Part shown: positions 1-64,000 of the stretch, one piece after another
How the letters are laid out: every line of letters begins with the position of its first letter
Position numbering within the stretch: the first letter of the stretch is position 1
Assembly (NCBI RefSeq): GCF_031312535.1
Contig: NZ_CP133594.1
Location: 1,903,934 to 1,967,933 of the forward strand
Direction of reading: 5' to 3'
Length of the DNA stretch: 64,000 nucleotides
Origin: Methanolobus mangrovi
GTDB lineage: Archaea; Halobacteriota; Methanosarcinia; Methanosarcinales; Methanosarcinaceae
Notes under the pieces: model-generated
Told to the model about the DNA's origin: nothing
Database searches by the model: none
What the model saw: the letters and a program-made list of their open reading frames with translations, nothing else
Made by a program: the position numbers and the translations under genes

Positions 1-1
1 C

Positions 2-1219
2 GGCAACATTGAAGTGATGGGGGACGATGATGCCTACAATGAAAGCCGGATAATGATCATAGGACTTTCATCAAACTCGACATGGTATAATGATTTTTAC
101 CAGAATCGTAGCTATTGGAATGCATGGGCAGACTATGAGAATAAGACAGACTTTGCAGGATTTAACGCATCAATGGGAAAGATAGTATACACATACAATG
201 ATCGCATAATTGCCTATGAGGGTGGAGGTGTCTGGTCCAGATATCCCACAGGCGGAACAATAATGATATCTCCTCCGGAGTTTCATTTCAATGGAGAAAC
301 ATTGACACTTCCAATCATGCAGATAATAGGGAATACTTCCGTTGCAGGAACCACTGATGCATCAATCACCGTTGAATCCTCCAATGACCCTGAGATATTA
401 TTCCCGAATACCAACCTCAACAGTATTTTTGTCAATCCTCTTGATCTTGACAAGATAATCATTTACATCCAGAGTGAGTTCTATGATGGATGGGCAGACT
501 ATGCAGAAACCCTCATATCCACCACAGCAACTCTGGACCATGCGAACAGGACAGCTATACTGGACCTTGATACAGTGCCTGAAATGGGCACATTCCCACT
601 AATCCAGCACTTTAAAATCCAACAACTGAACGAATCCAATCCAGAACCGATCTACAATTTCTCATTTTACATTGATGTAATAACACAAGATGCATCGAAT
701 TTCAATTCTGTTGATATGACACTCAAAGCCACATCTGGAGGGAAATATCTGGAATACAATACCAAGAAGACCACTATCCAGTATATTATATACACTGATT
801 CTGCGGTAAATCCCCCCGTTCAGGAGACCTGGGTGGATGCTGGCAGTGAATTTACAGAATATGAAGATCCTGACAGCAATAAACATTCAAACTGCACCTT
901 TGACCTTCTTAATGAGACATATCTTATGAAATATGATGATGCTGATGGTGAGGAATACTCTTGGGACCTAACAAGCCCAACAACAATGATACCAAATGCA
1001 ACTATCGAAGAAGATGATCTGCAGTCCCTAAACAATATAACTCAGCACTACTTCAAACTCATGGCACAGGAAGGAACAATTGACTGTACCTGGGAACAGA
1101 GTACAAACAATAAAGTGGAGGAAATAGATTCCGAATACACCCTCATATACGACGGAGGAGGAGCACTCATTACCTTCCTTCACGTTACCACCAACGAACT
1201 TGAAGCAACAGTAGATTGA
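2..1219 (+). CDS. Secreted/pilin-like surface protein, DUF7289-like (5' end outside window)
   Basis: The reading frame is open to the left edge, so the N-terminus is missing; at least 405 residues are present and the stop is TGA at 1217-1219. The protein is acidic and rich in Asn, Thr and Ser with many N-x-S/T sequons, as expected of an archaeal cell-surface protein. A segment reading GGTIMISPPEFHFN followed by TLTLPI resembles the core of DUF7289, a family of type IV pilin-like archaeal surface proteins; this match is from memory. No transmembrane segment lies in the visible part, so any pilin-like N-terminal helix would be upstream. Function unknown. It ends about 80 bp before the cyclophilin gene on the same strand. 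Confidence 0.7.
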   Translation, partial: GNIEVMGDDDAYNESRIMIIGLSSNSTWYNDFYQNRSYWNAWADYENKTDFAGFNASMGKIVYTYNDRIIAYEGGGVWSRYPTGGTIMISPPEFHFNGETLTLPIMQIIGNTSVAGTTDASITVESSNDPEILFPNTNLNSIFVNPLDLDKIIIYIQSEFYDGWADYAETLISTTATLDHANRTAILDLDTVPEMGTFPLIQHFKIQQLNESNPEPIYNFSFYIDVITQDASNFNSVDMTLKATSGGKYLEYNTKKTTIQYIIYTDSAVNPPVQETWVDAGSEFTEYEDPDSNKHSNCTFDLLNETYLMKYDDADGEEYSWDLTSPTTMIPNATIEEDDLQSLNNITQHYFKLMAQEGTIDCTWEQSTNNKVEEIDSEYTLIYDGGGALITFLHVTTNELEATVD

Positions 1220-1300
1220 GTGCTTTGATAAATCCTAATAGCCTTACAGAAACACTTAAATTAGGCACACTCATTAACCAATCTCATTAAGGTGAAACTC

Positions 1301-1732
1301 ATGAAGAAAGCAATCATCGAGACTGATAAAGGAAATATTGTTCTGGAACTGTTCGAAAAGGATGCACCAAAGACCGTGGCAAACTTTGAGAAACTCATCA
1401 AGGAAGGATTCTATGACGGACTTACTTTCCACAGAGTAATCCCAAACTTTGTCATCCAGGGTGGATGCCCAAAAGGCAACGGTACAGGCGGCCCAGGATA
1501 CACAATAAAGTGTGAGACAAGAAATAATCCACAGAAACACGGCACAGGTGCACTTTCAATGGCACATGCAGGAAAGGATACCGGCGGAAGCCAGTTCTTC
1601 ATCACACACTCACCACAGCCACACCTTGATGGCGTACACACTGTCTTCGGTAAGGTAATTGAAGGCATGGAAGTCGTCAACAAGATCAAAGCAAAAGATG
1701 TGATGAGAAAAGTCACTGTTGTTGAAGAATAA
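1301..1732 (+). CDS. Peptidyl-prolyl cis-trans isomerase, cyclophilin type
   Basis: A 143-residue single-domain cyclophilin, catalysing cis-trans isomerisation of proline peptide bonds, probably in the cytoplasm because no signal peptide is present. Diagnostic motifs are [34 protein letters not shown] and the C-terminal HTVFGKV. I chose ATG 1301 rather than GTG 1292 because the Shine-Dalgarno AAGGTG at 1289-1294 lies at ideal distance from the ATG and would overlap the GTG. It is followed by a hairpin terminator, so it is probably transcribed alone. Confidence 0.95.
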
Positions 1733-1752
1733 ACCAGTATTAACTTATTTTT

Positions 1753-1786
1753 GCAGCATCTTTGGTGCTGCTATTTTCTGTTTTTT
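1753..1786 (+). terminator. Hairpin plus T-run after cyclophilin gene
   Basis: GCAGCA (1753-1758) pairs perfectly with TGCTGC (1766-1771) over a 7-nt loop and is followed by TATTTTCTGTTTTTT. It lies about 20 bp after the cyclophilin stop codon. Confidence 0.65.
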
Positions 1787-1877
1787 AAGCATACCTTTTT
1801 AATGTCCTGAATTCTTTTTGTATTGCCTGCAGAAGATTCCGCAGGAATAATTCGGATATCTGCTAATCAGGAAAGAT

Positions 1878-1927
1878 ACTTATATCAAAAGGCTGAACAA
1901 TAGCGTTGTGTGCAGTTGAACATAACG
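1878..1927 (+). promoter_or_regulatory. modABC promoter with ModE-like inverted repeat
   Basis: A TATA-like element (TACTTATATC, about 1878-1887) is followed by CGTTGTG (1904-1910) and CATAACG (1921-1927), an inverted repeat with one mismatch and a 10-bp spacer. The CGTT...AACG ends and overall spacing resemble the molybdate-responsive ModE box of bacteria. It would overlap the expected start of transcription, a position suited to repression when molybdate or tungstate is plentiful. The functional assignment is inferred from position and resemblance. Confidence 0.45.
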
Positions 1928-1986
1928 GTTGAAGAGTATGCCTTCACAACAAAGTCCAACTGACCAAATATGGAACGGTAATAATT

Positions 1987-2793
1987 ATGGAACAAAGCAA
2001 AAAACTCATTTTGACTATTGCAGCCATACTCACAGTTGTACTCTTTGTAAGTGGATGTGCAGACACAGGTACTGACATTGGTATGGAAACAGAACAGGAG
2101 CAAATTACAACAATAACGGTGTCTGCTGCAGCAAGCCTAACAGAGGCCTTCGCAGATATTGAAGAACAATTCGAAGATGAAAATCCGACAATCGATGTCA
2201 ATTTCAACTTTGCAGGATCGGGAACTCTCAGAATGCAAATTGAAGGCGGTGCACCTATCGATGTGTTTGCATCCGCATCACAAAGCCACATGGATCTGTT
2301 GAGCAACCAATCATTGATTGTGGAGGATTCCAGGAAAGACTTTGCAGAGAATACAGTTGTCCTTATAACCCCTATTGACAGCCAACTTAGCATTACCAAG
2401 CCAGAAGATCTGACTGCAACAGAAGTAGAGACAATATGCATTGGTAATCCGGAGACAGCACCTGTAGGAAAGTACACGGTTGAAGCGCTTGAAGAAGCAG
2501 GTCTGTGGGATGAACTTGAATCAAAGACATTGCTTGCAGATGATGTTAAGCAGGTTCTGGTATATGTTGAAAGAGGAGAGGTTGATGCAGGATTTGTCTA
2601 CAGTACTGATGCAGCAACATCAGAACCTGACACCATCGAAATTAAAGTAACCTTACCTACAGTAACTCCTATCAGTTACCCGATAGCAGTGCTTTCAGCA
2701 TCAGAACATCAGGATGAAGCACAAATATTCACAGACTTTGTTACTTCCGATGAAGGAAGAACAATACTGGAATCATACGGATTCACAGCATAA
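1987..2793 (+). CDS. modA: Molybdate ABC transporter, substrate-binding lipoprotein
   Basis: 268 residues. An N-terminal lipoprotein signal ends in VSGC with the lipidated cysteine at residue 24, followed by an acidic linker and a type II periplasmic-binding domain. The start of the mature domain (VSAAASLTEAF) and the later GSGTLRMQIEGGAPIDVFASAS segment are typical of ModA, which captures molybdate (and often tungstate) outside the membrane. It is first in modABC, 15 bp before modB. Methanogens need Mo or W for formylmethanofuran dehydrogenase, and a tungsten-type aldehyde oxidoreductase is encoded at 48.3 kb. ModA fits better than WtpA, but oxyanion preference cannot be read from sequence. 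Confidence 0.92.
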   Translation: MEQSKKLILTIAAILTVVLFVSGCADTGTDIGMETEQEQITTITVSAAASLTEAFADIEEQFEDENPTIDVNFNFAGSGTLRMQIEGGAPIDVFASASQSHMDLLSNQSLIVEDSRKDFAENTVVLITPIDSQLSITKPEDLTATEVETICIGNPETAPVGKYTVEALEEAGLWDELESKTLLADDVKQVLVYVERGEVDAGFVYSTDAATSEPDTIEIKVTLPTVTPISYPIAVLSASEHQDEAQIFTDFVTSDEGRTILESYGFTA

Positions 2794-2808
2794 AAAGGAA
2801 TAAAAGAT

Positions 2809-3477
2809 ATGCCTGACCAGATCTGGTTTCCCCTTGTAATCACGCTGAAAATAGCGATCATATCTACTTTTGCAGTGGCACTGATAGGTATAATCATATC
2901 ATATATTCTCGCAAGACGTGATTTCAGGGGAAAACTGATCGCAGATTCTCTTGTCACTTTGCCCCTTGTACTCCCACCAACTGTAACAGGATATCTTCTG
3001 GTGGTGTTGCTTGGAAAGAACGGATTTCTTGGAAATATATTATACAATATCACCGGATGGACCATACTTTTCACATGGGAAGCAGCCGTCATCGCGGCTT
3101 TTGTGGTGTCACTCCCACTTATGGTTAAAACCACTACTGCCGCCATTGAAGCAGTAGACAGGGATTTTGAATACGCAGCATTCACTCTTGGTAGAAAGGA
3201 ACTTGAAACTGCACTTTTCATCACACTCCCGCTTGCTAAAAAAGGAATAATAGCCGGCACGGTCCTGAGTTTTGCAAGAGCTGTGGGTGAGTTCGGTGCA
3301 ACACTTATGGTTGCAGGAAATATTCCCGGAAGAACCAACACAATGTCGATTTCAATATATAGTGCATTCCAGGCAGGAAACAGCGAACTTGCCAACATGC
3401 TGGTGATTATACTTGTAGTCATGTCCCTGCTCTCCATGGCAATAACTGCAAAACTTGTTAATAGCTGGAAGATTTGA
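2809..3477 (+). CDS. modB: Molybdate ABC transporter, permease
   Basis: 222 residues with about five hydrophobic spans, the usual size of ModB. The EAA-type cytoplasmic loop, which contacts the ATPase, is visible near residues 120-165 (EYAAFTLGRKELE... then AVGEFGATLMVAGNIPG). It forms the membrane channel of the ModABC importer. Start ATG 2809 is preceded by GGAATAAAAGAT, and the gene ends 9 bp before modC, so the three genes are an operon. Confidence 0.93.
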   Translation: MPDQIWFPLVITLKIAIISTFAVALIGIIISYILARRDFRGKLIADSLVTLPLVLPPTVTGYLLVVLLGKNGFLGNILYNITGWTILFTWEAAVIAAFVVSLPLMVKTTTAAIEAVDRDFEYAAFTLGRKELETALFITLPLAKKGIIAGTVLSFARAVGEFGATLMVAGNIPGRTNTMSISIYSAFQAGNSELANMLVIILVVMSLLSMAITAKLVNSWKI

Positions 3478-3486
3478 GGTGTAATC

Positions 3487-4605
3487 GTGGGCATCAATGT
3501 GGATTTTAGAAAACGATATTACAACAAGAAAAGTGATAAGAAAAGAGGCAAGGAAGCCACTTTTACACTTGATGTCCAATTTAAGGTGGGAAATGAACTC
3601 GTGGTCCTTTTCGGGCGTTCCGGTTCAGGAAAGACAACAACTCTGCAATGTATATCCGGACTACTGGAACCAAATGGCGGCAAGATGGTCGTTAATGACA
3701 ATGTGTATTTTGATTGTCATAACAGGATCAATCTTCCTGTGCAGCAACGTAGTCTTGGATACGTGTTCCAGAACTATGCCCTTTTCCCGCATATGGATGT
3801 GAATAAGAACATTGCCTATGGGCTTAAAGGATGGCCAAAGGAAGAAAAAGAGGAGAGAGTCAGGGAAATGTTGCAGATGCTCCAGATAGATGGACTGGAG
3901 AACAATTATCCTTCCCAGCTTTCAGGCGGACAGAAGCAAAGGGTTGCTCTTGCAAGGGCTCTTGCCCCTAAACCAGACATCCTTTTGCTGGATGAACCGT
4001 TCTCGGCACTTGACATGGTCGTTCGCATGAAACTTCGGGAGAAGATCAAGGAGATACAGAGAGAACTTGGAATTCCTGTGCTTTTTATCACCCACAACCA
4101 CGTGGAAGCTTTCACAATTGCAGATAAGGTTATCATTTTCTACGAAGGACGCGTGCAGCAGATAGGAACTCCTGAAGAAGTGTTTTACCACCCTAAGAAC
4201 AAGCATGTTGCTGAGCTTGTAGGACTGTCAAATATCTTTGAAGATACCCTTGTGGTAAATAAAGAAGAAGCATCCGGGACACTGACACTCAAATGCGGAA
4301 ACCTGCAGGTGACTGCCGATAAACCGGATTGTAAAATAGCAGAGAGAATAACATGGGGAATTCGACCTGAGAATCTGCGCATATTGCCTCTTACCGATTG
4401 TTCAGGAAAAGGAGAAAATACATTCCATGCATGTGTAAAGAGTGTTGTGAACAAGGGTGCAAGCAGAGTTCTGGCTCTTGAGATAAAAGAACACAAGAAC
4501 ATGCTGATCGCTGAAATAGCAAACCAGTTCTTTGAGGATGTGAATTTTAAAGCTGGTGATGAATGTCTGGCCAGAATCGAAAAGGGCAGGATAGTCATTT
4601 TTTAG
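3487..4605 (+). CDS. modC: Molybdate ABC transporter, ATP-binding protein
   Basis: 372 residues. The Walker A motif GRSGSGKTT lies near residues 43-51, the signature LSGGQKQR near 145 and Walker B LLLDEPFSALD shortly after. The C-terminal ~120 residues (from WGIRPENLRI) form the MOP/TOBE-type regulatory domain found in ModC, which can bind oxyanion. The GTG start has GAGGTG at 3475-3480 at good spacing; this Shine-Dalgarno overlaps the modB stop, so translation is probably coupled. A basic insertion (KKSDKKRGKE, residues 14-23) precedes the ATPase core and is slightly unusual. Confidence 0.92.
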   Translation: MGINVDFRKRYYNKKSDKKRGKEATFTLDVQFKVGNELVVLFGRSGSGKTTTLQCISGLLEPNGGKMVVNDNVYFDCHNRINLPVQQRSLGYVFQNYALFPHMDVNKNIAYGLKGWPKEEKEERVREMLQMLQIDGLENNYPSQLSGGQKQRVALARALAPKPDILLLDEPFSALDMVVRMKLREKIKEIQRELGIPVLFITHNHVEAFTIADKVIIFYEGRVQQIGTPEEVFYHPKNKHVAELVGLSNIFEDTLVVNKEEASGTLTLKCGNLQVTADKPDCKIAERITWGIRPENLRILPLTDCSGKGENTFHACVKSVVNKGASRVLALEIKEHKNMLIAEIANQFFEDVNFKAGDECLARIEKGRIVIF

Positions 4606-4691
4606 ATTACTTTTTTGGACTGCATTAATTTGAGTAAAAATATACTGCCCAAAAATCATATAAAGTTGAATCGCATCGTTTGATAGAAGAG

Positions 4692-5993
4692 ATGAAGTTC
4701 ATTGAAAGGCTTTTTGGGAAAAAGCAGGAAATAGAAGAACCTCGTTCAGTTGTTTTTGATTTTGAAAAGCTGCCGGGTACTGTCAAAGATGAAATAAAAA
4801 GGCAGGAAGATGTGCTCAGACCTGTTGTAAAGGAAAAATATGAGAGTATCAGACAGGCCCTCAGGGAACTGGAAAAATTAAAGAAAGAACTGCTTGCAGC
4901 AGAACCTATTGAGGGTGCAAGCAAAAGAGGAGAAAAGCTTGGTGACTCAAACAGGGATAATGTTGCCAATAACCTGAAACTCATTGATAGTAAACTAAAA
5001 GTTCCGGGAAACACATCACCTGCAACTGCTTCTGAATTCTATACAGATGCAAAATCCACCCTGAAGAATGTTCTGGATAATACCCGCAAAAGCCTGCTCT
5101 ATATAAAAGCACTATATCCCAGAGAGCACCAGAAAATAAATCAGGGACTGGCCGATCTTGAAGACTCACTTGACGAACTCTATTCTTCGATAATGGAAGG
5201 TAATGAAAGGGTAAGTGAATTACAAAAGATAGCAGGAGAGATGAATACTATAGAAAGGGTCAACAGGGAAATAGAACAAAGCACTAAAAAAATAGTTGAT
5301 CTGGACACAAAGTACGAATCTGCAAAAAGTAAACTTTCCGGATATGATTCAAAGCTGACAGGACTTGAGAACAGCAGCGAATTTGAAAGAGCAAAGCAAC
5401 TTGAAACAGAGATCAGAATCCTTGATGCAAAGATCGCGGATGTAGGGTCTGAAGCAAGAAGACTATTCACACCACTTTCAAAGGCCATTTCCAGAATGGA
5501 AAAACAGGATGAAAATGAGAGATGCGTGCTTTCCCCTGAAAACAGGAAAACACTCAAAACCATAAATGAAGACCCTGCTTCTGCAATTGAATATGACCTG
5601 GGGCCTTTTCTCTCAGAACTTACAGGCAGGATTGAAAGTGGAGAACTTGGACTGAAGGACCAGATGTGTGACAAAGCATTGAAACAAATACAGGTTCTTG
5701 AGGACAGTAAAACCGCATCATTACTTGTCGAGCAGAGAAAAAAGTATCTTTCTGATAGAGAAGCTTTTATCCAGGAATTAAATGGCCTTAGCATCTATCA
5801 GGAAAAGGAAGATATCGAAAGAGAAATTGAAAACCATCACAGCCTTTCAAGATCAGTAAACAACGATATACAATCCGAAAGAAAGCATCTGGATGGACTT
5901 AAAGAAGAACTTGAGATGACAAAGTCAGTACTTATCTCCGATTTAAGGCATTTTTACGGTGATTCGACTTTAATAGAATATAAAGACAATTAG
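4692..5993 (+). CDS. Long coiled-coil protein of unknown function
   Basis: 433 residues, highly charged (Glu, Lys, Ser) with leucine heptads through most of the length, predicting extended coiled coil, especially residues 40-80, 150-250 and 340-420. No enzyme motif, signal peptide or membrane segment is visible. The ATG at 4692 is preferred over TTG 4680 because a TATA-like element (CATATAAAG, about 4657-4665) would place transcription start close to the ATG, giving a very short leader. A 41-codon ORF follows 15 bp later. Its role may be structural or cell-envelope/cytoskeleton-related, but nothing in the sequence decides this. Confidence 0.75.
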   Translation: MKFIERLFGKKQEIEEPRSVVFDFEKLPGTVKDEIKRQEDVLRPVVKEKYESIRQALRELEKLKKELLAAEPIEGASKRGEKLGDSNRDNVANNLKLIDSKLKVPGNTSPATASEFYTDAKSTLKNVLDNTRKSLLYIKALYPREHQKINQGLADLEDSLDELYSSIMEGNERVSELQKIAGEMNTIERVNREIEQSTKKIVDLDTKYESAKSKLSGYDSKLTGLENSSEFERAKQLETEIRILDAKIADVGSEARRLFTPLSKAISRMEKQDENERCVLSPENRKTLKTINEDPASAIEYDLGPFLSELTGRIESGELGLKDQMCDKALKQIQVLEDSKTASLLVEQRKKYLSDREAFIQELNGLSIYQEKEDIEREIENHHSLSRSVNNDIQSERKHLDGLKEELEMTKSVLISDLRHFYGDSTLIEYKDN

Positions 5994-6008
5994 CCAGGGG
6001 ATTAAAAC

Positions 6009-6134
6009 GTGGGAAATGATGAAGCAAATATGAATAGAATAAAAGAAGTCACTGAATTCGTAAAAGCGAGTAAAAAGGAAAAGAAAGAAGAAAAAAATAT
6101 GGATAAGAAGAATATTCTGGGCCTGAACGATTAA
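6009..6134 (+). CDS. Small charged protein (41 aa) downstream of coiled-coil gene
   Basis: GTG start at 6009 with an AGGGGAT Shine-Dalgarno about 8 bp upstream, 15 bp after the coiled-coil gene. The product is very lysine/glutamate-rich (AKKEKKEEKN-like centre) and ends ILGLND. The spacing and ribosome-binding site suggest a second cistron of the same operon. No homologue recognised; it could be a partner of the coiled-coil protein or a fortuitous ORF. Confidence 0.45.
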   Translation: MGNDEANMNRIKEVTEFVKASKKEKKEEKNMDKKNILGLND

Positions 6135-6141
6135 AAAGCAC

Positions 6142-6621
6142 TCATTTCCCTTCCACTTCTGTGAAGGCAACCACATAGTTATGGCCATATTTCTTTGCAC
6201 ATTTGGGGCAGTATGCGAAATGGAAATAATGTATCTTCACAGTCATTCCTTTTTATGAAACGTATTTTTCCATCTCTTAGATCCATTTTGGCACCGATTG
6301 ATATGGACCATCGAAGGCCTTGCTGAGAAAAGTTCCCGATATTTTGATGTTCTCAGCTTCAGTGACTTCTTTTATTACAGACATGTAGAGTTCTGACCTC
6401 CATGGTGACGAATCGTAAGCTAGCAGTAGAAAATCATCTATTTCAGGAGAGGCATCTGCCAGGTGAACCTTTTTGCACATCCTCATTACGGCACGCTTGA
6501 AGCTAAATGACAATGAAATGTGGAATTTGTGAATGGTTTTCATCCCATACATTTTTTCTGTTGCCTTATACGGAATGGGCGAATTCAGGACAGCAGGTTC
6601 TGAACCTGTTGAATTGTCCAT
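6142..6621 (-). pseudogene. Decayed gene for a conserved methanogen protein with C-terminal CPKCAKKYGHNYV motif
   Basis: One continuous minus-strand frame from ATG 6621 to TGA 6142 encodes a recognisable conserved protein, including LLLAYDSSPWRSELY, SGTFLSKAFDGPY, and a zinc-ribbon-like YCPKCAKKYGHNYVVAFTEV end. Two ochre TAA codons interrupt it at 6277-6279 and 6253-6255, eight codons apart, with family-like residues (EMEKYVS) between them. They are UAA, so pyrrolysine (UAG) readthrough cannot rescue them. The N-terminal half of the family appears replaced by unrelated sequence. I recall similar proteins in other methanogens, without a secure function. Nonsense decay is the simplest reading. 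Confidence 0.7.
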
Positions 6622-6928
6622 AACAAAGCGTCCGCTTCTGCAGATAAAAACTATGAGAAAAGGAAGTAATGCGAGGGCAACAGAGAAGACTAAGATTATA
6701 ATACCCTATTACCCTCTTGACGTCTCAAATTTTCCGATCGGCAAGTATACGCGCTTCAGGGTATTTCCCTGAATTGAGCCAATCGAAAGCTGAAACATAG
6801 TCTCGCAGTCCTGATAACTCCGAGCATCCTATACTCAGCAATTCCTTATATGGAACTCATCCGATAAACATTTTTCGGTCGGTGCTGAAAACAAAGAAAA
6901 ACAAAAGAAGAATACTTTAAAGAATTAG
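6622..6928. other. Gene-poor stretch between pseudogene and tRNA-Arg
   Basis: No convincing gene. A 79-codon plus-strand ORF (6533-6772) overlaps the pseudogene and has no ribosome-binding site. The minus-strand frame upstream of the pseudogene encodes a short hydrophobic run but contains stops, so it may be debris of the lost 5' end. Confidence 0.5.
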
Positions 6929-7003
6929 CGATCCCGGAGGGATTCGAACCCACGACCCTCGGGTTAGAAGCCCGATGCTATATCCTGGCTAAGCCACGGG
7001 ACC
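6929..7003 (-). tRNA. tRNA-Arg (anticodon UCU)
   Basis: A 75-nt cloverleaf on the minus strand: acceptor GGTCCCG/CGGGATC, anticodon stem TCGGG/CCCGA and loop CTTCTAA with anticodon TCT, T-loop TTCGAAT, discriminator G, no encoded CCA. Two weak points are visible: a G-U at acceptor pair 2-71 and a U-U mismatch in the T-stem (GTGGG against CCCTC). A TATA-like element (rc of 7041-7048) lies upstream. The fold is otherwise canonical, so I treat it as a functional gene. Confidence 0.92.
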
Positions 7004-7162
7004 GCTGACGATTGACTGGAGTCTGAAATAGGTTTTCTAGCATAAAAGCCTTTTGTAAGAACTGAGCTACTTTTCTATATTATTCTCAATGTGTATGTGA
7101 ATACAGATATATAATAGTTTGACATCAACGTTAACAACTATTACAATGCTGAGGCTTTACAC

Positions 7163-8041
7163 ATGAGTGAACTATTGATTTATTACAACGGTGACTATGT
7201 CCCTAAATCAGAAGCCACAACCTCCGTCTATGACCATGGATTTTTGTATGGGGATGGTGTCTTTGAAGGTATAAGAGCATACAACGGACGTGTCTTCAAG
7301 TTACGTGAACATGTTGACAGGCTCTATGATTCCGCAAGGGCAATCGCTCTTAACATACCATTAAGCAAGGAAGAGATGGAAGAGGCTATTCTGGAAACAC
7401 TCCGAAAAAACAACCTTACAGATGCCTACATCAGACCTATCGTTTCAAGAGGCATTGGTGACCTTGGACTGGACCCCAGAAAATGTCCAATACCAAATGT
7501 ATTCATCATATCCCAGGAATGGGGAGCTATGTACGGTGACCTTTATGAAGTTGGCCTGACCGGTGTCACAGTCTCAGTCAGGAGAAATTCCTGCGATGCA
7601 CTTTCTCCAAACATCAAGTCACTGAACTATCTGAACAACATCCTTGCAAAGATAGAAGCAAATGAAAAGGGTGGAGATGAGGCAATTTTCTTCGACCAGA
7701 ATGGTTACCTCTCTGAAGGATCAGGAGATAACATATTTATTATCAAGAACGGAAAAGTCTACACCCCGCCAACCATCAACAACCTCAAGGGAATAACCAG
7801 GGCAACAGCGATCGAACTGCTTGCAGACATGGGAATTGAGACTCACGTTGAGAATTTGGGAATGTTCGACCTCTACACTGCTGACGAGATATTCGTCACA
7901 GGAACTGCAGCAGAAGCTGCACCTCTTGTAAAGGTTGACGGACGCCCAATCGGTGACGGCAAACCAGGACCAATCACCGGGAAGATGGTCGCGGCTTTTG
8001 AGCACATAACCACAACCACCGGAACTCCTATTTTCCCTTAA
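7163..8041 (+). CDS. ilvE: Branched-chain amino acid aminotransferase
   Basis: 292 residues, fold-type IV PLP enzyme that interconverts Val, Leu and Ile with their 2-oxoacids using glutamate/2-oxoglutarate. Motifs: [20 protein letters not shown] (residues 24-43), the PLP-lysine region [12 protein letters not shown] (Lys near 153), the [21 protein letters not shown] segment and [15 protein letters not shown]-like and AT-rich promoter sequence precedes the gene. It ends at a strong terminator and appears monocistronic. It lies 4 kb from a cassette that handles 2-oxoacids (12.6-20.9 kb), to which it could supply or from which it could take branched-chain 2-oxoacids. Confidence 0.95.
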
Positions 8042-8043
8042 AG

Positions 8044-8080
8044 ATGAAGAGTTAGCTCTTCATATCTTTTCTTCTTTTTC
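8044..8080 (+). terminator. Hairpin terminator after ilvE
   Basis: ATGAAGAG (8044-8051) pairs perfectly with CTCTTCAT (8056-8063) over a TTAG loop; TCTTTTCTTCTTTTTC follows. Confidence 0.75.
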
Positions 8081-8171
8081 ATTTTTTCAAAACATTAATT
8101 AGGCATTAGTCCAGTAATCTATTGTATTAATATACAATTATATTATGATACTGAATAAATGAGGTTTTAGA

Positions 8172-8420
8172 ATGGAAATCGAGGGAGAAAAAGAAAGAGT
8201 GATTATGGAGAATCTGAAGTACCTGAACGATTCAGTAATGGCGATCTTACTTCTAATGCCAGTTACCCTTGTAATCACCTTTGAAGCACTTGACGATACA
8301 CCAAATCTGCAATTAATATCAATTGCAACATGGATTGTATTTTTGATGGGGCTTTGGTATGTTGCTTCAAGAGTGTTCACACTTAACAAAACACTTATAG
8401 GTTATCTTGACAAAAAGTAG
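8172..8420 (+). CDS. Small membrane protein, two transmembrane segments
   Basis: 82 residues. Two hydrophobic spans (about 22-40, AILLLMPVTLVITF, and 50-68, IATWIVFLMGLWYVAS) flank a short acidic loop, with charged N- and C-termini (EIEGEKERV and YLDKK). No family recognised. It lies 10 bp upstream of the MoeA gene on the same strand, so the two are probably cotranscribed; a direct role in cofactor synthesis is only a guess by association. Confidence 0.65.
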   Translation: MEIEGEKERVIMENLKYLNDSVMAILLLMPVTLVITFEALDDTPNLQLISIATWIVFLMGLWYVASRVFTLNKTLIGYLDKK

Positions 8421-8430
8421 ACCGAACATA

Positions 8431-10341
8431 ATGGAACGCAAGGAATTCAGAGACTTAACATCCGTAGAGGATGCGAGGAAGCTGGTTGAACAGATCAGAG
8501 TCCAGCCAGAAACTATTATTTTACCTATTGATAAGGCAGTAGGACACATCATAGCAGATGACATTCCTTCTGGTGTGGATGTGCCTGCATTCAACCGTTC
8601 TGTCAAGGACGGGTATGCCATTCGTGCAAAAGATACCTACCAGGCAACTGAGCCGAAGCCGGAGGAACTGAGATGCATAGGCTCTATTCCTGCAGGTTGC
8701 ACAGATAAGTTCTTTGTGGACGATGGAGAAACTATAGAAATATCTACAGGTGCACCGATTCCCGATGGCGCTGATGCTGTAGTTATGGTGGAAAATACAA
8801 AGCAAACAGGTGATTCTGTCTTTATTTACCAGCCGGTGCACATTGGCGAGAATATCATGCGTGCAGGAAACGATATCATGAAAGGTGAAAGGATCCTGAG
8901 GAAGAACACACGCATCGGTTCCCGCGAAATCGGAGTACTTGCCTCCATAGGCATGAATGATGTACCTGTCAAGAGATTGCTTGTGGGAATTATATCAACC
9001 GGAAATGAGCTTATCAAACCCGGGGATGAACTGGAAGCAGGCAGGATATATGACGCAAATTCCTATGCCATCGCGGCAGCAATAGAAGAATGCGGCGGAA
9101 CTGCACGGATATACGGGATTGTACCGGATGATGCAGCTTTGATGGAAGAGGCTCTTGAAAGAGCAATCAATGAATGCAACATCGTCCTGACATCCGGAAG
9201 TACTTCTGCGGGTGTTGGCGATATCATGTACATGATAATTGAGGAAAAGGGCGAAACCCTTACCCACGGAATTGCCATCAAACCGGGAAAACCTGTCGTA
9301 ATTGGTATGATAGGAAATGTGCCAACCATCGGACTGCCAGGAAACCCAACATCAGCACTCAGCATATTCAATGAATTCGTGGCCCCGATAATATACAATT
9401 CACTTGGCGTTAAGCCCACTTTTAAGACAAAAATTACTGCGGTCATGGGAACCGGCATCCGATCAGGTGGAAGGGAAGAACTGTTCCCCGTTGGAGTGGT
9501 CAGGGGCAAAGCGTACCCTGCTGACAAGACATCAGGGGCTATCACTACACTTTCGGATGCTGACGGAATAATAGAGATCAGAGCACATACCGAGTACATT
9601 GAAGCAGGTTCTGAAGTAGAGGTCACAATGTTCGGCAACGTTAAAAGTCCTGACCTGATGTTCGTTGGGGGACAGTGCCCGGGAACGGACCTGCTTGAAG
9701 AGATAACAGGACTTGTATTCAGGACTTTGAAAATGGGTTCAAGTGCCGGATTTACAGCGATCTCCGGCGGCACTACCGATATTGCCTGTGTGAACATGGT
9801 TGACAGCGAAGGTAATTACAATTCATCGGTTATAGGAAAAATGAATCTTGAGGATGTGGTCCTGGTCAAGGGATACAGGCGAGAGCAGGGACTTATATTC
9901 AGTCCTGATACCCATGTATATGGACTGAAGGACATAACCGGCCTGCAACTCATCAACAGGAACCGGGGATCAGGGACCAGGGCACTTCTGGACAGAGAAC
10001 TCGGTAAACTGGCAGAGAATATGGGCATCCCCAGGAGTGAGCTCATAAAAAGCCTGAAAGGTTATAATTCAGGTTCAAAGACCCACAGGTCTGTTTGTGA
10101 TGCCGTGAAAAGCGGAAAAGCAGATGTTGGTTTTGGACTGAGGGCTGCAGCAGAGGAGGCAGGGCTTGAGTTTATCCCTGTTGCGGAGGACGAGTTTGAT
10201 TTTGTGATACGCAAAGACCTGCTGGATATTGAAGAGATACAGATTTTCCTTAGTGCACTTCGGTCTGAAGAATTTTCAAAGAGACTCCCAACCGGGATGT
10301 ATTCTTATGAAATGACCGGCAGGGTAATATCCTCCTTTTGA
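8431..10341 (+). CDS. moeA: Molybdopterin molybdenumtransferase MoeA fused to C-terminal PBP-like domain
   Basis: 636 residues from ATG 8431; TTG 8407 would overlap the previous gene. Residues 1 to about 405 are MoeA: AFNRSVKDGYAIRA, STGAPIPDGADAVVMVE, GIISTGNEL, TSGSTSAGVGDIMY, and GLPGNPTSAL. MoeA inserts molybdate (or tungstate) into adenylated molybdopterin. The remaining ~225 residues form a periplasmic-binding-protein-like (LysR substrate/PBP) domain (GSSAGFTAISGGTTDIA, NRNRGSGTRALLD, GYNSGSKTH, ADVGFGLRAAAEEAG), a fusion known from archaeal and some bacterial MoeA proteins; the extra domain may sense the metal or a pterin. It serves the same metal economy as modABC and the aldehyde oxidoreductase. 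Confidence 0.93.
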   Translation: MERKEFRDLTSVEDARKLVEQIRVQPETIILPIDKAVGHIIADDIPSGVDVPAFNRSVKDGYAIRAKDTYQATEPKPEELRCIGSIPAGCTDKFFVDDGETIEISTGAPIPDGADAVVMVENTKQTGDSVFIYQPVHIGENIMRAGNDIMKGERILRKNTRIGSREIGVLASIGMNDVPVKRLLVGIISTGNELIKPGDELEAGRIYDANSYAIAAAIEECGGTARIYGIVPDDAALMEEALERAINECNIVLTSGSTSAGVGDIMYMIIEEKGETLTHGIAIKPGKPVVIGMIGNVPTIGLPGNPTSALSIFNEFVAPIIYNSLGVKPTFKTKITAVMGTGIRSGGREELFPVGVVRGKAYPADKTSGAITTLSDADGIIEIRAHTEYIEAGSEVEVTMFGNVKSPDLMFVGGQCPGTDLLEEITGLVFRTLKMGSSAGFTAISGGTTDIACVNMVDSEGNYNSSVIGKMNLEDVVLVKGYRREQGLIFSPDTHVYGLKDITGLQLINRNRGSGTRALLDRELGKLAENMGIPRSELIKSLKGYNSGSKTHRSVCDAVKSGKADVGFGLRAAAEEAGLEFIPVAEDEFDFVIRKDLLDIEEIQIFLSALRSEEFSKRLPTGMYSYEMTGRVISSF

Positions 10342-10404
10342 CGTTAATCCAGTCTATAAAAATCAGGAAAACCTTTTTTATTTTGACGTTATGGTAGGTT
10401 GCAA

Positions 10405-11496
10405 ATGGGAATACATGAGGATATACAGGAAGTAGAAGAGGAGATCAAGAAGACTCCCTACAATAAGGCAACATCCCACCACATCGGTAGGCTCAAGGCG
10501 AAACTAGCACGCCTGCGCGATGAGGTTGTCAAGAAGTCTGCAAGCAAAGGTGGTGGCGAAGGATACTCCGTGAGAAAGTCAGGAGATGCCACAGTCACGC
10601 TTGTAGGATTTCCATCTGTGGGAAAATCCACTTTACTTAACAAGCTCACCGATGCTCATTCAGAGGTCGGCGCCTATGAGTTCACAACCCTGGATGTAAT
10701 TCCCGGAGTGCTTGAACATAAAAATGCAACTATACAGATACTTGACGTACCCGGGCTGGTCAAAGGTGCGGCCAGTGGAAGAGGGCGTGGACGAGAAGTT
10801 ATCTCGGTTGTCAGGAATTGTGACCTTGTGGTCTTTATGCTGGATGTGTTCCAGAATTATCACCACGGAGTCCTTACACAGGAACTTTACGATGCAGGCA
10901 TACGCCTGAATCAGAAGGCACCTGATGTCGTTATCAAAAGACAGGACCGTGGTGGCGTCACAATTAGCAGTACCAAGGACCTTGAACTTTCAGATGATCT
11001 TATCAAGGCGATACTTAATGAATATAAGATACACAATGCTCATGTGCTCATCAGGGAAAGCATCGATGTTGACCAGTTGATAGATGTCATCATGGGCAAC
11101 AGGGTGTACATACCTGCCGTTGTCGTTGTTAACAAGGTGGATATGGCAGATGAATATGTGCTGAAGAAATGTAAGTCTGAATACCCTGGAGCTACATATA
11201 TCTCGGCTGACAAGGAAAAGAACCTTGAGGCTGTCAAGGACCTGATATACGATGCACTGGACTTTATCCGGATTTACCTAAAACCCCAGGGCGGACCCGC
11301 TGATATGGAAGAACCACTCATTGTACGCAAAGGAACTACAGTAGGAGATGTATGTGACCACCTGCATCGTGACTTCAGGAGAAAGTTCAGGTATTCGCAG
11401 GTATGGGGTACATCCGCAAAGCACCCCGGCCAGAGAGCAGGCCTTGAACACGTACTTGATGACAGCGATCTGTTAACGCTGATCATTGCAATGTGA
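10405..11496 (+). CDS. DRG-family GTP-binding protein with TGS domain
   Basis: 363 residues from ATG 10405 (TTG 10399 is an in-frame alternative). N-terminal basic helical region with RLKAKLARLRDEV, then a GTPase domain with G1 GFPSVGKSTLL (near residues 69-79), G3 DVPGLVKGAASGRGRGREV, G4 NKVD near 248, and a C-terminal TGS domain (IRIYLKPQGGPADMEEPLIV... to TLIIAM). This is the archaeal/eukaryotic developmentally regulated GTP-binding family, thought to bind ribosomes or RNA. It lies directly upstream of tRNA-Gln, with no cotranscribed neighbour. Confidence 0.93.
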   Translation: MGIHEDIQEVEEEIKKTPYNKATSHHIGRLKAKLARLRDEVVKKSASKGGGEGYSVRKSGDATVTLVGFPSVGKSTLLNKLTDAHSEVGAYEFTTLDVIPGVLEHKNATIQILDVPGLVKGAASGRGRGREVISVVRNCDLVVFMLDVFQNYHHGVLTQELYDAGIRLNQKAPDVVIKRQDRGGVTISSTKDLELSDDLIKAILNEYKIHNAHVLIRESIDVDQLIDVIMGNRVYIPAVVVVNKVDMADEYVLKKCKSEYPGATYISADKEKNLEAVKDLIYDALDFIRIYLKPQGGPADMEEPLIVRKGTTVGDVCDHLHRDFRRKFRYSQVWGTSAKHPGQRAGLEHVLDDSDLLTLIIAM

Positions 11497-11562
11497 CAGC
11501 CAAACCCGGCTGTCCTGCATAACAAATAAGTATTATTATGCATTTATTCTGCTAATCATTGT

Positions 11563-11635
11563 AGTCCCGTAGGGTAGTGGTCAATCCTTTCGGCCTTTGG
11601 AGCCGAAGACGGTGGTTCGAATCCGCCCGGGACTA
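11563..11635 (+). tRNA. tRNA-Gln (anticodon UUG)
   Basis: A 73-nt cloverleaf: acceptor AGTCCCG/CGGGACT fully paired, anticodon stem TCGGC/GCCGA, loop CTTTGGA with anticodon TTG, T-arm with TTCGAAT, discriminator A, and CCA encoded in DNA at 11636-11638. An AT-rich TATA-like region lies 20-35 bp upstream. Its 3' end is duplicated at 20979-21017, marking it as the probable insertion site of the island that follows. Confidence 0.96.
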
Positions 11636-11647
11636 CCATTTTCTTTT
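11609..11647 (+). repeat. Left attachment-like repeat (3' end of tRNA-Gln)
   Basis: These 39 bp run from the T-arm of tRNA-Gln through encoded CCA to TTTTCTTTT. They match 20979-21017 at 34 of 39 positions, in direct orientation, 9370 bp away. Identity reaching beyond the tRNA into the flanking TTTTCTTTT suggests a duplicated core of an integration site, not merely two similar tRNAs. All five mismatches replace G or C in the tRNA with T or A in the other copy. Confidence 0.7.
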
Positions 11648-11672
11648 CTTTTCTTTTCTTTTCTTTTCTTTT
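11639..11672 (+). repeat. TTTTC pentanucleotide microsatellite
   Basis: About six tandem TTTTC units directly follow the tRNA-Gln CCA. The right repeat copy has only the first one and a half units. It could end tRNA transcription, since archaea use T-rich terminators, and could vary in length between strains. Confidence 0.85.
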
Positions 11673-11952
11673 ACAATGCAATCCTCATCACATATAGCAC
11701 AGACACTGCCCACCTTTGTGCTGCTTTTATGAACATTGTAGTTTCAACAATGATTTACGTAGAGATCATTGAATCCTGAATATGGCAGTTCGGCAATTTC
11801 ATCCCAAATCTACAATCTAACCTTTTTGCCTTAAAAATGTATTATTCATTGCCTCAAATATTGAGAATTATATCACAGGATATTTGTTGATATTATTTGT
11901 CGAATACAAGAAAATTAAGAACATGTTTATTAATTATGATTGTCAAACTTAA
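11673..11952. other. Gene-free left end of island
   Basis: AT-rich sequence with no supported gene; a 60-codon ORF at 11597-11779 overlaps the tRNA and is rejected. No integrase remnant was recognised. Confidence 0.5.
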
Positions 11953-11981
11953 ATGTTGTACAAAAACAACATATTAATAGT
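11953..11981 (+). promoter_or_regulatory. Inverted repeat and TATA-like element upstream of the CxxCH protein gene
   Basis: ATGTTGT (11953-11959) and ACAACAT (11966-11972) form a perfect 7-bp inverted repeat with a 6-bp spacer. ATATTAATAG (11971-11980) abuts it as a possible TATA box, 20-30 bp before the start codon. A repressor or activator bound here would affect TBP/TFB access. Confidence 0.4.
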
Positions 11982-12001
11982 GAAGTAAATGGGGTAAGAA
12001 G

Positions 12002-12451
12002 ATGAAATATAAACTAATTAGAACTGTATTTCTGTTGGCAGTGATAACGTTAGCAGGAGTGGTTGTCACATCAGCAACACCCGACGCCCTCGGCGCCTTC
12101 AATCAAACCTATAGTGTGAATGGCACAGCACTGGATTCATGTGTCACATGTCACACGGAAGACGCTCTGACACCTTATGGCATGGATGTTTTGGCAAGTG
12201 GACTGAATTTCACATCAATAGAAGATAGCGATTCAGATAGCGATGGGTTTACAAATATGGAAGAAATCGCTGCCCTGACATCACCAGGAGATGCAAACGA
12301 CTATCCTGAAACAGTAGCTGATGCAGAGGTACAGGAAACCGTGGAAGAAACCACCAGTGAAACAACATCTGATAATCAATCTCCGGGATTTGGAATAATC
12401 CTTGCGATTGCTGGAATAGTATCAGTGGTATATCTGAAACGCCAAGGATAA
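12002..12451 (+). CDS. Secreted single CxxCH protein with calcium-loop repeat and PGF-CTERM anchor
   Basis: 149 residues. N-terminal signal peptide (about residues 1-25), one haem c motif CVTCH at 47-51, an Asp-rich calcium-loop/thrombospondin-type repeat (EDSDSDSDGFTNMEEI, 74-89), a Thr/Glu-rich linker, then PGF at 128-130 followed by a hydrophobic segment and basic tail (LKRQG). The last part matches the PGF-CTERM sorting signal processed by archaeosortase A, so the protein should be anchored outside the cell. It could be a monohaem cytochrome in extracellular electron transfer; no axial methionine is certain. GGGGTAAG provides the ribosome-binding site, and a terminator follows. Confidence 0.75.
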   Translation: MKYKLIRTVFLLAVITLAGVVVTSATPDALGAFNQTYSVNGTALDSCVTCHTEDALTPYGMDVLASGLNFTSIEDSDSDSDGFTNMEEIAALTSPGDANDYPETVADAEVQETVEETTSETTSDNQSPGFGIILAIAGIVSVVYLKRQG

Positions 12452-12452
12452 T

Positions 12453-12508
12453 AAGAAAGATGCCATGTAGTTCCATTATCGTATTGGAACCATCTTTCTT
12501 CTTTTTTT
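12453..12508 (+). terminator. Two-part hairpin terminator
   Basis: AAGAAAGATG (12453-12462) pairs perfectly with CATCTTTCTT (12491-12500), and inside it GTTCCA (12470-12475) pairs with TGGAAC (12485-12490). A run of CTTTTTTT follows. Confidence 0.8.
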
Positions 12509-12556
12509 ACAGTCTACCGGTATCTACTATTAACTTCTTTTATTGTTCGAAAGTAC

Positions 12557-12592
12557 CCTGATAACAAAATATCAGGAACATGACCTGATATT
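12557..12592. repeat. Three alternating inverted copies of CCTGATA
   Basis: CCTGATA (12557-12563), TATCAGG (12570-12576) and CCTGATA (12584-12590) can form either of two mutually exclusive hairpins; the second extends to 9 bp (AATATCAGG/CCTGATATT). It lies between two convergent genes, so it probably ends transcription of the acyl-CoA synthetase gene and may act in both directions. Confidence 0.6.
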
Positions 12593-12634
12593 CTATTTTA
12601 ATATATCATTTGAAATGGGTAAAGCCTCTGAGTA

Positions 12635-14341
12635 TTACTTGTCACTAAAGCCTAATTTCGTCTTAGCCTCCTCCGGCCTCTCCCATAATCCTTTTTCCCT
12701 TAGCTTTTCAATTACGTCTCTTTTTTTCTCAAATTCCATAATCCTGAGCTCTTTGCGTTTGATCTTACCACTAATCGTCTTTGGCAGTTCACTGACAAAA
12801 TCGATCTCCCGGGGATACTTATAAGGGGCGGTCATCTCTTTGACATACTGCTGGATATCACTTGCAAGTTTTTCAGATTGTCCATATCCTTCTTTCAAAA
12901 CTACAAGAACCTTGACAACCTCACCTCTTAAAAGGTCAGGACTTGGGATCATCGCAGATTCAAGAACAGCTTCATGTGAATCAACCGCACTTTCAACCTC
13001 AAACGGACCAATCCTGTATCCTGAGCTTATACATACATCATCTGCCCTTGAGTCAAACCATATGTATCCGGCTTCATCCATCATTGCAAGGTCTCCGGTC
13101 AAATACCAGTTTCCAACAAAGCATTCGGCTGTTTTTTCCGTTTGATTATGATATCCTTTGAAAAGCATGGGATGATCTTTTACAACAGCTATCATCCCCC
13201 TACTGTTGACTGGTACTTGTTCTCCCGTATCGGGATTCACAATTGCACCCTTGACACCTGGTGTAAAACGCCCCATTGAACCGGGCTTTATCTTCATTCC
13301 CGGTAAATTGCAGGCAATAACACAGGTTTCTGTTTGTCCGTATCCTTCCCTTACAGATATTCCAAACTTTTCATCGAAGAATCGAATGATTCCGGGTGTG
13401 CAGGGCTCCCCGGCAGTTAGAATCACTTTCAGGTCGGTTAAATCGTATCGTTCGCCTGCATCATCAATTGCTGCCATGGCCCTGAGTTCTGTTGCGGTCA
13501 TACATGCCCGGCTTATCCTCCATTTATCAAGCAATTCAAACCATTTTTCAGGTTCGAACCTTCCAGAGTAATGGAAGTTGGTAGCACCGGCATTTAAAAT
13601 AGTTCCAAATGGAGCCCAATACCATTTCGCCCATCCCGGCTCTGTCGTAGCCCAGCAAAGTTCAGACGGTTGAGTATTCCACCAGTAATATCTGTTGAGC
13701 TTATCAAAACAGTACATCAATGAATGAGTATGCAATACGCCCTTGGGAGCACCTGTTGTTCCCGACGTGTAGTTGATAGCTAAAAGGTCATCGGCAGTAA
13801 GTTTTTCAGGAATCAGGCTTCTTGATGCAGAGTCCATTTCCTGCCTGTAATCCTTCCAGCCCACTCTCTGACGTGAAAAGAAAAGCTTCATATCCGGGAC
13901 TTTATCCTTTATCGCGTCCACTTCATCAGCCATCATTGGGTCGTTTGTGATCAACGCTTTGATCCCGGCATCCAGGGCCCTATATTCTATATCTGCCCTC
14001 CTGAGCATTATCGTACCGGGAACTACAATGCCGCCTATTGCCCATATACCGATGCTTGCAACATACACATCCACTCCCCTGGGAAGTATTACCAAAACCC
14101 TATCACCTTTATGGACACCTGAATCCTTCAGGATATTTCCAAACCTCATGGCATTGTCCCATATTTCCCAGTATGTGGCTTTCTCAACCACCCCATCAGG
14201 ATGCTCAATAATTGCCATCAACTTTGTCCTATCCTTTGCCAATTCCCGGACAACATCAACAAAATTGTAGTCCTTCGGGATGTCCCAATTGAACTTACTA
14301 ATCTCCTCTCCGTAATCGAATGCAACTGTTTCTTTCCCCAT
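12635..14341 (-). CDS. AMP-forming medium/branched-chain acyl-CoA synthetase
   Basis: 568 residues; ATG 14341 is preferred to 14398 because AAGGGGGT lies about 6 bp upstream. Activates a carboxylic acid with ATP and CoA via an acyl-adenylate. Motifs: P-loop YTSGTTGAPKG (residues 191-201), TTEPGWAKW, GYGQTET, YLTGDLA, and the catalytic C-terminal lysine in SGKIKRKEL (Lys near 526). It belongs to the ACSM-like branch; a Methanosarcina acetivorans member is known to favour small branched acyl substrates, which fits the neighbouring genes. It ends the minus-strand cassette, 128 bp after the ADP-forming synthetase beta gene. A second route to acyl-CoA in one cluster is unusual, since the two synthetases differ in ATP cost and direction. 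Confidence 0.93.
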   Translation of the reverse strand: MGKETVAFDYGEEISKFNWDIPKDYNFVDVVRELAKDRTKLMAIIEHPDGVVEKATYWEIWDNAMRFGNILKDSGVHKGDRVLVILPRGVDVYVASIGIWAIGGIVVPGTIMLRRADIEYRALDAGIKALITNDPMMADEVDAIKDKVPDMKLFFSRQRVGWKDYRQEMDSASRSLIPEKLTADDLLAINYTSGTTGAPKGVLHTHSLMYCFDKLNRYYWWNTQPSELCWATTEPGWAKWYWAPFGTILNAGATNFHYSGRFEPEKWFELLDKWRISRACMTATELRAMAAIDDAGERYDLTDLKVILTAGEPCTPGIIRFFDEKFGISVREGYGQTETCVIACNLPGMKIKPGSMGRFTPGVKGAIVNPDTGEQVPVNSRGMIAVVKDHPMLFKGYHNQTEKTAECFVGNWYLTGDLAMMDEAGYIWFDSRADDVCISSGYRIGPFEVESAVDSHEAVLESAMIPSPDLLRGEVVKVLVVLKEGYGQSEKLASDIQQYVKEMTAPYKYPREIDFVSELPKTISGKIKRKELRIMEFEKKRDVIEKLREKGLWERPEEAKTKLGFSDK

Positions 14342-14469
14342 TTTATACCCCCTTATTTGCAGAACTGCCCATCCAGACTCCAGCTTGTAGAACTGCACTG
14401 CGTAAATTTATCCGACCTGCCCTGTCAGGCAATGACCCTCTTATTTATTTTTGATGCTTCATATTGATC

Positions 14470-15210
14470 TTAGATCTCATTCGTTTTTTCAGAGCCTTTT
14501 TCCAATACCACTCTGGTATCCACTGCTATCACCCCGCCTTCGTAAGCAAAAAGTGGATTTATTTCAATTTCTTTGATCTCTTTTACATTAGAGATGATAT
14601 CGGAAAGTTTCATAATAGTGGACGCCAGCTGCTCTATATCAACCGGTTTTGAACCCCTGTATCCTGTCAGAAAGGAGTAGCCTTTGATTTCTCCCATCAT
14701 CTCGATGGCTTCCCTTTGATTCAGGGGTGCAAGCCTGAAACTCACATCCTTCATCAATTCCACCAGAATGCCCCCTATTCCGAACATAACCACAGGACCA
14801 AATTGTGGGTCCTTCATCCCCCCTATGATCACTTCCACTCCCCCTGGAATAAATTCCTCTAAAAGGAATCCTTCAATTCTTGCTTGCGGGACATTTACCT
14901 CAATATCTTTTTTCATACGTATGAAGGCATTTTTGACATCATTTTCATCCCTTAGACCTGTAATTACTCCCCCCACCTCTGTTTTATGCATGATATCCCT
15001 GGATATCACCTTGAGAACGAATGGAGGGCTGATCATCCCTGCTTTGAGCTTCAGGTCTTCCACCCCTTTTATCTGGATAGACCTGGGAACTGGTATTTCC
15101 CATGTGGAGATAAGCTCCCGGGCTTCTGTCCCGAGTAAATTCTGCCTGCCCTCGTTCAAGGCATTGCTAATGATTTTTTCTACCTCTGCCATTTTCATGG
15201 TCCTGTCCAT
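14470..15210 (-). CDS. acdB: ADP-forming acyl-CoA synthetase, beta (ATP-grasp) subunit
   Basis: 246 residues, the usual length for a separate beta subunit. It has the ATP-grasp domain: N-terminal EARELISTWEIPVPRS, LKVISRDIMHKTEVGGVITGL, the ATP-binding loop region VEVIIGGMKDPQFGPVVMFGIGGI, and EIEINPLFAYEGG at the C-terminus. With the alpha subunit it converts acyl-CoA, ADP and phosphate to acid, CoA and ATP. It starts 7 bp after the alpha gene, so the pair is one transcript. Substrate range (acetyl, branched or aryl) cannot be read from sequence. Confidence 0.93.
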   Translation of the reverse strand: MDRTMKMAEVEKIISNALNEGRQNLLGTEARELISTWEIPVPRSIQIKGVEDLKLKAGMISPPFVLKVISRDIMHKTEVGGVITGLRDENDVKNAFIRMKKDIEVNVPQARIEGFLLEEFIPGGVEVIIGGMKDPQFGPVVMFGIGGILVELMKDVSFRLAPLNQREAIEMMGEIKGYSFLTGYRGSKPVDIEQLASTIMKLSDIISNVKEIKEIEINPLFAYEGGVIAVDTRVVLEKGSEKTNEI

Positions 15211-15217
15211 TTCATTT

Positions 15218-16591
15218 TCAATTCAATCTGGTCCCATTACCTGTCAGAACAGCTGCAGCCCTTACAGCAGCCTCCGGCGTTAAAAATACCGGCATTCCCT
15301 TTTCCTCAAAGAGTTTGCCCATCTTCCTTGTGAACTCACCACCCGGACTGCATATGATCACGGGTTTATTGTACGAATTCATAACCTCATTTATTCTGTC
15401 CACCACTCCAGCAGTGAGCGTAGGTGGACCCCATAGAACTGTTACAATGGCAATATCATATCCATTCAGAAAACCCTCTTCAATGGCGGCAAAATAAGAA
15501 TCATCTGTAGCACTGGCGGTCAGGTCTATGGGATTATCTGTCGCAGAGAACGCTGGAAGACGGGAACTCAGGCTTTTTCTTGAATCATCTGTAAGTCTTT
15601 TGACCTCAAGGCCCAGCTCCTCGCAGGCATCTGCCATGCTCACCCCGATTCCACCACCGTCTGTTATGATCAGGACTTTTTTTCCATGCACCATGTCATA
15701 GGCATCCAAAACCTTGCAGGCATCCTTCAATCCTTCATATCCGTCCACTTCTATTATCCCTGCTTTTTTAAAAGCGGCCCTGTATATCTCGTACTTCCCG
15801 CCCATTGCTCCGGTGTGGGATCTGGCCGCATGAAGTCCTGCCTCTCCTTTGCCTACCTTTATGGCTATAACCGGCTTTTTTGCCGTGCATCTGGAAGCCA
15901 TATCCACAAACTCCCTTCCATTTTCCACTGATTCTATATACAGCAGAACATATCTGGTAGCTTCATCCTCCGATAAAAAACTCAGACAATCAGCCTCATC
16001 AACGTCAACCTTGTTCCCATAGCTCACAATTCTTGCAATCCCGATGCCTTCCGTTGCCATCTCATCCATGATCAAAACTGCAAAGGAACCACTCTGGGTG
16101 AGTATCGACAATCCACCCTTTTTTGGTCTCTTCACCCTCTCCGTAGGAACTAAAAAAGTATCTATCCGGGATATGGCATCATATATTCCCAGGCAATTAG
16201 GCCCAATTACCCTGATGCCTTTTTTCTCAACTATATCTCTTAGCTCTTCTTCCAGCCATTTCCCTTTTTCAGCTTCCTTAAAACCCGAACTGATAATGAT
16301 TGCTCCCCGTACATTATTCACCGGTCCTTTCAGGATATCTATTACCTTTGATGCTGGAAGTACAAAGACAGCCACATCTATTTGATCCCCGATATCAGCT
16401 AATGACCTGTAGCATTGGAGGTCGCCGATATGTCGGTATTTAGGATTTATTGGATAGATGGTACCATTATAACCTATTTTTTTAAGATTCTCCAGAATCA
16501 CATGGGATGCTTTTCCAGGTTTAGGAGAAGCACCTACAATGGCAATGGATTTTGGATCAAAGAAGAACTCCATATTGTTTCCAGTATTCAT
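15218..16591 (-). CDS. acdA: ADP-forming acyl-CoA synthetase, alpha subunit
   Basis: 457 residues. N-terminal CoA-binding Rossmann domain (FFDPKSIAIVGASPKPGK, near residues 9-26; IRVIGPNCLGIYD) and succinyl-CoA-synthetase-like domains with the phosphohistidine loop AARSHTGAMGG. It forms acyl-phosphate and phosphorylates its histidine, which passes phosphate to ADP on the beta subunit. The ATG at 16591 overlaps the oxidoreductase beta gene by 35 bp and has GGAGATGGTGA upstream; ATG 16573 (MEFFFDP) is an equally typical start. The overlap shows tight coupling of 2-oxoacid oxidation to acyl-CoA use. Confidence 0.93.
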   Translation of the reverse strand: MNTGNNMEFFFDPKSIAIVGASPKPGKASHVILENLKKIGYNGTIYPINPKYRHIGDLQCYRSLADIGDQIDVAVFVLPASKVIDILKGPVNNVRGAIIISSGFKEAEKGKWLEEELRDIVEKKGIRVIGPNCLGIYDAISRIDTFLVPTERVKRPKKGGLSILTQSGSFAVLIMDEMATEGIGIARIVSYGNKVDVDEADCLSFLSEDEATRYVLLYIESVENGREFVDMASRCTAKKPVIAIKVGKGEAGLHAARSHTGAMGGKYEIYRAAFKKAGIIEVDGYEGLKDACKVLDAYDMVHGKKVLIITDGGGIGVSMADACEELGLEVKRLTDDSRKSLSSRLPAFSATDNPIDLTASATDDSYFAAIEEGFLNGYDIAIVTVLWGPPTLTAGVVDRINEVMNSYNKPVIICSPGGEFTRKMGKLFEEKGMPVFLTPEAAVRAAAVLTGNGTRLN

Positions 16592-17474
16592 TCACCATCT
16601 CCTGGATCTTCCCCAATGTTTCTTCCTTCCTTTCAGGTTTAAATAGATGGGAGAACCTTCCCTGTTCTTTCAGGTATTCCTCCACAGGCTTGAATTTTCC
16701 AGGAACGAACGTATGTTTTACCTCACCGGAAACAGATTCCTTCAATGCCCAGATCCCGGTATCAACTGCCAGTTTTGCAAGTTTGAACGTGTGTGAAGGA
16801 TCGGTAGACCATCCCGGAGGACAGGGTGTGAGGGATATAAAGAGCTTGGGGCCTTTGTATTGCTCTGCCTTTTTGAACTTGTTAGCCAGGTCCACAGGAT
16901 AAGCCGGGGAAATTGTGGCAAGATATGGCGGTTTATGACTATTCCATATCTCAAAGAGATCCTTCTTTGGAAAATCCTTTCCTATCGGAGTAGTTTTAGT
17001 CCTTGATGCAAAGGGAGTAGCACCGGATTGTTGGAATCCGGTATTTCCATATGCTTCATTGTCATAGCAGATATAGTAGAAATCAAGATTACGATAGATG
17101 GCACCTGATGTGGATGAGAGGCCCATATCATAGGCCGCTCCGTCACCGGTCAATACAAGCACTTTCAAATCATCCCCGGGGTTCAATTTGCCCTTTTCGA
17201 TCAATATATCCAGAGCATCCCTAACACCCTGGGCTCCTGCAGGGGCACATGCCATTGCCGTGTAGAGCCACGAACTCTTAAATGGGGTAAATGGATAGAT
17301 AGAAAGTAGGGTAAAGCATCCTGCAGCATTGACAATAACAACTTTATCCCCAAGCATCTTCAAACAATGTCTCAGGGTAAGAAGACCTCCGCAACCTGCA
17401 CAGGCAGGAGTTCCGGGGAACAGGTTCTCGTCAAGAGGAAGGTCCTTTATAGATTTGATAGGTTCCGTGCTCAT
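16557..17474 (-). CDS. 2-oxoacid:ferredoxin oxidoreductase, beta (TPP) subunit
   Basis: 305 residues; ATG 17474 chosen because AAGGAGT lies just upstream and is within the end of the alpha gene. Thiamine diphosphate motif VLTGDGAAYDMGLSS through DNEAYGNTGFQQSGATP; N-terminal ACAGCGG and later TPCPPGW supply cysteines for a [4Fe-4S] cluster, as in pyruvate and 2-oxoisovalerate oxidoreductases. It catalyses CoA-dependent oxidative decarboxylation of a 2-oxoacid, or the reverse reductive carboxylation. The gene order gamma/delta-alpha-beta matches POR/VOR operons. Which 2-oxoacid is used is not shown; the neighbouring dehydrogenase and branched-acyl synthetase suggest branched-chain substrates. 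Confidence 0.92.
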   Translation of the reverse strand: MSTEPIKSIKDLPLDENLFPGTPACAGCGGLLTLRHCLKMLGDKVVIVNAAGCFTLLSIYPFTPFKSSWLYTAMACAPAGAQGVRDALDILIEKGKLNPGDDLKVLVLTGDGAAYDMGLSSTSGAIYRNLDFYYICYDNEAYGNTGFQQSGATPFASRTKTTPIGKDFPKKDLFEIWNSHKPPYLATISPAYPVDLANKFKKAEQYKGPKLFISLTPCPPGWSTDPSHTFKLAKLAVDTGIWALKESVSGEVKHTFVPGKFKPVEEYLKEQGRFSHLFKPERKEETLGKIQEMVNEYWKQYGVLL

Positions 17475-17476
17475 TC

Positions 17477-18697
17477 TTACTCCTTTCCTGCAATCTCTTT
17501 GAGTTTTTGCATTTCTTCCCATTCTTCCTGCGTATACAACAAGTGTGGGCTTTCTACTTTTTCGGCACCTGCTCCTTTGATAAGTTGACCAAAGATGAAC
17601 TCGAATTCCTGCGGACTTATGTCCTTTCCTCCAAGCCCTCCGATAAAAGATATCAGGAATGGCCTTTGCTTCTCGTTATACAAACAACCGGCAACCTCTG
17701 AATAAAGGATACCGCCTTTACCGACACTGATATTCTGGTCTATCACACCCACACTTTTCTTTTCTCTGATAGCATTCCTGATGTCCTCCTCCGGAAATGG
17801 CCTCAATAACCTCAGTCTTAAAAGTCCGGCTTTTATTCCCTGATCTCTGGCCCTGTTCACGGCAGCTTTTCCCATAGTGGAAAAAGAATTGGTCATGATT
17901 AGTACATATTCGGCATCTTCCAGCCTGTATTCCTCAATGGCATCGTATTTGCGACCAAATTCCTTTTCGAAATCCCTGCAAATTTCCTTATAGACATCCA
18001 GCGCTTTCTGGCTCGCCAGATGCATCTGATATTTGAAATAAGAATAGTAAGCACCGCCAAGAACCGCCACCCCCTGAGCCATGGGTCGATTGGCATTGAA
18101 AAAAGCATGTTCTGGTTTGTAAGATGGCAAAAACCTTCTGACCTCGTCCATATCCGGGATTTCCACCGGTTCTCTGGTAAAAGATAGATAGAAACCATCC
18201 AGGTTCACGAACACAGGCAGAAGCACCCTTTCATCCTCTGCCAGCCTATATGCCATCAGGACTGAATCCAGTACCTCCTGGCAGTTCTCACAGTGTATCT
18301 GCAGAAATCCTGAGTCCCTTGCAGCAAGGATGTCATTGTGATCCGGGCCCAGAGTAATAGGGGATGACAGACCTCTGGATACGTTGATCATCACCAGAGG
18401 TACTCTCCAGCCAGCCACAGTATAAAGCATTTCAAACCCATACATTAAACCCTGACTGGATGTAGCCGTAAAGACCCTCACACCGGTTGCAGAAGCGGCT
18501 CCTGCTGCTGCGACCATTGAATGCTCAGAATCCATGGTAACAAACCTGGCATCCATAGCTCCCTCTGAAATCCACCCGGACAGGGTCTCGATAATCTCTG
18601 TCTGTGGGGTAATAGGAAAAGCAGGAATATAATCTATCTCAGCCAGCCTAACCCCCCATGCGGCTGCAGTATTGCCAGTAAGCATCTCTTTTTTCAT
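17477..18697 (-). CDS. 2-oxoacid:ferredoxin oxidoreductase, alpha subunit
   Basis: 406 residues. Pyrimidine-binding region with YIPAFPITPQTEIIE (residues 23-37), TMDSEHSMVAAAGAASATGVRVFTATSSQGLMYG-type segment (activating glutamate), and a C-terminal transketolase-like domain (GVIDQNISVGKGG). Its start overlaps the gamma/delta gene by 4 bp (ATGA type), and the beta gene begins 2 bp after it, so the three subunits are translationally coupled. The size and motifs fit the POR/VOR class with separate alpha and beta chains, not the indolepyruvate class with a fused large subunit. Confidence 0.93.
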   Translation of the reverse strand: MKKEMLTGNTAAAWGVRLAEIDYIPAFPITPQTEIIETLSGWISEGAMDARFVTMDSEHSMVAAAGAASATGVRVFTATSSQGLMYGFEMLYTVAGWRVPLVMINVSRGLSSPITLGPDHNDILAARDSGFLQIHCENCQEVLDSVLMAYRLAEDERVLLPVFVNLDGFYLSFTREPVEIPDMDEVRRFLPSYKPEHAFFNANRPMAQGVAVLGGAYYSYFKYQMHLASQKALDVYKEICRDFEKEFGRKYDAIEEYRLEDAEYVLIMTNSFSTMGKAAVNRARDQGIKAGLLRLRLLRPFPEEDIRNAIREKKSVGVIDQNISVGKGGILYSEVAGCLYNEKQRPFLISFIGGLGGKDISPQEFEFIFGQLIKGAGAEKVESPHLLYTQEEWEEMQKLKEIAGKE

Positions 18698-19608
18698 GTT
18701 CCCATCACCTCCACTGAATCGGAACCGGACTCTCTGACAGCCTTTATACCTTTTTTAGGACATTCCTCCGCACAGATCATACAGCCTTTGCAGTGCTCAT
18801 AATCCGCCACTGGAAATCCCTGTTCATTCAACGAAATACAACCCTCGGGGCACCTTGTAACACAAATCATGCACTTAGTACAGACATCGTGATCCCAGAA
18901 AGGTTTGAATAGTCTCCAGTTTCCGGTTCGCTTTAAAAGACTACTGGCGGTTGTATTTATAGAAGGTGTGGAGATCTTTGCAGGTTCAAAGGGCATTCTG
19001 ATAACAGAATCCTGCCTTTGGGTAGTTTGAATTGTTTTTATTTTGAGCAGTTCCAGTGTCCTGAAACAATAAATTGCAGCCTCTATATTCTTCGCTATTA
19101 GCTTCTGATCTGTTATGATCTTGGATAGCTCCTTTTCCACAGCATTCTTTAGAGACTCCTCTCCAATCCCAACAATTCTGGAAGCAACTGCACCTGCAAG
19201 AGTGCTGATGATAGGACTCCCCAGCATATCAAGCCCTATATTTGTGATATCCAGGGTTACGACCTGGGCATCAATATTATACTCATCCTTTACTTGTGCA
19301 GGACTATCAGGAGTGTTGATGAATACTACACCATTTTTTTTTAGTCCGGCGAGAGGCTCTGCCTGAGGATCAGATAAGAGTGTTTGGTCCATGACTATTG
19401 TGATATCCGGGTTCGGTATCACCCCTCTCTCCATGATAGTTCCTCTGGATATCCGTGTGAAGGCACTTATCGGTGCTCCTCTCCTTTCGGCTCCATACAA
19501 AGGAAAATCCTGAACATGGCAACCTTCCAGAAATGCTGCTGTTCCGGTTATCCGACTGGCAACCTTCGCTCCCTGGCCGCCCCTCCCGTGAAATCTTAAT
19601 TTGAGCAT
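18694..19608 (-). CDS. 2-oxoacid:ferredoxin oxidoreductase, fused gamma and delta (2[4Fe-4S]) subunits
   Basis: 304 residues from ATG 19608 (GGGGGAG Shine-Dalgarno; ATG 19620 is an alternative). The first ~190 residues are the gamma subunit (LRFHGRGGQGAKVASRI, PLYGAERRGAP, NPDITIVMDQTLL). After a low-complexity linker of ~40 residues, the C-terminus is a ferredoxin-like delta domain with two cluster motifs, CTKCMICVTRCPEGC and CKGCMICAEECP. In many archaea gamma and delta are separate genes, so this is a fusion. The gene leads the minus-strand operon and is divergent from the dehydrogenase across a 192-bp region with a perfect palindrome. Confidence 0.93.
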   Translation of the reverse strand: MLKLRFHGRGGQGAKVASRITGTAAFLEGCHVQDFPLYGAERRGAPISAFTRISRGTIMERGVIPNPDITIVMDQTLLSDPQAEPLAGLKKNGVVFINTPDSPAQVKDEYNIDAQVVTLDITNIGLDMLGSPIISTLAGAVASRIVGIGEESLKNAVEKELSKIITDQKLIAKNIEAAIYCFRTLELLKIKTIQTTQRQDSVIRMPFEPAKISTPSINTTASSLLKRTGNWRLFKPFWDHDVCTKCMICVTRCPEGCISLNEQGFPVADYEHCKGCMICAEECPKKGIKAVRESGSDSVEVMGT

Positions 19609-19639
19609 TAGCTCCCCCATTTTAATTTATGGATTACTC

Positions 19640-19752
19640 TAGTATAAACATACTGCTTACTGCATCCAACAATGATTGTTGGTCTGAATTGGTCAAGTCG
19701 TGATGAACTTTTTTGGATAGGTAACTGCATCAACAAAAGCAATTTTAATACA
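19640..19752. promoter_or_regulatory. Divergent promoter with perfect palindrome
   Basis: CCAACAAT-G-ATTGTTGG at 19666-19682 is a perfect 17-bp palindrome with a one-base centre. A TATA-like GTTTATACT (rc, about 19640-19648) for the oxidoreductase operon begins 18 bp away, and TTTAATACAT (about 19744-19752) could serve the dehydrogenase. The symmetry and position suggest the operator of a dimeric regulator controlling both directions, perhaps an Lrp/Asn-C-like protein sensing amino acids; no regulator gene lies in the island. Confidence 0.5.
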
Positions 19753-19800
19753 TAGAAACATAATGATATTTGGGTAAATTGTATTGAGGAGGGGTTATTA

Positions 19801-20934
19801 ATGGAAGACATCTTTAGATTTGCAGATGAACTTGGACCGACTAAAATCATTCATGTTTACGAGCCTTCAGTTGGTTTGAAGGGTGTCCTGGTGGTTGATA
19901 ATGTAGCTGCAGGTCCTTCCATCGGTGGTGTGCGCATGGCACCGGATGTAAGTACCGAAGAATGTTTCAGACTGGCCCGGGCCATGACCCTGAAAAATGC
20001 AGTTTCCGGATTGCCCCATGGTGGTGGAAAAGCAGTGATCTATGGCGACCCTAAAATGCCGCAGGAGAACAAAGAGAAACTTATTCGAGCCATGGCATCA
20101 TCCTTACGAGAGGTACGGGAATATATCTTTGGTCCTGATATGGGTACCAATGAACAGTGTATGGCAGTTGTGAAGGATGAGATTGGAAGGGCAGTAGGGT
20201 TACCCCGTGAAATTGGAGGAATCCCCCTGGATGAGATAGGAGCTACTGGCTGGGGGATAAGCCATGCAGCCGATGTTGCACTCGATTACTGTGATTTTGA
20301 TATGAAAGGGGCAAGGATCGTGGTCCAGGGTTTTGGTGCGGTGGGAAAACATGCAGCCCGCTTCCTCTCTGAAAAAGGGGCTGTGCTGATCGGTGTGGCT
20401 GATTCCAGAGGAACAGCTTACAAACTTGAAGGATTTGACATCAATAAATTGATCCATTTAAAGGAAAACGGCATGAGTGTAGGGGATTACCCGGGTGCTA
20501 AAGTGCTTGATCCTGAAGCTGTTATAGATATCGAATGCGACATATGGATTCCTGCAGCCAGACCTGATATAATTCATGAGGATAATGTACATCGCCTTAA
20601 TACCAAACTGGTGCTCGAAGGAGCTAATATTCCCATCACCCATGAAGCAGAAAAATACCTTCATGAAAAAGGAGTTCTATGCATTCCCGATTTTATTGCC
20701 AATGCCGGTGGCGTGATCTGTGCAGCCATGGAATACCGGGGAGCATGTGAAGCAGCTGCATTCCAGGCCATAGAAGAGAAGCTCCGGTGCAATACCAGGG
20801 AAATGCTGGAGGGAGTGGCTTGCAGTGGGATGATCCCAAGAGATGTTGCAATGGAAATCGCAGTCAAAAGGGTTAAAAAAGCTATGGGGCATAGACGCTG
20901 GTCCCTGTTCTCCTCAGCTCCGGGATTCGTATGA
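19801..20934 (+). CDS. Glu/Leu/Phe/Val dehydrogenase family protein
   Basis: 377 residues. N-terminal substrate domain with GPSIGGVRMAPD, catalytic region LPHGGGKAVIYGDP (Lys77) and GPDMGTNE (Asp113); C-terminal NAD(P) fold with VVQGFGAVGKHAARFL (Gly177, 179, 182) and PDFIANAGGVICAAMEYRG. It reversibly deaminates an amino acid to a 2-oxoacid. Length is between leucine dehydrogenase (~365) and glutamate dehydrogenase (~420), and the substrate pocket cannot be assigned by eye. A strong GAGGAGGGG Shine-Dalgarno (19784-19792) precedes the ATG. It is divergent from the oxidoreductase and acyl-CoA synthetases, completing a pathway between an amino acid and a free acid. Confidence 0.92.
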   Translation: MEDIFRFADELGPTKIIHVYEPSVGLKGVLVVDNVAAGPSIGGVRMAPDVSTEECFRLARAMTLKNAVSGLPHGGGKAVIYGDPKMPQENKEKLIRAMASSLREVREYIFGPDMGTNEQCMAVVKDEIGRAVGLPREIGGIPLDEIGATGWGISHAADVALDYCDFDMKGARIVVQGFGAVGKHAARFLSEKGAVLIGVADSRGTAYKLEGFDINKLIHLKENGMSVGDYPGAKVLDPEAVIDIECDIWIPAARPDIIHEDNVHRLNTKLVLEGANIPITHEAEKYLHEKGVLCIPDFIANAGGVICAAMEYRGACEAAAFQAIEEKLRCNTREMLEGVACSGMIPRDVAMEIAVKRVKKAMGHRRWSLFSSAPGFV

Positions 20935-20978
20935 CCTGTGCTTCTTCGAAAGATTACAGAAAATAGATATTAAACTGA

Positions 20979-21017
20979 ACGGTGGTTCTAATCCTTCCTG
21001 AACTACCATTTTCTTTT
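20979..21017 (+). repeat. Right attachment-like repeat (decayed tRNA-Gln 3' end)
   Basis: Direct copy of 11609-11647 with 34/39 identity, including ACTACCATTTTCTTTT unchanged. No 5' part of a tRNA precedes it, so this is not a tRNA gene. It lies 45 bp after the dehydrogenase stop and 100 bp before a gene fragment. The pattern of one intact tRNA and one distal partial copy is the usual trace of integration into a tRNA 3' end. Confidence 0.7.
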
Positions 21018-21116
21018 ATTGATCCTGATAACGCTTCATAAAAGAGCCCTGGTTCTTTTTGGCAATTCCATAATGAAAAATCCAAGGAATGGATAAAAAA
21101 TAGAAATGGTGTGACG

Positions 21117-21272
21117 TTAATCACAGTTTCTACATCCACCTATGCGTCTTATGGCTTCACCACATTCCGGGCAAACACCCTTCAATGATGTCTGTAATTT
21201 AGTTACCTTTTGAACCTTTTTTGGTGCTCTGGTAGCTTTTTGTACTGTACCCGGAGCTGGATCTTGTGTCAA
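21117..21272 (-). pseudogene. C-terminal fragment, probably of adenosylcobalamin-dependent ribonucleotide reductase
   Basis: A 51-codon minus-strand stretch opens after an in-frame stop and encodes a Pro/Lys/Thr linker (ATRAPKKVQKV), then GVCPECGEAIRRIGGCRNCD and TAA. The CPECG...CRNC zinc-type ending resembles the C-terminal tail of class II (NrdJ) ribonucleotide reductase. No start codon with a ribosome-binding site or upstream domain is present, so it is a remnant. The parent assignment is tentative; any protein with a C-terminal zinc ribbon could have produced it. Confidence 0.45.
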
Positions 21273-21364
21273 TTATCTGATTAATTGGCCACGATCGAAG
21301 GCTCTGCTTACGCATGACAGGGTTTTTCTTTTCACCATAATCGATGTGGGTGAAGAACTCAACC

Positions 21365-21670
21365 TCACTTATCGTCAAAACCCATTTGCTTTTTTGCTTT
21401 CTCTGACATCTCTTCCGGGGTCCACGGGGAATCGAATACGAACTCTACTTCAACATCCTTTACACCCTTTATACCCAGAACCTTATTCCTGACATCATCA
21501 CATATTGTCCTGTGCATCGGACAGCCTGGAGTTGTCAGGGTGAGTTTGATGTGCACAGTGTCCCCTTCTATATCTATCCCCCTGACAAAACCCAAATCGA
21601 CTATGTTGATGGGTATCTCGGGGTCGTAACATTCCCGCAGGACATCCATTACTTCTTCTTCTGTGACCAT
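21365..21670 (-). CDS. DUF59/MIP18-family iron-sulfur assembly protein
   Basis: 101 residues from ATG 21670; AAGGAGTGG lies at ideal distance, ruling out GTG 21679. The family core is complete: VMDVLRECYDPEIPINIVDLGFVRGI, LTLTTPGCPMH with the conserved cysteine, and VEFVFDSPWTPEEMSE at the C-terminus. Members (SufT/PaaD/MIP18) help mature Fe-S proteins. It lies just outside the island and near a phosphoribosyltransferase gene on the same strand, 103 bp apart. Confidence 0.9.
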   Translation of the reverse strand: MVTEEEVMDVLRECYDPEIPINIVDLGFVRGIDIEGDTVHIKLTLTTPGCPMHRTICDDVRNKVLGIKGVKDVEVEFVFDSPWTPEEMSEKAKKQMGFDDK

Positions 21671-21772
21671 AGTTACCACTCCTTGTTTGATTATTTATTG
21701 GCCAATCCCTGATTGAAAGTTTTGAGTGGTATGCTATAAAGATGTTTGTGATTTTCGAATCTGGTTTGAATT

Positions 21773-22405
21773 TCATTTATTGCAACTTTTTCTCATCAGC
21801 TCCAGTACCTCATCATCCGAAACATCATACCAGTTACTATAAACCTGAGCAACAGCCATGAAATTCACAGGAGTTTCCAGCACCACGATTTCATCAACCA
21901 TCCCACCGATGTCTTTCGCAACCTCACTGCCAGCCACCGGTACAGCAACCACTATTTTTCCAGCATTCTTTTTTCTGCATAACATTATCGAAGCCCGCAT
22001 AGTGGAACCCATGGCAAGGCCATCATCGACCAGTATGACCGTCCTGCCAGCGATTTCCGACAAAGGTCTGCCCTCTCTTAAAACCTGCAGCCTCCTGCGT
22101 ATCTCTTCTGACTGTTCACTTACGATCTCATCTATCTGCTTCTGAGACAGCCACGTTGCTGCTTCCCTGAAAATGAAGACGCTTCCATCTTCAGCAATAG
22201 CCCCGAACCCGGCTTCCGGGTTATCGGGAAATGGCAGCTTTCTTGTCACCAGAAGTGAAAAGGATGCATGTAGATACTCTGCCACCTCAAAACCGACTTC
22301 CACACCACCCCGTGGTATGGCCAGCACCAATACACCCTTATCTTTATACTTTTTCAGTTTACGAGCAAGTTTTTCACCTGCATCCTTCCTGTCCCTGAAG
22401 ACCAT
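21773..22405 (-). CDS. Phosphoribosyltransferase-domain protein
   Basis: 210 residues. The PRPP-binding motif VILVDDGLAMGSTMRAS lies near residues 120-136, with the N-terminal AIPRGGVEVGFEVAEYL and the GFGAIAEDG segment typical of the 'predicted phosphoribosyltransferase' family (COG1926-type). No specific nucleobase-binding hood can be assigned, so substrate is unknown. Promoter sequences should lie in the 311-bp intergenic region upstream, shared with the divergent MoxR gene. Confidence 0.88.
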   Translation of the reverse strand: MVFRDRKDAGEKLARKLKKYKDKGVLVLAIPRGGVEVGFEVAEYLHASFSLLVTRKLPFPDNPEAGFGAIAEDGSVFIFREAATWLSQKQIDEIVSEQSEEIRRRLQVLREGRPLSEIAGRTVILVDDGLAMGSTMRASIMLCRKKNAGKIVVAVPVAGSEVAKDIGGMVDEIVVLETPVNFMAVAQVYSNWYDVSDDEVLELMRKSCNK

Positions 22406-22716
22406 TGTATGACCTCAATTAGCAATCAACGTAAGTCACCTTTCAACCACGAATGCTCATCGGTACATCTGTCACTAAAAACAAAGTTATGGGACTAAAA
22501 ATACCATTATTCCACTTTTCCCAGACAGACCCCATTATGATATTTCACAGCTCAATAGAAATAGTTTTATGTTGCAGGTATCGAAGGATTATTTAGATCT
22601 CGTTTATGAAAAACTGTCAATTTCCATCAAATTGATAGATAAGCATAACTAAAACTCTCTGCACAGCAGATATAAATTAGAACAGGATAGAATACTATCA
22701 TAAGAGGAATTGTGTC
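22406..22716. promoter_or_regulatory. Divergent intergenic region with inverted repeat
   Basis: No gene. CTGTCAATTT (22614-22623) and AAATTGATAG (22629-22638) form a 10-bp inverted repeat with one mismatch and a 5-bp spacer, about 30 bp upstream of a TATA-like GATATAAATTAG (22668-22680) of the MoxR/vWA operon. It could be a regulator site for either direction. Confidence 0.4.
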
Positions 22717-23547
22717 ATGGCAATAAAATGCGCTTTATCTGAAGAGCTGCCTGTTGATGAATATCTGATAACGGAAGAGCCTTACTACGTACCTGTGGGC
22801 AACGAGGTAGAGATATTCACAGCGGCTTACAAGAACCTTCTGCCAGTAAACCTGAAAGGACCAACCGGTTGTGGAAAAACACGGTTCATGGAGTACATGG
22901 CCTGGAAATTACAACGTCCATTGATAACAATTGCCTGCCACGAGGACCTAACTGCAACAGATCTTGTGGGACGCTTTTTGATAAAAGGAGAATCCGTGGA
23001 GTGGAGTGACGGACCTCTCACAAAAGCTGTAAAAAGCGGAGCTATCTGCTATCTTGATGAAGTGGTGGAAGCCAGGAAGGACACCATAGTGGTCATACAC
23101 CCGCTCACCGATGACAGGCGTATAATCCCTATCGACAAGCTAGGGGTAATAGTAAAAGCACCGAAAGAGTTCATGCTCTCAGTTTCATACAACCCCGGTT
23201 ACCAGAGCATTATCAAGGACATGAAACAGAGCACAAGACAGAGATTTGTTGCAATTGATTTTGATTACCCGCCTGCTGAGCTGGAAAAGCAGATCGTGGC
23301 TCACGAAAGCCAGCTCGATGAGAAAACAGCAGGCCTGCTCGTGGAGATTGGCCAGAGCATCAGGAACTTCAAACACCACGGACTTGAGGAAGGAGTAAGT
23401 ACACGCCTGTTGATCTATGCTGGCAAACTTATCCGTGAGGGGATTGAGCCTAAAGAAGCCTGCAGAATAGCAATGGCAAAACCAATTACTGACAATCCAG
23501 ATCTGCAGAAAAGCATCGATGAGATAATTGCCGCCATAATGGAGTGA
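22717..23547 (+). CDS. MoxR-family AAA+ ATPase, CbbQ/NorQ type
   Basis: 276 residues. Walker [10 protein letters not shown] (residues 48-56), [15 protein letters not shown] typical of CbbQ/NorQ, Walker [12 protein letters not shown] (about 110-120), sensor-1 [10 protein letters not shown], and arginine-finger region STRQRF. These hexameric ATPases pair with a vWA protein and remodel or activate a target enzyme (Rubisco for CbbQ, nitric oxide reductase for NorQ). The stop overlaps the next gene's start by 4 bp, so the two are made together. The target in a methanogen is unknown; no Rubisco or NO reductase gene is in the window. Confidence 0.9.
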
Positions 23548-26500
23548 ATAATACGCCGGCAGAAAACAGAGATGAACAAATCCCTGCCACAATGGAAAAG
23601 ATAAGCGGACTGATAGCATCCCATTTTCCAAAACTTACCGGTTCCGTCGACAGTTCTGAGATTTCCAGATTGGCAGCAGGATTTGAAGATTTAGATGATG
23701 AAGAGCTGGAAGCAGTGCTTCACGCAGGAAAAGGTGCTCTCAGGCGTGGTACGAGAGTGCTTATAGCATATCTTGGTGCTGCTCCCGGAGTTTACAAATC
23801 CATTGGAAAAGAGGAATTTGAAAACTGGCTTTCCCTTGCAAGGAACATCTCAAAACTGAGTGTTTCCTGTTGTGAAGGATTCTTTGACTCATCGATACCG
23901 ATTATTAAAAAAGGTGGCCTGGAGCTTCTTGAAAACTGGACGAACACAGGCATAGCCCTATCCGAACAGAACAAATGGATGGCAATTGCATATTTCAAGC
24001 ACACTGGAAAGGTAGTCGTATCCGCAGGACCTGAAAGGTTTCAGGAGCTTGTAGAAACAGGAAAGGAACTTGGAAATATCAACATTAAGGTTTCAGAAGC
24101 TTATTTTGAACATCTCATCCAGCTTCATTCGCTGCTCACAACCGAAGAATTCACCCTTTTCTGCCATATCACAGAAAGCATAAGCAAGAGCCACTGGCTC
24201 ACTGCTATAGAACTCATAAACCTGACAGGTAAGATACTTCCAGCAGTCCCGCCACAGAGAAGAAAAGAACTCCTCATTTCAATGGACAATATCCTTACAT
24301 TCGGTGAAGCACCTGCAATGGCATTGTTCAGGAACGCAGGAAAAATAATGAAAACGGCTGATGAACGTGATCTTGTCTTTCTCATGGATATTGCAACTGA
24401 CCTTGCGAACACGGATAACGAAAGTGCAAAGTTATTTTTGAACACCATTACACAATATCCTGGAAAGCTGGAACTAATTGAAGTGGAAGAATGGAAAGAT
24501 AAAGGCATAGCCTCTTTCCCGGACAACAAAATAGCACTCCGGGCATTCATTCAGGCAAGCCTTGCAATTGGAAAACATTCTGAAGATACAGACCCGTCTA
24601 TCAGATCATTACTGATAGACAAAGGCATTCAGCTTGCAGATATACAGCCTGAATGCGTCCCTGCTTATTTTGATAATGCTTCTGAAGCCTATAACCTGTT
24701 CACATCAGAAATGTTTGAGGAATGGACTGGCACAGGAGAAGGAATCGGAATACAGGATCCCGCTTTAGCTTCTGCTTATTTCGTAAATTCCGTTCAGGCT
24801 TTAAGCAAGATATCTCCCCAATACCATGATGAGATATTCCGGATCGCAAATCGGCTTCTTGGAAAAGAGAGTGCTCTTGCCAGTGCATTCTTTAAAGATC
24901 TTGGTTTATTTGTAAGGAACACAAAACCTGAAAATGCAGGCAAATGGGCAGATATCGGGTTGAAGATCTATGAAAAGGACAGAAAGCTGGCAATAGATTA
25001 CTTTTCACACTCACCACCTATACTGGACAAGCTGGACATCAGTGAGCTGGAAGAATGGGCTTTGAAAGGACTGGAGAACATTGAAGATAAAACACCTGCA
25101 GGAAAGGCTTATTTCTCACTTGAATCGAAAAGCTCCAATGAGTTCATAGAAGAACTGACCGGCTCAATTGCTCTCAAAAAAGTGGCAAACGTATTGAGAT
25201 ACTACGCTCTTGGTCTTTCAAATACTAATTTTATAATACGTTCAATGGCAACACTGCCGCTTCAGGTAGAAGCACAGGGCATGAACCCGATTATTGCCGG
25301 AAATACGATATATCTTGCACCAAAGATGAGGATATACGAGGATATTGAAGATAATTTCAAGATCTACAAACTCAGTATGATGCATGAGGTAGGTCATATC
25401 CGCTTCAGCTCGATGGATGTTCCTCATGAAAATGCTGCTGCCCTTATGGAAAAGATCAGTAAAAAGTATCCGATTGAAAATGAGAAGGAATTGTCTTCAC
25501 CGGAGAATCATAGTAAAGTACCGGTTGATATCATCGACATACTCTCACTTTTTCCTAACCAAGTACTGGCAGCAACCATACTTGGAGTGCTGGAGGATGC
25601 ACGTGTTGAGTACATGATAATGGACCACTACCGAGGCGTGCGTTCTGATCTTGAAAATGTACGCCATAAGATGCTTTTGATGAGGCTTGCACCAGAGGGC
25701 GGACTTGAAGAATTCATGGAAGCATTGTTGTGGATATCTACAGGACATGAGCCTGCATTCAAGATAAGTGAAACTACCAGGGAGATTCTGGATGAGATAA
25801 GGGAAATCCTTGCAGATACTATCTTCAGGGAAGATTCAAGCACATTATCGGCACTTGAGACTGCTTTTGAGATATATGCCATGCTTGACGGATATTTCGG
25901 GCCTCTTGGTCCGGTAGAGTATGAAATGTTAAAAAACATAGGCTATCGCGGCATGGATATTGGGGCTACAGGTTCAAAGGACCCGATGATGACAAAGCCT
26001 TTTGAGAATGTCATTAAGAATTTCATCCCCGAAACTGAGACAGACCTCACTGCCCATGAGAATAGGCCTAAAGAAAAGGCTACCGAAAAACCCACACACG
26101 CTCTGGACAAAAATTGGAGAGTGCTTGGAAGCTACAAGTATGATGAGTGGGACTCAGTTATCAATGATTACAGGTCAGACTGGAGTACAATCAATGAAAT
26201 AGAACCTATTGGCGGTTCCACATCTTACTATACAAAAGCAATGGAACGCTACGGGAATGAAATATCTCTTCTGAAGCACACGTTCAGCCTGATGAAACCT
26301 GAAGCTTTTCACAGGATGAAGGGACAAAATGACGGAACTGAGGTTGACATCGATGCTTTCATAGACTCACTTATCGCAAAGAAATGCGGAATAAACCCTG
26401 ATGAAGGGCTGTATCTCAGGTGGGATAAACACGAGAGAGACGTGGCAACCCTTTTCCTTATGGATGTAAGTGCCTCTACACGCAAGATCCTTGGTGCTGA

Positions 26501-27032
26501 CGGAAGGAGCATACTGGATGTTGAAAAGGATTCCCTGATAATAATGAGCCAGGCACTTGAGAGCATAGGTGACAATTATGCCATCTATGCATTTTCCGGA
26601 AAGAGCAGGGATGATGTTGAGTATTTTGTAATCAAGGAATTCGATGAAGACCTCTCAGATAATGTGGCACGCAGGATAAGCCTGCTTCAACCTGCATCCA
26701 ATACACGCCTTGGCCCTGCTATTCGCCATTCCATTAAAAAACTGGAGCATGCGGGCGCAAGGACAAAAATGCTTGTACTGCTCTCAGACGGCGAACCCTA
26801 TGACAGGTCAAAGGGAGAAGATTCCTATCAGGGAGATCTTGCACAGGAAGATACAAGAGTTGCCATCAGTGAAGGAAGAGCTCGTGGGATGCACTTCTTC
26901 TGTATAACTGTCGACAGGAATCCGGGGGAGTACCTCGATAATATCTTTTCCGATGTAGGATACACGATAATTGATGATGCCCTTATGTTACCCGAGACGC
27001 TGCCGTTGTTGTATAAGAGACTGACAACGTAA
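23544..27032 (+). CDS. CbbO/NorD-type von Willebrand factor A protein, very large
   Basis: 1162 residues from GTG 23544, in GTGA overlap with the ATPase gene. About 570 N-terminal residues are helical repeats with recurring W/F-aromatic units ([44 protein letters not shown]), suggesting a solenoid. A middle region carries [14 protein letters not shown] and [16 protein letters not shown] as in NorD/CbbO. The C-terminal vWA domain has the MIDAS DVSAS near residue 973, NTRLGPAIR and LLSDGEPYD. It is longer than typical CbbO (~750-800), the extra length being the repeat solenoid. Probable adaptor recruiting the ATPase to its target. Confidence 0.9.
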
Positions 27033-27102
27033 AAACAGATTAGAATATGGGCTTTTACCGCTAAATAAAAAAAGAGAGGATCTGTGAAACTAATCACATT
27101 CC

Positions 27103-27543
27103 TTAATATGATGCGTGTATTTTGGCTACCAGCGTGGTATCCTTGGATTCACTCCATGTTGCATCCAGGGAAATGTTCGCTGTAAAGCCGGTCTTGTGCT
27201 TGAAACTGATTTTCTGGCCTTTTTTGATACCACTTTTGTTCAGTATTGTGTCTTTGCCATCTTTTACAACAATATCCCATGTTCCTTCATCCGGGGAAGT
27301 TATCTCAAAATCACCTGATATGGTTACCCATGCTGTTGTCTGGGAAACTGACTGGTGGCCTTTCCCATTTTTGATTGGAAGCTTGAAAGTGATATCCTTG
27401 GTACCGCCAAGAATGACCTCTTCCTGAGATAGCTGTACTAATTGTTGTAACTGAGCTTCATTGATTCCCACATGCCCCATAAGTCCATTATGCACAGAGT
27501 TCATCATTTCAACCAAATCACTATTTTCTACTTGTCCTGCCAT
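27103..27543 (-). CDS. Hypothetical beta-rich protein
   Basis: 146 residues from ATG 27543, chosen because AAGGAGAGAT lies just upstream; ATG 27594 would add 17 poorly fitting residues. A short helical N-terminus (GQVENSDLVEMMNSVHNGLMGHVGIN) precedes strands rich in Thr, Val and Lys (VTISGDFEITSP, WDIVVKDGKDTILNKSGIKKGQKISF), which suggests a compact beta-sandwich. No signal peptide. I do not recognise the family. It is divergent from the NicO transporter, with which it shares a promoter region containing repeated motifs. Confidence 0.75.
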   Translation of the reverse strand: MAGQVENSDLVEMMNSVHNGLMGHVGINEAQLQQLVQLSQEEVILGGTKDITFKLPIKNGKGHQSVSQTTAWVTISGDFEITSPDEGTWDIVVKDGKDTILNKSGIKKGQKISFKHKTGFTANISLDATWSESKDTTLVAKIHASY

Positions 27544-27853
27544 TTGTATCTCTCCTTGTTTGACCCTGCGACAAAGCTGCAACGGAAATGTCACACAAAC
27601 ATAACAACTAAAATTAATTTTTTGTTTTAAAAATAGTGTATGTTTACGAGTACTCCATGAATATACATTTCTAATTATAAAAAGACTTTGGATATTTATA
27701 AAATTATCTATAAATGTACTCCTAGATATACAGTAACACGAAAATATACACTTATAACATACTAAGTCATAACTCTTATATAAGTAAACTAAAATAAAGT
27801 ATTACTAAGTAGCATAAACACCTACTTTGACAATTAGATAGGAGTGTTGACAA
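27544..27853. promoter_or_regulatory. AT-rich divergent promoter region with repeated GTACTCC-N-ATATAC motif
   Basis: No gene. GTACTCCATGAATATAC (27650-27666) recurs as GTACTCCTAGATATAC (27716-27731). TACTAAGT also recurs at 27761-27768 and 27804-27811, and CACTCCTATCTAA appears in reverse orientation near 27830-27846. Repeated motifs before a metal transporter suggest binding sites of a metal regulator such as NikR, but no motif matches a known consensus well enough to name. Confidence 0.35.
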
Positions 27854-28537
27854 ATGGACCTACTGGCAAACCCTGGCAACCTGACATCAAATATGAACCT
27901 GATATTCATTCTTTCAGCATTCTTCCTTGGAGCACTGCATGCACTTGAACCAGGACATGGAAAATCTGTAATGGCGGTTTTTGTCATGGGAACAGATGCA
28001 AATCTCAAAGATGCACTGACACTTGGACTTACGGTCGTATTCTCCCATATCATCGTCGTTATAACTCTGGGAGTTGCATCCATCTACCTCATCGATGTAC
28101 TGGATGTTGACGTCACCCATGATATCATGAGTGTTGTCGGTGGATTGATATTGATAACAGTAGGAGCATGGATACTCAGGAGATTCTACCATCCGCACCA
28201 TCATGCACATAAAATTGATTCCACAAAGGGAGTAATAGCAATCGGGCTTTCCACCGGACTTATTCCTTGTCCTGCCGCTCTGGCAGTACTTCTGGTAAGT
28301 ATCGCAAATAATCAGGTTTACAACGGCCTGTGGTACATACTTGTATTCAGTATCGGTCTTGCAATATCCATTGTCAGCCTGTCAGTCCTGATGGTAAAAG
28401 GAAGAGGGTTCATCCAGAGTTACATGGGAAACAAGAGAGTAAACAGCCTGCCTCTAATCAGCGGAACGATAATCATAATCATTGGGATATTCACATTGCT
28501 TCATCCACTGCTTGAGCACCTTGGGACAATACACTGA
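27854..28537 (+). CDS. NicO-family nickel/cobalt transporter (RcnA-like membrane protein)
   Basis: 227 residues with about six membrane spans. The first helix carries ALHALEPGHGKSVMAVFVMG, the signature of the NicO/RcnA group, and a His-rich loop YHPHHHAHK lies near residues 115-124 after the third span. A second motif TGLIPCPAALAVLLVS is typical. The family moves Ni or Co, in or out; methanogens need both in quantity for coenzyme F430 and corrinoids. GGAGTG precedes the ATG. Direction of transport cannot be told from sequence. Confidence 0.8.
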   Translation: MDLLANPGNLTSNMNLIFILSAFFLGALHALEPGHGKSVMAVFVMGTDANLKDALTLGLTVVFSHIIVVITLGVASIYLIDVLDVDVTHDIMSVVGGLILITVGAWILRRFYHPHHHAHKIDSTKGVIAIGLSTGLIPCPAALAVLLVSIANNQVYNGLWYILVFSIGLAISIVSLSVLMVKGRGFIQSYMGNKRVNSLPLISGTIIIIIGIFTLLHPLLEHLGTIH

Positions 28538-28578
28538 AGTGGAAATACTGTAAAAAAGAAAAGAAAAGGCAGAGTAAC

Positions 28579-29616
28579 TTAGAAGACAACGGTCCAGCCG
28601 GACCTGACTTCCCTGCCAGTATATTTTACCTCGTGCATCAATGCACCCTTGTTATTATAGAGGCTGATCTGCCCTCCGTTATTGGAGAGTATTACACCTT
28701 TTCCTGAAAGTAGTATGCGTGTGCCTGAACCTGTACTTATCTCGCCTTTGAGTAATGATTTTCTTCCCGGGCCATCCTGAATGTACCAGCCATCGAGATT
28801 GATATCTTCGGGAGAAGCATTGAACAGGGTTATGGCCTCTTTGCCCATATCAACACCTATTGGGTCTACAAGTGCTGCAATTATCTTGACAGAACCAGCA
28901 GGAACAGTGATATCAGGTGTGATATTGGATTCATCACATGACTTGTTAGTGATCTTCTTTCCATCAGGCATGCAATGACCTGTGAAATCATCTGTATTGA
29001 AACACTGTGACTGGAATGCCAGGAAAATAGCTACCCACCTGTTCTCTTCCGGCAAATGGATCAGCAAGCCTCCGTCCTGATTAGGAGCATCGTCACCTTG
29101 CCACTTTGAGGAATTACCCTGATTCATATGGATATCATGGATACCGCTGCCAGGCCTGAAACCAAAAAAGCTGTCCGGAAGGAATGATTCAGGACCCCAT
29201 CTTTCACCGAAGGCATATATCATGCTGCTGCTCATGCTGACAGCCTGCTTCACGTATTTCTGTATAAGTTCATTAAGGTCATTGGAAGGACCTGGAATAT
29301 CGCACTTTAAAGGCAGCATCTTTGACACGTCAAAGAGTCCACCACGGACATAATCAAGACGTATCTCCCTTGAAGTATTGTCAAGCCTCTTATACCCCAT
29401 TTCAAGGTTTTGAAGTTTATCAGTAATTGGGTGACTGAAATTGTCATCTACGAAATACAGCAGCTCGGAAGGATCTTCCCTTGAACTGACATTGACGGCA
29501 ACACGATGCTCATTTTTCCCATCGTGCACAAGTACCTGGTAATGGGAACTTTTCCCCTTTCCACATTTGCAATCCTTTGGCCTTCCTTTCAGAACCCCGT
29601 AGTTTTCAAGAGACAT
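28579..29616 (-). CDS. DUF2278 (YukJ-like) protein with C-terminal lamin-tail domain
   Basis: 345 residues. Residues 1-225 match DUF2278: YGVLKGRPKDCKCGKGKSSHYQVLVHDG, RVAVNVSSREDPSELLYFVDDNF, GIHDIHMNQGN, and QDGGLLIHLPEENRWVAIFLAFQSQ. The C-terminal ~105 residues (ITLFNASPEDINLDGWYIQDGPGRKSLLKGEI...GGQISLYNNKG) form a lamin-tail (LTD) fold, often an extracellular or nucleic-acid-associated module. No signal peptide. Function unknown; YukJ-like genes are scattered in bacteria, so horizontal origin is possible. Confidence 0.85.
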   Translation of the reverse strand: MSLENYGVLKGRPKDCKCGKGKSSHYQVLVHDGKNEHRVAVNVSSREDPSELLYFVDDNFSHPITDKLQNLEMGYKRLDNTSREIRLDYVRGGLFDVSKMLPLKCDIPGPSNDLNELIQKYVKQAVSMSSSMIYAFGERWGPESFLPDSFFGFRPGSGIHDIHMNQGNSSKWQGDDAPNQDGGLLIHLPEENRWVAIFLAFQSQCFNTDDFTGHCMPDGKKITNKSCDESNITPDITVPAGSVKIIAALVDPIGVDMGKEAITLFNASPEDINLDGWYIQDGPGRKSLLKGEISTGSGTRILLSGKGVILSNNGGQISLYNNKGALMHEVKYTGREVRSGWTVVF

Positions 29617-30000
29617 GATGAAAGTTACTCTGCACCGGAATTAAAAGTTTTCTATTATGAACCTTAAATATCAGGTGAAATGTATAACATTATACTTTAT
29701 CACCATTTTTGGCTACACACATGAACTATCTGCTAATGCGACTGGTGAAAGACTACTGCATAGGCTTCGATATGTACCTGATGCAGAACAGGGGTATTAT
29801 CTAAAGCACCGAAATCACTTCAAAATAATTCCAATATTAAGATACTGGCAATTGTTCTTTAAAATTCAGATTGATAAGCATTTAAGCTGAAGCAGAAGAC
29901 TTCTTTCTCGTTGCTGCAAGTGCCAGGGAAATGTCATTCAGTTGTTTTAAAACAATTATTTATACTTTTATAGACTACTATTTATTGGGGAGGTAAATTT
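29617..30000. other. Intergenic region
   Basis: AT-rich, with one 77-codon plus-strand ORF (29657-29890) that lacks a ribosome-binding site and recognisable features. A promoter for the following small gene is likely around TTTATACTTTTATAG (about 29959-29973). Confidence 0.45.
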
Positions 30001-30168
30001 ATGGTACAATGGGAATATGATCACAGAAAGATTAATGCTTGCAGTCTAGTTCAGAAAATGGATGATCTCGAAGAGATTGGCCTTGAAGGATGGGAACTGG
30101 TCGTAATTGAACCTGGTATTGATGATGATGGTATGGCAAACGCCATTTTCAAGAGACCTAAGGAATAA
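30001..30168 (+). CDS. Small DUF4177-like protein
   Basis: 55 residues, ATG preceded by GGGGAGGT at good spacing. The pattern VQWEYDHRKI...LEEIGLEGWELVVIEP...AIFKRP matches the short DUF4177 fold, in which an EGWELV turn precedes a strand and the chain ends in a basic F-KR motif. Function of the family is unknown. It is transcribed alone as far as can be seen. Confidence 0.8.
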   Translation: MVQWEYDHRKINACSLVQKMDDLEEIGLEGWELVVIEPGIDDDGMANAIFKRPKE

Positions 30169-30379
30169 GATCACAGTACACATCTCAAACCTTTCCCTTG
30201 CATGGGTACTAAGAGTAAATGGCTTATCAGCTTCAGCATTCTTTTTTATATAATGTAAACTTCCTTTATTATGGATTTTCTTCTTCGTAAGTTTCAACGA
30301 AATACTAATCATCAGCCATATTATCAGAATCCGCAAAGAAAGCATTAAATCGTTTCCTGCTAAATCTCTATTGATAAAT

Positions 30380-30739
30380 ATGTCAGAAGAAACAAATGAT
30401 GCATTAGATGTCAAAGGATTCCAGCCAAGGTCTGTGATTTACGCAAAGAAACTTGATGAAGGATTCTCAGATGCTCTGGCAGGATTCTACAGTGCCGTGT
30501 GGGCAGAAAGGGAAAACGGACTTTCCAAGAAAGATAAGCATTTACTCGTTTTCACTATCGCCTGCTCTAACCTGAAGACAGAGAGTGCCGTAAAGATACT
30601 CCAGAGATTGAAGAAGTTTGGTGCAACTGCTCAGGAAGTCAAGGATGCTATGATGATAGCAGCATGGACCGGCGGAATACAGAATTTCACGGACTTCACT
30701 CCGAAGATATTACAGGAAATGGAAAGGCTGGAGTTCTGA
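30380..30739 (+). CDS. Carboxymuconolactone decarboxylase-like protein without CxxC
   Basis: 119 residues from ATG 30380. The helical AhpD/CMD core is visible (LAGFYSAVWAERENGLSKKDKHLLVFTIACSNLK, FGATAQEVKDAMMIAAWTGGIQ). The redox CxxC and proton-relay histidine of AhpD are absent; only one cysteine remains in IACSN. It is therefore unlikely to be a peroxidase-linked disulfide reductase, and its role is unknown. A second CMD protein at 38.6 kb keeps CEHC. Confidence 0.8.
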   Translation: MSEETNDALDVKGFQPRSVIYAKKLDEGFSDALAGFYSAVWAERENGLSKKDKHLLVFTIACSNLKTESAVKILQRLKKFGATAQEVKDAMMIAAWTGGIQNFTDFTPKILQEMERLEF

Positions 30740-30754
30740 ACTCCGCCTCACGTA

Positions 30755-31042
30755 TCAACTCAGAGCATAAAGCGGGATCAGAAAACGAATAAAAACGTAT
30801 ATCTGAACCAACAGGATCAAAGGCATTCCTATCTGAAAACTGGGATGTCTTGTCTTATGACGGAAAAGATACATCCCTGCAATAGAACCGATACTGCCAC
30901 CGGCAATTGCCCACAGGAAGAGAGTCTTTTCAGGTATCCTGTACTCATTTTTTTTAGCTTTCCTTTTGTCAATTCCCATCAGGGAAAATGCTACTATATT
31001 CATCAGCAGCAAATACATAAAAAATATAAGGAATGTATCCAT
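30755..31042 (-). CDS. DUF1294 membrane protein
   Basis: 95 residues with three hydrophobic spans. The family signature MGIDKRKAKKNEYRIPEKTLFLWAIAGGSIGSIAGMYLFRHKTRH is complete. Function unknown; members are small inner-membrane proteins, sometimes fused to cold-shock domains. It is convergent with the CMD-like gene, 15 bp apart. Confidence 0.88.
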   Translation of the reverse strand: MDTFLIFFMYLLLMNIVAFSLMGIDKRKAKKNEYRIPEKTLFLWAIAGGSIGSIAGMYLFRHKTRHPSFQIGMPLILLVQIYVFIRFLIPLYALS

Positions 31043-31172
31043 AGCCTTTATTTTGCGATATACCGTATAAATTTATCCCGGAAAAGAGTGACTGAGTCAA
31101 ATATGATTTATAACCGGGAAAAGACTAATTTAACAATAATCACAGAAACAGAATAGAATAGGGTGGTAAAAT

Positions 31173-31595
31173 ATGACAAAAAAATGGCTGATATTGATCA
31201 CAATACTAATGCTTGCAGGCGTGCTTGTTAGCGGATGTGCCGATAATGCAGAAGATACTGCGGTGGAAGATGTAGAAGAAACAGAAGAAACTGCACCAGA
31301 AGATGCAGCGATAGACTCTGAGCCCATAGTTGGTGAAGCACAGGATTACGCCGTCAGAATGGAATACTACGGTATGATGAAACCTTCTGATCTTGAAATA
31401 AACAGAGGGGATTCCATAGCCTGGAGAAACTACAAACCACAGAACACCTATGTGCTTGTCAGTGATGACGGTCTCTTTGAGAATCAGGAAATGGATTCAA
31501 ACGATGTGTACACATACACATTCAGTGAAAGTGGCACCTACACATTCAGTGTAGTAGATGTCCCTGATATGACACTTACAGTAACAGTCAGGTAA
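31173..31595 (+). CDS. Cupredoxin-like lipoprotein lacking usual copper ligands
   Basis: 140 residues. Lipoprotein signal with Cys22 (VSGC), an acidic linker of about 30 residues, then a single plastocyanin-like beta-sandwich (LEINRGDSIAWRNYKPQNTYVLVSDDGLFE, YTYTFSESGTYTFSV, MTLTVTVR). Cupredoxins bind Cu with two His, one Cys and often Met; the fold region here has no His or Cys, only a Met near the end (VPDMTL). It is probably a structural or protein-binding variant on the cell surface. Confidence 0.75.
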   Translation: MTKKWLILITILMLAGVLVSGCADNAEDTAVEDVEETEETAPEDAAIDSEPIVGEAQDYAVRMEYYGMMKPSDLEINRGDSIAWRNYKPQNTYVLVSDDGLFENQEMDSNDVYTYTFSESGTYTFSVVDVPDMTLTVTVR

Positions 31596-31644
31596 ATTTA
31601 AGGCTTGGGGCTTTTTAGCCTCAAACTAATTTTAGAGCTGACTT

Positions 31645-32043
31645 TTAATCCTCTTTTTTAAAATCAAGTGATATGGAATTCATACAGAACCGTTCTCCTG
31701 TAGGAGCGGGACCGTCATTGAAAACGTGACCAAGATGGCTTCCGCACCTGCTACAGACAACTTCGATCCTCTCCATGAAATGACTGTTGTCCTCTTTGCG
31801 TGTTACCTTATCTTCGGATATAGGCTTGAAAAAACTGGGCCATCCTGTACCTGAATCGAACTTTGTATCCGAACTGAATAGCTCCTGTCCGCATGCTGCA
31901 CACAGGTAGGTACCTTTCTCTTTGTTCGCATAGTACTTACCGGTAAAAGGCGCTTCTGTGCCTTTCTGCCTCAGTACAATGAACTGTTCCTTAGTCAGTT
32001 GATCCTTCCATTGCTCATCGGTTTTCTTTATAGGTTCTTCCAT
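31645..32043 (-). CDS. msrB: Peptide-methionine (R)-S-oxide reductase
   Basis: 132 residues. Zinc ligands in LCAACGQ and [12 protein letters not shown]; catalytic cysteine C120 in [11 protein letters not shown]; substrate residues in [10 protein letters not shown]. Repairs R-methionine sulfoxide in proteins using thioredoxin. No MsrA is fused or adjacent. Convergent with the cupredoxin-like gene. Confidence 0.96.
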
Positions 32044-32243
32044 TTTAACTCCCTATAAAAAAGTGACCATATTGGCATAAATAGATGACGTGGTCTGTAA
32101 ACAATTCCCAAATAATAAAACATAAAATAGATATTAACAGACAAATAGAAATATTGTTTCGGAGATATTTAATATTACTGAACTGACAAATTAATACATG
32201 GGATTTGTTTAATCATTTTGGGTAAAATGAAAGGGGTAATAGA

Positions 32244-32573
32244 ATGTCGGATTGGATCACATACTATGAAGACAACAAGCAGAGTGCGCTTCTAAGAATA
32301 AAGAACATGGCACTCACTGCAAGATACAGAAAAGAACTGAATTGCTGGGTCAATAAATACCTGGATCCTTTTACAGTTGCAAAGACCATATCGATTGAAA
32401 GACGGGAAAGTCCTGACCCATATTCAAGAATACGTCTGGAAGCAGAAAAGGACCTTGAGTTCACCCTGCTTAATGCAAGCAGAAAGGATAGAAGTAACAG
32501 TGAGATCATCTTTTTTGAAACAAACCTCTTGCTTCTGTTCAACCTGATGCTAAAGCATATAAGAACAGCATAG
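32244..32573 (+). CDS. Hypothetical helical protein
   Basis: 109 residues, ATG with GAAAGGGG upstream. Charged and helical, beginning DWITYYEDNKQSALLRIKNMAL and ending in a leucine-rich stretch ETNLLLLFNLMLKHIRTA. No motif or family recognised. It precedes the MATE gene by about 100 bp in the same direction. Confidence 0.6.
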   Translation: MSDWITYYEDNKQSALLRIKNMALTARYRKELNCWVNKYLDPFTVAKTISIERRESPDPYSRIRLEAEKDLEFTLLNASRKDRSNSEIIFFETNLLLLFNLMLKHIRTA

Positions 32574-32677
32574 TTCAGAAGGCAGGGAATCTTTCAAATA
32601 ATCTGGAAAACTGCATTTCAGATCCATCGGAAGAAAAGGGATAAATACATCGATCAAGTCTATTAGTTCCATCCTGT

Positions 32678-34147
32678 TTGCCAGGAAAGAAGGCACCTGA
32701 TTTGCACGAACGAAGTAGACTCTTGGCTGATGAAAGCATAGGCAAGCTCCTTTTCAAACTATCTGCACCCGCCACAATTGGAATGTTAGTCCAGGCTCTG
32801 TATAACCTGGTAGATACCGTTTTTGTAGGACAGGCACTCGGAGAGAACAGCGTACAGGGTATCGCAGGAATTGCAGTTGCATTCCCTATTATGATGATCG
32901 TCATGTCCATCGCGCTTGCCATTGGTATTGGCGGTTCTTCTATTATCTCGCGAAGTCTTGGCGAGAGAAATATAGATAGAGCTGAAAATGTAATGGGAAA
33001 CGTGCTATCCCTTGTCCTGATAACAAGTGCAGTCATCTGCATAGCCGGAAGCATATTCATCACACCCATTCTACGGTTGTTCGGGGCTACTGACACAATT
33101 CTGCCATACGCCACAGAATACCTCAGCGTGATACTCTACGGAGCTATATTCTTCATGTTCGCACTTGCAATGAACAACGTTGTGCGTGCAGAAGGGAACG
33201 CTAAAGTTGCAATGTATACCATGCTGGTATCAGCCCTTGTTAACATCATACTTGACCCTTTTTTCATCTTCAACTCAGGATATATAGAATTCAATTTTCT
33301 CGCCGATAAACTGGGAATTGTCATCGAACCCCTGTACATGTACGGTTTTGGACTGGGAGTGAAAGGAGCAGCCATTGCAACGGTTCTTGCTCAGGTCACA
33401 GGAGCCTTATTCATCGTATGGTATTTTGCATCTGGCAATTCCAGCCTGCGATTCCATACAAAAAATCTGATGCCTAAATGGGATATCGCCCGGGAAAGCA
33501 TTTCAATTGGAATGGGACCTCTTGCAAGGAATGCATCAAGCAGCCTTATGGTAATTGTTTTGAACAATGTTCTTCTGGTCTATGGCGGAGGAGATGTTGC
33601 AATAGCGGTCTTTGGTGTTGTTAACCGTTTATTCATGTTCACTTTTATGCCAATGTACGGAATCGTACAGGGATTGCAGCCGATAGTCGGATTCAACTAT
33701 GGTGCAAAGAACTTTACCAGGGTAATAGAATCAGTGAAACTCTCAATGTTTGTCACAACCACAATGGCAATCCTGGGATTCATACTGCTTCTAGTATTCC
33801 CGGAACAATTGTTCAGTATATTCACCACTGACCAGCAACTGATATCATCCGGCAAGTATGCAACACGCATAATGGTAATGGCACTCCCTCTTGTAGGTTT
33901 TCAGGTAGTCGGTGCATCCCTCTACCAAGCTATCGGAAAAGCACGTCCATCCTTTTTATTGGCCATGAGCCGACAGTTATTGTTCCTGATACCTCTTGTA
34001 ATAATACTTCCGCATTTCTTCCAGCTGACTGGCGTATGGATGGCATTTCCATTATCAGATAGCCTTGCATTCTTACTCACTCTTGTGATGGTAATAAAGG
34101 AGTTCAAAATACTGACAATAATGGGTGAGAATATCAAATCATCCTGA
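32678..34147 (+). CDS. MATE-family multidrug/solute efflux protein
   Basis: 489 residues, about 12 membrane spans in two six-helix halves. Typical MATE segments: LSAPATIGMLVQALYNLVDTVFVGQALG near the N-terminus, IGGSSIISRSLGERN, AEGNAKVAMYTMLVSALVNIILDPFFIF, and GIVQGLQPIVGFNYGAKNF in the second half. It exports cationic compounds using Na+ or H+. The start is uncertain: TTG 32678 gives the full frame, and TTG 32702, 8 bp after AAGG, gives a protein beginning HERSRLL. Confidence 0.9.
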   Translation: MPGKKAPDLHERSRLLADESIGKLLFKLSAPATIGMLVQALYNLVDTVFVGQALGENSVQGIAGIAVAFPIMMIVMSIALAIGIGGSSIISRSLGERNIDRAENVMGNVLSLVLITSAVICIAGSIFITPILRLFGATDTILPYATEYLSVILYGAIFFMFALAMNNVVRAEGNAKVAMYTMLVSALVNIILDPFFIFNSGYIEFNFLADKLGIVIEPLYMYGFGLGVKGAAIATVLAQVTGALFIVWYFASGNSSLRFHTKNLMPKWDIARESISIGMGPLARNASSSLMVIVLNNVLLVYGGGDVAIAVFGVVNRLFMFTFMPMYGIVQGLQPIVGFNYGAKNFTRVIESVKLSMFVTTTMAILGFILLLVFPEQLFSIFTTDQQLISSGKYATRIMVMALPLVGFQVVGASLYQAIGKARPSFLLAMSRQLLFLIPLVIILPHFFQLTGVWMAFPLSDSLAFLLTLVMVIKEFKILTIMGENIKSS

Positions 34148-34194
34148 AATCATAATACAACGCATTTAAAAACCATCAGAACAATTCTGAACCC

Positions 34195-35742
34195 ATGTTA
34201 CATGAAAAAGGACCTCTTTTACTGATGATACTGGATGGCTGGGGACACACCCATGAAGAGCAGGGAAACGCAGTTCTGGCTGCAAGAACCCCGGTGCTTG
34301 ATTCTTTATCTGAAAAATATCCTTCCTGTTTTGTCGAGGTTTCCGGAGAAGGTGTCGGACTTCCCGAAGGACAGATGGGTAACTCAGAAGTAGGGCACCT
34401 TAACATTGGTGCAGGCAGGATCGTTTACCAGGACCTTACACGTATCAACAAATCCATAAAAGACGGTTCATTTTTCGAAAACCCGGTTTTCCTTGAAGCA
34501 ATGGAGCATGTAAAGAAGAATGGCTCCTCGTTGCACCTTATGGGACTGTTCTCATATGGTGGAGTGCACAGTCATATAGACCACATGAGAGCCCTTGTGG
34601 AAATGGCAAAAAAAGAAGGAGTCGCAAATGTCTACATCCACGCATTCCTGGATGGAAGAGATGTTCCACCGCAGACTGCTCTTGAGGATATGAAAACTCA
34701 CGAAGAATTCTGTCACAGCACAGGTATAGCAAAGACCGCAACAGTTTGTGGCAGGTATTATGCAATGGACCGTGACAAACGCTGGGAACGTACAGAACTC
34801 GCATACAATGCACTCACAAGTGGTGATGGAATCTTTGCAGAGGATGCTGTATCAGCTGTCAGCCGGGCATATGAAAGAGGTGAGAATGATGAATTCGTCA
34901 AACCAACCGTCATCACAGATAATGAAGGCAAACCCGTTGCAACAATAAAAGACAAAGATGCTGTTATTTTCTTCAACTTCCGTCCTGACAGAGCAAGACA
35001 GATGACATACGCACTTGTTGACAGGGATTTTGATGGCTTTGAAAGAAAGGTAAAACCTGAAGTGCATTATGTATGTATGGCAGAGTACGATGAGAAACTC
35101 GATGTTCCAATAGCATTCCCTGCCGAGAGTTTTGAAAACACTCTTGGAGAGGTACTGAGCAAACACAACAAGAAACAGCTCCGTATAGCTGAGACTGAAA
35201 AGTATGCACATGTGACCTTTTTCTTCAACGGTGGCGTGGAAGAACCGAATGCTGGAGAGGACAGATGTCTCATACCATCACCAGATGTTGCTACCTACGA
35301 TCTTAAACCTGAAATGAGTGCCTATGAAGTAACCGATGAGCTGGTCAAGAAAATACTCGATGACGATTATGCGGCAATTATCCTTAATTTTGCCAACATG
35401 GACATGGTAGGACATACAGGCATCGTCGAAGCGGCTGTGAAAGCTGTCGAGACCATTGATGAGTGTGTAGGAAAGATCGTCGATGCTATCCTGGAAAAAG
35501 GTGGTGCTGCCATAATTACAGCAGATCACGGTAACGCGGAAAAAATGATAGATTACAACACAGGAAAGCCACATACTGCACATACATCCAATCCTGTGAA
35601 GTGCCTCCTGGTAAGCGGTCAGGAAGGAATAGCATTACAGGATGGAAAACTTTCAGATATAGCTCCTACAATGCTGGATATACTTGGAATAGAGAAGCCT
35701 GAACAGATGACAGGAATATCACTTATTAAGAAACAGGATTAA
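34195..35742 (+). CDS. gpmI: 2,3-bisphosphoglycerate-independent phosphoglycerate mutase
   Basis: 515 residues, the usual length of the alkaline-phosphatase-superfamily bacterial-type enzyme. Mn-binding and catalytic motifs: [22 protein letters not shown] (phosphoserine), [40 protein letters not shown]. It interconverts 3- and 2-phosphoglycerate in glycolysis/gluconeogenesis. Archaea often use the shorter ApgM form, but Methanosarcinaceae are known to carry this one as well. Convergent with FEN-1, 5 bp apart. Confidence 0.95.
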
Positions 35743-35747
35743 CAGGA

Positions 35748-36764
35748 CTAGAACCACTTATCAAGAGTGCTCTGGCCGCTTCCGGATGAAGCTTCGAGGC
35801 GTTCCAGAGCCTTTGTAACCCTGTCCTCTGAAAAATCATGTTTTCCGCAGAGGAAAGAGATTACTGCTTCTGAATCCGGTTTATTCCATTTCAGAGAGTA
35901 ATCATCAGTCACATCAGGAGATTTGAAGAACTCCTTGATGTCCTCAAGGTTAGGAATCTCCAGATCCTTTGCCTTCAGTACCTTTTCTATGGTCTCATGT
36001 TCCCTGATGAGTTTAAGGGCTGTTTTGGGACCGACGCCCTCAAGTCCCTCATTATAGTCAGTACCCACACAAAGAGCGATATCGATAAGCTGGGAATGGC
36101 TTATTCCAAGCTCATCCAGGCTTTCCTTGAGATTGATAATTTCAGGTTTTACATCCAGATAGATGTTCTTCTTCGGCAGTTTTCTTTTACCGGATACCGT
36201 AAGGTTCCTGACAACCAGCGGAGAACCGAAAAGCAAAGAGTCATAATCCTGTGATGCAATCTTATCAGCATCACCTTTTTTCACCATATAAGCTGCCTGT
36301 GCCTCACCTTCTGACGGAGCATCCACAAAAGGAATACCCATGGCAGTGAGTAGTTTCTTTGAATCCTCAACAATAGTTGCATCAACCTTTGAAGATGCTT
36401 GAGCATACTTATATGCCTCTTCTGCAAGCCCCTTTTCCTTTGCGTCCGCCCATTTGACCTTTGCATTCTCACGGGTTTCGGTGCGTTTCTGGATGGTGGA
36501 TGATTTCCACTCAGGAGGCTTACCATCAAAAACAAAAACAGGTTTCACTCCTGCTTCTACAATGTTGGTCATCCTGTAGAGGATGCCGGACAGATGTGAT
36601 GTGACATTACCCTGCGAATCCTTGAGTGGGGTGCCATCTCTCTGCCGGATAATACTTAAGAATTGGTAAAGCGTGTTAAAAGCGTCTATCGCTACTATAT
36701 CTAATGAAAGGTCAGATACCTCGATCGTGCTCCTCTGAAGGAGATCTCCTATATCAACACCCAT
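35748..36764 (-). CDS. fen: Flap endonuclease 1
   Basis: 338 residues. N-terminal XPG region ([31 protein letters not shown]), internal XPG region ([29 protein letters not shown]), helix-hairpin-helix ([23 protein letters not shown]), and a C-terminal PCNA-binding PIP box QSTLDKWF. It removes 5' flaps during Okazaki fragment maturation and repair. Confidence 0.97.
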
Positions 36765-36797
36765 ATAATATCATATTTAAGTCAGTAAAAGCCCGAT

Positions 36798-37112
36798 TCA
36801 GGCTTCACTTGTTATGAGTCCGTTGCATTCGAGCCTTACGTCAATGACGGAATCATCATTTGCATCTATCTTTCCTACTTTGAGGATATTTCCTACCCTC
36901 TCAATAAAATGTGTCTTAGTAACCCTCACCTGGTGAAGGTCATTCAGATCTTTATTTTTATGAATGATCACGAGACTATGCTGATCATCATCGTTCTTGC
37001 CTAACTTTGACATCATGTTCTTTACAAGCTGCTCAAAATCAGAATAGATGAGAATCTCGGAACATTTCCCTGCTTTTTTTATAATACCTATTGGTTCTAA
37101 ATTAATGCGCAT
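36798..37112 (-). CDS. Short TsaA/TrmO-like beta-barrel protein
   Basis: 104 residues. It opens with EPIGIIKKAGK, and RVTKTHFIERVGNILKVGKIDANDDSVIDVRLE resembles the last strands of the TsaA/TrmO family, where a ...GNvLkV.glDa.dGTPvLDIKPY motif closes the barrel. TrmO proteins methylate tRNA t6A and are ~150-240 residues; here the SAM-binding NRPNPIG loop is missing and GTP-L-IKPY is degraded. It may be a non-catalytic paralogue with another role. Family assignment is by pattern only. Confidence 0.55.
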   Translation of the reverse strand: MRINLEPIGIIKKAGKCSEILIYSDFEQLVKNMMSKLGKNDDDQHSLVIIHKNKDLNDLHQVRVTKTHFIERVGNILKVGKIDANDDSVIDVRLECNGLITSEA

Positions 37113-37222
37113 ATACGCACCTCTTATAGATGGAAAATATTTCTCATTATTCTACTACAGCCTAGTTAATATGGTTTTCGGGATGTGGCATGGCATTGTA
37201 AATATAAATATACAAACAAATA

Positions 37223-37546
37223 TCACCTATATCTCGTTCTGTCCATGGAAGATTGTATCTCATCCATTCTCAAAAGAACCTCATTTACTCTGGAATCCAG
37301 GTTGTTCTCCACACTCTGGATATTTATTCTTAAAGAACGTTCCTTTGCCTCAAGCATATGGTCTATCTTACGAAGACGCATGTCAACCAACAGGATCATA
37401 CCAGCCAGTGCTCCCACCATAACCATAGCTGACAGTATGATCAAGGCATTTGCCGGACTGTACTTAAATCTTCCAAGCCATTCATAGGTTAATACAAAGG
37501 AAGATACAACCATTACAACTGAAAATATTATTTCCCTGATTTCCAT
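37223..37546 (-). CDS. Membrane protein with C-terminal coiled coil
   Basis: 107 residues. Two hydrophobic spans (about 7-24 and 34-55) are followed by a charged helix (RLRKIDHMLEAKERSLRINIQSVENNLDSRVNEVLLRMDEIQ-like pattern) predicted as a coiled coil in the cytoplasm. No family recognised; it could be an oligomeric scaffold. Divergent from the presenilin-type protease gene. Confidence 0.75.
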   Translation of the reverse strand: MEIREIIFSVVMVVSSFVLTYEWLGRFKYSPANALIILSAMVMVGALAGMILLVDMRLRKIDHMLEAKERSLRINIQSVENNLDSRVNEVLLRMDEIQSSMDRTRYR

Positions 37547-37687
37547 TCTGTTCCCTCATTACTAATATGGGCTTTTGATATTTATATTATTTAACTCTAT
37601 TTTTTAAAAGAGAATGTGTTAAATAGGGAATAAACATTTAATATATTTAAATAATAGTCGGTTATTTATATATTTGGAGTTGCAGTT

Positions 37688-38611
37688 TTGAGTTCTGAAA
37701 AGACAGGTTTTAAAGATTATGCGCCGATGCTTGTGATGGCAGGCATAATATTGGTAGTACAGATTACAGCACTACTTTTGGCTACACCTATGAGTGCAAA
37801 CGATATGCAGGCTTTTGAAGATCCGGATTCGACTGCAAACAGCATCTACTACATAGGAGTCATCCTTGTATTCACTTTCCTGTTGCTGATGGCAATTAAA
37901 AGGAACATGCAATGGATAATACAGCTCACCATACTACTTGCAGTGGGAGCGACCATGTACTATGTGTTCTACGCTTTGCTGTCCCTTGTAGATGTGTCAA
38001 TAATGACAAACAATGTCGTATCCGGCCTGGTAGCAGCCGTCCTTACAGTACTGCTCTACAAATTCCCGGAATGGTATGTCATCAACACCATAGGACTTAT
38101 AATTGGAGCAGGAGCCAGCGCCATTTTCGGAATTTCATTATCCATCCTCCCGGTAATTGTACTTCTGTCATTGCTTGCAATATATGATGCAATATCCGTT
38201 TACAAGACAAAGCACATGATAGATCTTGCAGAAGGAGTCATGGACCTCCGCTTACCAATACTTTTCGTAATCCCAAAACACCTGAAATACTCATTTATCG
38301 AGGACTCATTCAAAAAAGAGGATGGAAAGGAGAGAGAGGCTTTCTTCATGGGACTTGGGGATGCCATAATGCCAACCATACTGGTAGTATCTGCAAACGT
38401 CTTCCTGGTTCAAAAGTATGAAGCGATGAACTTCATAGGATTCATATCATACCCTGCTCTCGGTGCAATGATAGGAACGATCATAGGATTTGTAGCACTG
38501 AGCATACTTGTAATGAAAGGAAAACCACAGGCAGGATTACCATTCCTGAACAGTGGCGTGATACTGGGATATATCGTGGGTGTCCTTGTCTCAGGCTCAC
38601 CCTTTTATTAA
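37688..38611 (+). CDS. Presenilin-type intramembrane aspartyl protease (PSH)
   Basis: 307 residues, about nine membrane spans. Catalytic aspartates lie in AIYDAISVY (Asp167) and GLGDAIMP (Asp225), and the C-terminal PAL motif (YPALG) is present, so the active site is complete. Archaeal presenilin/signal-peptide-peptidase homologues cut membrane-embedded helices. TTG start with GGAG upstream in a leader rich in TATA-like sequence. Substrates unknown; surface lipoproteins and signal peptides are likely. Confidence 0.92.
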   Translation: MSSEKTGFKDYAPMLVMAGIILVVQITALLLATPMSANDMQAFEDPDSTANSIYYIGVILVFTFLLLMAIKRNMQWIIQLTILLAVGATMYYVFYALLSLVDVSIMTNNVVSGLVAAVLTVLLYKFPEWYVINTIGLIIGAGASAIFGISLSILPVIVLLSLLAIYDAISVYKTKHMIDLAEGVMDLRLPILFVIPKHLKYSFIEDSFKKEDGKEREAFFMGLGDAIMPTILVVSANVFLVQKYEAMNFIGFISYPALGAMIGTIIGFVALSILVMKGKPQAGLPFLNSGVILGYIVGVLVSGSPFY

Positions 38612-38620
38612 CTTCTTTTT

Positions 38621-39085
38621 TTAATCCTCTTCTGGAAGCTCAGAATTAATATTGCATATAGCGCAATTTGAACTGGAAATTCCCGCACCGGATTCACTGA
38701 ACTCTGCATCCACAGAACGTGTGCCCTCAGCAAGGACAGCAGCTGTTGAGATGGTACTTGCTATCAGAATAGAATCGAATATCTCTTCTTTGGAAACACC
38801 AAGTCTCTTAGCAACTCTCACATGGGTCTTCATGCAGTGTTCACATCTCAGAGCAGAAGCCACAGCTATGCATATAAGTTCCACAGTCTTAGGATCCATG
38901 CGTTTGAACTCGCGCATGACACTGTTCTCATAGATCATGCGTGATATGAAAAGTTCCGGCATATCCTTCATGAAGTTGATTATGTAAGGAATTTCACCAT
39001 ATCGTTTCTCGACATCTGCCAGAATATCTTCAACTGCCTCTTCAGGTTCCTTGTCGAGAATTTCTTTTATTCTTTTTAGATCCAT
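38621..39085 (-). CDS. Carboxymuconolactone decarboxylase/AhpD-family protein with C-terminal Cys motif
   Basis: 154 residues from ATG 39085. The CMD core has the redox motif in ALRCEHCMKTHVRVAKRLGVSKEEIFD, with the relay histidine. The C-terminal tail adds SSNCAICN, a second CxxC not usual in AhpD. Probably a disulfide-handling protein in antioxidant defence. It lies just downstream of marker protein 7 on the same strand and might belong to that operon. Confidence 0.85.
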   Translation of the reverse strand: MDLKRIKEILDKEPEEAVEDILADVEKRYGEIPYIINFMKDMPELFISRMIYENSVMREFKRMDPKTVELICIAVASALRCEHCMKTHVRVAKRLGVSKEEIFDSILIASTISTAAVLAEGTRSVDAEFSESGAGISSSNCAICNINSELPEED

Positions 39086-39117
39086 AATAACCACATGAAT
39101 TGATAATAGCCAGGATA

Positions 39118-40056
39118 TCAAGCAGTAAATCCTACTTCAGATTCTCGTTTGATCTTGACCAATATATAATTTTTCATCTTTGATTGGGTGATAACAGCCA
39201 TATCAGACAGTTTTAACCCCTCATCGAACTCAAGGTTCTCAACTTTTTCGCGGAACTCCTCATATGGAAGCTTTACACGCAATCCGTCAAGTTGAAGCGT
39301 CACCGGAGCAGGTGAAAGCACATTGAATATGTCAGGGATCTGCTCATGGATCTCTTTCATGACCCTTGCAGGCAGTACGGCAAGAGGGTCCTTTGCAATA
39401 TCCTCACGCATCTTTTCCACTACTTCAACAACCTTCTCTGTCATAACATCAAGTGAGTCCAGTTCACCGCTTTTCCTCATGCGATGAGCGACCCTGCCGA
39501 TACCACCGATGTACAGGTCAGCATTTGCAACATCTTCGGTCTTAAGGTCGCGAGGTCCTCCTGCTACAATCTTGGGAACGGTTACGCCTTCCAGTAACTT
39601 TGGTTTCTTGTTCTTTATACAATCACTGAAGGTACCAAAGGAAAAAACTGCAAGATCATGTTCATTGATAAGTTTCCTTTCGTAATTATCAGAAAGAGAA
39701 ACCCTTCTACCCATACCTCTTGCAAGCCCTATCATATTCGTGTTAGCGCCACCTCTGCGCAGATATTCCGCGACATCACATGCAGAGTGCGGAAGATGAT
39801 GGGATGCAAGTGTAGGCGATACTACGGCTATCTCCGTACCCGTAAGCGGTGCACGGGTGAGTTTACCCAGAAGTTTCTTTCCCAGCTCTTCGATGAGATG
39901 GACATCATCCCTGGGTATCAGCATGACAAGTGTGACCTCTGTGGCTGCAGGGACTTTCTGAATCAGATAGCCTCCAAGGTCCTCCAGAAGTTCTGTGATC
40001 AGAGAGTGCTTGTGTATACCACCCTCATAGATGTATGGCTCCAGTATCGCTGCCAT
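39118..40056 (-). CDS. Methanogenesis marker protein 7
   Basis: 312 residues from ATG 40056, with GGAGG at ideal spacing inside the end of the mm17 gene. The family pattern is visible in EPYIYEGGIHKHSLITELLEDLGGYLIQK, SHHLPHSACDVAEYLRRGGANTNMIGLARGMGRR and NADLYIGGIGRVAHRMRKSGEL. It is found essentially only in organisms with methyl-coenzyme M reductase, and is the last marker gene of the cluster. Biochemical role unknown; association with McrA activation or modification is inferred from co-occurrence. Confidence 0.92.
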   Translation of the reverse strand: MAAILEPYIYEGGIHKHSLITELLEDLGGYLIQKVPAATEVTLVMLIPRDDVHLIEELGKKLLGKLTRAPLTGTEIAVVSPTLASHHLPHSACDVAEYLRRGGANTNMIGLARGMGRRVSLSDNYERKLINEHDLAVFSFGTFSDCIKNKKPKLLEGVTVPKIVAGGPRDLKTEDVANADLYIGGIGRVAHRMRKSGELDSLDVMTEKVVEVVEKMREDIAKDPLAVLPARVMKEIHEQIPDIFNVLSPAPVTLQLDGLRVKLPYEEFREKVENLEFDEGLKLSDMAVITQSKMKNYILVKIKRESEVGFTA

Positions 40057-40652
40057 TATTTTTCCTCCATGAGTTCTGTGACCATCTGATGCGCTTCCTG
40101 TATCCATTCGGGTTTTAGGGTATCCTCACTTGCCACGAAGACGAACTTATGGCTATCCATTGAATGGTAGCGCACCCTGAACCCTTCAGGTGTTGATCTT
40201 ATAGCCATTTCCACCAGTCTTGACTGGAGTGTCCTGCGGGGGTCTGCAACCACCATATCTGTCAGGAACTGTATCTCAGTATCTGTATCTTCAGCATTGA
40301 TGATCAGTGTATTTCTTTCAGGCTGGTAGACCTTTGTGCGTCCATACCTCGCCCATAGCAGGTCAAGCAGTTCCGGCAGGTATTTTTCCTCGGTTATCGA
40401 GATCCTTACCTCTTTTTTTGCTATGTTACCACTTTCGACGCTTCCAATATCAGACACTTTCACAGTTGGTTGGCTGCCCCTTAAAATAATGGCCATCTGG
40501 TAAAGTGAATCTTCCGGCCTTATAACAACCTTTATCCTTCCGATAGCACCACCAAGTACCAGTTCTGTAATGATATCAGAGACTATGCTCCTGTATGCCT
40601 CACCCTCCTCCTGAACGGTGGACTCTACAATGAAAGTCTCAAGAGCTTCCAT
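40056..40652 (-). CDS. Methanogenesis marker protein 17
   Basis: 198 residues. N-terminal FIVESTVQEEGEAYRSIVSDIITELVL, a strand-rich middle (RIKVVIRPEDSLYQMAIILRGSQPTVKVSD) and C-terminal RYHSMDSHKFVFVASEDTLKPEWI match marker 17, known only from methanogens and related archaea. It overlaps mm7 by 1 bp and follows mm15 by 5 bp. Part of a complex linked to activation of methyl-coenzyme M reductase, by context. Confidence 0.92.
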   Translation of the reverse strand: MEALETFIVESTVQEEGEAYRSIVSDIITELVLGGAIGRIKVVIRPEDSLYQMAIILRGSQPTVKVSDIGSVESGNIAKKEVRISITEEKYLPELLDLLWARYGRTKVYQPERNTLIINAEDTDTEIQFLTDMVVADPRRTLQSRLVEMAIRSTPEGFRVRYHSMDSHKFVFVASEDTLKPEWIQEAHQMVTELMEEK

Positions 40653-40657
40653 AAGAA

Positions 40658-41899
40658 TTACTCCTCCAGATACCCTGATGCCAGTAAAGCACTTCCTACC
40701 GCACCTATAAGGTGGGAATTTGGAGGAACAAGGACATTGATCTTAAGCAACTCACCAAGAGCCTTTGGAACACCCTCTATCAGAGATGAACCGCCTACAA
40801 GGATCAGTGGTTCCTTTACATCAACTTCCTGGAGCTGCTGTTCGAATATCTGCTCCACCACACTGTGACACGCAGCAGCTGCAACATCCTCAGTAGTTGC
40901 ACCCTTTGCAAGAGAGTTAACAAGTGATTGGATACCGAAAACGATACAATAACTGTTCATATCGACCTTGTCCTGCATACCCTTCACAGCAAGTGAACCA
41001 AGCTCAGTGATATCCACACCAAGCCTTTTTGCAGTCATATCAAGGAAACGTCCGGAAGCTCCTGCACAGATACCACCCATGGTGAACATTCCGGGAATCC
41101 CATCTTCCACAGATATAGCCTTGTTGTCCATTCCGCCTATGTCAATAACAGTTGCAGAACCTTTCTGTTTACCTGCAAGATAGACAGCACCCTTTGAGTT
41201 AACAGTGATCTCTTCCTGAATGAGTTGGGCATTGAAGTGCTCCCCTATCAGGAAACGACCGTATCCTGTGGTACCTATCGCCTGGATATCTTCCTTTTTA
41301 ACACCGGCTTCTTCAAGGGCCTTATCAAAAGCTTCAGTCGCACTGTCAATTACCTTGATAGTAGGCACCCATCCTGAACCTATGATCTCATTGTCCCTCA
41401 TGATGACCGCCTTTGTGGTAGTTGAACCGGAGTCAATGCCTGCAGTAAGTCCGCTTTGCTTTTCCCTTGCAAGAAGATGCCTGCGTCTTGCGATAGTAGT
41501 AAGAGCTTCCATACGGGTCAGCAGGGTTGCTGCCGTTGTACGCTCTGTAAAAGAATAACTTATGACAGGGAGAGTAGAATATTTGTTAATGTAGCGACGA
41601 ACTTCATTCCTGACGATGGCCGCCTCAGCACACCTGAAACATGATGTAATGAATACGCCATCGACATCCGAGATACCATCCACGACAGCCTTGGCTCTTG
41701 CCATTAGAAGACGAAGGTCAGGACTTGCAGCCTCCAGACCAAAATCCTTTCCGATGGTATCAAGCACATTTACATCTATCTCAGGATAGATCAGTTTGGC
41801 ATTAACACTCGCTGCAACTGAATCAAGTTCCCCTTGAACACCTGCATATTCGGAGCCACATGACACAAGTGCTACTTTTACAACAGCCTCCTCGCTCAT
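40658..41899 (-). CDS. Methanogenesis marker protein 15 (ASKHA/BcrAD-type ATPase)
   Basis: 413 residues. An N-terminal ~145-residue domain with SCFRCAEAA cysteines precedes an acetate/sugar-kinase-Hsp70-like ATPase: phosphate-1 [14 protein letters not shown] (near 153), [31 protein letters not shown] with a cluster cysteine as in benzoyl-CoA/2-hydroxyacyl-CoA dehydratase activators, and a C-terminal [15 protein letters not shown]. Such activators use ATP to drive low-potential electron transfer through a [4Fe-4S] cluster, which fits reduction of Ni in coenzyme F430. It overlaps mm5 by 4 bp. Confidence 0.93.
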
Positions 41900-42357
41900 T
41901 CTGTAGCCTCCTCAGTCTTTTCAGGTAATGATTTCAGGAACTCAGCGATCTTGTACACAAAATCCTGACCCTCATCATCAGATTCCGGGAAATCGAGCTC
42001 AAGGAGTGGCATGTCACGATCCCTTATGAGGTATTTTGTAAGCTCGTTGGTACGGGCACATCCCATACAACCAAATGCCATAGGACTCTCACCAACAATG
42101 ATACCGGCATCTGCCTGCTCGATCATGGGACCTACTATAGCCATCCTGCCCCTGACACCTGCCGGAACTTCCACAGCAGCATATTTCAGTCCAAGTTTTG
42201 GTTCTTCTGCGGTGATGTTCAGGGGAGGTGAATCTACACCAACAGTTGATATCTTTTCCTTGATCTTTTCCATCATTGCAATGGGTGTGTGGCCGAACCT
42301 CTGGACCAGGTCAGAAAGGATCAGACTGTTTGTAGGGTATATGATAACTTTTGCCAT
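41896..42357 (-). CDS. Methanogenesis marker protein 5
   Basis: 153 residues. Family residues: [29 protein letters not shown] and [18 protein letters not shown], in which CMGC may bind a metal or cluster, and [24 protein letters not shown]. Found in methanogens only. 9 bp after mm6, so cotranscribed. Confidence 0.92.
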
Positions 42358-42366
42358 TGTATTGCC

Positions 42367-42801
42367 TCATTGGGTGGATTCGATTATATCCTGAAGATCT
42401 TTCACTCCAAGACGTTTCTTGTGTTCGGTTTCCTTGAGAGGAACTTGTTTGTCATATTTATCAAGGGCTTTTCCGATCATCGGAAGCATCATTGACTCTT
42501 CCTTCAGGAAGTAGAAACCAGGCCTTGCCCCGCCACCGCGGGAAGCACGACAGCGCCTTTCATCTCCGGGGGGGAAACCTCTCTCTTTAACAAATATATG
42601 ATTCTTATCGAGGTCCACAACCTCTTTTACCACTTTGTCCACAGCAACCCGGGGGCCTGTGACCATGGTTCCAAAACATGTTTCTTTTATGACAATATCA
42701 GTATTAGATTCGTATATCTGCATGGCAGCATCAATTGGCAACACGCTGTCTGAACCTGTGACAACGAGTTTTGTTATGACATCTTCATTATCTTCGGCCA
42801 T
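42367..42801 (-). CDS. Methanogenesis marker protein 6
   Basis: 144 residues from ATG 42801 with AGGAGG 7 bp upstream. Core: KLVVTGSDSVLPIDAAMQIYES, IKETCFGTMVTGPRVAVDKVVKEV, and a basic Arg/Gly segment (DERRCRASRGGGARPGFYFLKEE). It starts 2 bp after the mm3 stop. Role unknown; part of the marker set that co-occurs with methyl-coenzyme M reductase. Confidence 0.92.
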   Translation of the reverse strand: MAEDNEDVITKLVVTGSDSVLPIDAAMQIYESNTDIVIKETCFGTMVTGPRVAVDKVVKEVVDLDKNHIFVKERGFPPGDERRCRASRGGGARPGFYFLKEESMMLPMIGKALDKYDKQVPLKETEHKKRLGVKDLQDIIESTQ

Positions 42802-42803
42802 TT

Positions 42804-44351
42804 TCATTCCTCCTTGATGCTTTCCAGGACATACATGACATCTCCGTCCTTGAAATGTTTGAGTTTATCTATTTCAAGTATCTTTCCGATGATATTAGTG
42901 TTCGCAAACCTTTCTCCTGTCGGTCCGAAAAGATCGTCATCAGATGTCTTGACACCTATCATACCGGCTCGTTTTGCAGCCTGGTTCGTGACACCGACCT
43001 CACCTGATATAGTCTTTTTAGGAGTATTCTCAGGCAAGAGTTCTTTATATGTCTCAGCCGGTTTCTCGGATTTGAAAATATAAGTATTCTCGTAGGTCAT
43101 CATTACAGGGAGTACGCCAACCGGATTATACTGGAGACCTACAGTATGTCTGAAGAAGTCAAGTGTTTTTGGAGCAAGATCATCATAAAGTTCGATGGTC
43201 ACAAGCATTTCAGGATTCACGCCCTGCACGGTGACCTTTCCTTCCTGCATAATACCAATCGTTGTTGCAGGTGTTTGATTGACAATGAAACCTGTATCTT
43301 CAGTATAACCTTCCCTGGAAATCTCAATGCCAAGAGCACTCATTTCCTCTTCAGCATCCTTATTGGTCATACCAAGCAACATTATAGGCTCAGGAATGGA
43401 TTCCACCATTATCTTCTGGCCACTCTGTGCCATCCTGGCAAGTTCAATACCCTTCGTGACATGGCCTATGACAGAATGCATTATAGATGATGTGCGATCA
43501 TCCGTGGAAATGTATAGTTTCCCTGCACCATATCCAACGGTCCTGACAAAAACAGAGCCTGTTGATCGGGATTCAAAATTTTCGTAAGCTACCAGTTCAC
43601 CCTGGAAGCGATGATCGGATATAAAAGAGCTTGAAACGAAATCAATGTCGAAAACACCATTCTTTGTCACAGCAAAGAAAAACTCTGCACCTTCGGGAGC
43701 CAGGGGGTCGATCTCAATCTCAACATATGTGAATATTTTTGAACCACTTTCGAGCTTGAGCGAAAGGTCTGTGGTAGAAATGTGTTCTCCTGCCTTCTCC
43801 CATTCGATCACAGGTTCTATTGAGAGTATTCGGTCACTCCTGTCAAGGCCAGACAGAACATGTTTTCCGCTTATGAGCCGTGCAAATGTACCGTCTTCAG
43901 GAGCACCATATTCTGATGCATGCCTTGTCTTGCTTATGATGATGTGGGTGTTTGCAGCATCGCCGCCACCTGCACCGAAAAGCAAAGTGAACCTGTCCAT
44001 ATCAGTACTGCCACGTACAGGTTCCATATCCGTGCTGAACGGTCCGAATGCCAGAGCATCTTTACTCGTCCAGCGAACTGGAATATCATTAAAATCCTTA
44101 AAAAGGGATACCCATCTTTTAGAAGAAAGAGAGGAGTCATCCTTAAGCTCTATTTTGAACTCACCTTTGGATGTTTTCACAAGGTATTCAACAGAAGCCT
44201 GTGACTTCAAATCCTCTTTTTCAATAAGTATTCCAATTGCTGTTCCTTTCTTATAAGGTGCGTTTGACACCTTGATGGCTTCTTCAAGAGTTGAACCTTC
44301 TGATAATTTAAGTTCCTGTCCATTGATCTCTACCGTTATTTCGCCACTCGT
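42804..44351 (-). CDS. Methanogenesis marker protein 3, apparent ACG start codon
   Basis: Cyclophilin-like strands in the C-terminal half (GFIVNQTPATTIGIMQEGKVTV, LYDDLAPKTLDFFRHTVGL) and GPFSTDMEPVRG identify marker 3. The frame opened by GTG 44270 lacks the expected N-terminal beta-grasp-like strand; 27 further codons upstream (ITVEINGQELKLSEG, STLEEAIK) clearly belong to it. That extension has no ATG, GTG or TTG before an in-frame TGA at 44373-44375, but an ACG at 44351 lies 6 bp after a perfect GGAGGAG (44358-44364). I take ACG as the start (515 residues), read as MSGEITVEING. GTG 44270 (488 residues) is the conservative alternative. Confidence 0.85.
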   Translation of the reverse strand, partial: TSGEITVEINGQELKLSEGSTLEEAIKVSNAPYKKGTAIGILIEKEDLKSQASVEYLVKTSKGEFKIELKDDSSLSSKRWVSLFKDFNDIPVRWTSKDALAFGPFSTDMEPVRGSTDMDRFTLLFGAGGGDAANTHIIISKTRHASEYGAPEDGTFARLISGKHVLSGLDRSDRILSIEPVIEWEKAGEHISTTDLSLKLESGSKIFTYVEIEIDPLAPEGAEFFFAVTKNGVFDIDFVSSSFISDHRFQGELVAYENFESRSTGSVFVRTVGYGAGKLYISTDDRTSSIMHSVIGHVTKGIELARMAQSGQKIMVESIPEPIMLLGMTNKDAEEEMSALGIEISREGYTEDTGFIVNQTPATTIGIMQEGKVTVQGVNPEMLVTIELYDDLAPKTLDFFRHTVGLQYNPVGVLPVMMTYENTYIFKSEKPAETYKELLPENTPKKTISGEVGVTNQAAKRAGMIGVKTSDDDLFGPTGERFANTNIIGKILEIDKLKHFKDGDVMYVLESIKEE

Positions 44352-44380
44352 GCCAAACTCCTCCGTAACCTTTCAAAATA

Positions 44381-45994
44381 TCATGGTGCTGCTGCTTCCA
44401 TACGTTCTTCGTCAGTAAGCTCTGCAAGAACAGCAGCTGGCTCTCCTACACTGACTATTTTACCGTTTCTCATAAGAGCTACACGATCACATATCTCTTC
44501 CAGGAAATCCATATCATGTGAGACAATGACAAAGGTGTCACCCATCTTATCGCGAGCTTCCAGAATTGATTTTGTGACTTCTTTCTTTGTGAACGGGTCC
44601 ATTGTTCCGGTTGGTTCATCCATTATAATGATATTTGGTTCCTTCATCAATATCTGAGCCAGCGCAACCCTGTGCCTTTCACCTTCACTAATCTCATCTG
44701 ACATCTTTGATAATATAGATTTTGCCTTCTCATCCGTGAATCCGGTTGCTACCAGAGTATTGATAGCCTTCCTAACGGCAAGTTCGTATGGAAGATCAAT
44801 ACCTATTGATTCTGTTAGATTATCAATTATCGTCCTGTGAGTGTAAAGTCCATATTCCTGATGCAGTATGCCCATGTACTTGACTGCGCGTCCCCTGCAT
44901 TCAGGACCTGGTTTTTTCATGTCGATCCATTCGTCTCCGACACGTACCTGTATCTCTCCGCTTGTAGGTTGCACAATACCCATGAGAACTTCAGATGTCG
45001 TGGTCTTTCCTGCACCACTGGTACCTGCAAGGCCGAATATCTCACCTTCTTTCACATCAAAAGAGACATCATTAACGGCATAAACAACACCCCTGGACAC
45101 AGAGATGTATTTCTTGACAAGGTTATCTACCTTGATAAGAGGGTCACCAACAACGACATCACATTTCTTTTCCACAGAACAGATAAGCTGCATGAACTCT
45201 TTTGCAACCTCTGACGCAGAACCTTCTTTTACAATTGCCCCATCCTCAAGAATGATGGCTTTGTCAGCCAGGTCTTCCACAACCTCAGACCAGTGTGAGG
45301 TAATGACCATGGTCATATTGTAATCCTTAACAGCCTTTGCAATAACATTATGAACGACATCTGCAGTTCGGGGATCAAGCGTACCGGTTGGCTCATCGGC
45401 AATAAGAAGCATTGGATCCCTTACAAGTTGACGGGCAAGTACTACCCTCTGTTTCTCGCCACCGCTAAGGTCGCGGGCAACGTGCATCATACGGTGTGAA
45501 AGCTGTACCTGTTCCAGGAGTTCTACAGCACGGGATAGAGCTGTTTCACTATTGACACCTATTTCCGTAAGAGAATTTACTACATTTGTAATGACCCTGT
45601 CATCACCATAGAGAGCAAAAGTGCGCTGTAACATGATAGCGATTCTCTTGGTGATCTCGCGTCTTGCAGGATCGTGAAGTGATAGTTTTATGAAATCTGC
45701 TTCAAAAGGCTTGAGGGTATCCTTGCCACAATCCGGACATTCATTTCCAGCCTTTCCCGGCGGTTCGATATGTCCACATTTATCGCATCTTGCGAGATGG
45801 TAGATTACCTCACCGCTGATACCTTCATACTCTTCAACACCACGCAGGACGTGCATCAATACTGTTTTGCCTGAACCGCTTCGTCCAAGGATACCGAGAA
45901 CTTCTCCTTCGTTGATGGTCAGGTTTATATTTTTGAGAACTTTGACACCATCAAATTCAAGTGTCAGGTTTTTGACTTCAATGAACAATGCCAT
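44381..45994 (-). CDS. atwA: Methyl-coenzyme M reductase activation component A2 (double ABC ATPase)
   Basis: 537 residues with two ABC ATPase domains in one chain and no membrane spans. The first has GRSGSGKT (near residue 37), an inserted zinc ribbon (CDKCGHIEPPGKAGNECPDC), LSGGEKQR and ADEPTGTLD; the second has GTSGAGKTT, SEGERHR and MDEPTGTMD. Component A2 binds ATP and is required for reductive activation of methyl-coenzyme M reductase. It leads the marker operon; the mm3 gene starts 29 bp after it. Confidence 0.95.
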   Translation of the reverse strand: MALFIEVKNLTLEFDGVKVLKNINLTINEGEVLGILGRSGSGKTVLMHVLRGVEEYEGISGEVIYHLARCDKCGHIEPPGKAGNECPDCGKDTLKPFEADFIKLSLHDPARREITKRIAIMLQRTFALYGDDRVITNVVNSLTEIGVNSETALSRAVELLEQVQLSHRMMHVARDLSGGEKQRVVLARQLVRDPMLLIADEPTGTLDPRTADVVHNVIAKAVKDYNMTMVITSHWSEVVEDLADKAIILEDGAIVKEGSASEVAKEFMQLICSVEKKCDVVVGDPLIKVDNLVKKYISVSRGVVYAVNDVSFDVKEGEIFGLAGTSGAGKTTTSEVLMGIVQPTSGEIQVRVGDEWIDMKKPGPECRGRAVKYMGILHQEYGLYTHRTIIDNLTESIGIDLPYELAVRKAINTLVATGFTDEKAKSILSKMSDEISEGERHRVALAQILMKEPNIIIMDEPTGTMDPFTKKEVTKSILEARDKMGDTFVIVSHDMDFLEEICDRVALMRNGKIVSVGEPAAVLAELTDEERMEAAAP

Positions 45995-46043
45995 TTGATT
46001 ACCTCCGTCCAGGGGTGCATAGGATTCATGACACCTAATTAAT

Positions 46044-46096
46044 GATATGCATATCTATTCAAATTACTTAACGGTTTTGTAGATTACATACAAAAC
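46044..46096 (-). promoter_or_regulatory. Upstream region of marker operon with perfect inverted repeat
   Basis: GTTTTGTA (46074-46081) and TACAAAAC (46089-46096) form a perfect 8-bp inverted repeat with a 7-bp spacer, 80-100 bp upstream of atwA. GATATGCATATC (46044-46055), itself a perfect palindrome, contains a TATA-like element for the minus strand, so the repeat would sit just upstream of TBP/TFB binding. It is a candidate operator for the whole activation operon. Confidence 0.45.
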
Positions 46097-46242
46097 TAGT
46101 TCTGTTGGAACCCATGCAGACCTGATACAAACTTTTAGTGATTTTTTTTAAGAATTACTGATGGATTATTGAACTCAATACATAAACGTAACGCATCTAC
46201 TTCGCACTGTTAACTTCGAAAAACCTTATACTGATTGTGATT

Positions 46243-47061
46243 TTACAAAGTGAGAGGAGCGTTTACATTTTTTACGATGTTGACTACATCGATGATATTG
46301 CCTATGATAACGTCTGCTGCATCCATGAGAACCTGCGGCCTTTCATCCCCCTGCTGGGATGTGAGAATACCCATATCAGCCGCCCTTAAAGCAAGAATAT
46401 CATTCATTCCGTCCCCCACCATGAAAACAAAATCATAGCTTTCCTTGAGATTCCTGACTATGTTCTCTTTATCGTACGTTGTGGCAACTGCAAAAACATC
46501 TTTCATAGGAATAGCCAGAGAGGAGGCAAGTCTTCTGAGATTCTGCTCGTCATCCCCGGAGGCAATGTAGATATCAGCCCCTAGCTCCCTCAAATGTGTT
46601 ATCGCGGCAGATGTTTTAGAATACATCTGACCGCCCGTGCTCAGAACATAAGGCACAATGTTTTCCCCTGAATCCACAACCAGTCCTGCTGCAAGGTAAA
46701 AAACATTTGGACAACGCCCCTTTACAATGGATAGGACTTCATTGACATCACTCACCTTTGTCCCATTCTGCCTTATAATTCCATAAATATCATCCATCTG
46801 GAATGGACTGCTTGAACAACTGATACCAAGATCGATATTATACATATCAATGAAATCATGCAATTCCATATCAGGATCACATTGCCAGAGATCTTCAAAG
46901 CTTGTGCGCAGAATGACAAGCGCCCTGTTGGCTTTTTCTGCCACAAGGAGCGTAGACTGTATATCCTCAAGAATAGAACCGGTACTCATTTCCTTTGCAA
47001 CACGATACATATGCAACAGTGTACCGGCACTGTCAAAGACAACAGCAACACGTTTTTCCAT
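46243..47061 (-). CDS. HAD-superfamily protein with altered catalytic loop
   Basis: 272 residues. Motif I is FDSAGTL (Asp10), motif III-like TTYDKENIVRNL, and motif IV MVGDGMNDILALRAADMGI, so the HAD fold is complete. In HAD phosphatases the second Asp of DxD acts as acid/base; here that residue is Ala (DSAGT), which resembles neither DxDGT nor DKTGT of P-type ATPases. Phosphatase activity is therefore doubtful. A long cap-like insertion lies between motifs I and III. Convergent with no gene; divergent from the matrixin gene. Confidence 0.8.
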   Translation of the reverse strand: MEKRVAVVFDSAGTLLHMYRVAKEMSTGSILEDIQSTLLVAEKANRALVILRTSFEDLWQCDPDMELHDFIDMYNIDLGISCSSSPFQMDDIYGIIRQNGTKVSDVNEVLSIVKGRCPNVFYLAAGLVVDSGENIVPYVLSTGGQMYSKTSAAITHLRELGADIYIASGDDEQNLRRLASSLAIPMKDVFAVATTYDKENIVRNLKESYDFVFMVGDGMNDILALRAADMGILTSQQGDERPQVLMDAADVIIGNIIDVVNIVKNVNAPLTL

Positions 47062-47174
47062 AAATCCTGATTGTGCTTATCAAATATACGTCTGGTCATA
47101 GACGTTCAGGTAAAGACAGTTGAAGTGCCAAATGACTAATATGCTAGCAACTCTAATTTTCAGACTAAGCGCCC

Positions 47175-47891
47175 ATGACCAGAATAAACCGGATGATAAT
47201 TGTACTGATAATACTCATTGCACTGGCTTTTGTCTCAGAGAACATTAACAGTTCGGACACAGACATATTGATCCTGAACCCACAACCCTGGGACCACAGT
47301 CCGATCACTGTTTATATAGACGAAAATAACGTTCCCGAGCATTACAGCCCAAGCTACAGGACAGATGTGGAGAATGCACTGGAGTACTGGGAAAACGGCG
47401 GAAACGGACAACTGGAATATCAGCCGGTTTTTGAAATCGTCGATGTTGATAATGCTGACATCCTGATAATGTGGGTAGAGAACCTTGAAGAGGATGCCGG
47501 TATTGAGAACGGTGTTGCCGGATTTACAAGACCATACGAGGTGAACGGTCAGTTTGAACGTGCTGATGTGGTACTGGAGACCGGAAATTACCAGGGATAT
47601 TCATGGGTCCAATACGGAGATGCTTCCATGCAGGACATAGCAACACATGAGCTGGGACATGCTCTTGGACTTGGGCACAGCAATGACAAAAACGACATTA
47701 TGTTCCCCACATATGATCCCGGAGAGGACATCAATCCTCTGCTTCTACATTCCACATGGCCCTTGCTTCTGCTTCTTGTAATTGCGGCAATCGTTGTGAT
47801 TTCATACCACAGCACCGGCTGGCTTCACTACAAGAAAAAGAGAAAAGAGCTTGAAGAGGAGATTTTCAGCGAGAAGAAAAATGACAGATAG
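47175..47891 (+). CDS. Membrane-anchored matrixin-type zinc metalloprotease
   Basis: 238 residues. N-terminal signal/anchor (about 7-21), an extracellular protease domain with [12 protein letters not shown] (His158, Glu159, His162, His168) and the Met-turn NDIMFP, then a C-terminal membrane span (about 193-212) and a basic cytoplasmic tail ([10 protein letters not shown]). It probably cleaves surface proteins. The last 11 bp overlap the start of the methyltransferase gene. Confidence 0.9.
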
Positions 47892-48255
47892 GACCATCTT
47901 CCAGGCCATTTTGAGATACTTTGCAGGGGAAGTAATAGATTTTTCAGATTATGAGGTTGACCTCTCCGAACTTACGGAATTCCAGCGCAAAGTACTGGAA
48001 GAAGTGAGAAATATACCCTACGGTGAAACCAGAAGTTATCAGGAACTTGCCTGCCGCATCGGAAGCGAGGGTGCTGCAAGAGCTGTTGGTGGTGCTGTTG
48101 CCAAAAACCCGTATCCCATAATCATACCCTGTCACCGTGTAGTCTCAGCTTCAGGAATAGGTGGTTTTTGCGGGGAAACCTGTGGCGAGAAGGTTGAACT
48201 TAAGAGGAGAATGTTGGAGATGGAAGCTAACTATAAAAAAGAAAGGAAAAGATAG
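47881..48255 (+). CDS. ogt: Methylated-DNA-[protein]-cysteine S-methyltransferase family protein
   Basis: 124 residues from ATG 47881. The active-site motif IPCHRVV (Cys84) and helix-turn-helix/arginine-finger region [16 protein letters not shown] are intact, so it should accept O6-methyl from guanine. It is short; the N-terminal domain of Ogt is reduced to ~35 residues. It overlaps the protease gene by 11 bp, an arrangement that is odd for unrelated functions and may just reflect compact spacing. Confidence 0.9.
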
Positions 48256-48292
48256 TTAGTTTCATAGGATAAAATAGCTTCAGGTGAAGAAA

Positions 48293-50002
48293 ATGTTTGG
48301 ATGGACAGGAAGGACGGTAATCGTAGACCTTGGGAACAACTCGGTCACAGAATCAAAGACGAAGAAGTCATATGCAGAACAATTCATAGGTGGTCGCGGA
48401 CTCGGATGCAGGCTCATGGAAGATTTTGCAGACCCGGCTGTGGACCCTTTAAGTCCCGACAATCCCTTAATATTCACCACCGGACCACTTACAGGCACAT
48501 CTGCTCCAATGTCAGGACATTTTACTATTACATGCAAATCTCCCCTTACATCCACTATATTCAGCTCCAATGCAGGAGGATATTTCGGAGCGGAACTGAA
48601 ATTTGCAGGCATTGATGCCCTTGTCATCAAGGGAAAGGCGGAGAAACCTGTTTATCTCAACATCTTCGATGAGGAACTTGAGATACTGCCTGCCGAACAT
48701 CTGTGGGGAAAGAATACCGCAGAAACCACTGCATTACTTGAAACGAAGGGAAAGGTTGCCTGTATAGGCAGAGCAGGAGAAAAGCTTGTCAGCATGGCAA
48801 ATATGGTCAATGACCGCATATATTCCAGCGGACGTGGAGGGCATGGTGCGGTGGCAGGCTCAAAGAACCTCAAGGCAATCGTTGTGAAAGGAACGAACAT
48901 TGTTCAGGTAGCTAACCCTGATGCCTTCGGAGAAGCTGTTGAAAAGACAAAGAAACTGCTTGTGGCAAATCCACCCGCATCCAAGGGACTTGAAAAATAC
49001 GGCAGTTCTGTGTTTACTGACCTTCTGGACTATATGGGAACCCTTCCTGCACTCAATTTCAGTGAAAGGAATTTCTCCGGGGCAGGGAAACTCTCAGGCG
49101 AGGCCATCAGCAGGAAATACAAAATAAATCAGGCACCCTGTTATGCATGCCCCATCGGATGCAGGAGAACTGCAGAGGATGGTAAACCTATCCCCGATTA
49201 TGATTCTATCTGGGCTTTCGGACCGAACATTGGAAACGATGACCTGGAACTTATCCGGGAAATGGATAGTCTCTGTTTTGATTACGGACTGGATCCGCTG
49301 TCCTGTGGTGCATCCATTGCGGCATACATGGAAGTCAATCCATGGATGAAAATGGATGAAGTAAAAGGAATCATCCTGGAAATTGGAAATGGCAGGCATG
49401 ATGTCTGTAAAGGCTCGCACACCTACCTCTGCTCCGTGGATAAAGAAGAATATAGCACAGCAGTCAAAGGAATGGAACTTCCAGGATATGATCCAAGGGA
49501 AATGGCAGGCATGGCCATAGCCTATGCGACATCAAACACCGGAGGATCGCATCTTAGCGCTTTTATGGTGGGCCCTGAGATAATGGGAAAGCCTGTACTG
49601 CTTGACAGGAGTTCTTTCAATGGAAAGGCAGCCCTTGTCCGGCATTTCCAGAATCTTACTGCAGTAATAGATTCACTGGTGATGTGTCCATTCTCCATGC
49701 TTGCTATGGGGGAGGTTGAACTTGCTGCACTGCTCAGTCATGTGACCGGGGAAAAATACTCTGCCGAGAATATGTTGCTTGCAGGAGAGAGGGTATTCAA
49801 CCTTGAAAGGCTCTTCAACATTAAAGCAGGGTTTACGCAAAAAGACGACACGCTACCTGAAAGATTCTTTGGTGTGGACGGGATAGACCGGGAAGAATTC
49901 AAAAAAGGCATATCAGATTACTATCACTTCAGAGATTGGGACGATGCTGGTATACCCAGTGAGGCAAAACTGAGGGAATTGAACATTGTGATAGACAGAT
50001 GA
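48293..50002 (+). CDS. aor: Tungsten-type aldehyde:ferredoxin oxidoreductase
   Basis: 569 residues from ATG 48293; AGGTGA upstream overlaps GTG 48284, making ATG the better start. AOR N-terminal domain (GWTGRTVIVDLGNNSV, YAEQFIGGRGLGCRLM, GTSAPMSGHFTI), the [4Fe-4S] ligands CYACPIGC near residue 285 with a further cysteine in SLVMCPFS, and the pterin-binding DYDSIWAFGPNIG and GLDPLSCGASIA. The family oxidises aldehydes to acids with ferredoxin, or reduces acids. It could act on aldehydes linked to the acyl-CoA cassette at 12.6-20.9 kb, but that is speculation; its supply of W/Mo depends on modABC and moeA in this window. Confidence 0.93.
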   Translation: MFGWTGRTVIVDLGNNSVTESKTKKSYAEQFIGGRGLGCRLMEDFADPAVDPLSPDNPLIFTTGPLTGTSAPMSGHFTITCKSPLTSTIFSSNAGGYFGAELKFAGIDALVIKGKAEKPVYLNIFDEELEILPAEHLWGKNTAETTALLETKGKVACIGRAGEKLVSMANMVNDRIYSSGRGGHGAVAGSKNLKAIVVKGTNIVQVANPDAFGEAVEKTKKLLVANPPASKGLEKYGSSVFTDLLDYMGTLPALNFSERNFSGAGKLSGEAISRKYKINQAPCYACPIGCRRTAEDGKPIPDYDSIWAFGPNIGNDDLELIREMDSLCFDYGLDPLSCGASIAAYMEVNPWMKMDEVKGIILEIGNGRHDVCKGSHTYLCSVDKEEYSTAVKGMELPGYDPREMAGMAIAYATSNTGGSHLSAFMVGPEIMGKPVLLDRSSFNGKAALVRHFQNLTAVIDSLVMCPFSMLAMGEVELAALLSHVTGEKYSAENMLLAGERVFNLERLFNIKAGFTQKDDTLPERFFGVDGIDREEFKKGISDYYHFRDWDDAGIPSEAKLRELNIVIDR

Positions 50003-50161
50003 TAAAAGAAAAATAATAAAATACATTTATATTCTAGTTATTTGCTATAATTAACCCCAATTTATGCGGAATCAAAGGTTAAGTTCATATATAGCATTAA
50101 GAATTATACCCATATACCTTTTAAGCTCATAAATAATTGTTACGATTATGGAGGATTTTAA

Positions 50162-50545
50162 GTGAAAATACAAGTTGAAGTCAAAGAACTAAAAGAGGGT
50201 AAATACGCCATTGTTGATGATGAACCCTGTGTCATCAAGAGCATTTCAAAGTCAAAGCCAGGAAAACACGGATCAGCAAAAGCAAGAATCGATGTTATCG
50301 GGCTTTTTGACAACCAGAAGAGATCTATTGTAGGTCCTGTTTCTGATAAGATCTACGTCCCAGTTGTAGAGAGAAAGAACGCACAGGTACTTTCCATTTC
50401 AGGCGACATTGCACAGCTCATGGACATGGGCGACTTCTCAACATTCGAGATGAAGATCCCTGATGAGTACAAGGAAAGAATAAAGGAAGGAGAAGAAGTT
50501 TCATTCCTGACCGCAATGGGCAAAATGAAATTCGATCTGAGATAA
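50162..50545 (+). CDS. eif5A: Translation initiation factor 5A (aIF5A)
   Basis: 127 residues. N-terminal SH3-like domain carries the hypusine loop KPGKHGSAKAR (modified Lys35), followed by an OB-fold domain. It helps ribosomes through difficult stretches and needs deoxyhypusine made from spermidine. The next gene is agmatinase, an enzyme of polyamine synthesis. GGAGGAT precedes the GTG start at 50162. Confidence 0.97.
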   Translation: MKIQVEVKELKEGKYAIVDDEPCVIKSISKSKPGKHGSAKARIDVIGLFDNQKRSIVGPVSDKIYVPVVERKNAQVLSISGDIAQLMDMGDFSTFEMKIPDEYKERIKEGEEVSFLTAMGKMKFDLR

Positions 50546-50566
50546 TCATATCTCTGATCCTTTTTC
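50539..50566 (+). terminator. Hairpin terminator overlapping the aIF5A stop
   Basis: GAGATA (50539-50544) and TATCTC (50549-50554) pair perfectly over ATCA and include the stop codon; TTTTTCTCTTTTTC follows. It may only reduce readthrough into the agmatinase gene 22 bp on. Confidence 0.6.
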
Positions 50567-50587
50567 TCTTTTTCAGTTTTTACAGTC

Positions 50588-51457
50588 ATGTTCTACAAAC
50601 CCGATATGATGGATGCCCTGTCAGATTATAATTCTGCAAGGTATGTTATATTTGGTGTTCCTTTCGATGCTACTTCTTCATACAGGCCAGGAAGCCGCTG
50701 GGCCCCTGATGCCATGAGGAAGGCTTCAGCGAACTTTGAAACCTATAACGATCATTTTGATATTGATTTCGAGGACCTTTTCATTCATGATGCAGGTAAT
50801 CTTGAGCATTACTCCTCCGTGGACGAGACACTCGAAGAGCTTTATCTTGCGGTTAAACCAATTGCAAAGGATGGGAAATTACCCATTATGCTTGGTGGCG
50901 AGCACTCACTCACCTACCCATGCGTAAAAGCATGTGCAGAGGAAGCAGGAGAAGACATTGGTTTTGTTGTAATGGATGCCCATTTTGACCTTCGTGAAGA
51001 ATATGGGGGCATCAGGAACAACCACGCATGCGTTTCCAGACACATACTGGACGATATCGCAGACACCTATGTAACCATAGGAGTCCGCAGCGGCCCAAAG
51101 GAAGAATGGGTTTTTGCAAAAGAGAATGGTATCAAATACTATACCTCAGACGATGTCCGGGAAATGGGCATCAAACAGGTAATTTCTGAGGTTAAGGAAT
51201 ATCTTGGGTGTAAAAAGATCTATCTTTCCCTGGATATGGATGCCATCGATCCTGCATACGCACCCGGCCTTGGAACCCCCGAACCATTCGGACTCACTGA
51301 CATTGACGTACGTGAGGTTATTCGTGCATTTGCACCTGTATCCGTTGGTTTTGATGTTGTTGAAATCGCCCCTGAATACGATAATGGGATAAGCGCACTG
51401 CTTGGAACAAAACTGCTCAGGGAATTCATTGCGGCACATGCCGCAAGTGAAAGATAG
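50588..51457 (+). CDS. speB: Agmatinase
   Basis: 289 residues, ureohydrolase family. Mn ligands in GGEHSLTYP, VVMDAHFDLREEYGG and SLDMDAIDPAYAPG are all present. Converts agmatine to putrescine and urea, feeding spermidine synthesis. It follows aIF5A, whose hypusine comes from spermidine, so the pair links a modified protein to its precursor pathway; this adjacency is known from other archaea as well. Confidence 0.94.
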   Translation: MFYKPDMMDALSDYNSARYVIFGVPFDATSSYRPGSRWAPDAMRKASANFETYNDHFDIDFEDLFIHDAGNLEHYSSVDETLEELYLAVKPIAKDGKLPIMLGGEHSLTYPCVKACAEEAGEDIGFVVMDAHFDLREEYGGIRNNHACVSRHILDDIADTYVTIGVRSGPKEEWVFAKENGIKYYTSDDVREMGIKQVISEVKEYLGCKKIYLSLDMDAIDPAYAPGLGTPEPFGLTDIDVREVIRAFAPVSVGFDVVEIAPEYDNGISALLGTKLLREFIAAHAASER

Positions 51458-51540
51458 GCTTCTTTTTAATCTGTCTGCAGGCCTTGTTCTGCAGACTCCC
51501 TTTTAATACCTGGTCTTCTTAGATACAATGTGGTGATTCC

Positions 51541-52068
51541 CTGAACAGAATATCCATAAGGAATGCTGAAAAGAGTGACATCGAAGGAATACTGCTCATT
51601 GAACTGGATTCATTCCACGATAACATAGCAGAATGCAGGGATGTATTCCTTGATAGAATGAAGGTATTCCCGGAAGGTTTTCTGGTGATGGAGATTGACA
51701 GAGAGATTGCCGGTTATATTTCCTCGGAGATGTGGGAATACTCTGAAAATATCGATACGGACAGGTTTTGCCTGAACCATACAATAAGAGAAGTTCACAT
51801 AAGGGGCGGCTCAGAACTCTACATCTCATCCATAGGAATCCTTAAAAAATATCGTGGAAAAGGCTATGGAAAAATGCTGTTCTCAGAATTGGTAGAACAA
51901 ATTCGCAGCAAGTATAAAATAACCAGCATAATTCTCATAGTTTCTGTGAACTGGGATGCTGCAAGGAAAATATACGAAAACAATGGATTCCTGGAGATTC
52001 AGAGAATAAACGGTTTTTTTGAGGACGATGAAAATTCCGATGCAATTGTGATGAGAAAATATCTCTGA
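51541..52068 (+). CDS. GNAT-family N-acetyltransferase, possible CTG start
   Basis: The GNAT core includes RGGSELYISSIGILKKYRGKGYGKMLF (acetyl-CoA loop) and NWDAARKIYENNGF. ATG 51658 would omit the first strand and helix, which lie in the same frame upstream (RISIRNAEKSDIEGILLI). That extension has no ATG, GTG or TTG before a TAG at 51520-51522. CTG 51541 follows GGTGATTC, and TTTTAATAC about 51501-51509 would place transcription near 51530, so a CTG start with short leader is my choice (175 residues). Substrate unknown; some members are RimI-like protein acetyltransferases. Confidence 0.7.
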   Translation: MNRISIRNAEKSDIEGILLIELDSFHDNIAECRDVFLDRMKVFPEGFLVMEIDREIAGYISSEMWEYSENIDTDRFCLNHTIREVHIRGGSELYISSIGILKKYRGKGYGKMLFSELVEQIRSKYKITSIILIVSVNWDAARKIYENNGFLEIQRINGFFEDDENSDAIVMRKYL

Positions 52069-52090
52069 ATATGCAAATGCAGTTTTTCTA

Positions 52091-52621
52091 TTATTTGCTT
52101 TTTTTAGTTTCCATTTCCCACATTTCTATGAAATTGTCGAGCAACCTGTCAAAGAAGCTACCCTTATACGTGATTATAAGCTCTGCAACCTTTTCAGGCC
52201 CTATGACCTCAAAATTGCTTTCTCTTCCATGAACTGTTTTTTTCACAATCCCGGTTGCTACAAGTTTATTGAGATGCCACGAAACCGTAGATGGAGACAG
52301 ACCGATGGCTGAAGAAAGGTCTTTATTGTTCATACCCGGGTCCTCCATAAGACTTATCAGAATATGCCTGCAAGCTTTTTTTCTTAAAAATGATAGGACT
52401 TTACGGTCATTGCCATCCAGTTCCTTGTCCTTGATAAAATAGCGGACGAACTGCTCATCCCTGAGTGCTGATATCAGGTTTTTCTTTTCCATGTAGTGAA
52501 GATGATACTGCAGATTCCCGATTGCCATATCAAGAATTCTTTCCAGTTCACGGAGGTGTATTCCCGGTGACCTTTGAATTGTTTCGAATATCCTTTTCCG
52601 GGTATCCAGCTCAAGTTCCAT
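52091..52621 (-). CDS. Double winged-helix transcriptional regulator (ArsR-like)
   Basis: 176 residues with two winged-helix domains. The first is GIHLRELERILDMAIGNLQYHLHYMEKKNLI (about 20-50) and the second NNKDLSSAIGLSPSTVSWHLNKLVATGIVKK (about 98-128), both with the strand-turn-strand wing. The combination is known in archaeal regulators of membrane or envelope genes. It overlaps no other gene; the membrane protein gene lies 7 bp upstream on the same strand and is probably in the operon. Confidence 0.88.
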   Translation of the reverse strand: MELELDTRKRIFETIQRSPGIHLRELERILDMAIGNLQYHLHYMEKKNLISALRDEQFVRYFIKDKELDGNDRKVLSFLRKKACRHILISLMEDPGMNNKDLSSAIGLSPSTVSWHLNKLVATGIVKKTVHGRESNFEVIGPEKVAELIITYKGSFFDRLLDNFIEMWEMETKKSK

Positions 52622-52628
52622 TTCAAAC

Positions 52629-52898
52629 CTACTCTTTTGTCAGCATAGCAAAGAACAACAACAACAATACCGCAAAATTCAGAATACTGCTCCATATCTC
52701 AAAACTATCCCCCATAGCCGGGAAAAAAGACTCAGTTGAATCCAGGAATCCCATGAGGAAATAAGCAAAGAAAGCTGCTGTAACCATTAACAATTTCCTT
52801 CTGTGCTCCCTGAGATAAGCAGAAAGGGATATTATGAAAAGAATTAAAGCCAGCAGGCTTGATAGCAGAACTATCACATTGTCAGGTTCCATTTCCAT
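52629..52898 (-). CDS. Small membrane protein, operon partner of the regulator
   Basis: 89 residues with three hydrophobic spans (about 8-26, 36-52 and 67-85) and a basic loop (REHRRK). The spacing to the following regulator gene (7 bp) indicates cotranscription. Such small three-helix proteins are often found beside double winged-helix regulators in Methanosarcinaceae. It may sense membrane signals, but nothing shows this. Confidence 0.75.
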   Translation of the reverse strand: MEMEPDNVIVLLSSLLALILFIISLSAYLREHRRKLLMVTAAFFAYFLMGFLDSTESFFPAMGDSFEIWSSILNFAVLLLLFFAMLTKE

Positions 52899-52950
52899 AC
52901 GAGAAGATCACCCCTGTGTAAAATAGAAAAGAAAGACAATTGTCTTCCTT

Positions 52951-53778
52951 TTATTCAGTAAGTATCTCCACAAGTTCCAGTCTTTCATCGCCTTCGGTCA
53001 CAGCCACTTCCAGAAGCAGGCCAACACCGCTTGCATAAAACTTATGTTCCTCGATTCCAGGTTCAAGTGGCGTCCATTCCTTTGTTTGCAGACAGTTATC
53101 AAATGATCCATATTCAACTGTAACTGATGCATCAAGGCTCAGCACCTCAGCCATATCCTCTGCCTCACCCTCATAGTATTCCTGCTTGTAGACATCACCG
53201 ACCTGTGGGTCTGCTTCCATCAGGATTCCCGGTTCTGCACCATCAACACCTGCTTCCCAGGAACCGGCTATGCTCACGATTTCACCATCCTCGTATTCCC
53301 TGGATTCCTCCCCGAAATACCAGACATTTCCTTCATTATCATTGGCGTACCAGTCAAGTGTATCCTCAATGAGTTCACCATCTTCCCATTCTCTTTCCCT
53401 GACAACGATGGTTGTCACGCCAAGTATCTCCTTTGTCTGGTCTGTAACATACATCTCTACCCGGATGTCTTCACCATCAGATTCACCCTCCAGAACAAAT
53501 GTTGTGCCAACGGCCAACGGGAAATATGGATTAGGAATTCCATCAGTAAAATCTGCAGGATCTATTACAGAATCTGACGCTTCACCATTTTCCTCCATAG
53601 CATCATCCACATATGCAGATTCTTCTGTATCCTCTGCACCCGTCGTCTCAACTGTTTCCTCTTCCATTATACCTTCATCAGATGTATCCTCTGAGGAGGT
53701 ATCAGTACATCCGGATACCATTACAAGTGCCACTCCCAGAAGAAGCACTATTAAAAGTCTCATTATTCTATGTTTCAC
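52951..53778 (-). CDS. Surface lipoprotein of unknown function
   Basis: 275 residues. Lipobox VSGC with Cys24, a very acidic linker to about residue 75, then a soluble strand-rich domain (NPYFPLAVGTTFVLEG, LDWYANDNEGNVWYFGEESREYEDGEI, GSWEAGVDGAEPGILMEADPQVGDVYKQEYYEGEAED). This pattern is shared by a group of lipoproteins with a conserved FPL.pGttfvYeg core; I do not know a function. Protein is outside the membrane, lipid anchored. Confidence 0.8.
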   Translation of the reverse strand: MKHRIMRLLIVLLLGVALVMVSGCTDTSSEDTSDEGIMEEETVETTGAEDTEESAYVDDAMEENGEASDSVIDPADFTDGIPNPYFPLAVGTTFVLEGESDGEDIRVEMYVTDQTKEILGVTTIVVREREWEDGELIEDTLDWYANDNEGNVWYFGEESREYEDGEIVSIAGSWEAGVDGAEPGILMEADPQVGDVYKQEYYEGEAEDMAEVLSLDASVTVEYGSFDNCLQTKEWTPLEPGIEEHKFYASGVGLLLEVAVTEGDERLELVEILTE

Positions 53779-53994
53779 ACTAAGCCTCCCTTTCTTCCCT
53801 GACAGAAAAAAGTTACTATATTAAGATTATTGCTGGCTTATATTAACGATTCTGGTACAGGCATCGAATAATAATACAAACTTCGAACTATTGAAAAATA
53901 AATGATGAACTGAAAATGAACGAAATACCTTCAAAATCACACACACTATGCAGTTAATTATTTACATATACCAGACAATAACATCATTGAGAAT

Positions 53995-54648
53995 ATGAAC
54001 GATGAAGTAGAAGTAGTATGTCCATCATGCTCACCTAAGATGAGTGTGCTGCATGATGTTTTAAAAACAGGCCAGAACACAATAGTCCAGTGCCAGGAAT
54101 GCGGGAATGTTCATCCGGCCAAATTTGAAAAACCAAAAACATTCAACATAAAGGTAATAATCAGTAAGGGTGACCAATCTTTCACCCAGATGACCAAAAT
54201 GACATCAGAAGATAATCTCAGCGTAGATGACGAGATAATTGTCGATGACGGTGAATCTGATGAGGTATATCCTGTTTTAGTAACTGCTCTTGAGTGCGCA
54301 GACAAGAGGCCTAAAATAGCAAATGCTGCAGATATAAACACTATCTGGGGCAGGGCTATTGACGAAGTTGTCGTTAAAATTGCCATCCATAGGGGAAAAA
54401 CTACAGAAGCCCTGCAAAAAAGAGTCCCCGGAGGATATGAATTTATCGTCGGGAAAGAAGAAGAAGTGGACAGGACAAAAATAAGGGTCAAAAAGATCAA
54501 GGTAAGGGATGGCAGTCTCGAATCACGTACCGGCACAGCAGTGGAAGCAAAGTTCATCAAAAGGATATTTGCAGAAGAAGCGGTGAAGAGAAGCTGGGGA
54601 GAAGGAAGAACTGCATGGAGTATGAAAGGAAGAGGGCGCTCCTGGTAA
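53995..54648 (+). CDS. HVO_0476-family zinc-finger protein
   Basis: 217 residues. N-terminal zinc ribbon (VCPSCSPKM and QCQECGNVH), a middle beta domain (VDDEIIVDDGESDEVYPVLVTALEC), and a C-terminal basic domain ending [17 protein letters not shown]. Matches the archaeal HVO_0476 family, unknown function but likely nucleic-acid or ribosome binding. Its last 34 bp overlap the pcm gene. Confidence 0.85.
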   Translation: MNDEVEVVCPSCSPKMSVLHDVLKTGQNTIVQCQECGNVHPAKFEKPKTFNIKVIISKGDQSFTQMTKMTSEDNLSVDDEIIVDDGESDEVYPVLVTALECADKRPKIANAADINTIWGRAIDEVVVKIAIHRGKTTEALQKRVPGGYEFIVGKEEEVDRTKIRVKKIKVRDGSLESRTGTAVEAKFIKRIFAEEAVKRSWGEGRTAWSMKGRGRSW

Positions 54649-55283
54649 AGTCCCTCAAAGAACAAAATATCAGTGATAAAACACTAAGTGCAATGATGAA
54701 GGTACCTAGACATCTTTTCGTACCTTCTGTACATATGTCACAGGCTTATGTTGACAGCCCATTGCCGATAGGGCATGCCCAGACAATATCAGCACCGCAC
54801 ATGGTTGCCATGATGTGCGATCTTCTTGAACTTCAGGAAGGACAAAAAGTACTTGAAATTGGTGCCGGCTCAGGGTATAATGCAGCAGTAATGGCAGAAA
54901 TTATCGGTCAAAAAGGAAAGATATACTCTATTGAACGTCTTGAAAAGCTGGCTGTTTTTGCATGGGAGAATCTGGAAAGAGCCGGATACTCCAATGTGGA
55001 AGTTATATTGGGCGATGGTTCCCTTGGCTATCCTGACCATGCACCCTATGACCGTATATGTGTAACAGCATCGGCACCCGATACACCTAAACCACTTATA
55101 GAACAGCTGAAGCCGGGAGGTATTATGGTGCTTCCGGAAGGAGAGGGCTACCAGCGTCTGTACATCATCAGGAAGTCCATGGACGGGGAGGTCACAAAGC
55201 AGGACTGGGGAGGGGTGATCTTTGTGCCTCTTATAGGACATCATGGTTTCAAGATATACAATAGCCGCAGGGGACAAAAGTAG
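54615..55283 (+). CDS. pcm: Protein-L-isoaspartate O-methyltransferase
   Basis: 222 residues. Family motifs: VPRHLFVP near residue 30, [22 protein letters not shown]-binding [18 protein letters not shown] and [35 protein letters not shown]. It methylates damaged isoaspartate to start repair. The start overlaps the HVO_0476-type gene by 34 bp, so the two are coupled. Confidence 0.96.
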
Positions 55284-55369
55284 AGGCAACTCACTACGAA
55301 ACTATTTTTAATATTGGTGCATTCAGAACAGCGCATTTTATAATAATCTTTTTTCGATGTGAGAGAACG

Positions 55370-58300
55370 ATGTCCTCAAAAAATGAAAAATGGCAATTCT
55401 GGATAGACAGAGGAGGTACATTCACCGATATTGTTGCCCGCAAACCCGACGGACGACTGATTGCACATAAGCTTCTGTCAGTGGACCCGGAACATTATGC
55501 AGATGCTGCAATGCACGGTATCAGGACCTTACTTGGAATAGAAACCGAATCCACGATGCCAACGGAGATCATATCGTCAATCAAGATGGGAACCACTGTT
55601 GGAACTAATGCATTGCTTGAACGTAAAGGAGAGCCAACAGCACTTGTTATTACAGAAGGCTTCAGGGATTCACTGAGGATTGGATACCAGAACAGGCCTG
55701 ATATCTTTGCTTTGAAAATTGAACTGCCGGACCTGCTCTATGATGAGGTCATCGAGATAAGGGAACGCTACAGTGCATCAGGTGAAGAACTGGTTGCCCT
55801 TGATGTGGAGGATGCCAGGAAGGGACTTGAAAGGATATATTCCCATGGAATACGCTCGCTTGCCATCGTCCTTATGCATGCATACCGTTATCCTGAACAT
55901 GAACTTCAGCTCAGGAAAATTGCAGAGGATATCGGTTTTACCCAGATATCACTTTCACACGAAGTCAGCCCTTTGATGAAGCTTATAAGCAGCGGAGAGA
56001 CAACTGTTGTAGATGCTTATCTTTCCCCGGTGCTGCGAAGATATATAGACATGATAGGCGACACTCTTGAAGCCGGCGGAGATAATACAAAGCTAATGTT
56101 CATGCAGTCCAACGGCGGACTGGTGGAAGCTGCACAGTTCAAAGGAAAGGACTGTATTCTTTCAGGACCAGCCGGAGGAATAGTTGGAGCTGTGGAAACA
56201 TCCGTAATGGCAGGCTTTGAGAAAGTTGTGACTTTTGATATGGGGGGAACATCCACTGATGTAGCCCATTACAACGGAGAATATGAGAGGAGTTTTGAGA
56301 CAGAAGTTGCAGGCGTTCACCTGCGCTCACCCATGCTTTATATTCATACAGTGGCAGCGGGTGGAGGTTCCATACTTCATTTCGATGCAGGGAGATTCAG
56401 GGTTGGACCGGATTCCGCAGGTTCTGAGCCGGGACCTGCTTGTTACCGTAAGGGCGGACCACTCACAATTACCGACTGTAACCTGATGCTCGGAAAGATA
56501 GATCCACAGCATTTCCCACATGTATTCGGCCACAGTGCAGACATGCCACTTGATACTGTTGCTGTGAAGAGGAAGTTCTCAGCCCTTGCAGAAGAGGTCA
56601 GTATATTTACTGGGGAGAAGCACAGTGCTGAGCAGGTTGCCGAAGGATTCCTGAAAATTGCCATTGAGAACATGGCAAATGCCGTCAAAAGAATATCCAT
56701 CCAGCGTGGGTATGACATAAAGGATTACGCCCTTTGCTGCTTTGGAGGAGCGGGGGCTCAGCATGCATGTGGTGTCGCGGATGCTCTTGGAATTAAGAGA
56801 ATATTGATACATCCCTTTGCAGGAGTGCTTTCTGCATACGGAATGGGACTTGCGGACCAGCGTATAATGAAAGAACATGCTGTGGAAAAGAAACTTGGAA
56901 GAGAACTTATAGCAGAAATCCGGGCCATTGCTGCTGAACTGGAAAAAAGCGGCCGGGAAGAGATGCTCATGCAGGGCGTTTCAGATATGGATATAAGTGC
57001 ACTGCATAAGGTCCATGTCAAGTATCAGGATGCTGGAACTTCTATTATTGTTGACCTTGGGAACGAGGAAGAGATCAGGAACCACTTTGAAAATGAGCAT
57101 AAGAGCCGTTTTGGCTTTACCATGGAAAACAAGGAACTTGTGATAGAGGCGGTTTCCACTGAGGTTATTGGTGCAGGAGAATCTATGCAGGAATCCAAAA
57201 TAGTGGATGTTATCATGGAGAAAGCAGGCAAGCTACCTGATACCACCATGTACACCTGCGGTGCTTTTCACAGCACACCTGTTTACAGGAGGGAAGAACT
57301 TGTTACCGGAACGGAAACCGGGGTTATTGGACCTGCTATTATCGTGGAAACAAATACTACTGTTGTAATCGAACCGGGATGGAAGGCCGAGATTACGGAT
57401 AATAAGGAACTGGTGCTTGAAAGGACTATACCCCTGCCTAAGAGGGAATCTGTTGATACTGAAGCAGACCCGGTGATGCTTGAGATATTCAATAACAGGT
57501 TCATGTCCATTGCACAGCAGATGGGATACACACTCCAGAATACATCTTATTCTGTGAATATCAAGGAGAGGCTTGACTTCTCATGTGCCCTTTTTGACGA
57601 GGCCGGGAATCTAATTGCCAACGCGCCTCACATACCTGTGCATCTTGGATCTATGGGGGAAGGTGTCAGGTCGATAATCAGGAAATTCCCAGATATGGAA
57701 TCAGGAGATGTTTTTATGCTCAATTCTCCCTTTGAAGGCGGGACGCATCTCCCTGATATTACGGTCGTTACTCCTGTTTTCCGTGAAGGCAGGGTTGCAT
57801 TCTATGTGGCTTCAAGGGGGCATCATGCGGATATTGGAGGAATTACACCGGGGTCCATTCCACCGGAAAGCAGGCATATCGAGGAGGAGGGCGTGCTGAC
57901 CAGTGGGCAGAAGATAGTCTGGCAGGGGAAGTTCCTTGAAAATGAGATGAAAGAGTGGCTGGCTTCGGGAAAATATCCGGCACGTAATCCATTCCAGAAT
58001 ATAGCGGACCTGAAGGCACAGGTTGCCGCCAATGAGAAGGGCGCCAGGGAGCTTGAAAAGCTTGTTGAACATTTTTCCATGGAAACGGTACAGGCATACA
58101 TGCAGCATGTGATGGATAATGCGGAAGAGTCGGTGAGAAGGGTTATCGAGGTCCTTAAGGACGGGGAATACTCACTTTCCTTTGATGACGGGACAGTTAT
58201 CCATGTGAGGGTTAACATTGACCACATGGAAAGGACAGCACACATCGATTTCACCGGAACTTCCAGGCAGCATCCAGGTAATATGAATGCTCCGGTGGCT

Positions 58301-59020
58301 GTGTGCAAGGCGGCTGTTCTCTATGTGTTCAGGTCGCTCGTGGAGAAGGATATTCCGCTTAATGAAGGATGCATGCGACCGCTTATGCTTACGATTCCTG
58401 AAAAGAGCATACTGAACCCTGAATATCCTGCGGCTGTGGTGGCAGGGAATGTTGAGACTTCGCAGTACATCGTTGATGCGCTTTTCGGAGCGCTGGGTGT
58501 GATGGCAGGGTCGCAGGGTACGATGAACAATTTCACTTTCGGGGATGAGGAGTTCCAGTATTATGAGACCATTTGCGGTGGTTCCGGTGCAGGGGATGGT
58601 TTTGATGGAACTAATGCTGTGCAGACCCATATGACAAATTCAAGGATAACCGACCCTGAGGTGCTGGAATGGAGATTCCCTGTGAGGCTGGAAGAGTTCT
58701 CTGTCAGGAAAGGAAGCGGCGGTGGAGGAGAATATAGCGGTGGATGTGGAGTTGTGAGAAAGATACGGTTCCTCAGGCCTATGAGAGCAGCTATTATTTC
58801 TAGCCACAGGAAAATCCCACCGGCAGGTTTGAATGGTGGAGAGAACGGAAAGGTGGGGCACAATTATGTTGTCAGAGCTGGAGAGATTATGAACGCTGAC
58901 GGAAAGATTGAGGAACTTGAAGGAAGAGCACTTGTTGATATGAATAAGGGAGACCTGTTCGTGGTGGAGACACCCGGAGCAGGTGGGTTTGGTCAAAGAA
59001 GAAAAGAAAGTATTAAGTAA
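55370..59020 (+). CDS. ATP-dependent 5-oxoprolinase (fused HyuA and HyuB)
   Basis: 1216 residues. Residues 8 to ~680 are the HyuA/ATPase half ([77 protein letters not shown]), and residues ~700-1216 are the HyuB half ([86 protein letters not shown]). The fusion is typical of eukaryote-type 5-oxoprolinase, while many archaea have separate subunits. It opens 5-oxoproline to glutamate using ATP, or acts on hydantoins. The gene ends 71 bp before the nuclease gene and may have come from bacteria. Confidence 0.9.
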
Positions 59021-59091
59021 TGATAATTATAAAGCATCAGTGCATTTTATAGAATTATATAGATAAGAAGGGAAAGGCCGTTGTCAATAAT

Positions 59092-59550
59092 ATGAATTCT
59101 GCAAACAATATTAAAAAAGTCACTGTGAAAGGGGTGTTCATGATCAACATCTTCGGGAAAGCTGTTCCGGCTGTTATGCTTGAAGATGACGAAGGACTCC
59201 TGATGCCCATACACATAGGCCAGTCTGAGGCACTGTCTATCAATTCGGTGCTGAAGAGTGAGACTATGCCAAGGCCTATGACACACGATCTTATCCTGTC
59301 TATGCTGGTGCGTCTGGGTGCAGAGGTCGAGAGGGTACTGATAGATGAAAAGATCGACAACATCTACTACGGCAGGATAACGCTGAAAAAGGATGGCACA
59401 AGTATGGAGTTCGATGCACGGCCGAGTGATTGTATCGCTATTGCCCTGAGAAGCGATGCCGTCATTATGATCAGTGAAGAAGTTTTCAACAGCGATGCCA
59501 TCAGCAAGGATAATTTCCAGGGTTCCAGGGCAATTTCAGGATTCGCTTAA
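59092..59550 (+). CDS. Bifunctional nuclease-domain protein (DUF151)
   Basis: 152 residues. The family pattern is visible in VPAVMLEDDEGLLMPIHIGQSEALSINSVL, PRPMTHDLILSMLVRLGAEVERVLID and FDARPSDCIAIALRSDAVIMISEEVF. A related plant protein has RNase and DNase activity; archaeal members are uncharacterised. It lies between the oxoprolinase and DUF1614 genes, in the same direction. Confidence 0.9.
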   Translation: MNSANNIKKVTVKGVFMINIFGKAVPAVMLEDDEGLLMPIHIGQSEALSINSVLKSETMPRPMTHDLILSMLVRLGAEVERVLIDEKIDNIYYGRITLKKDGTSMEFDARPSDCIAIALRSDAVIMISEEVFNSDAISKDNFQGSRAISGFA

Positions 59551-59598
59551 GTTTACCTGACCCAAAAAAGTATATAGTGTCAACAAGGACAATATGCT

Positions 59599-60306
59599 AT
59601 GAGGCATCGGATATTCTATAATCCTTTTACTTTGATTTTTACGCTTATACTCACTTTTATCCTTGTATTCAGCATCTCTATTCTTTTCTTCGGTTTTGTG
59701 AGCACTGCATTTGCAAAGATAGGTTTCTCATGGAACGATGCACTTATCCTGCTTCTTGCATCCCTTATCGGAAGCAGTATCAACATACCCCTGAAAACTA
59801 TCGAGTCCGAGACACCCATCGAGAATCAGAAATACGTTAAGGTCTTCGGAGTTTCATACAGGATACCTTTCAAGCAGACATACAAAACAAAGACCACCAT
59901 AGCCATAAACGTAGGTGGAGCACTCATCCCCATAATAGTCTCCCTCTACCTGCTAAGCCTCTTCCCTGATGCGGCGATCTATGCCAGCTACGCTATCCTC
60001 ATAGTCACCCTGATTACAAAAAGCGTAGCAAGACCGGTAAAAGGCGTGGGCATCGTCTCTCCTGCACTACTCCCACCGATAGCCGCAGCCCTGAGTTCCA
60101 TTATAATTGTCTACACAACCCAGGTCCAGCACGAACTCATCTTCGCCATAGCCTACACCAGCGGCACCCTCGGCACCCTGATCGGTGCTGACCTGCTGAA
60201 CATGAGAGCCATCACAAAACTGGGCGCTCCTGTTGTGAGTATCGGCGGTGCAGGAACTTTTGACGGGGTGTTTCTGGCGGGAGTTATTGCGGTGTTGTTG
60301 GTTTGA
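59599..60306 (+). CDS. DUF1614 membrane protein
   Basis: 235 residues, about seven membrane spans. The motif SWNDALILLLASLIGSSINIPL and the second-half INVGGALIPIIVSLYLL ... KGVGIVSPALLPPIAAALSS ... SGTLGTLIGADLLNM ... SIGGAGTFDGVFLAGVIAVLL are characteristic. Function unknown. It is followed by a hairpin shared with the convergent methyltransferase gene. Confidence 0.88.
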   Translation: MRHRIFYNPFTLIFTLILTFILVFSISILFFGFVSTAFAKIGFSWNDALILLLASLIGSSINIPLKTIESETPIENQKYVKVFGVSYRIPFKQTYKTKTTIAINVGGALIPIIVSLYLLSLFPDAAIYASYAILIVTLITKSVARPVKGVGIVSPALLPPIAAALSSIIIVYTTQVQHELIFAIAYTSGTLGTLIGADLLNMRAITKLGAPVVSIGGAGTFDGVFLAGVIAVLLV

Positions 60307-60327
60307 TGTGAGAAAATTCATATCGAA

Positions 60328-60352
60328 CCTAGGTTTGACAGTCAAACTTGGG
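60328..60352. terminator. Bidirectional hairpin between convergent genes
   Basis: CCTAGGTTTG (60328-60337) and CAAACTTGGG (60343-60352) pair over ten positions, counting two G-U pairs, with loop ACAGT. TTTTC lies on the minus-strand side. Confidence 0.6.
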
Positions 60353-60424
60353 ATTCATACGAAAAATTGAGATCTGCCATGATCTACAGTACTAATATAG
60401 ATCATACTGCATCTGCAGCTTTTC

Positions 60425-61798
60425 TCAAACAGGCTCCCCCGGAATATCGCCCATGATCTCATACGATATCTTCCTGTACAGTGCCAGGTATTCCTCGGTG
60501 GGTTCCATGTCGTATTCAGAGCGGATGTTGTAGCATTTGTTGAAAGGCTTGCCTTCAGGCGGGGTTTTGAGGCGCTCGACATATTTAGCGTATATTTTAG
60601 CTACCAGTTTGTTGGCTTCTGAGAGCGTCAGGTGGGTTGCCATCTGTGCCATCTCACCCATGAACCGGGATTCCAGTCCGGAAGAATGATCAGGTGTACT
60701 TCCCAGGCGACCGGTTGGTCCTAACAGTATATTTCTTCCGCATACGGTATCCCCTATTGCCTGTGCAGCGGTTTCATAGAACATCATATCGGTGCAGATA
60801 CCTGCAGCATTCCAGTAGTATCTTGCAGTATAATAGTTCATATTTCTGGAAATAGCAAGTGATGCCATGTTGGATGCCCATAGTATCTCTTTAGCAGAAG
60901 ATGAACCTGTGTCAGCATGCACCGCACCGGATGCGTGTATGCTTGAGTGTGCCAATACTTTGGATTGTAAAGTCTCTGCCACATCTATGATTGCAAGTCC
61001 CTCAGGAGATCCGATGCATGGTCCTCCGTAAACAGGTACCTGGCCTGAAATATAGTGGTTGCCGTGTTCCTGGTGGTAGATGCATTTTGACAGGGTTTCA
61101 TAATCTACTTTCAGGTCATCCATATAGACTTCCTGGGGGTCAGCACTTGAATAAAGCTCATCTGAGGATACAAGTAAAGATGATGTAGTAAGAGTTGAAG
61201 TACTTGGACCCATAAGTGCAAGCCCTTCTCTTCCGGCTATCTTTGTAGCCAGTCTCTCATTTCTGGATGCTTTAAGTACTGCAAGCATCTCCAGCGGACT
61301 CTTGGGTTGTATATACTCCCCACCGAATTGTTTCATAGCTCCGCTGTAGATTCCCTGTACAACATTTTCCTGTACAGAACTTAAATTAATGTAAAGGAAA
61401 TTCTCCTCTGATACACTTCCCCCCATAGGCCCACCAATGATTATAGGTGGATATGATACCATAGGGTAGCGGTTTGGCACAACTACTTTCTCCTTGAGCC
61501 TTCCGATCTCAAGGGGATTTGTGGTGTTCAGGGCCTTTAAAATATCTTCTTCATCGATATTGATGATTCGCTGGGTGCTCCTGCAGAATATCCCTACGGA
61601 ATGAAGAAGCTCAATGCCTGCTTCAAAAACAGAATCTGCGACTTCAAGATCTTCTGGTACATAAACAGAAGGGTCATACTCTATTTCGTATTTAAGGGCC
61701 AGTTCCTCTGATTTTTTGAAAACTTTAATGTCATGCTCTCTTTCAGTCCGTTTTTCCCCATCGATAGCATATTTCAGGTACTTGTAGATGTTTTGCAT
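60425..61798 (-). CDS. MtmB-family (monomethylamine) corrinoid methyltransferase without pyrrolysine
   Basis: 457 residues from ATG 61798 (AAAAGGAG at ideal spacing; ATG 61804 is too close), the length of MtmB (458). Motifs follow MtmB closely: FEAGIELLHSVGIFC, GGPMGGSVSEENF, PKSPLEMLAV, QVPVYGG, AAQAIGDTVCGR and GLESRFMGEMAQ. In MtmB, pyrrolysine (UAG codon 202) lies in a Gly-Val-Pyl-Gly-Pro context; here the aligned sequence is ALMGP with an ordinary ATG Met196 (61213-61211), and the frame has no UAG. It is therefore a full-length, non-pyrrolysine homologue, probably acting on another methylated amine or quaternary-type substrate with a corrinoid protein. No corrinoid-protein gene is adjacent; the nearest partner is the divergent mtbA/mtaA-type gene. 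Confidence 0.9.
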   Translation of the reverse strand: MQNIYKYLKYAIDGEKRTEREHDIKVFKKSEELALKYEIEYDPSVYVPEDLEVADSVFEAGIELLHSVGIFCRSTQRIINIDEEDILKALNTTNPLEIGRLKEKVVVPNRYPMVSYPPIIIGGPMGGSVSEENFLYINLSSVQENVVQGIYSGAMKQFGGEYIQPKSPLEMLAVLKASRNERLATKIAGREGLALMGPSTSTLTTSSLLVSSDELYSSADPQEVYMDDLKVDYETLSKCIYHQEHGNHYISGQVPVYGGPCIGSPEGLAIIDVAETLQSKVLAHSSIHASGAVHADTGSSSAKEILWASNMASLAISRNMNYYTARYYWNAAGICTDMMFYETAAQAIGDTVCGRNILLGPTGRLGSTPDHSSGLESRFMGEMAQMATHLTLSEANKLVAKIYAKYVERLKTPPEGKPFNKCYNIRSEYDMEPTEEYLALYRKISYEIMGDIPGEPV

Positions 61799-62482
61799 GA
61801 TCATCTCCTTTTTAGAAAAAGAATAGCCCTATCTAAATAATCAGATATATTCGTTTTTAATCAAAAGTACTCATTTGCTTCAGTTATTTATATTTTTCCA
61901 TCACACCATTATCTAACTTACAAATTAGATTACAAATACAGTACACTGATGTTTGTTTCATATAGTTTGTTTAGAAAATAGTATAATTATTCTGTAGCAA
62001 GTATTATATTAAATTTCTTTTTATTCCAGGGAAATAACATGCATAACCAATTATCTATTGTATTCCTTACCCCCATTTACTTATCAGCCGGATTCAACAC
62101 TTTCCCAAATCACTCATTTTTTTATATTATATTCTCTTTCCCGTGACATTCTTTTTAAATTACTATATATATTTTATGCATTGCGCATATATCAGGTAAA
62201 TATTTTGTTTTAATATGATTGTAATAAATATTCATAATGTAACATCACCCAACATAATTATTTAGTTTTGCCTGTTGCATCTAAAAACAAGCTCATGCGA
62301 CACCACAGCATCCATAGTTACTTGTATAATCTGTTTTTACAATGAGCGTATTTATCTCCTATTTATGTCTTTCCAGGCGGTTTTGTCCTGCTCTGTTATT
62401 TATACTTATCTATCACGCAATAGAAAAATATATATGCTAGTGAGTGTAACTTGAGACTTATCACACTAAGGAGTTTGAATAT
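61799..62482. promoter_or_regulatory. Long AT-rich divergent region of methyltransferase genes
   Basis: No ORF of note in 684 bp. On the minus strand AATATAT near 61844-61850 could be the TATA box of the MtmB-like gene, 46-52 bp before its ATG. On the plus strand AAAATATATATGC (about 62427-62439) lies about 45 bp before mtbA. Long AT-rich divergent leaders are usual for methyltransferase genes in Methanosarcina and often bind Msr-type regulators; no repeat was convincing enough to name. Confidence 0.5.
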
Positions 62483-63502
62483 ATGGCAGAATATACCCCT
62501 AAAGAAAGATTAGCACGTGCATTGACAGGTCAGCCTGTTGACAGAATGCCTGCTGTCTCAGTCACCCAGACCGGAACTGTGGACCAGATGGAAGCCTGTG
62601 GTGCCTTCTGGCCAGAAGCTAACAACGATGCGGAAAAGATGGCAACACTTGCAGAAGCAGGCCACACCGTAGTAGGATTTGAAGCTGTACGCGTACCTTT
62701 TGACATCACTGCAGAAGCTGAGTTCTTCGGTTGTGAGATAAAGGATGGTACAAAAGAACAGCAGCCATCAGTTGTCGGTCATGTTGTAAAGACAGTTGAG
62801 GACATCGAAGCTCTCAGAGGCTACAACCTCGACCACGGTAGAATTGGTGTTGTATGTGAGGCGATCAAGATCCTCGCAGACAAGTATGGCGAAGAACTTC
62901 CTATCATGGGCAGCATGATCGGTCCTTTCTCCCTTGCACAGCACATCAACGGTGATGAATGGTTCATGGCTATTTTCACAAACGAAGCATTTGCCCTTGA
63001 ACTGATGGAGTTCACAACCGATTTCAACGTTGCATATGCAAAGAAAATGGTTGAGAACGGTGCTGACACTATGGTCATCATTGACCCGACAGCAAGTGCA
63101 CAGCTTATCGGTGCTGAGTTCTACGAGAAATTCGTAGTACCTTTCCACAAGAAGATATGTGATGCAATGCATGAGCTCAACGTACCAGTAGTATTACACA
63201 TCTGTGGTGACACAACCCAGGGTCTTGCACTCATGGAATCATCCGGTGTGGATGGTATCAGCGTTGACCAGAATGTCGATGCAGCAACCGCCGTAAGTAA
63301 GGTTGAAAAGGCAATCATCGTTGGAAATCTCGACCCTGTGAACATGCTCTGGAACCAGACACCTGAAGCTATCAGGGAGCAGTCCCAGAAAGTCCTGGAT
63401 GCTGGTGTAGGACTGCTGGGTCCTGGATGTGGTATTGTGAGCAAGACCCCTACAGAGAATCTCCAGGCAATGGTAGAGATGGCCAAGAGCCACAAATACT
63501 GA
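62483..63502 (+). CDS. mtbA: Methylcobamide:coenzyme M methyltransferase (MtbA/MtaA type)
   Basis: 339 residues, uroporphyrinogen-decarboxylase fold. Zinc ligands His239, Cys241 ([10 protein letters not shown]) and Cys316 ([10 protein letters not shown]) are in place, with [22 protein letters not shown] at the N-terminus and [21 protein letters not shown]. It transfers the methyl group from a methylated corrinoid protein to coenzyme M. Overall it is closer to MtbA (methylamines) than MtaA (methanol), judged by memory, so the symbol is provisional. AAGGAG at 62468-62473 is its ribosome-binding site. It is divergent from the MtmB-like gene and may be its CoM-side partner. Confidence 0.85.
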
Positions 63503-63530
63503 ACTATAATTCATAGATTCCGCCTCCGTA

Positions 63531-63580
63531 ACACCGGTACTTTTTTCGCATGGAAGTGCCGGTGTCTGCTACTTTTTTTT
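63531..63580 (+). terminator. Strong hairpin terminator after mtbA
   Basis: ACACCGGTAC (63531-63540) pairs with GTGCCGGTGT (63556-63565) with one G-U pair; eight T residues follow at 63573-63580. Confidence 0.8.
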
Positions 63581-63636
63581 ATTTTCCCCCGTTTTTCCAC
63601 ACATTTATATATACTGAAATTCTACTAGATTCCAAG

Positions 63637-64000
63637 ATGTCCCGCAGAAAAGAGAAAGATATTGAGATCACAGATTTTAAAAGTCTGCTGAAGAAACAGG
63701 GTTATAGTCTTGCAGGCAAGCACAGCGCTGTCAAGACATGCCTGTGGCTTCGCAGGTCCATCAAGGATGAAGGAGAGTGTTACAAGTCCGTCTTCTACGG
63801 GATCCATTCACATCGTTGTCTTCAGATGACACCTACACTTATGTGTAATCAGAAGTGTCTCCACTGCTGGAGGCCCACGGAAGTAGATGTACCTATGCCC
63901 GTTGAATGGAACTCTCCAGTGGAAATAGTGGGGTCTTCAATAGAGTCCCAGAGAAAACTCATATCAGGTTTTGGAGACTCAGCTCCGCTTGAACGCTGGA
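63637..64000 (+). CDS. taw1: tRNA 4-demethylwyosine synthase Taw1/TYW1 (3' end outside window)
   Basis: 121 codons visible, truncated at the window edge. Radical-SAM motif CNQKCLHCW (Cys70, Cys74, Cys77), preceded by FYGIHSHRCLQMTPTLM and CLWLRRSIKDEGECYKSVFYG with the additional N-terminal cysteines (near 35 and 48) that bind the second cluster in Taw1. It condenses N1-methylguanosine at tRNA-Phe position 37 with pyruvate to begin wyosine synthesis. The ATG at 63637 follows the mtbA terminator by about 55 bp, with TATATATACTG as likely promoter. Confidence 0.9.
   Translation, partial: MSRRKEKDIEITDFKSLLKKQGYSLAGKHSAVKTCLWLRRSIKDEGECYKSVFYGIHSHRCLQMTPTLMCNQKCLHCWRPTEVDVPMPVEWNSPVEIVGSSIESQRKLISGFGDSAPLERW

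Follow-up and report, generated by a model that had tools for sequence, protein, structure and literature searches.

The range of methylated compounds that can be turned into methane is set by methylamine methyltransferases. In March 2026, a non-Pyl homologue of MtmB was published as a tetramethylammonium/choline methyltransferase, MtqB of Methanococcoides methylutens Q3c (PMC13044021). It methylates cob(I)alamin from tetramethylammonium and choline at 37 and 42 nmol/min/mg, respectively, and weakly from monomethylamine (MMA; 11 nmol/min/mg), with no activity on TMA or betaine (PMC13044021). The MtqB proteins of strains Q3c, AM1 and SA1 are 78-87% identical, with an invariant Met and Cys in the pocket, and MtqB is the only non-Pyl enzyme that Q3c produces on tetramethylammonium and choline; the same authors gave the function of the other non-Pyl MtmB clades as unknown (PMC13044021). 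The statement in the initial annotation of the present locus that no pyrrolysine-free equivalent is established for MtmB is therefore outdated. Non-Pyl MtmB as such has been known since 2026, and what is new here is a conserved non-Pyl MtmB clade distinct from MtqB. MtgB and the non-Pyl MttB proteins (COG5598) offer an analogy: there too, a family of Pyl enzymes has a branch without Pyl, whose members act on quaternary amines.

The gene, its family and its fold

The gene lies on the minus strand of the window, a stretch of 64,000 nucleotides of the Methanolobus mangrovi genome. The following features were mapped around it.

60425..61798, minus strand: pyrrolysine-free MtmB homologue, 457 aa, stop codon TGA, PF05369 at 491 bits
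61804, minus strand: alternative start adding 2 aa (longest ORF 61804..60425, 459 aa)
61805..61809, minus strand: ribosome-binding site AGGAG, 6 nt upstream of the 61798 start; CTCCT conserved in the 12-locus alignment
61211..61213, minus strand: ATG codon of Met196, at the position of the Pyl UAG codon (Pyl202, M. barkeri MtmB)
61884..61897, minus strand: TATA-box-like AAAAATATAAATAA upstream of the MtmB-like gene, conserved in 12 intergenic regions of the clade
62424..62435, plus strand: TATA-box-like AAAAATATATAT upstream of mtbA, conserved in the same 12-region alignment
62483..63502, plus strand: mtbA, methylcobamide:CoM methyltransferase (NF041608 equivalog, 665.8 bits, cut-off 600)

The start was placed at 61798, giving a protein of 457 aa, because this second ATG is the start in nearly all orthologues and the spacing of the AGGAG fits. 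TATA-like elements are thus conserved before both the MtmB-like gene and mtbA, and AAAAATATAAATAA probably has a promoter role. No credible Rfam match to a PYLIS element was obtained in 60300-62600.

The initial annotation had described a full-length MtmB homologue, leaving its strand unstated, with Met196 from an ordinary ATG at the Pyl site and no UAG in the frame, and our analyses bear this out. The PF05369 (MtmB) match extends over nearly the full length (cut-off 25) and is the sole Pfam family reported; no match to PF06253 (MttB/MtgB superfamily, COG5598) was found in Pfam, and NCBIfam and PHROGs likewise gave no match. In the phmmer (HMMER) comparison with MtmB 1l2q (E=2e-68), residues 7-444 align on 10-445 and Met196 stands opposite the X of Pyl202. 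In-frame TAG is absent from the whole reading frame. The AlphaFold2 model (pLDDT 94.1), a predicted full-length barrel without added domains, compares with the MtmB crystal structures 1tv2, 1l2q and 1nth at TM 0.94 and 1.4 A rmsd, and with MttB and MtgB structures at TM of only about 0.5-0.57. By its full-length PF05369 match and its MtmB fold, the protein is a member of the MtmB superfamily. It shares with Pyl-type MtmB (1l2q/1nth/1tv2) the length, the TIM-barrel fold, 31-32% identity, Glu229 and His294, but it lacks UAG and Pyl, has Asp258, Glu259 and Gln333 replaced, and is not co-operonic with mtmC. MtgB and non-Pyl MttB, by contrast, belong to the PF06253 family, whereas the window protein matches PF05369 only.

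Conservation, phylogeny and pocket residues

The same closed 2.62-Mb genome contains three further mtmB genes with one TAG each, while the MtmB-like gene has none. About 53 TAG-free homologues of the same clade, full or near-full length and 53-95% identical, were recovered by a class-wide profile search; in the family's 112 genomes, TAG-free members of the clade were found at 80-95% identity (Methanolobus, Methanomethylovorans), at 60-65% and at 53-60%. These homologues rule out a sequencing error or a recent point mutant, the two doubts attached to the initial annotation: every orthologue is TAG-free and the clade is old. This clade, hereafter the window clade, is found in most Methanolobus and in Methanomethylovorans, Methanococcoides, Methanohalophilus, Methanohalobium and Methanosalsum, and in most genomes of the family's obligately methylotrophic genera. 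Named carriers include Methanolobus vulcani, M. psychrotolerans, M. bombayensis, M. profundi and M. halotolerans, a Methanomethylovorans MAG, Methanococcoides vulcani and seepicolus, and Methanohalobium and Methanosalsum MAGs. The search of the family's genomes gave no clade-level match in those taken to be Methanosarcina. The Methanococcoides members are 81-97% identical to one another. The dN/dS was 0.017-0.035 in seven Methanolobus pairs; the gene is under purifying selection and its function is kept. No Methanolobus expression data on the protein were found in the literature searched, and the available part of the M. vulcani B1d proteomics report does not mention it.

In a tree of 57 proteins (IQ-TREE, LG+C20; support given as bootstrap/SH-aLRT), unrooted and with some long branches, four groups were resolved: the window clade (100/98), Pyl-MtmB (100/99), an MtqB-like clade (100/100) and a non-Pyl clade, 'A2' (100/100). 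The M. mangrovi protein falls outside Pyl-MtmB, in the separate 100/98 clade, and is not nested in Pyl-type MtmB, a placement that the initial annotation had named as refuting its reading. The MtqB-like and Pyl-MtmB groups stand on one side of a 100/99 branch. A grouping of the window clade with the MtqB-like clade was rejected (AU test, p=0.0019), and one of the window clade with Pyl-MtmB was disfavoured (topology test, p=0.038).

The MtqB-like clade is an assignment of ours, made from Methanococcoides genomes G025 and G021. The G025 gene is directly downstream of an mtbC-like corrinoid gene, the two proteins are 77% identical, near the published 78-87%, and the Met/Cys pocket is present, from which we infer that this clade is MtqB. 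'A2' was dropped as a candidate for MtqB because a single Methanococcoides genome carries it and the Met/Cys signature is absent. It resembles the window clade as a non-Pyl PF05369 group with methylamine or BCCT genes adjoining in some genomes, and differs in being only 30-36% identical and in having Val, Asp or Thr, not Tyr, at position 333; it is also uncharacterised. The 'A2' loci (L064, L065, L066, L067, L068 and L069; mostly Methanosarcina) carry a GLCCxSPPF-type motif at the Pyl site, and one member adjoins a BCCT transporter and a Pyl-type MtbB. In genome G096, taken to be Methanosarcina, an MtqB-like gene with a corrinoid gene is divergent from an A2-type non-Pyl MtmB (L195:5394-9208), placing two non-Pyl MtmB classes side by side.

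The pocket was surveyed from the alignment in M. barkeri numbering, with 28 window-clade, 5 MtqB-like and 15 Pyl proteins. The Pyl-site residue in the window clade is Met, Leu, Phe, Val or Ile, always hydrophobic; Met is therefore unlikely to be catalytic. The emphasis of the initial annotation on Met does not hold up. Glu229, Glu259 and Gln333, the residues around Pyl in MtmB, are present in all 15 Pyl enzymes. In the window clade, Glu259 is replaced by Gly or Ser (26/28), Asp258 by Ser or Thr (28/28) and Gln333 by Tyr (26/28), with Glu229 kept in 25 and His294 in all 28 proteins. The M. mangrovi protein itself has Gly252 for Glu259 and Tyr327 for Gln333, and keeps Glu229. All five MtqB-like proteins have Met205, Cys259, Met260 and Tyr333 and have lost Glu229. 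The corresponding signature positions are Ser199, Gly252 and Gln253 in M. mangrovi, and none of Met205, Cys259 and Met260 is conserved in the window clade. Since Tyr333 and the loss of Glu259 are common to both groups, yet Glu229 is kept, the residues suggest a ligand related to that of MtqB but different from it.

Gene neighbourhood and candidate partners

Each of the 19 Methanolobus and Methanomethylovorans loci examined has mtbA divergent from the MtmB-like gene, and at least 12 of them have mtmC-mtmB, often with mtbC-mtbB, convergent with that gene. The M. mangrovi mtmC-mtmB cluster is located about 70 kb away. In one deeper subclade, comprising Methanohalophilus and some Methanolobus, the divergent neighbour at 6/6 loci is a BCCT betaine/choline/carnitine transporter gene, 375-478 bp away and in three different surroundings. 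Of 14 extended loci, 7, among them that of M. mangrovi, have an OpuAC-type betaine ABC transporter behind argS. Corrinoid genes adjoin only two clade relatives, a B12-binding protein gene 41 bp upstream at L078 and a corrinoid gene about 178 bp downstream at L076. None is next to the M. mangrovi gene, where mtbA is adjacent: the immediate neighbours are DUF1614 and mtbA, and an mtqC-type corrinoid gene directly upstream is absent. The M. mangrovi genome has 16 B12-binding matches and one MttB, with TAG; neither a BCCT transporter nor a non-Pyl MttB was found in it.

Two orphan corrinoid genes were considered as partners and rejected. The one at 857 kb sits with RamA, flavin oxidoreductase and MtbA genes but no methyltransferase gene, and its distribution across Methanolobus does not follow the MtmB-like gene; the one at 282 kb is patchy and does not track it either.

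Other observations were made on the surroundings of these genes. Locus L262:2815-11370 (G000:C1, about 850.8-859.4 kb) encodes RamA, an HTH regulator, a bile-acid/bilirubin-reductase-like flavin oxidoreductase, a corrinoid protein and MtbA, with no substrate methyltransferase; its corrinoid gene recurs in many Methanolobus. An orc1/cdc6 gene and a hydantoinase-A-like gene follow the window-clade gene in most Methanococcoides loci and in one further genome (L070, L072, L074, L200, L201, L202, L203 and L204), an odd but conserved link to replication. Finally, window positions 55370-59020 (plus strand) encode a 1216-aa protein in which hydantoinase A and B domains are fused; the methyltransferase gene has its 3' end 1.4 kb away.

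Substrate class and alternative readings

We lean slightly towards a methyltransferase that would depend on a corrinoid protein, take its methyl group from a quaternary (pre-activated) methylammonium compound and feed MtbA. The protein, provisionally 'MtxB', would be a substrate-specific methyltransferase of methylotrophic methanogenesis, with an MtmB-type TIM barrel that holds a quaternary methylammonium compound or another onium compound with comparable pre-activation. One methyl group would go to Co(I) of a corrinoid protein, and MtbA, the product of the divergent gene, would pass it on to coenzyme M. In such a pocket a hydrophobic residue would fill the Pyl site, with Glu259 lost and Gln333 replaced by a pocket Tyr, as in MtqB; pyrrolysine would not be needed, as a quaternary nitrogen leaves readily without further activation. 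This reading draws on the MtmB-only fold, the purifying selection, the pocket changes, the corrinoid, mtbA, BCCT and OpuAC neighbours and the MtqB precedent. It is opposed by the lack of an own corrinoid gene, by orphan corrinoids that do not track the gene, by the absence of a BCCT transporter or non-Pyl MttB from the genome and by the retained Glu229, unlike MtqB. Moreover, the BCCT-linked relative occurs in the genus of Methanohalophilus mahii, a species for which choline and betaine are reported not to support growth (PMC3017947), and the betaine transporters near clade genes may serve osmoprotection only.

An orthologue of MtqB, simply using tetramethylammonium and choline, would likewise belong to the MtmB superfamily, lack Pyl and Glu259, have Tyr at 333 and presumably feed MtbA; both substrates are reported for MtqB (PMC13044021), and Methanomethylovorans hollandica, of a genus with the gene, dominates tetramethylammonium-fed sludge (PMC5748143). 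However, the M. hollandica genome has no MtqB or MtqC homologue (PMC5748143), and identity to the MtqB-like clade, itself assigned by inference, is about 27%, below the 32% to Pyl-MtmB. With the AU rejection, the missing Met/Cys signature, the retained Glu229 and the lack of a corrinoid gene directly upstream, we set orthology aside as improbable. A corrinoid methyltransferase for a non-quaternary substrate, be it another amine, a methylthiol or a methoxy compound, we regard as unlikely, if a little less so: Glu229 and His294 are kept as in Pyl-MtmB, M. mangrovi has no BCCT transporter, and the gene occurs in most Methanolobus irrespective of their known use of quaternary amines, but primary and secondary amines would have to be activated, normally the role of Pyl, and BCCT transporters do adjoin the genes of relatives.

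The two remaining alternatives change the activity itself. A non-catalytic paralogue, such as a sensor or a binding partner of a corrinoid protein, would agree with the missing corrinoid gene, and a regulator would be well placed with mtbA on one side and the mtm/mtb genes on the other; conserved clade-specific pocket residues, the pairing of two relatives with corrinoid genes and the full-length barrel with no added domain make it quite improbable. Least probable of all is a Pyl-independent, low-activity MMA methyltransferase acting as a backup MtmB. It would match the frequent convergence with mtmC-mtmB and the weak MMA activity of MtqB (PMC13044021), but Pyl, Glu259 and Gln333 are all replaced and three Pyl-type mtmB genes are present in the same genome.

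For the favoured quaternary-compound methyltransferase, the substrate is probably not MMA. One different from that of MtqB is plausible, judging from the sequences, because the clades are distinct. Since MtqB alone among the non-Pyl enzymes of Q3c is produced on tetramethylammonium and choline, the window clade, if present in Q3c, would answer to something else.

The proposal in the initial annotation of a new methyltransferase with its own substrate therefore stands in part: the protein is MtmB-like, Pyl-free and old, with orthologues and a substrate that is probably not MMA, but MtqB precedes it as a non-Pyl MtmB. The window clade and MtqB give separate Pyl-free branches around the Pyl enzymes, so that one can test whether pyrrolysine arose in MtmB from an ancestor acting on quaternary amines or was lost from it. 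That most Methanolobus and several other obligate methylotrophs share a conserved, uncharacterised methyltransferase points to a substrate that has been overlooked. We consider it evenly balanced whether the clade is a third functional class of the MtmB superfamily, after those for MMA (Pyl) and for tetramethylammonium/choline (MtqB), with a methylated substrate of its own that would serve nearly all obligately methylotrophic Methanosarcinaceae; in that case a widespread precursor of methane would have been missed.
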